Assembly (NCBI GenBank): GCA_016215705.1
Contig: JACRIR010000072.1
Span: 1 to 14,767, forward strand
Length of the DNA stretch: 14,767 nt
Source of the DNA: Candidatus Poribacteria bacterium
GTDB lineage: Bacteria; Abyssobacteria; SURF-5
Direction of reading: 5' to 3'
Part shown: positions 1-14,767 of the stretch, piece after piece
Position numbering within the stretch: position 1 is the stretch's first letter
Layout of the letters: each line of letters starts with the position of its first letter
Notes under the pieces: generated by a model
Seen by the model: the letters and a program-made list of their open reading frames with translations, nothing else
The model's database searches: none
Told to the model about the DNA's origin: nothing
Made by a program: the position numbers and the translations under genes

Positions 1-1
1 G

Positions 2-2782
2 CGTCTGAACGACGTGATGCGGGGAGAGTTGGACGTTGCATGCTTGAGTTCAAAGGTAATATCGGAAATAGCGACGTATCTGGACGCGCAAGTCGGGGCG
101 TTTTACATGCTGGACGGAAAGGGAAACGGCCCCGTGTTGTCGCTCTTGAGCAGCTACGCATATACGAAACGCAAGAACCTGTCGAACGAGTTCAAACCGG
201 GGGAGGGTTTGGTGGGGCAAGCGGCGCTCGAGAAGAAACAGATTCTCGTCTCCAATGTGCCCGAGGAGTACGTCAAGGTTACCTCCGGCCTTGGAGAAGC
301 GAGCCCGCGCTCCATCACCGTGACTCCCTTTCTCTATGAGAGCCGTGTGAGCGGCGTCGTCGAGATCGGAACATTGGGCCAGATGTCGGGCACGCAGCTT
401 GAGTACCTCAGCCAGGCCATGAACTCGGTCGCTATCAACGTCGAAACCGCTCGAGGCAGAGAGGAACTGGCGAAGGCGCTCAAGGAGAGCCGGGCGCTCG
501 CCGAAAAGCTGCAAGTGCAACAGGAAGAGTTGAAGGCGGCCAACGAGGAGTTGGAAGAACAGACGCAGATGCTGCAACAATCGGAAGAAAAACTGAAGCT
601 CCAACAGGAAGAACTCAAGGTCGCCAACGAGGAACTCGAGGAGAAGAACGAATCGCTCGAACGCCAGAAATCCAAGATCGAGCAGGCGAACAAGGACCTC
701 GAGCGGACGCGAAAGGAAATCGAGACCAAGGCCGAAGAATTGGGGATCGCAAGCAAGTACAAGTCGGAGTTCCTTGCGAACATGTCGCACGAATTGCGCA
801 CTCCCTTGAACAGTCTGCTCCTCCTCGCGAGGCTCCTCGCGGACAACAAAGAGGGCAACCTCTCGAAAGAGCAGATGGAGTCGGCCGGAATTATCTATAA
901 CAGCGGAAACGATCTCCTCTCGCTTCTCAACGAGATACTCGACCTCTCGAAAATAGAAGCCGGCAGGATGGACGTGCACGTCGAGCCTGTTTCAGTTGCG
1001 ACACTGGCCGAAGCCGTGAGGGCTGGTTTCGAGCACGTCGCTGCTGATAAGGGCCTTTCCCTCGAGGTGACGGTCAGCGAAAACGCGCCGGCTGAAATCT
1101 CGACAGACAGGAAACGGCTCGAACAGATCATCAAGAACCTGATGTCAAACGCCATCAAATTCACCGAAAAGGGAGCGGTTACCGTCAATTTCGGGCGTCC
1201 GGATGAAGACGCGGATTTGAGCCGGAGCGGCCTGGTCCGGGAAAAGGCTTTCGCAATCTCAGTCAAGGATACCGGTATCGGGATATCGCCCAAGGACCAG
1301 AAGATCATCTTTGAGGCATTTCAGCAGGCCGAAGGCGGAAGCTCGAGAAAGTTCGGAGGAACGGGACTCGGACTTACAATTTCCAGAGAACTCGCCGCGT
1401 TGCTGGGCGGTGAGATTCAACTCGAAAGCGAAGTCGGCAAGGGAACGGTTTTCACCGTGTGCCTCCCATTGGGACCACCAGACTTCGCAAAGGTTGCGCA
1501 TGAAGCACACACGGAAAAGCCGGTTCTGCCGGGCAGAGGCCGGACCGCGCGGCAGAAGAAGGCGGTTGTGGAGTCCGTTCCCGATGATCGTGAGTGCGTC
1601 AAGAAGGAAGACAAGGTCATATTGATTGTGGAGGACGATCCGAATTTTGCCCGGCTGTTGCAGAAGCAGTGCCATGACAAGGGATTCAAGTGTTTGGCCT
1701 CGGCGACGGGAGAAGGCGGCCTCGAACTCGCCGAAAAATATTCGCCGGCGGCCATTGTCCTCGACCTGAAACTTCCCGGAATCGACGGCTGGACGGTTCT
1801 GGATTCGCTCAAGGAGAACCCGAAGACGCGCCATATTCCTGTCCACATCATGTCGGTCGAGGATGCTACAATCGAGGCTTTCAGGAAGGGCGCCGTCGGC
1901 TATTTGACGAAGCCCGCAAAGAAAGAGGACCTCGAGGAGGCTTTCCAGAGGCTCGAGGCGGTCTTCAGCCGGAGGGTGAAGGACCTAATCGTGGTCGAGG
2001 ACGATGGGAACATGCGAAAAGGCATTATCAAGCTCGTCGGAAACGGCGACGTGTACGCGGAGGAAGCCGCGACCGGCGGACAGGCGCTGCAGGCGCTGAA
2101 ATCGAGAAAATTCGATTGCATGATTCTTGACCTCGGCCTGCCCGACATGACGGGATTCGAGTTGCTGAAGGCGCTCGAGGCCGAGGAGAACGTAGTGATA
2201 CCTCCGGTGATCGTGTATACAGGGAAGGAGCTCACTCACGAGGAGGAGATGGAACTGCGGAAGTATTCGGAGTCCATCATCATCAAGGGTGTTCGCTCGG
2301 AGGAACGTCTGTTGGATGAATCTTCGCTCTTCCTCCACCGGATGGTAGATAAACTGCCCGAGAATATGCGAAAGATCATCACAAACCTGCATGACGTGGA
2401 CATCATGTTCAAGAACAGGCGCGTCATGATCGTGGACGATGACATGAGAAACGTCTTTGCGCTCACAAGCGTGCTTGAGCAGAAGGGAGTGAGCGTGCTC
2501 AAGGCGGAGAACGGACAGAAGGCGCTCGAAATGCTGCTGACCGAGCCGAAGGTTGACCTCGTTCTCATGGACATCATGATGCCGGTCATGGACGGCTATG
2601 AAACCATGAAGCGAATACGAGCGCAGGAGAAGTTTCAAAAGCTTCCCATAATCGCTCTGACGGCCAAGGCAATGCGGGAAGACCGCGAGCGCTCTATCAC
2701 TGCGGGAGCGAGCGACTATTTGACGAAGCCGGTGGACGTAAGCCGGCTGTGCTCGATGATGCGCGTTTGGCTGTACAAATAG
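2..2782 (+). CDS. Hybrid histidine kinase: GAF - coiled coil - HisKA/HATPase - REC x3 (5' end cut by window)
   Basis: Cytosolic part of a sensor kinase that autophosphorylates on His and relays phosphate to receiver domains. The frame is open to the window edge; the GTG at 14 and ATG at 17 have no ribosome site, and the residues before them (RLNDVMRGELD) read like the linker before a GAF domain in HAMP-GAF kinases, so the gene is 5'-partial. Counting from the GTG at 14: GAF about 10-150; coiled coil about 150-250 with a 28-residue internal repeat (166-193, 194-221); H-box MSHELRTPLN with H259; N-box, DTGIGI and GGTGLGL ATP-binding motifs to about 490; receivers with phosphoacceptors D584, D706 and D853. 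The middle receiver has KG where KP is usual. The stop is followed 80 bp later by cheR on the same strand. The upstream sensory part cannot be seen; membrane segments there are possible. Confidence 0.93.
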   Translation, partial: RLNDVMRGELDVACLSSKVISEIATYLDAQVGAFYMLDGKGNGPVLSLLSSYAYTKRKNLSNEFKPGEGLVGQAALEKKQILVSNVPEEYVKVTSGLGEASPRSITVTPFLYESRVSGVVEIGTLGQMSGTQLEYLSQAMNSVAINVETARGREELAKALKESRALAEKLQVQQEELKAANEELEEQTQMLQQSEEKLKLQQEELKVANEELEEKNESLERQKSKIEQANKDLERTRKEIETKAEELGIASKYKSEFLANMSHELRTPLNSLLLLARLLADNKEGNLSKEQMESAGIIYNSGNDLLSLLNEILDLSKIEAGRMDVHVEPVSVATLAEAVRAGFEHVAADKGLSLEVTVSENAPAEISTDRKRLEQIIKNLMSNAIKFTEKGAVTVNFGRPDEDADLSRSGLVREKAFAISVKDTGIGISPKDQKIIFEAFQQAEGGSSRKFGGTGLGLTISRELAALLGGEIQLESEVGKGTVFTVCLPLGPPDFAKVAHEAHTEKPVLPGRGRTARQKKAVVESVPDDRECVKKEDKVILIVEDDPNFARLLQKQCHDKGFKCLASATGEGGLELAEKYSPAAIVLDLKLPGIDGWTVLDSLKENPKTRHIPVHIMSVEDATIEAFRKGAVGYLTKPAKKEDLEEAFQRLEAVFSRRVKDLIVVEDDGNMRKGIIKLVGNGDVYAEEAATGGQALQALKSRKFDCMILDLGLPDMTGFELLKALEAEENVVIPPVIVYTGKELTHEEEMELRKYSESIIIKGVRSEERLLDESSLFLHRMVDKLPENMRKIITNLHDVDIMFKNRRVMIVDDDMRNVFALTSVLEQKGVSVLKAENGQKALEMLLTEPKVDLVLMDIMMPVMDGYETMKRIRAQEKFQKLPIIALTAKAMREDRERSITAGASDYLTKPVDVSRLCSMMRVWLYK

Positions 2783-2862
2783 AAGAAGGGGAAAGATGTC
2801 TGAGGAGTGGGCCGAAGAGTCTCGATGGTTTCGCGAGAGAAAATCCGGCGCGCGAGGAGCAC

Positions 2863-3705
2863 ATGAACAACGCTGACATCGAAAACATAGAGATAAGCCT
2901 GTTGCTGGAGGCGATCTACGAGCGGTACGGCCATGATTTCCGGCATTACGCGCGGGCCTCGATTAGCAGGCGGATCAGGCAGTTTCTGAATAATGCGTCG
3001 GGTTGCGCAAGCATCTCGGAGATGATCCCGAAGGTTCTGCATGACGAATCTTTCTTCGAGCGTCTAATCAATAACTTCTCGATTCCGGTGACTGAGATGT
3101 TCCGTGATCCGCTCGTTTACCGCAGCATCCGGCAGAAGATCGTCCCCCTCCTGAAGACGTATCCCTTTGTCAGGATATGGCATGCCGGCTGCGCCACCGG
3201 CGAGGAGGTGTACTCGATGGCGATCCTCCTGAAAGAGGAGGGGCTCTACGACAGGGCGACGATTTTCGCCACGGATTTCAACGACGTTGCGCTGAGCAAG
3301 GCAAAAGAGGGAATCTATGCGGTGGATTCAATAAAGCAGTTTACCGGGAACTATCAGCAGTCAGGCGGGTCAGCTTCTTTCTCCGAATACTACCACGCGC
3401 GATACGATTCCATCGCGATACAACATTCGCTGAAAAGGAACATCACTTTTGCCAATCACAATCTGGCTACCGACGGAGTCTTCGGCGAGATGCACCTTAT
3501 CATGTGCCGCAACGTGCTCATATATCTTGACAGCGCGCTCCAGAGCCGGGTAGCAAATCTGTTTGGCGAGAGTCTCACTTACGGCGGGTTCCTTTGTCTT
3601 GGGACGAAAGAGACCCTGGACTTCACCGATGGGGGCAAGCACTTCAAAGTAATTGACGAACCGGCGAGAATCTATCAGAAAAAAGCGGCGGGGTTCGCGC
3701 CGTGA
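2863..3705 (+). CDS. cheR: CheR-type protein-glutamate O-methyltransferase
   Basis: SAM-dependent methyltransferase of the CheR family, which methyl-esterifies glutamates on chemoreceptor-like proteins. The helical N-terminal domain is followed by NFSIPVTEMFRDP and the SAM-binding GCATGEEVYSMA motif; the acidic FATDFND strand and MCRNVLIYL near the C terminus complete the fold. The ATG at 2863 is chosen because AGGAG lies just before it and the protein then begins MNNADIENIEISLLLEAIY, as usual for this subfamily, giving 280 aa. The frame is open further up to 2749, but that would overlap the preceding kinase by 34 bp. It shares four bases (GTGA) with cheB, indicating translational coupling. 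No CheA, CheW or chemoreceptor is nearby, so its substrate is unknown; a neighbouring kinase is possible. Confidence 0.93.
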   Translation: MNNADIENIEISLLLEAIYERYGHDFRHYARASISRRIRQFLNNASGCASISEMIPKVLHDESFFERLINNFSIPVTEMFRDPLVYRSIRQKIVPLLKTYPFVRIWHAGCATGEEVYSMAILLKEEGLYDRATIFATDFNDVALSKAKEGIYAVDSIKQFTGNYQQSGGSASFSEYYHARYDSIAIQHSLKRNITFANHNLATDGVFGEMHLIMCRNVLIYLDSALQSRVANLFGESLTYGGFLCLGTKETLDFTDGGKHFKVIDEPARIYQKKAAGFAP

Positions 3706-4325
3706 GGCAACCGACTGCAGAGTCTGAGAGCGCCGGCGGCGTTGCGCCTCGCGGGCGATACCGCGCGATTGTGATAGGGGGCTCCGCCGGCGGGATGAAG
3801 GCGCTCTTAACAGTGCTCTCACGTCTGCACGAGGGGTTTCAGTCGCCGATCATAGTGGTGCTGCATGTGCATCCGACGGAGAGCGGCTATCTGGCTGAGC
3901 ATCTCGGTGAGAGATGCGGCTTGCCGGTGAAAGAAGCCTTAGATAAGGAGCCGGCGCAGGCCGGGGTCGTGTACGTCGCCCCGCCCGGTTACCATTTGCT
4001 TGTCGAGCGAGAGGAGACCCTCGCGCTCTCGGCGGATGAGCCGGTTCGCTTCGCGCGGCCCTCGATAGACGTGTTATTCGAGAGCGCGGCCCATGTGTGG
4101 TCGTGGCGGTTGATTGGAGTCATTTTGAGCGGCGCAAACAGCGATGGCGCATACGGGATATCGCAGATCAGGAAATTCGGCGGCCTGACCATCGCGCAAG
4201 ACCCGACAACGGCCGAGTATCCCGTCATGCCGCAATCGGCGGTGGATACGGCCAGCGTCGCGAAGATACTCTCGCCCGAGGAGATAGGTGGTTTCCTGGG
4301 GGGCATGAATTGCAGCACAAAATAG
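3702..4325 (+). CDS. cheB: Stand-alone CheB-type protein-glutamate methylesterase
   Basis: Hydrolyses glutamate methyl esters made by CheR, and in classical systems also deamidates glutamine. The catalytic triad is recognisable: S28 in GGSAGG, H55 in VLHVHP and D148 in LSGANSDGA, matching Ser164, His190 and Asp286 of enteric CheB. There is no N-terminal receiver domain, so activity is not controlled by phosphorylation in cis as in enteric CheB; a receiver in a neighbouring kinase might act in trans (inference). The start is GTG, overlapping the cheR stop as GTGA, with no separate ribosome site, so translation is probably coupled. The first about 18 residues are unconserved in look. At 207 aa it is the size of a bare esterase domain. 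Confidence 0.92.
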   Translation: MRQPTAESESAGGVAPRGRYRAIVIGGSAGGMKALLTVLSRLHEGFQSPIIVVLHVHPTESGYLAEHLGERCGLPVKEALDKEPAQAGVVYVAPPGYHLLVEREETLALSADEPVRFARPSIDVLFESAAHVWSWRLIGVILSGANSDGAYGISQIRKFGGLTIAQDPTTAEYPVMPQSAVDTASVAKILSPEEIGGFLGGMNCSTK

Positions 4326-4354
4326 TCGGCGCGTTCTTCTTCAGGTGATCATTC

Positions 4355-5506
4355 ATGGAAATCAGGCAGAGAATTCTGATTGTGGACGACAACAAAGATA
4401 ACCTTTATGCCCTGGAAAGAATGTTGTCGGGCACGGGCGCCCAAGTCATAAGAGCCTCCACGGGCAACGAAGCTCTCATAGCGTCGCTCAACAACGAATT
4501 TGCGGTGGCGATCCTCGACGTCCAGATGCCGGGAATGGATGGATACGAACTGGCCGAACTCCTTCGGGGCACCCAGAAAACCCGGAATCTCCCCATCATA
4601 TTTCTTTCAGCCATTTATTCCGACGACTACCATGTGTTCAAGGGATATGACGCCGGAGGGGTGGATTTCATAATCAAGCCGTATAACCCGAGGATATTGA
4701 TCAATAAAGTGCGCATCTTTCTTGAGCTCGACCGTCAGAAGGAGGAGTCGGCTGAGGCCAATCGTCAGCTTCAACGAGAAGTCGCCGACCGCGAGAAGGC
4801 GGAAGCCGGTCTGAAGCACGCGATGGCGGAGTTGGCGCGCTCGAATGCGGAGCTTGACTCATTCGCATACTCTGTTTCCCATGATTTACGGGCGCCCTTA
4901 AGAGGCATGAACGGCTTCAGCCAGGCACTGCTGGAGGACTATTCCGAAATTCTTGATGAACAGGGCAAGGACTACCTCTGTCGAATTTGTTCTGAAAGTG
5001 AGCGGATGTCGCAGCTCATCGACGATCTGTTGAATCTCTCGCGAGTGTCCCGCGCGGAGATACGTCGCGAGCCGGTGGATTTGAGCGGCATCGTTCGTAC
5101 GATAGCGGCGGAGATGGAGAGGAGAGAGCCTGACCGAGCGGTGGAGTTTCTTGTCGAGGAAGGCGCCGAGGTGAACGGGGATGCGCGTCTGCTCCGGTTG
5201 GTTCTCGAAAACCTTCTTGGGAACGCATGGAAATTCACTCAGAAGCGTTCCCGGGCAAAGATTGAATTCGGCCGGAAAGCGACAAATGGCGAGTGCGCAT
5301 TCTTCGTGCGCGACAACGGCGCAGGATTCGATATGGTTTACGCGGGCAAGCTTTTCGGCGCGTTTCAGCGGCTTCACTCCGCGTCGGAATTTGAGGGTAC
5401 CGGCATAGGGTTGGCCACGGTTCAGCGCATTATTCACCGTCACGGTGGACGGGTGTGGGCTGAGGGGGCCGTGGGCCAGGGGGCAAGTTTCTACTTTGCC
5501 CTTTGA
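4355..5506 (+). CDS. REC - histidine kinase (response regulator fused to kinase core)
   Basis: A soluble kinase with an N-terminal receiver rather than a sensor domain, so it probably takes input from another kinase. The receiver covers about 5-125, with acidic pair D11-D12, phosphoacceptor D55 in ILDVQMP and the conserved Lys in IIKPYNP. A coiled linker (about 128-165) leads to a HisKA domain with H176 in VSHDLRAPLRG, and an HATPase domain with LLENLLGNAWKFT, DNGAGF and GTGIGLATV. The H-box type resembles phytochrome-like kinases. There is no transmembrane segment. The ATG has AGGTG about 8 bases upstream. It lies 29 bp after cheB and 25 bp before the next kinase, consistent with one operon. 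Lacking its own sensor, it may act as a relay downstream of the first hybrid kinase (inference). Confidence 0.93.
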   Translation: MEIRQRILIVDDNKDNLYALERMLSGTGAQVIRASTGNEALIASLNNEFAVAILDVQMPGMDGYELAELLRGTQKTRNLPIIFLSAIYSDDYHVFKGYDAGGVDFIIKPYNPRILINKVRIFLELDRQKEESAEANRQLQREVADREKAEAGLKHAMAELARSNAELDSFAYSVSHDLRAPLRGMNGFSQALLEDYSEILDEQGKDYLCRICSESERMSQLIDDLLNLSRVSRAEIRREPVDLSGIVRTIAAEMERREPDRAVEFLVEEGAEVNGDARLLRLVLENLLGNAWKFTQKRSRAKIEFGRKATNGECAFFVRDNGAGFDMVYAGKLFGAFQRLHSASEFEGTGIGLATVQRIIHRHGGRVWAEGAVGQGASFYFAL

Positions 5507-5531
5507 TCCCTGCCTGGAAAGGGGTAACAGA

Positions 5532-7826
5532 ATGAGCACATCCCTTCGCGTATTGATTCTCGAGGATTCGGAGAGCGACGCGCTTCTGGTGCTGCGCGAG
5601 CTGAGCCGCGGCGGTTATGAGCCGACCTGGAAGCGTGTCGAGACGCCCGACGCCATGAACTCGTTGCTCCAATTGGAGACCTGGGACCTCATCATATCCG
5701 ATTATTCGATGCCGCATTTCAATGCGCTCGAAGCCCTGAAGCTGCTGAGCGAAAACGAGTTGGATTTGCCATTCATAGTCGTCTCAGGCACCATCGGTGA
5801 GGACGTCGCCGTTGAAGCCATGAGGGCCGGCGCTCACGACTATATCATGAAGGACAACCTGACAAGGCTTGCGCCTGCCATCGGGCGCGAACTGCGCGAA
5901 GCCAAGGTGCGTCGCCAACGAAAGCGCGCCGAAAGGAAGATTCAGCAGCAAAACGAATTTATGACGAACGTGCTGGAATCGCTCACGCACCCCTTCTGCG
6001 TTATCAACGTCAACGACTATACGATTGAGATGGCCAATTCCGCCGCTTCGGCGGGTCGGTCGGTTCGCGGGATGCGTTGCTACCACCTATTGCATGGGGC
6101 CGACCGGCCATGCCATGAGACACCTTGTCCGATCGCAGACGTAAGAAAGACGCGGAGAGCGGTTGTGCTCGAACATGTCGGTCACAATGGAGACGGAAAG
6201 TCCATATACTATGAGGTGCACGGATATCCCATCCTTGATAAAGAAGGAAACGTTATCCAGGTGATAAAGCATTGGCGGGACGTCACGGAGCGCAAGCAAG
6301 CGGAAGAGGCGTTGCGTGAGAGCGAAGAGCGATACCGGCTGCATTTCGAGAACGTCGCTGATGTCATTTACACGACAGATTCGGAGTTTCACATTACCAG
6401 TGTATCGCCATCGGTCGTGTCTTTGCTCGGCTACACTCCCGGGGAAATCATCGGACGTTCGATTGCCGAGCTCAATATCATCTCGCCCGATTATATCGAG
6501 CGGGCGTACGGCAACACGATCCGGGTTCTTGCAGGCGAACACAGCGGGCCGACCGAGTACGAGTTTATCGCAAAAGACGGAACGAAGAGATTCGGAGAGG
6601 TGACCGGCGCTCCCCTGTTCAAGGACGGCAAGGTTATCGCGGTAATCTCGGTGGCCCGGGATACAACGCGGCATCGGCAACTAGAGGCGCAACTCCGGCA
6701 GGCGCAGAAGCTCGAGGCGGTCGGTCAGTTGGCGGGCGGGGTGGCCCACGATTTCAACAATCTGCTGACCGTCATACTCGGGCGCGTTCAACTCGCGCTG
6801 ATGGGGCTTACCGCAAACAGCCCGATGTATGAGAACCTCTCCGAGATTCAGGCTGCCGGCGAAAGGGCCGCCGACCTCACCCGCCAGTTGCTCACGTTCA
6901 GCCGGAAACAAGTGATGCAGCCGAAAAACATGAATCTCAACGATACCCTAAGCGGAATGAAGAAACTGCTGCGGCGGCTGATACGAGAGGACATAGAACT
7001 CCAGATAGAGCTCGCAGCGGATTTGCAGAATGTCACGATGGACCCAGGGCAAATGGAGCAGGTGATTGTGAATCTTGTTGTCAACGCGCGCGACGCGATG
7101 CCTGAAGGCGGACGCATAGTCATAGAAACATCCAATGTCGAGTTGGACGAAAACTACGCGCGCGAGCATGCCGGCGTCAAGCAGGGTAATTATGTGTTGC
7201 TCGCGGTCACCGACACGGGGCACGGCATCAGCAAGGAGATACAAGCGCGCATCTTCGAGCCTTTTTTCACAACCAAGCCGGAAGGGAAGGGCACAGGTTT
7301 GGGGTTGTCGACGGTCTATGGCATAGTCAAGCAGCACGGCGGCAACGTGTGGGTGTACAGTGAGGAAGGGAGCGGGTCCACCTTCAAGGTTTATCTGCCC
7401 GCAATGCTCGAGAAGGAGGAGCCGGAGAGTCAATCCCCCGAGAGAGTTCAAATGCCGCAGGGCAAAGAGACTATCCTCCTTGTCGAGGACGAATCAAGCG
7501 TTCGGACTCTTGCCGCAAAGGTTCTCTCAGGTCTCGGCTACACGATTCGCGAAGCCAAAAACGGCAGAAATGCGATCGACTTGTTGCAGAACGACGCCGC
7601 GCATGACCTCTTGATAACCGACATCGTCATGCCGGAGATGAGCGGCATAAAGCTTGCCGAGGATTACAATCACAGATTCCCCAATGGGAAGATACTCTTT
7701 ATCTCGGGTTATGCGGACAGGGCCGTCCACCGTGACGGCATGCTCAAAGCGGGGGCGGAAATGCTCCAGAAACCGTTTACACCTCAGAAGCTTGCGCAAA
7801 AAGTGAGGGAAGTGCTCGATAACTAA
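5532..7826 (+). CDS. Hybrid histidine kinase: REC - PAS - PAS - HisKA/HATPase - REC
   Basis: A 764-aa soluble kinase with receivers at both ends. The first receiver (about 5-125) has D57 in SDYSMP and ends YIMKDNLTRL. PAS 1 (about 140-260) carries a cysteine set C183-X10-C194-X4-C199 in a CYHLLHG...PC...CP arrangement. PAS 2 (about 268-390) is followed by the H-box GGVAHDFNNLL with H406, and an HATPase with NLVVNARDAMPEGG, DTGHGI and GTGLGLSTVYGIVKQHGG; this core is of the NtrB-like type. The C-terminal receiver has D697 in ITDIVMPEMSG and the usual KPF. The start at ATG 5532 is preferred over an upstream in-frame ATG (5445) because AAGGGG precedes it and the receiver begins at once; the earlier start would overlap the previous gene. 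It is the last gene of the + strand block. Cys clustering suggests redox or metal sensing (inference). Confidence 0.93.
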   Translation: MSTSLRVLILEDSESDALLVLRELSRGGYEPTWKRVETPDAMNSLLQLETWDLIISDYSMPHFNALEALKLLSENELDLPFIVVSGTIGEDVAVEAMRAGAHDYIMKDNLTRLAPAIGRELREAKVRRQRKRAERKIQQQNEFMTNVLESLTHPFCVINVNDYTIEMANSAASAGRSVRGMRCYHLLHGADRPCHETPCPIADVRKTRRAVVLEHVGHNGDGKSIYYEVHGYPILDKEGNVIQVIKHWRDVTERKQAEEALRESEERYRLHFENVADVIYTTDSEFHITSVSPSVVSLLGYTPGEIIGRSIAELNIISPDYIERAYGNTIRVLAGEHSGPTEYEFIAKDGTKRFGEVTGAPLFKDGKVIAVISVARDTTRHRQLEAQLRQAQKLEAVGQLAGGVAHDFNNLLTVILGRVQLALMGLTANSPMYENLSEIQAAGERAADLTRQLLTFSRKQVMQPKNMNLNDTLSGMKKLLRRLIREDIELQIELAADLQNVTMDPGQMEQVIVNLVVNARDAMPEGGRIVIETSNVELDENYAREHAGVKQGNYVLLAVTDTGHGISKEIQARIFEPFFTTKPEGKGTGLGLSTVYGIVKQHGGNVWVYSEEGSGSTFKVYLPAMLEKEEPESQSPERVQMPQGKETILLVEDESSVRTLAAKVLSGLGYTIREAKNGRNAIDLLQNDAAHDLLITDIVMPEMSGIKLAEDYNHRFPNGKILFISGYADRAVHRDGMLKAGAEMLQKPFTPQKLAQKVREVLDN

Positions 7827-7827
7827 A

Positions 7828-7855
7828 GTCGCGAGTGGCGAGTCACGAGTCGCAT
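7828..7855. repeat. Degenerate 7-bp tandem array, 4 units
   Basis: Four consecutive heptamers, each beginning GT on the + strand (for example GTCGCGA and GTCACGA), fill nearly the whole 33-bp gap between the stops of the convergent kinase and acyl-CoA dehydrogenase genes. It shares the period and GT phase with the arrays around acpP and at the right end, though the unit sequence differs. No hairpin with a T-run is present, so no intrinsic terminator separates the two operons here. Confidence 0.7.
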
Positions 7856-7859
7856 CCGG

Positions 7860-9017
7860 CTATTGACCGGCAGCAGCTTCTTTTATAAGGTGGCGGGCGA
7901 TTATGTTTCGTTGTATCTGGTTGGTTCCTTCGTATATCTGGGTGATCTTGGCGTCACGCATCATTTTCTCGACCGGGTATTCCTTCATGTAGCCGTAGCC
8001 GCCCATAATCTGAACGGCGTCGGTTGTGACGCGCATCGCCATATCCGAGGCGAATACCTTCGCCATCGCGGAGTCCTTCGAGACGTCCTTGCTGCCGGCG
8101 TCTATCATGCGGGCCGTCGAGTAGACAAGCGCCCGGGCGGCCTCTATTTGCGTGGCCATGTCGGCGAGCATGTGCTGTATGGCCTGGAACGACGTGATTG
8201 ATTCACCGAATTGCCTGCGGCCGCGCGCGTATTGTATCGCTTCATCGAATGCGCCCTGGGCCAGTCCCACTGCCTGCGCCCCGATGCCGGGACGCGTGTT
8301 GTCGAGCGTTCGCATCGCCACGACAAAGCCCATGCCCTCGCGGCCGAGGACGTTCTTCCTGGGGACGCGGCAGTCCTCGAAGAAGATTTCGCGTTGGAGC
8401 GAGGCGCGTATCCCCATTTTGTTTTCCTTGCGGCCGAATGTCATGCCGGGGGCGCCGTCCTCGACAATGATAGCGGTCGCGCCACGGCTGCCGCGGCTCT
8501 TGTCGGTCATTGCGAAAATGGTGTAAATTTGGGCCTCTCCCGCGTTTGTGATCCACTGCTTGCGGCCATTGAGGACGTAGAAATCGCCGTCGGCCATGGC
8601 GGTTGTTTCGATCGCGCCTGCGTCGCTGCCCGCATTGGCTTCGGTCAACCCGAAGGCGGCCAGCGCCTTGCCGGAAGCCACTTCGGGCAGATACTTTTGT
8701 TTCTGTTCTTCGGTTCCGGCCACGAGTATGGGGAAGGACCCGAGGGCGGTCGCCGCAAAACTGGCGCAAACGCCCGCGCACACGCGCGCAATCTCTTCGA
8801 TGGCAAGACACAAGCCGAGACACCCGCCGCTTGTGCCGCCGTATTCTTCGGGGATAAAGATTCCGGTGAGGTTCGTCTTCGCAAACTCATTCATTATCTC
8901 GCGCGGGAATTCGGAGGCATCGTCAAGCTGCGCGCGGACGGGTCGAATTTTTTCCAGCGCGAGCTTACGGGCCAGTTGGCGAATCGCCTTCTGCTTTTCG
9001 TTCAGAAAATAATCCAT
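7860..9017 (-). CDS. Acyl-CoA dehydrogenase (FAD-dependent)
   Basis: Oxidises acyl-CoA to trans-2-enoyl-CoA, passing electrons through FAD to electron-transfer flavoprotein. At 385 aa it has the usual length. Visible family motifs are GLTEANAGSDA (about 123-133), the FAD-contacting WITNAG (155-160), RRQFG (267-271), QIMGGYGY (336-343) and IYEGTNQIQR, where E363 is the expected catalytic base. The ATG at 9017 has GGAGG six bases upstream. The first 53 bases overlap the 3' end of rnc in another frame. The last gene of the fatty-acid synthesis operon, it is a beta-oxidation or acyl-chain-tailoring type enzyme; chain-length or branched-chain preference cannot be read from the sequence. Butyryl-, isovaleryl- or glutaryl-type substrates remain open. 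The Glu position at the C-terminal side argues against an isovaleryl-type base placement. Confidence 0.95.
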   Translation of the reverse strand: MDYFLNEKQKAIRQLARKLALEKIRPVRAQLDDASEFPREIMNEFAKTNLTGIFIPEEYGGTSGGCLGLCLAIEEIARVCAGVCASFAATALGSFPILVAGTEEQKQKYLPEVASGKALAAFGLTEANAGSDAGAIETTAMADGDFYVLNGRKQWITNAGEAQIYTIFAMTDKSRGSRGATAIIVEDGAPGMTFGRKENKMGIRASLQREIFFEDCRVPRKNVLGREGMGFVVAMRTLDNTRPGIGAQAVGLAQGAFDEAIQYARGRRQFGESITSFQAIQHMLADMATQIEAARALVYSTARMIDAGSKDVSKDSAMAKVFASDMAMRVTTDAVQIMGGYGYMKEYPVEKMMRDAKITQIYEGTNQIQRNIIARHLIKEAAAGQ

Positions 9018-9858
9018 GCTCGGCCTCCGGTTTGTTCTCTGATGGGACAGTTTTGCTGTTGGCGGATGAGTGGGCAGAGCCGTCCGTCGGGTCCGGCTCG
9101 GGATTTTCCTGCAATTTCAGCAAGGCGTTGCGCGCAGCGTTCTGCTGGGCCTCTTTCTTGTTTCGGCCAAAGCCGGCGCCATATGGTTTGTCATTGATGG
9201 TAAGCGCCACCTCGTAGGTTCGCTCATGTGGCGGCCCGGATTCGTTCACGACGGTATACCTGGGCAGCATCTGGAAACGAGACTGCGTGACTTCCTGGAG
9301 CATGGACTTATAGTCCATCTTGTGCTGGTCGTGGTCGAGACGCTCGATCTCATCGCCGAAATGGTTCATGATGAACTGGTGCGCGGCTTTGAGCCCACCG
9401 TCGAGATAAACCGCGCCGATGATGGCCTCCATCGCGTCGGCCAGCAATGAATTGCGCCGCCGCCCGCCGCCGAGTTCCTCTCCTTTGCCCAGTCGTATGT
9501 AAGGGCCGATGCCTATTTTTTTTGCGACGAGTGCGAGCGTGGTTTTGCTCACGACGGCTGCGCGCAGCTTGGTGAGTTTGCCCTCGTAATACATGGGGTA
9601 GCTGTCAAAAAGCTCGTGGCTGACGACGAGTTCGAGAACCGCGTCACCCAGGAACTCCATTTTTTCGTTGTGCGGGCGTCTCTCGTCGGGAAGCTCATTG
9701 ACAAAAGAAGAGTGTGAAAGCGCTTGATCCAGCAGTTTCAGCCGCCGGAAACGCACCCGCATCGTCTTTTCGAGGTCCTTGAGCGCCTTTCGTCTGGGCG
9801 GCTCTATAGGATGTGAGCGCTGTCGGTCATTCGAATTTTTTGAAGATGAGAGTTGCAT
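8965..9858 (-). CDS. rnc: Ribonuclease III
   Basis: Double-strand-specific endoribonuclease that processes rRNA precursors and structured mRNAs. The signature HNEKMEFLGD (63-72, metal ligands E65, E68 and D72) and LLADAMEAIIGAVYLDGG (D141, E144) are intact, followed by a dsRNA-binding domain (about 182-250) with KKEAQQNAARNALL. A 47-residue polar, Pro/Ser/Glu-rich tail follows, making it 297 aa against about 226 in E. coli. The ATG at 9858 lies inside fabF (32-bp overlap) without a clear ribosome site; the next Met (33) would cut into the first conserved helix, so the upstream start is kept. The tail's last 53 bases overlap the acyl-CoA dehydrogenase start and its ribosome site. Linkage of rnc to acpP-fabF is common in bacteria. 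Confidence 0.95.
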   Translation of the reverse strand: MQLSSSKNSNDRQRSHPIEPPRRKALKDLEKTMRVRFRRLKLLDQALSHSSFVNELPDERRPHNEKMEFLGDAVLELVVSHELFDSYPMYYEGKLTKLRAAVVSKTTLALVAKKIGIGPYIRLGKGEELGGGRRRNSLLADAMEAIIGAVYLDGGLKAAHQFIMNHFGDEIERLDHDQHKMDYKSMLQEVTQSRFQMLPRYTVVNESGPPHERTYEVALTINDKPYGAGFGRNKKEAQQNAARNALLKLQENPEPDPTDGSAHSSANSKTVPSENKPEAEHGLFSERKAEGDSPTGP

Positions 9859-11071
9859 TGGTTCCGCCGAATCCGAACGAGTTACTCATGGCATAATCCA
9901 CTTTCATCTCGCGAGCCAAATTAGGGACGTAGTCGAGATCGCACTCGGGGTCGGGCTCCTCGTAGTTGATGGTTGGCGGCACGACGCCGTTCTTTATCGA
10001 GAGAAGCGTCGCGACCGCTTCCACTCCGCCTGCCGCCCCCAGGAGATGCCCCATATGCGACTTGGTCGAACTGATGCAGAGTTTGCGCGCATGCTCGCCG
10101 AAAACGGTTTTGACCGCTTCGGTCTCGAGCTTGTCGTTGAGGTGGGTGGAGGTTCCGTGCGCGTTGATGTAGTCCACGACATCCGGAGAGACGCGGGCGC
10201 TTCGCAGGGCCGCGCGCATCGAGCGCGCCGCGCCGTCGCCGTCGGGCGAAGGAGCGGTTATATGATATGCGTCGGCAGACATGCCGTAGCCGACGATCTC
10301 GCCGAGGATGCTTGCGCCGCGCGCCCGGGCGTGCTCGAGTTCTTCGAGCAGTACGATGCCGGCGCCTTCTCCCATTACGAACCCGTCGCGAGTGCGGTCG
10401 AACGGCCGACTTGCGCGCTCGGGCTGGTCGTTACGGGAAGTTGTGAGCGCCCGCATTGCGCAGAAGCCTGCAAAACCTACGGGCGTCAGACAGGCCTCGC
10501 TGCCGCCGGCGAGCATGAGGTCGGCCTCGTCGCGCTCGATGATGCGGTAGGCGTCGCCTATCGCGTGGCTGCCGGTCGCGCAGGCAGTGCTGACGGCGGC
10601 GTTTGGTCCCTTGAGGCCGAAGTTCATGGCGACAACGCCCGCTGCCATATTGATGATGAGCATGGGTACGAAAAACGGGCTGATGCGCTTTGGTCCTTTT
10701 TCGAGATACACCAGGTGCTGGTCTTCGATGGTGGTCATGCCGCCGACGCCGGAGCCGATGAGCACACCGAAGCGATCGCGATCGACTTTTTCAAGGTCAA
10801 TCCCCGAGTTAGCAAGGGCCAGTTTGCCGGCGGCAAGCGCAAAATGAGTGAAGCGGTCGGTCCGTTTGACTTCCTTCGGCGAGAAATAATCTTCGGCGTT
10901 GAAGTTTTCGACCATGCCTGCGACTTTCGAGGAATAGTCGGTCGTGTCGAAATAGGTCAGGCGTTTCGTTCCTGAGCGGCCCTCTTTGAGGGATTCCCAG
11001 AACTTGTCGAGTGTATTGCCCACCGGCGAGATAACGCCGGCGCCGGTTATCACGACACGTCTTTGCGTCAA
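9827..11071 (-). CDS. fabF: 3-oxoacyl-[acyl-carrier-protein] synthase II (KAS II)
   Basis: Condenses malonyl-ACP with acyl-ACP in the elongation cycle of type II fatty acid synthesis. The 414-aa protein has the Cys-His-His site: C164 in VSTACATG, H305 in NAHGTST and H342 in MGHLLGAAGG, with K337 nearby. The N terminus (TQRRVVITGAGVISPVG) and C terminus (NSFGFGGTNATLIFKKF) are typical. The start codon is TTG, supported by GGGAG seven bases upstream and by the absence of an in-frame ATG nearby. It follows acpP after an unusually long 231-bp gap that holds two heptamer arrays and a hairpin repeat, so a separate promoter for fabF-rnc cannot be excluded, though I see no convincing one. It overlaps rnc by 32 bp. 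Confidence 0.97.
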   Translation of the reverse strand: MTQRRVVITGAGVISPVGNTLDKFWESLKEGRSGTKRLTYFDTTDYSSKVAGMVENFNAEDYFSPKEVKRTDRFTHFALAAGKLALANSGIDLEKVDRDRFGVLIGSGVGGMTTIEDQHLVYLEKGPKRISPFFVPMLIINMAAGVVAMNFGLKGPNAAVSTACATGSHAIGDAYRIIERDEADLMLAGGSEACLTPVGFAGFCAMRALTTSRNDQPERASRPFDRTRDGFVMGEGAGIVLLEELEHARARGASILGEIVGYGMSADAYHITAPSPDGDGAARSMRAALRSARVSPDVVDYINAHGTSTHLNDKLETEAVKTVFGEHARKLCISSTKSHMGHLLGAAGGVEAVATLLSIKNGVVPPTINYEEPDPECDLDYVPNLAREMKVDYAMSNSFGFGGTNATLIFKKFE

Positions 11072-11093
11072 TGTTTGTCTCCCAGGAAAGTCA

Positions 11094-11135
11094 GTTCATG
11101 GTTCACGGTCTACGGTATACAGTCTACGGTTGAGA
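11094..11135. repeat. Degenerate 7-bp tandem array, 6 units
   Basis: Six heptamers start with GT in phase on the + strand, including GTTCATG, GTTCACG and two copies of GTCTACG. The first unit is identical to a unit of the array at 14632-14701, more than 3.5 kb away. It lies about 20 bp upstream of the fabF start, so it is inside the transcribed acpP-fabF spacer. Confidence 0.75.
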
Positions 11136-11163
11136 AGATAAGAATGAGTTGGGTTTCCAAGCC

Positions 11164-11211
11164 GAATCCAACTGTTTCTTTCGTAGTTAACTCCGCCAGA
11201 GGTGGAGTCAG
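11164..11211. repeat. Dispersed hairpin repeat, copy 1
   Basis: Shares the blocks TGTTTCTTTC, AACTCCGC, AGAG, GG and TCAG, in the same order and nearly the same spacing, with 11640-11685. The core forms a stem of ACTCCGCC (11190-11197) with GGTGGAGT (11201-11208) around an AGA loop; one pair is G-U. Both copies follow a heptamer array in + orientation. The pairing is kept although the bases differ between copies, which suggests the structure matters. Confidence 0.5.
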
Positions 11212-11229
11212 GGCGCTTCCCGCAAGAAA

Positions 11230-11250
11230 GTCGAAAGTTGAAGGCCGAAA
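11230..11250. repeat. Degenerate 7-bp tandem array, 3 units
   Basis: Three heptamers, GTCGAAA, GTTGAAG and GCCGAAA, lie in the acpP-fabF spacer. Short on its own, but it has the same period as the other arrays and lies between hairpin repeat copy 1 and the acpP stop. Chance occurrence cannot be excluded for so few units. Confidence 0.45.
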
Positions 11251-11302
11251 CGGGTTCGCTTCCTTCAAAACCAATCCCGAGAAGCTTTCTGTGGTCCACC
11301 GG

Positions 11303-11536
11303 CTACAGATTCTTTATGAATTCTATCGCATTTCGAACGGTTATGATCTTCTCGGCCTCTTCGTCGGTTATCTCGATTTCGAACTCGTCTTCGAGCGTCA
11401 TAATGAGTTCGACGACGTCAAGCGAGTCAGCGCCGAGGTCGTCAATGAATTTGGCATCGTCGGTCACCTGTTCGAGATTGATGTCGAGCTTTTCGGCGAT
11501 TATTTCCTTTATTCTTGCGTCGCTCACCTGGACCAT
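11303..11536 (-). CDS. acpP: Acyl carrier protein
   Basis: Small acidic carrier that holds growing acyl chains on a 4'-phosphopantetheine arm. The 77-aa sequence has the attachment motif [10 protein letters not shown] with S38 and the usual four-helix pattern ending in IEFIKNL. The ATG at 11536 has AGGA about seven bases upstream and a stronger GGAG at 12. It is flanked on both sides by more than 200 bp of repeat-rich spacer, unlike the tight packing of the rest of the operon. A perfect inverted repeat sits just upstream of the ribosome site. Such isolation could let acpP be expressed more highly than its neighbours, as is usual for ACP, but no separate promoter was recognised with confidence. 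Confidence 0.97.
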
Positions 11537-11552
11537 GCCCGATTCCTGCTCC

Positions 11553-11570
11553 TTTCGTTAGTCAACGAAA
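11553..11570. promoter_or_regulatory. Inverted repeat in the acpP leader (operator or RNA hairpin candidate)
   Basis: TTTCGTT and AACGAAA form a perfect 7-bp inverted repeat around AGTC, ending two bases before the GGAG upstream of acpP on the - strand. In RNA it would be a short hairpin next to the ribosome site; in DNA it has the size of a repressor half-site pair. No known fatty-acid regulator motif (FapR, FadR, FabR) was recognised. Confidence 0.4.
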
Positions 11571-11593
11571 CCCTCCTAAGAAAATGGCCTAAA

Positions 11594-11643
11594 GTCCAAA
11601 GTCTAAGGTCCAAAGTCCAAAGGTTTCAGGTTTGAGGTTGAAC
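11594..11643. repeat. Degenerate 7-bp tandem array, 7 units with a one-base slip
   Basis: Seven heptamers starting GT on the + strand. The first four are GTCCAAA-like (one is GTCTAAG); after one extra base the last three are GTTTCAG, GTTTGAG and GTTGAAC. The array lies between the acpP start and hairpin repeat copy 2, in the fabG-acpP spacer. Confidence 0.7.
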
Positions 11644-11685
11644 CCATGTGTTTCTTTCACGAACAACTCCGCGCAGAGCGGTCAG
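11640..11685. repeat. Dispersed hairpin repeat, copy 2
   Basis: Diverged copy of the element at 11164-11211, sharing TGTTTCTTTC (11649-11658), AACTCCGC, AGAG and TCAG. Its core stem is CCGC (11669-11672) with GCGG (11678-11681) around a five-base loop. It partly overlaps the last unit of the heptamer array. Orientation is the same as copy 1. Confidence 0.5.
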
Positions 11686-11705
11686 ATGCTCTCCAGAGCC
11701 CATGC

Positions 11706-11744
11706 TTATCCGGGGACACCATGCGGCATGGTGTCCCCGGATAA
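11706..11744. repeat. Perfect palindrome, 19-bp arms, one-base centre
   Basis: The arm TTATCCGGGGACACCATGC is followed by a single G and its exact reverse complement, ending 9 bp after the fabG stop in transcription order. There is no T-run after it on either strand, so it is not a canonical intrinsic terminator, though as RNA it would be a very stable hairpin able to protect the upstream fabD-fabG message. The shape fits a repetitive extragenic palindrome; a REP-associated transposase is the likely mobiliser if so (inference). Confidence 0.85.
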
Positions 11745-11753
11745 ACTCTCGCG

Positions 11754-12497
11754 TCACATCGCCATACCGCCGTCGGAGCGGATGACCTCGCCCGTTATGT
11801 AGTCTGAGGCGGGCGCCACGAGAAATTTCACGACTTCAGCCACGTCTTCCGGCTTTCCCATTCGGCCGAGCGGAATGAGTCTCAAGAGTTCCTCTTTGGT
11901 TTTGTCCGGCAGTCCCTCGGTCATGGCCGAGGAGATCAGGCCCGGCGCCACGCAGTTGACGGTTATGTTGCGAGAGGCGAGCTCGCGCGCAACCGATTTT
12001 GTGAAACCGATGACACCGGCTTTCGCGGCGCAGTAATTGGCCTGGCCGGCATTGCCGACGACGCCGACGACGGACGTTATGTTGACTATCTTGCCGCTGC
12101 GCTGTTTGAGCATCGTGCGCGCGACCGCCTTCGTGCAGTTGAATGTTCCCTTTAGATTCGTGTCGATTACTTTATCCCACTCGTCCTCTTTCATCCGGAG
12201 GAGCAGGTTGTCGGAGGTGACTCCGGCGTTGTTCACGAGGATATCGATGCGGCCGGCGTCCCTGAGAACGTCGTTCACGAGCCGGCCGACCGATTCGACT
12301 TCGGTAACGTCAAGCCGGTATGGACGCGCGCGGCCGCCTTCGGACTCGATGTGGTCCGCGGTTTCTTTGCCGGCCGCGAGGTTGCGGCTGCATACGGCGA
12401 CGGTTGCGCCCTCTCTCGCAAGCGCGAAGGCAATGGCCCGCCCGATGCCGCGCGAACCGCCTGTGACTATCGCCACTTTCCCTTCAAGCGCCTTCAT
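11754..12497 (-). CDS. fabG: 3-oxoacyl-[acyl-carrier-protein] reductase
   Basis: NADPH-dependent reductase of the fatty acid elongation cycle, a short-chain dehydrogenase. The 247-aa protein shows the cofactor motif TGGSRGIGRA (12-21), NNAG (89-92), and the catalytic set N114, S142, Y155 and K159 (YCAAK). The C terminus ITGEVIRSDGGMAM is typical of FabG. The ATG overlaps the fabD stop as ATGA, so the pair is translationally coupled. Downstream, a perfect palindrome and a 217-bp spacer separate it from acpP. Many SDR paralogues exist, but the position between fabD and acpP makes FabG the clear call. Confidence 0.97.
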   Translation of the reverse strand: MKALEGKVAIVTGGSRGIGRAIAFALAREGATVAVCSRNLAAGKETADHIESEGGRARPYRLDVTEVESVGRLVNDVLRDAGRIDILVNNAGVTSDNLLLRMKEDEWDKVIDTNLKGTFNCTKAVARTMLKQRSGKIVNITSVVGVVGNAGQANYCAAKAGVIGFTKSVARELASRNITVNCVAPGLISSAMTEGLPDKTKEELLRLIPLGRMGKPEDVAEVVKFLVAPASDYITGEVIRSDGGMAM

Positions 12498-13420
12498 GAT
12501 TTCTGCGCAAGGGCCTCGACGGAATCGGGCCCGTCCACATTCAGACCGACCGTTGAGCCGTTGGTTCGTTTGAGGAGTCCCGTAAGCACTTTGCCCGGGC
12601 CCACCTCGATAAACGTGGCTACACCTTCCTCGAGCATCCGCTCGACTGTGAGCTGCCAGCGAACGGGATTGTATATTTGTTCGACAAGCTTGTTCCGAAT
12701 CTGCGCGGGGTCATCCGTGAGCGACGCCGTGACATTCGGGAAGAAGCTTATTGCAGGCGCTGCCAGGGGCGTCTTCATGGCGTAGGGCTCGAACTCGTCG
12801 GCGGCCGAACGCATCAAGCGCGAGTGGAACGCGCCCGAAACCTGAAGCGGGATCACGCGCCTGGCGCCGCGTCGCATGGCTTCGTCGCCTGCCGTCTTCA
12901 CGGCATTTCGCTCACCCGAGATAACCACTTGTCCCGGCGAGTTGATATTGGCGACATCGACTACTCCGTCGCTGACACCCGCACAGATTTCTTCCAGCGT
13001 CTGTGCGTCGAATCCGAGGACAGCGCACATAGCGCCGCCGTTGGCTTCGCACGCCCGCTGCATCGCCGTCGCGCGGGCGCTCACAAGCGCGAGCGCATCC
13101 TCGAACGTTATTGCGCCGGCCGCTACAAGGGCGGAATACTCGCCCAGGCTGTGTCCGGCGACATAGTCGGGCGAAAGGCCCATTTGCTCCATGACTTTTA
13201 TGAGCGCTACGCTAACCACAAAGATTGCGGGCTGAGCGTAAACGGTCTGTTTGAGGGTGTCTTCGGGTCCGTCGAAGATTATGCGGCGCAGGTCTTTTCC
13301 GAGCGATTGTTCCGCCTGGTCGAAAACGATTCGGGCTTCTGCGAATCGCTCGCATAGTTCCCGGCCCATACCAACGTACTGGCTTCCCTGGCCGGGGAAT
13401 ATCCACGCGGTCTTGCCCAT
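12494..13420 (-). CDS. fabD: Malonyl-CoA:ACP transacylase
   Basis: Transfers malonyl from CoA to ACP, supplying the extender for fatty acid synthesis. The nucleophile S91 lies in AGHSLGEYSA, R116 and H199 (VSGAFHS) complete the site, and GQGSQ (10-14) gives the oxyanion-hole Gln. The start is set at ATG 13420: AGGAG ends five bases before it, and the protein then begins MGKTAWIFPGQGSQ. A GTG at 13426 in frame is rejected because it overlaps that AGGAG. The 308-aa length is usual. It follows rpmF after 76 bp; plsX and fabH, which normally stand there, are missing. It overlaps fabG by four bases. Confidence 0.97.
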   Translation of the reverse strand: MGKTAWIFPGQGSQYVGMGRELCERFAEARIVFDQAEQSLGKDLRRIIFDGPEDTLKQTVYAQPAIFVVSVALIKVMEQMGLSPDYVAGHSLGEYSALVAAGAITFEDALALVSARATAMQRACEANGGAMCAVLGFDAQTLEEICAGVSDGVVDVANINSPGQVVISGERNAVKTAGDEAMRRGARRVIPLQVSGAFHSRLMRSAADEFEPYAMKTPLAAPAISFFPNVTASLTDDPAQIRNKLVEQIYNPVRWQLTVERMLEEGVATFIEVGPGKVLTGLLKRTNGSTVGLNVDGPDSVEALAQKS

Positions 13421-13496
13421 CTTCACTCCTAAGAAAGAGGCGAGACACAGCTCGCTTTATTATCCCGCGAAGCGCGTGATGATTCGCAATAATGAA

Positions 13497-13676
13497 TCAC
13501 TCGGCGACCGTTACGACCTGTCGTCCATTGTAGAACCCGCATTCGGGGCAGACCCTGTGGGCCAAGACGGGCTTTGCGCAGTTCGGGCACTTCATGACGT
13601 TTTGGGCTTTAAGGGCGCGATGCGCTCGCCGTTTGTCCCTTCGCGTGCGCGATATTCTGCGTTTTGGTTGGGCCAT
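13497..13676 (-). CDS. rpmF: 50S ribosomal protein L32
   Basis: Zinc-ribbon protein of the large ribosomal subunit. I translated it by hand: 59 aa, starting MAQPKRRISRTRRDKRRAHR, with CPNC (30-33) and CPEC (45-48) as the zinc ligands. GGAGG lies eight bases before the ATG on the - strand. The basic N terminus and Cys spacing are those of four-Cys (zinc-binding) L32. It is cotranscribed with the upstream DUF177 gene, as in many bacteria. A TGATTC/GAATCA inverted repeat (13480-13499) overlaps the stop codon, but it has no T-run. Confidence 0.96.
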   Translation of the reverse strand: MAQPKRRISRTRRDKRRAHRALKAQNVMKCPNCAKPVLAHRVCPECGFYNGRQVVTVAE

Positions 13677-13689
13677 TGTTATTCCTCCA

Positions 13690-13748
13690 TCTTTCTTATC
13701 CGCGGATTTCTGTCTTCAGGTTCCAGCTTCTTTGTTATCTACAGATTT
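13690..13748. repeat. Word-like direct repeats between DUF177 and rpmF
   Basis: Two 20-base segments, 13690-13709 and 13729-13748, match at 16 of 20 positions. The first contains the palindrome ATCCGCGGAT. Between them lie weak heptamers (GTCTTCA, GGTTCCA). The whole spacer looks made of short degenerate words like the other intergenic regions here, but with less regular period. Confidence 0.4.
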
Positions 13749-13757
13749 CGCTGATTT

Positions 13758-14300
13758 TTACGGATTTTGCCGCTTCTCTTTCAGTTTTCCTTTCAAGTCC
13801 TTCAGCTTCTCGAAAGGCGACGATATGGCATCCAGCTCGCAGGCGCAGGGGGCCACGTTCAGGTCTGCGCCGCACTGTGGGCAGAGCCCTTTGCATTCGT
13901 CGCTGCACACCGGTTTGACGGGCAGATTCACGATCAGAAGCTCTCTGGTCTCATGCAGGAGGTCTATGACGTCCTCCTTGTAGAAAGAGAGGTCAACGGC
14001 GGGTTGATCGGCCATTTCTTCTTCTCGTGTCGCCATGTCACGCTCCGGCACGCAGAGAACATTCATAGCCATCTCGACCGGCATGGCAAAACTTGCCAGG
14101 CAGCGGCTGCATTCGGAAGTGATTGATCCCTTAAGTGTTCCGGTCACGTAGACGTCGTCATCGCTCCTGGTGGCGCGGCCGGTGAAAGCGATATCTTCCC
14201 GGAGATTGTAGCCGCGGAAATTCAGATTCACCTCCGACGGCTCGAATTTCGTCTCGATATCTTGTCCCTCTTCGGGAATCTTATCAACACGAATTTTCAT
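13758..14300 (-). CDS. yceD: DUF177 (YceD-family) protein
   Basis: A 180-aa member of the DUF177 family, whose E. coli and plant members are linked to 23S rRNA accumulation; the biochemical role is not settled. A Cys pair, CSRC (64-67), precedes the family hallmark CSDECKGLCPQCGADLN (C132, C136, C140, C143), followed by C152 and C154, suggesting zinc binding. The C-terminal 20 residues are strongly basic (KLKDLKGKLKEKRQ), fitting RNA contact. The ATG at 14300 has only a weak ribosome site. It is the first gene of the - strand operon, 81 bp upstream of rpmF, and is read from the promoter at 14593-14621 through a long leader. Confidence 0.92.
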   Translation of the reverse strand: MKIRVDKIPEEGQDIETKFEPSEVNLNFRGYNLREDIAFTGRATRSDDDVYVTGTLKGSITSECSRCLASFAMPVEMAMNVLCVPERDMATREEEMADQPAVDLSFYKEDVIDLLHETRELLIVNLPVKPVCSDECKGLCPQCGADLNVAPCACELDAISSPFEKLKDLKGKLKEKRQNP

Positions 14301-14312
14301 GGTCTTGAAATA

Positions 14313-14327
14313 ACGGCTTCAAGCCGT
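14313..14327. promoter_or_regulatory. Short palindrome in the DUF177 leader
   Basis: ACGGCTT and AAGCCGT form a 7-bp inverted repeat around a single C, 12 bp upstream of the DUF177 start. A -35-like TTGACT lies just upstream of it on the - strand (about 14335-14340), so it could be an operator of a second, weaker promoter; no good -10 is visible, so this is tentative. Confidence 0.3.
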
Positions 14328-14419
14328 GGTTGTAAAGTCAAGTGCTGAAAAAGGGCTCGGGAACTTGACGGAATGAGCGGCGTCAGGAAACAAATCCTGT
14401 GCGTTTATTCCTTATTGTG

Positions 14420-14582
14420 ACAAAGGGGCAGGAGGCGGTATTTCCGCGTGTCTTGGTTCAGAAGTACCCCCCGCTGCTCCCCTATCTACAGCTTGCGGCC
14501 CAAGTGGACTTTCCTCCGGAAGGCTGGCTTTCGCACAAGCCTCCGCCTTGAGGAGTCCAAGAACCGCAAGATTCCCTTATGT
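14420..14582 (-). ncRNA. Predicted structured leader or small RNA upstream of DUF177 (three-way junction)
   Basis: Folded by eye on the - strand. Closing stem: 14582-14580 and 14578-14574 with 14427-14420 (one bulged U). Arm 1: CUUGCGG (14570-14564) with CCGCAAG (14498-14492), then GGACU/AGUCC, CCUC/GAGG, AAGG/CCUU and GGCUU/AAGCC with a six-base loop. Arm 2: GCAG (14477-14474) with CUGC (14431-14428), then GGGG/CCUC and GGUA/UACC. The element begins a few bases after the predicted start of transcription. A GGGG at 14482-14479 could displace one strand of the closing stem, giving two alternative states. I match it to no known riboswitch, 6S, SRP or RNase P RNA. No clear terminator follows, so leader and independent RNA are both open. 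Confidence 0.35.
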
Positions 14583-14592
14583 ATCGGCATTA

Positions 14593-14621
14593 ATGGTAGC
14601 ATTTCCACACCTCTTTGTCAA
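14593..14621 (-). promoter_or_regulatory. Sigma70-type promoter of the DUF177-rpmF-fab operon
   Basis: On the - strand a perfect -35 TTGACA (14621-14616) is followed after 17 bp by TACCAT (14598-14593), with TG one base before the -10 (extended -10). Transcription would begin near 14586, giving a leader of about 285 bases before DUF177. Confidence 0.8.
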
Positions 14622-14631
14622 GGAAGTTAAC

Positions 14632-14701
14632 GTTCATGGTTTGTGGTTTGTGGTTCATGGTTTGTGGTTCATGGTTTGTGGTTTGTGGTTCATGGTTCAT
14701 G
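14632..14701. repeat. Two-word 7-bp tandem array, 10 exact units
   Basis: Ten contiguous heptamers of only two kinds, A = GTTCATG and B = GTTTGTG, in the order A-B-B-A-B-A-B-B-A-A, with a partial eleventh (GTTAGAT). Every unit is exact. The array lies 11 bp upstream of the -35 box of the fab-operon promoter. The last 66 bases of the window beyond it show nothing recognisable. Together with the promoter and leader this accounts for the 467 bp without a gene at the right end. Confidence 0.95.
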
Positions 14702-14767
14702 GTTAGATTCCAAAGAAAGCGGCGTCCATTTCTTCGTTTTCTTTTGTAGCCCTTTGCCGCAGAGGGA

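Follow-up and report, generated by a model that had tools for sequence, protein, structure and literature searches.

Gaps between the genes of this genome carry hundreds of short arrays in which GT returns every seven bases and the letters between are variable. The rule common to the arrays is R-G-T-Y followed by three free bases (R-G-T-Y-N-N-N). The same period and phase with different words, as the original prediction described it, holds across the genome and in unrelated phyla. The window, which means the whole stretch of DNA analysed here (14,767 nucleotides), makes up an entire contig of a draft genome (G000) of 5.47 Mb with 92% completeness.

Period-7 arrays in the window

Five period-7 arrays had been predicted in the window, all intergenic and with GT on the + strand. 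They are present at the predicted places, and TRF agrees on period 7 (calls at 7827-7853, 11105-11130, 11591-11622, 11621-11639 and 14632-14704).

7828..7851, + strand: array GTCGCGA GTGGCGA GTCACGA GTC (family-wise P 0.001)
11094..11130, + strand: array GTTCATG GTTCACG GTCTACG GTATACA GTCTACG GT, then GTTGA (family-wise P <0.001)
11230..11250, + strand: weak array GTCGAAA GTTGAAG GCCGAAA (family-wise P 0.041, marginal)
11594..11621, + strand: array GTCCAAA GTCTAAG GTCCAAA GTCCAAA (family-wise P <0.001)
11623..11643, + strand: abutting array GTTTCAG GTTTGAG GTTGAAC, ending in the GTTGA terminus (TRF; terminus statistics)
14632..14704, + strand: ten units GTTCATG/GTTTGTG, then GTT (family-wise P <0.001; score 42 against a shuffle maximum of 12)

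Four of the five predicted arrays are individually secure. The exception is 11230-11250, which is present and marginal, with just two GT units and one GCC unit. The 7828 array, sitting in a 33-bp gap between convergent genes, keeps the GT phase, and its units are not uniformly GTC as predicted, one of them starting with GTG. The stretch 11594-11643, predicted as a single array, has the period and the GT and consists of two abutting arrays with the phase shifted by 1 base. The array at 11094 is upstream of fabF and that at 14632 is the longest of the window. Both contain the word GTTCATG, as was claimed, and this is also the commonest word of the genome sample (53/367).

Lag-7 identity in the intergenic DNA of the window was 0.3174, compared with 0.2555 +/- 0.0136 after dinucleotide-preserving shuffling (0/1000 shuffles as high) and 0.244 in the coding DNA of the window, the opposite of what would speak against the predicted arrays. 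When the 14632 array was left out the intergenic value was still 0.2915 (P = 0.004). There were 13 chains of three GTY units in the window, with 0.14 expected and a shuffle maximum of 2. The genes flanking the arrays are real, and by Pfam they encode acyl-CoA dehydrogenase, RNase III, FabF, AcpP, FabG, FabD, L32 and YceD. Rfam models of known structured RNA families gave no match to the window at gathering score.

Abundance and period in the genome

A five-unit GTY pattern had 370 matches genome-wide, and its reversed control had 1. The arrays could be a chance or compositional artefact, as the marginal array at 11230 might indicate, but this was ruled out by the window shuffles and by the genome-wide excess over the control, and we give it next to no probability. 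Period 7 dominates: in 385 kb of G000 there were 29 intergenic arrays at lag 7 and 0-5 at other lags that are not multiples of 7, this sample being chosen partly for known arrays and enriched for contigs that bear them. In another 272 kb, sampled regardless of known arrays, lag 7 again led all lags up to 21, with 6 arrays. At threshold 14, the 385 kb held 29 intergenic arrays and 4 coding ones, and 77 of the 85 lag-7 arrays of G000 lay outside genes.

Two period-7 families without the RGTY anchor, AAAGGCG and AAAATCC, coexist in G000. The first (AAAGGCG/GGCGAAA) has about 260 matches genome-wide, for example at L025 4299-4322, L031 540-568 and L193 3749-3786, and at several sites the CTTTCGC strand continues in phase into a ribosome-site-like TTTCTTAGGAG just before a start codon. 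A conserved ribosome-site context, CGAGTTTCTTAGGAG, was also considered beside the arrays; it is real for a few of them and not general. Gaps of G000 and of the related genome G002 further hold degenerate arrays of other periods (L171 9900-10900, L174 1000-2100 and L025 3800-4900), namely 9 (CTTCGTGNN, ATGACRCAA), 10 (GATGCGTCAY) and about 12 (AATCTGTG...). The generating process may extend beyond period 7.

The RGTY anchor and variation between units

When arrays were detected by lag-7 identity alone, without reference to GT, the consensus contained RGTY in 44/85 (52%) of those in G000, 13/20 (65%) in G002, 30/45 (67%) in G018 and 10/20 (50%) in G020; permuting the letters gave expectations of 20%, 28%, 20% and 17%, respectively. 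The signal was weaker in the set of named genomes, 52/142 (37%) against 22% permuted, where the loci had been retrieved with a GT pattern and the arrays holding the retrieving match were left out of this figure. RGTY was in the consensus of 0/5 lag-7 arrays of G005.

Column conservation in the G000 arrays was.964 for G,.963 for T and.853 for Y, then.674,.884 and.803 for the three free bases and.796 for R. The commonest words were GTTCATG, GTTTATG, GTTTAGG, GTTCACG, GTTTACG, GTTCATA and GTCGAAA, and their order within arrays was near random. While columns 1-2 stay fixed, the letters of columns 3, 4 and 7 switch back and forth, largely through transitions and without memory of the neighbouring unit, as if drawn afresh, with columns 3 and 7 confined to Y and R. 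Neighbour memory is limited to column 6 (114 vs 92 +/- 4), which changes in blocks. Pairing of position 3 with position 7 in a loop within the unit was tried and rejected, as pair counts show no covariation.

Outside the anchor, units of one G000 array had a similarity of about 0.63-0.64 at every distance, compared with 0.44 between arrays. Identical neighbouring units were in slight excess (35 vs 26.1 +/- 4.0, P 0.018), which shows some local duplication. Simple copying, where one unit is duplicated and then mutated, fits this poorly. The variation is column-specific, and neither exact slippage of units nor uniform neutral decay predicts such a structure. Plain heptamer slippage that is blind to sequence, with the GT rule as an incidental property, is fairly unlikely in our judgement. 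The long arrays of the named genomes are near-perfect with a strong excess of identical neighbours (346 vs 296 +/- 10.5), as slippage would give, and period 7 is the commonest intergenic tandem-repeat unit in prokaryotes according to one survey (PMC6344855). But slippage accounts for the period only: RGTY is over-represented 2-3 times in four array-rich genomes that are unrelated or distantly related, the GT columns are conserved beyond the others, and the memory is specific to one column.

Distribution across bacteria

With one genome scanned per species, a seven-unit GTYNNNR pattern was found in at least 118 stretches, while chance matches are expected less than once in 257 billion bases (hand-calculated estimate with equal base frequencies). 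Among the matches listed were Cyanobacteria, Bacteroidota, Chloroflexota, Planctomycetota, Acidobacteria, Desulfobacterota, Omnitrophota and others. Many stretches had mixed words, such as GTTGACG GTTATCA GTTATCG GTTGCCA in Pedobacter jejuensis. For cyanobacteria the reversed-pattern control is not independent, since words with CA at their end are matched by it on the opposite strand.

The five-unit pattern had some match in 11 of 41 genomes of a relatives set and at least 16 matches in six, the window's genome included; just two genomes of this set are closer to G000 than domain level, and G018 stands alone in its genus. Abundance of arrays in these 41 genomes was not tracked by Y1 transposase (PF01797) or by reverse transcriptase (PF00078), and both were rejected as makers of the arrays. 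Given the same grammar in many unrelated bacteria, something seems to build the arrays, or to keep them, in exact GT register.

Comparison of the fab operon with related genera

Synteny of the window's fab operon extends to the two other genera of its family (G001 and G002), and the operon arrays sit exactly in two gaps that are expanded in G000.

11072..11302, no strand: acpP-fabF gap, expanded (about 235 bp vs 55 and 32 bp in relatives)
11537..11753, no strand: fabG-acpP gap, expanded, with two arrays and a palindrome (about 220 bp vs 70 and 62 bp in relatives)

No arrays were found in the matching fab gaps of G001 and G002 (32-70 bp), which are relatives at genus level and too distant for arrays to be compared base by base; in G002 a short GTTTCGGGTTCCGA chain follows RNase III. 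So the arrays are not ancestral regulatory sites of that operon. Either the arrays and the extra sequence were gained in the G000 lineage, or they were lost in both relatives. At the one syntenic operon compared, the arrays are labile and lineage-specific. Both fab gaps also have a similar stretch after the array, TTTCTTTCRYRRWYAACTCCGC..AG.G (window 11171-11212 and 11651-11690), for which one relative was found, at the sampled locus L037 2632-2671.

The GTTGA terminus and dispersed elements

In G000, 19 of 73 arrays had GTTGA as their last GT unit, and 0 of 287 inner units were GTTGA (P 8.5e-15, a value that treats arrays as independent and is therefore too small by an unknown amount). G002 had it in 6/22 last units and 1/73 inner ones, and no such terminus was observed in G018, in G020 or in the named set. 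Its polarity points to one side of the array as the favoured place to start. About five G000 arrays have a longer downstream block in common, GTTGAAC.CCAAAGAAGCTGAACA...GTCATTC.CGCGAAA, so shared descent accounts for part of the GTTGA end. In the sampled loci the CCAAAGAAGCTGAACA block was noted downstream of arrays in L028, L035, L036, L232 and L246, and it is possibly part of a dispersed element. A separate element lies in the fabG-acpP gap.

11706..11744, no strand: near-perfect dispersed palindrome TTATCCGGGGACACCATGCGGCATGGTGTCCCCGGATAA (about 340 genome copies; reversed control 0)

This palindrome would be REP-like. The arrays themselves are direct repeats and lack the palindromic unit that defines REP (RAYT) elements. 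That the arrays belong to mobile dispersed elements (REP/MITE-like palindromes), or hitch-hike with them, is very unlikely. The shared CCAAAGAAGCTGAACA block, the presence of Y1 transposase genes, and the palindrome copy sharing its gap with two window arrays would agree with it, but the flanks of most arrays are unrelated, and Y1 transposases occur in 28 of the 41 genomes, most of those without arrays.

Strand, GC skew and position relative to genes

The prediction had raised the question whether GT phase follows replication or gene orientation. It does not follow gene orientation: in codirectional gaps there were 18 sense and 23 antisense arrays, and GT strand against majority gene strand was 39:31. 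It does follow local GC skew, a proxy rather than a measured direction of replication, and GT lies preferentially on the G-rich strand. GT strand and locus skew agreed in 47 arrays and disagreed in 23 (47/70, P = 0.006; loci 24:9, P = 0.014). With gene-corrected third-position skew the agreement was 48/70 arrays (P 0.003) and 22:11 loci (P 0.08). This roughly 2:1 association comes from a single draft genome and was not significant in small samples of three others. The match with skew points to the GT strand as the lagging-strand template.

Arrays were near start codons more often than under uniform placement (40% vs 27% within 50 bp), these distances being approximate because the genes were called by a simple codon-based caller. 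Within 40 bp of a start they were mostly antisense (10:4), which leaves room for a local leader effect in some of the arrays. The arrays may alternatively be clusters of sites at which a putative regulator reads RGTY in DNA or in 5' leaders, with selection holding GT while the spacer drifts; sites of a regulator were likewise proposed for the TAACTGA repeats of Beggiatoaceae (PMC4679880). This would explain more directly why GT is fixed among variable neighbours, and the confinement of columns 3 and 7 to Y and R, the start-codon preference and the antisense bias agree with it. We regard it as somewhat doubtful, as both related genera lack arrays in these fab gaps, and as arrays occur also in convergent gaps, show no overall gene-strand bias, and differ in their words between lineages.

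Proposed origin of the arrays

Arrays have arisen in many gaps between genes. The shared grammar across phyla, together with the absence from the orthologous gaps of relatives, makes independent origin by a common process the better reading. The prediction of a common generating mechanism instead of simple duplication thus stands as regards independent origins, while the process itself we infer. We tentatively favour, as possible rather than probable, local tandem duplication in 7-nt steps on one replication strand, kept in register by a putative factor specific for RGTY.

Duplication would take place during replication, locally and by seven nucleotides per step. A putative factor acting on one strand, such as a polymerase, primase, nuclease or strand-annealing factor, would set the register by recognising RGTY, and the growing end would re-pair at the RGTY of the preceding unit. 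For this step the letters in between would not be needed, and they could drift or be copied loosely. Arrays of this kind would need no function and would accumulate between genes, where insertions are tolerated.

A bolder form of this proposal, which we consider quite unlikely, is that bacteria share one conserved, widespread and unrecognised machine, which reads RGTY on a single strand and makes or remakes arrays seven nucleotides at a time, copying the spacer loosely. If it were true, the heptamer arrays of many phyla would be the products of this machine and not of generic slippage. The RGTY anchor, the column-specific variation, the polar end and the link to skew give testable handles on the old heptamer puzzle; from them one would expect a factor with sequence specificity, a direction in which arrays grow and a bias towards one replication strand.

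Comparison with known heptamer systems

With the heptanucleotide tandem repeats of prokaryotes (LSSRs) the arrays share exact 7-nt tandem units, longer than chance in the genome, and a mainly intergenic place. Near-identity of the units, which slippage would give and which the surveys do not make obligatory, is seen in the long arrays of named genomes, and in G000 neighbouring units are only 0.63 similar outside the anchor. The cyanobacterial STRR heptamers (Calothrix/Nostoc) have the unit CCCCAGT. It rotates to GTCCCCA, which is present here in Scytonema and Dolichospermum, and both are tandem heptamers, but STRR heptamers are described as few fixed words, unlike the present arrays.

Prokaryotic heptanucleotide LSSRs likewise have period 7 and an intergenic place in many species, without known function, according to the SPADE survey (PMC6344855) and to Mrazek 2007 as cited in PMC4679880. 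In the same survey tandem heptamers are the most abundant periodic intergenic repeats in prokaryotes, without clear functional clue. Mrazek 2007, as cited in PMC4679880 and PMC4692102, took 7 nt as a polymerase footprint leading to heptamer slippage. The accessible text of these LSSR surveys (PMC4679880, PMC6344855) gives abundance and period, and says nothing of an RGTY anchor, of a constant phase despite differing words, or of strand polarity.

The GGGNATC repeats of Xanthomonas and Nostoc (Rehm 2015, PMC4692102, which also mentions Calothrix heptanucleotides) are heterogeneous and intergenic too, and vary in length between close species. They form quadruplexes and are driven by G tracts, without GT anchor and outside the RGTY grammar, whereas most common G000 words lack a three-G tract per unit; the exception is GTTTAGG, with GGG across the unit junction. 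The GC-rich elements of Geobacter metallireducens (GGGACCG, MTYCTGA; PMC2700814) are also dispersed and have four to five tandem heptamers, but unlike the present arrays they have fixed length and sequence, follow no GT rule and lie partly inside genes.

A further comparison is with the TAACTGA direct repeats of Beggiatoaceae, Cyanobacteria and Bacteroidetes (MacGregor 2015, PMC4679880), which fit RGTY-NNN since the other strand reads GTTATCA. They are intergenic, and in Microcystis they are mixed with other heptamers, like the present arrays; in Cyanothece comparisons the indels were mostly 7-nt steps (PMC4679880). Most TAACTGA sets lie just upstream of starts, and in Beggiatoaceae there is one dominant word in one orientation, whereas the present arrays have many words and no overall gene-strand bias. 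GTTATCA/TAACTGA is absent from the top words of G000 and present in Scytonema, and the fixed orientation directly upstream of starts is not a property of the G000 arrays, with their modest start preference and near-equal sense and antisense counts. No description of the RGTY anchor was found in the open-access literature searched, which is not proof of absence. The cross-phylum RGTY grammar, the strand polarity and the polar GTTGA end look new.
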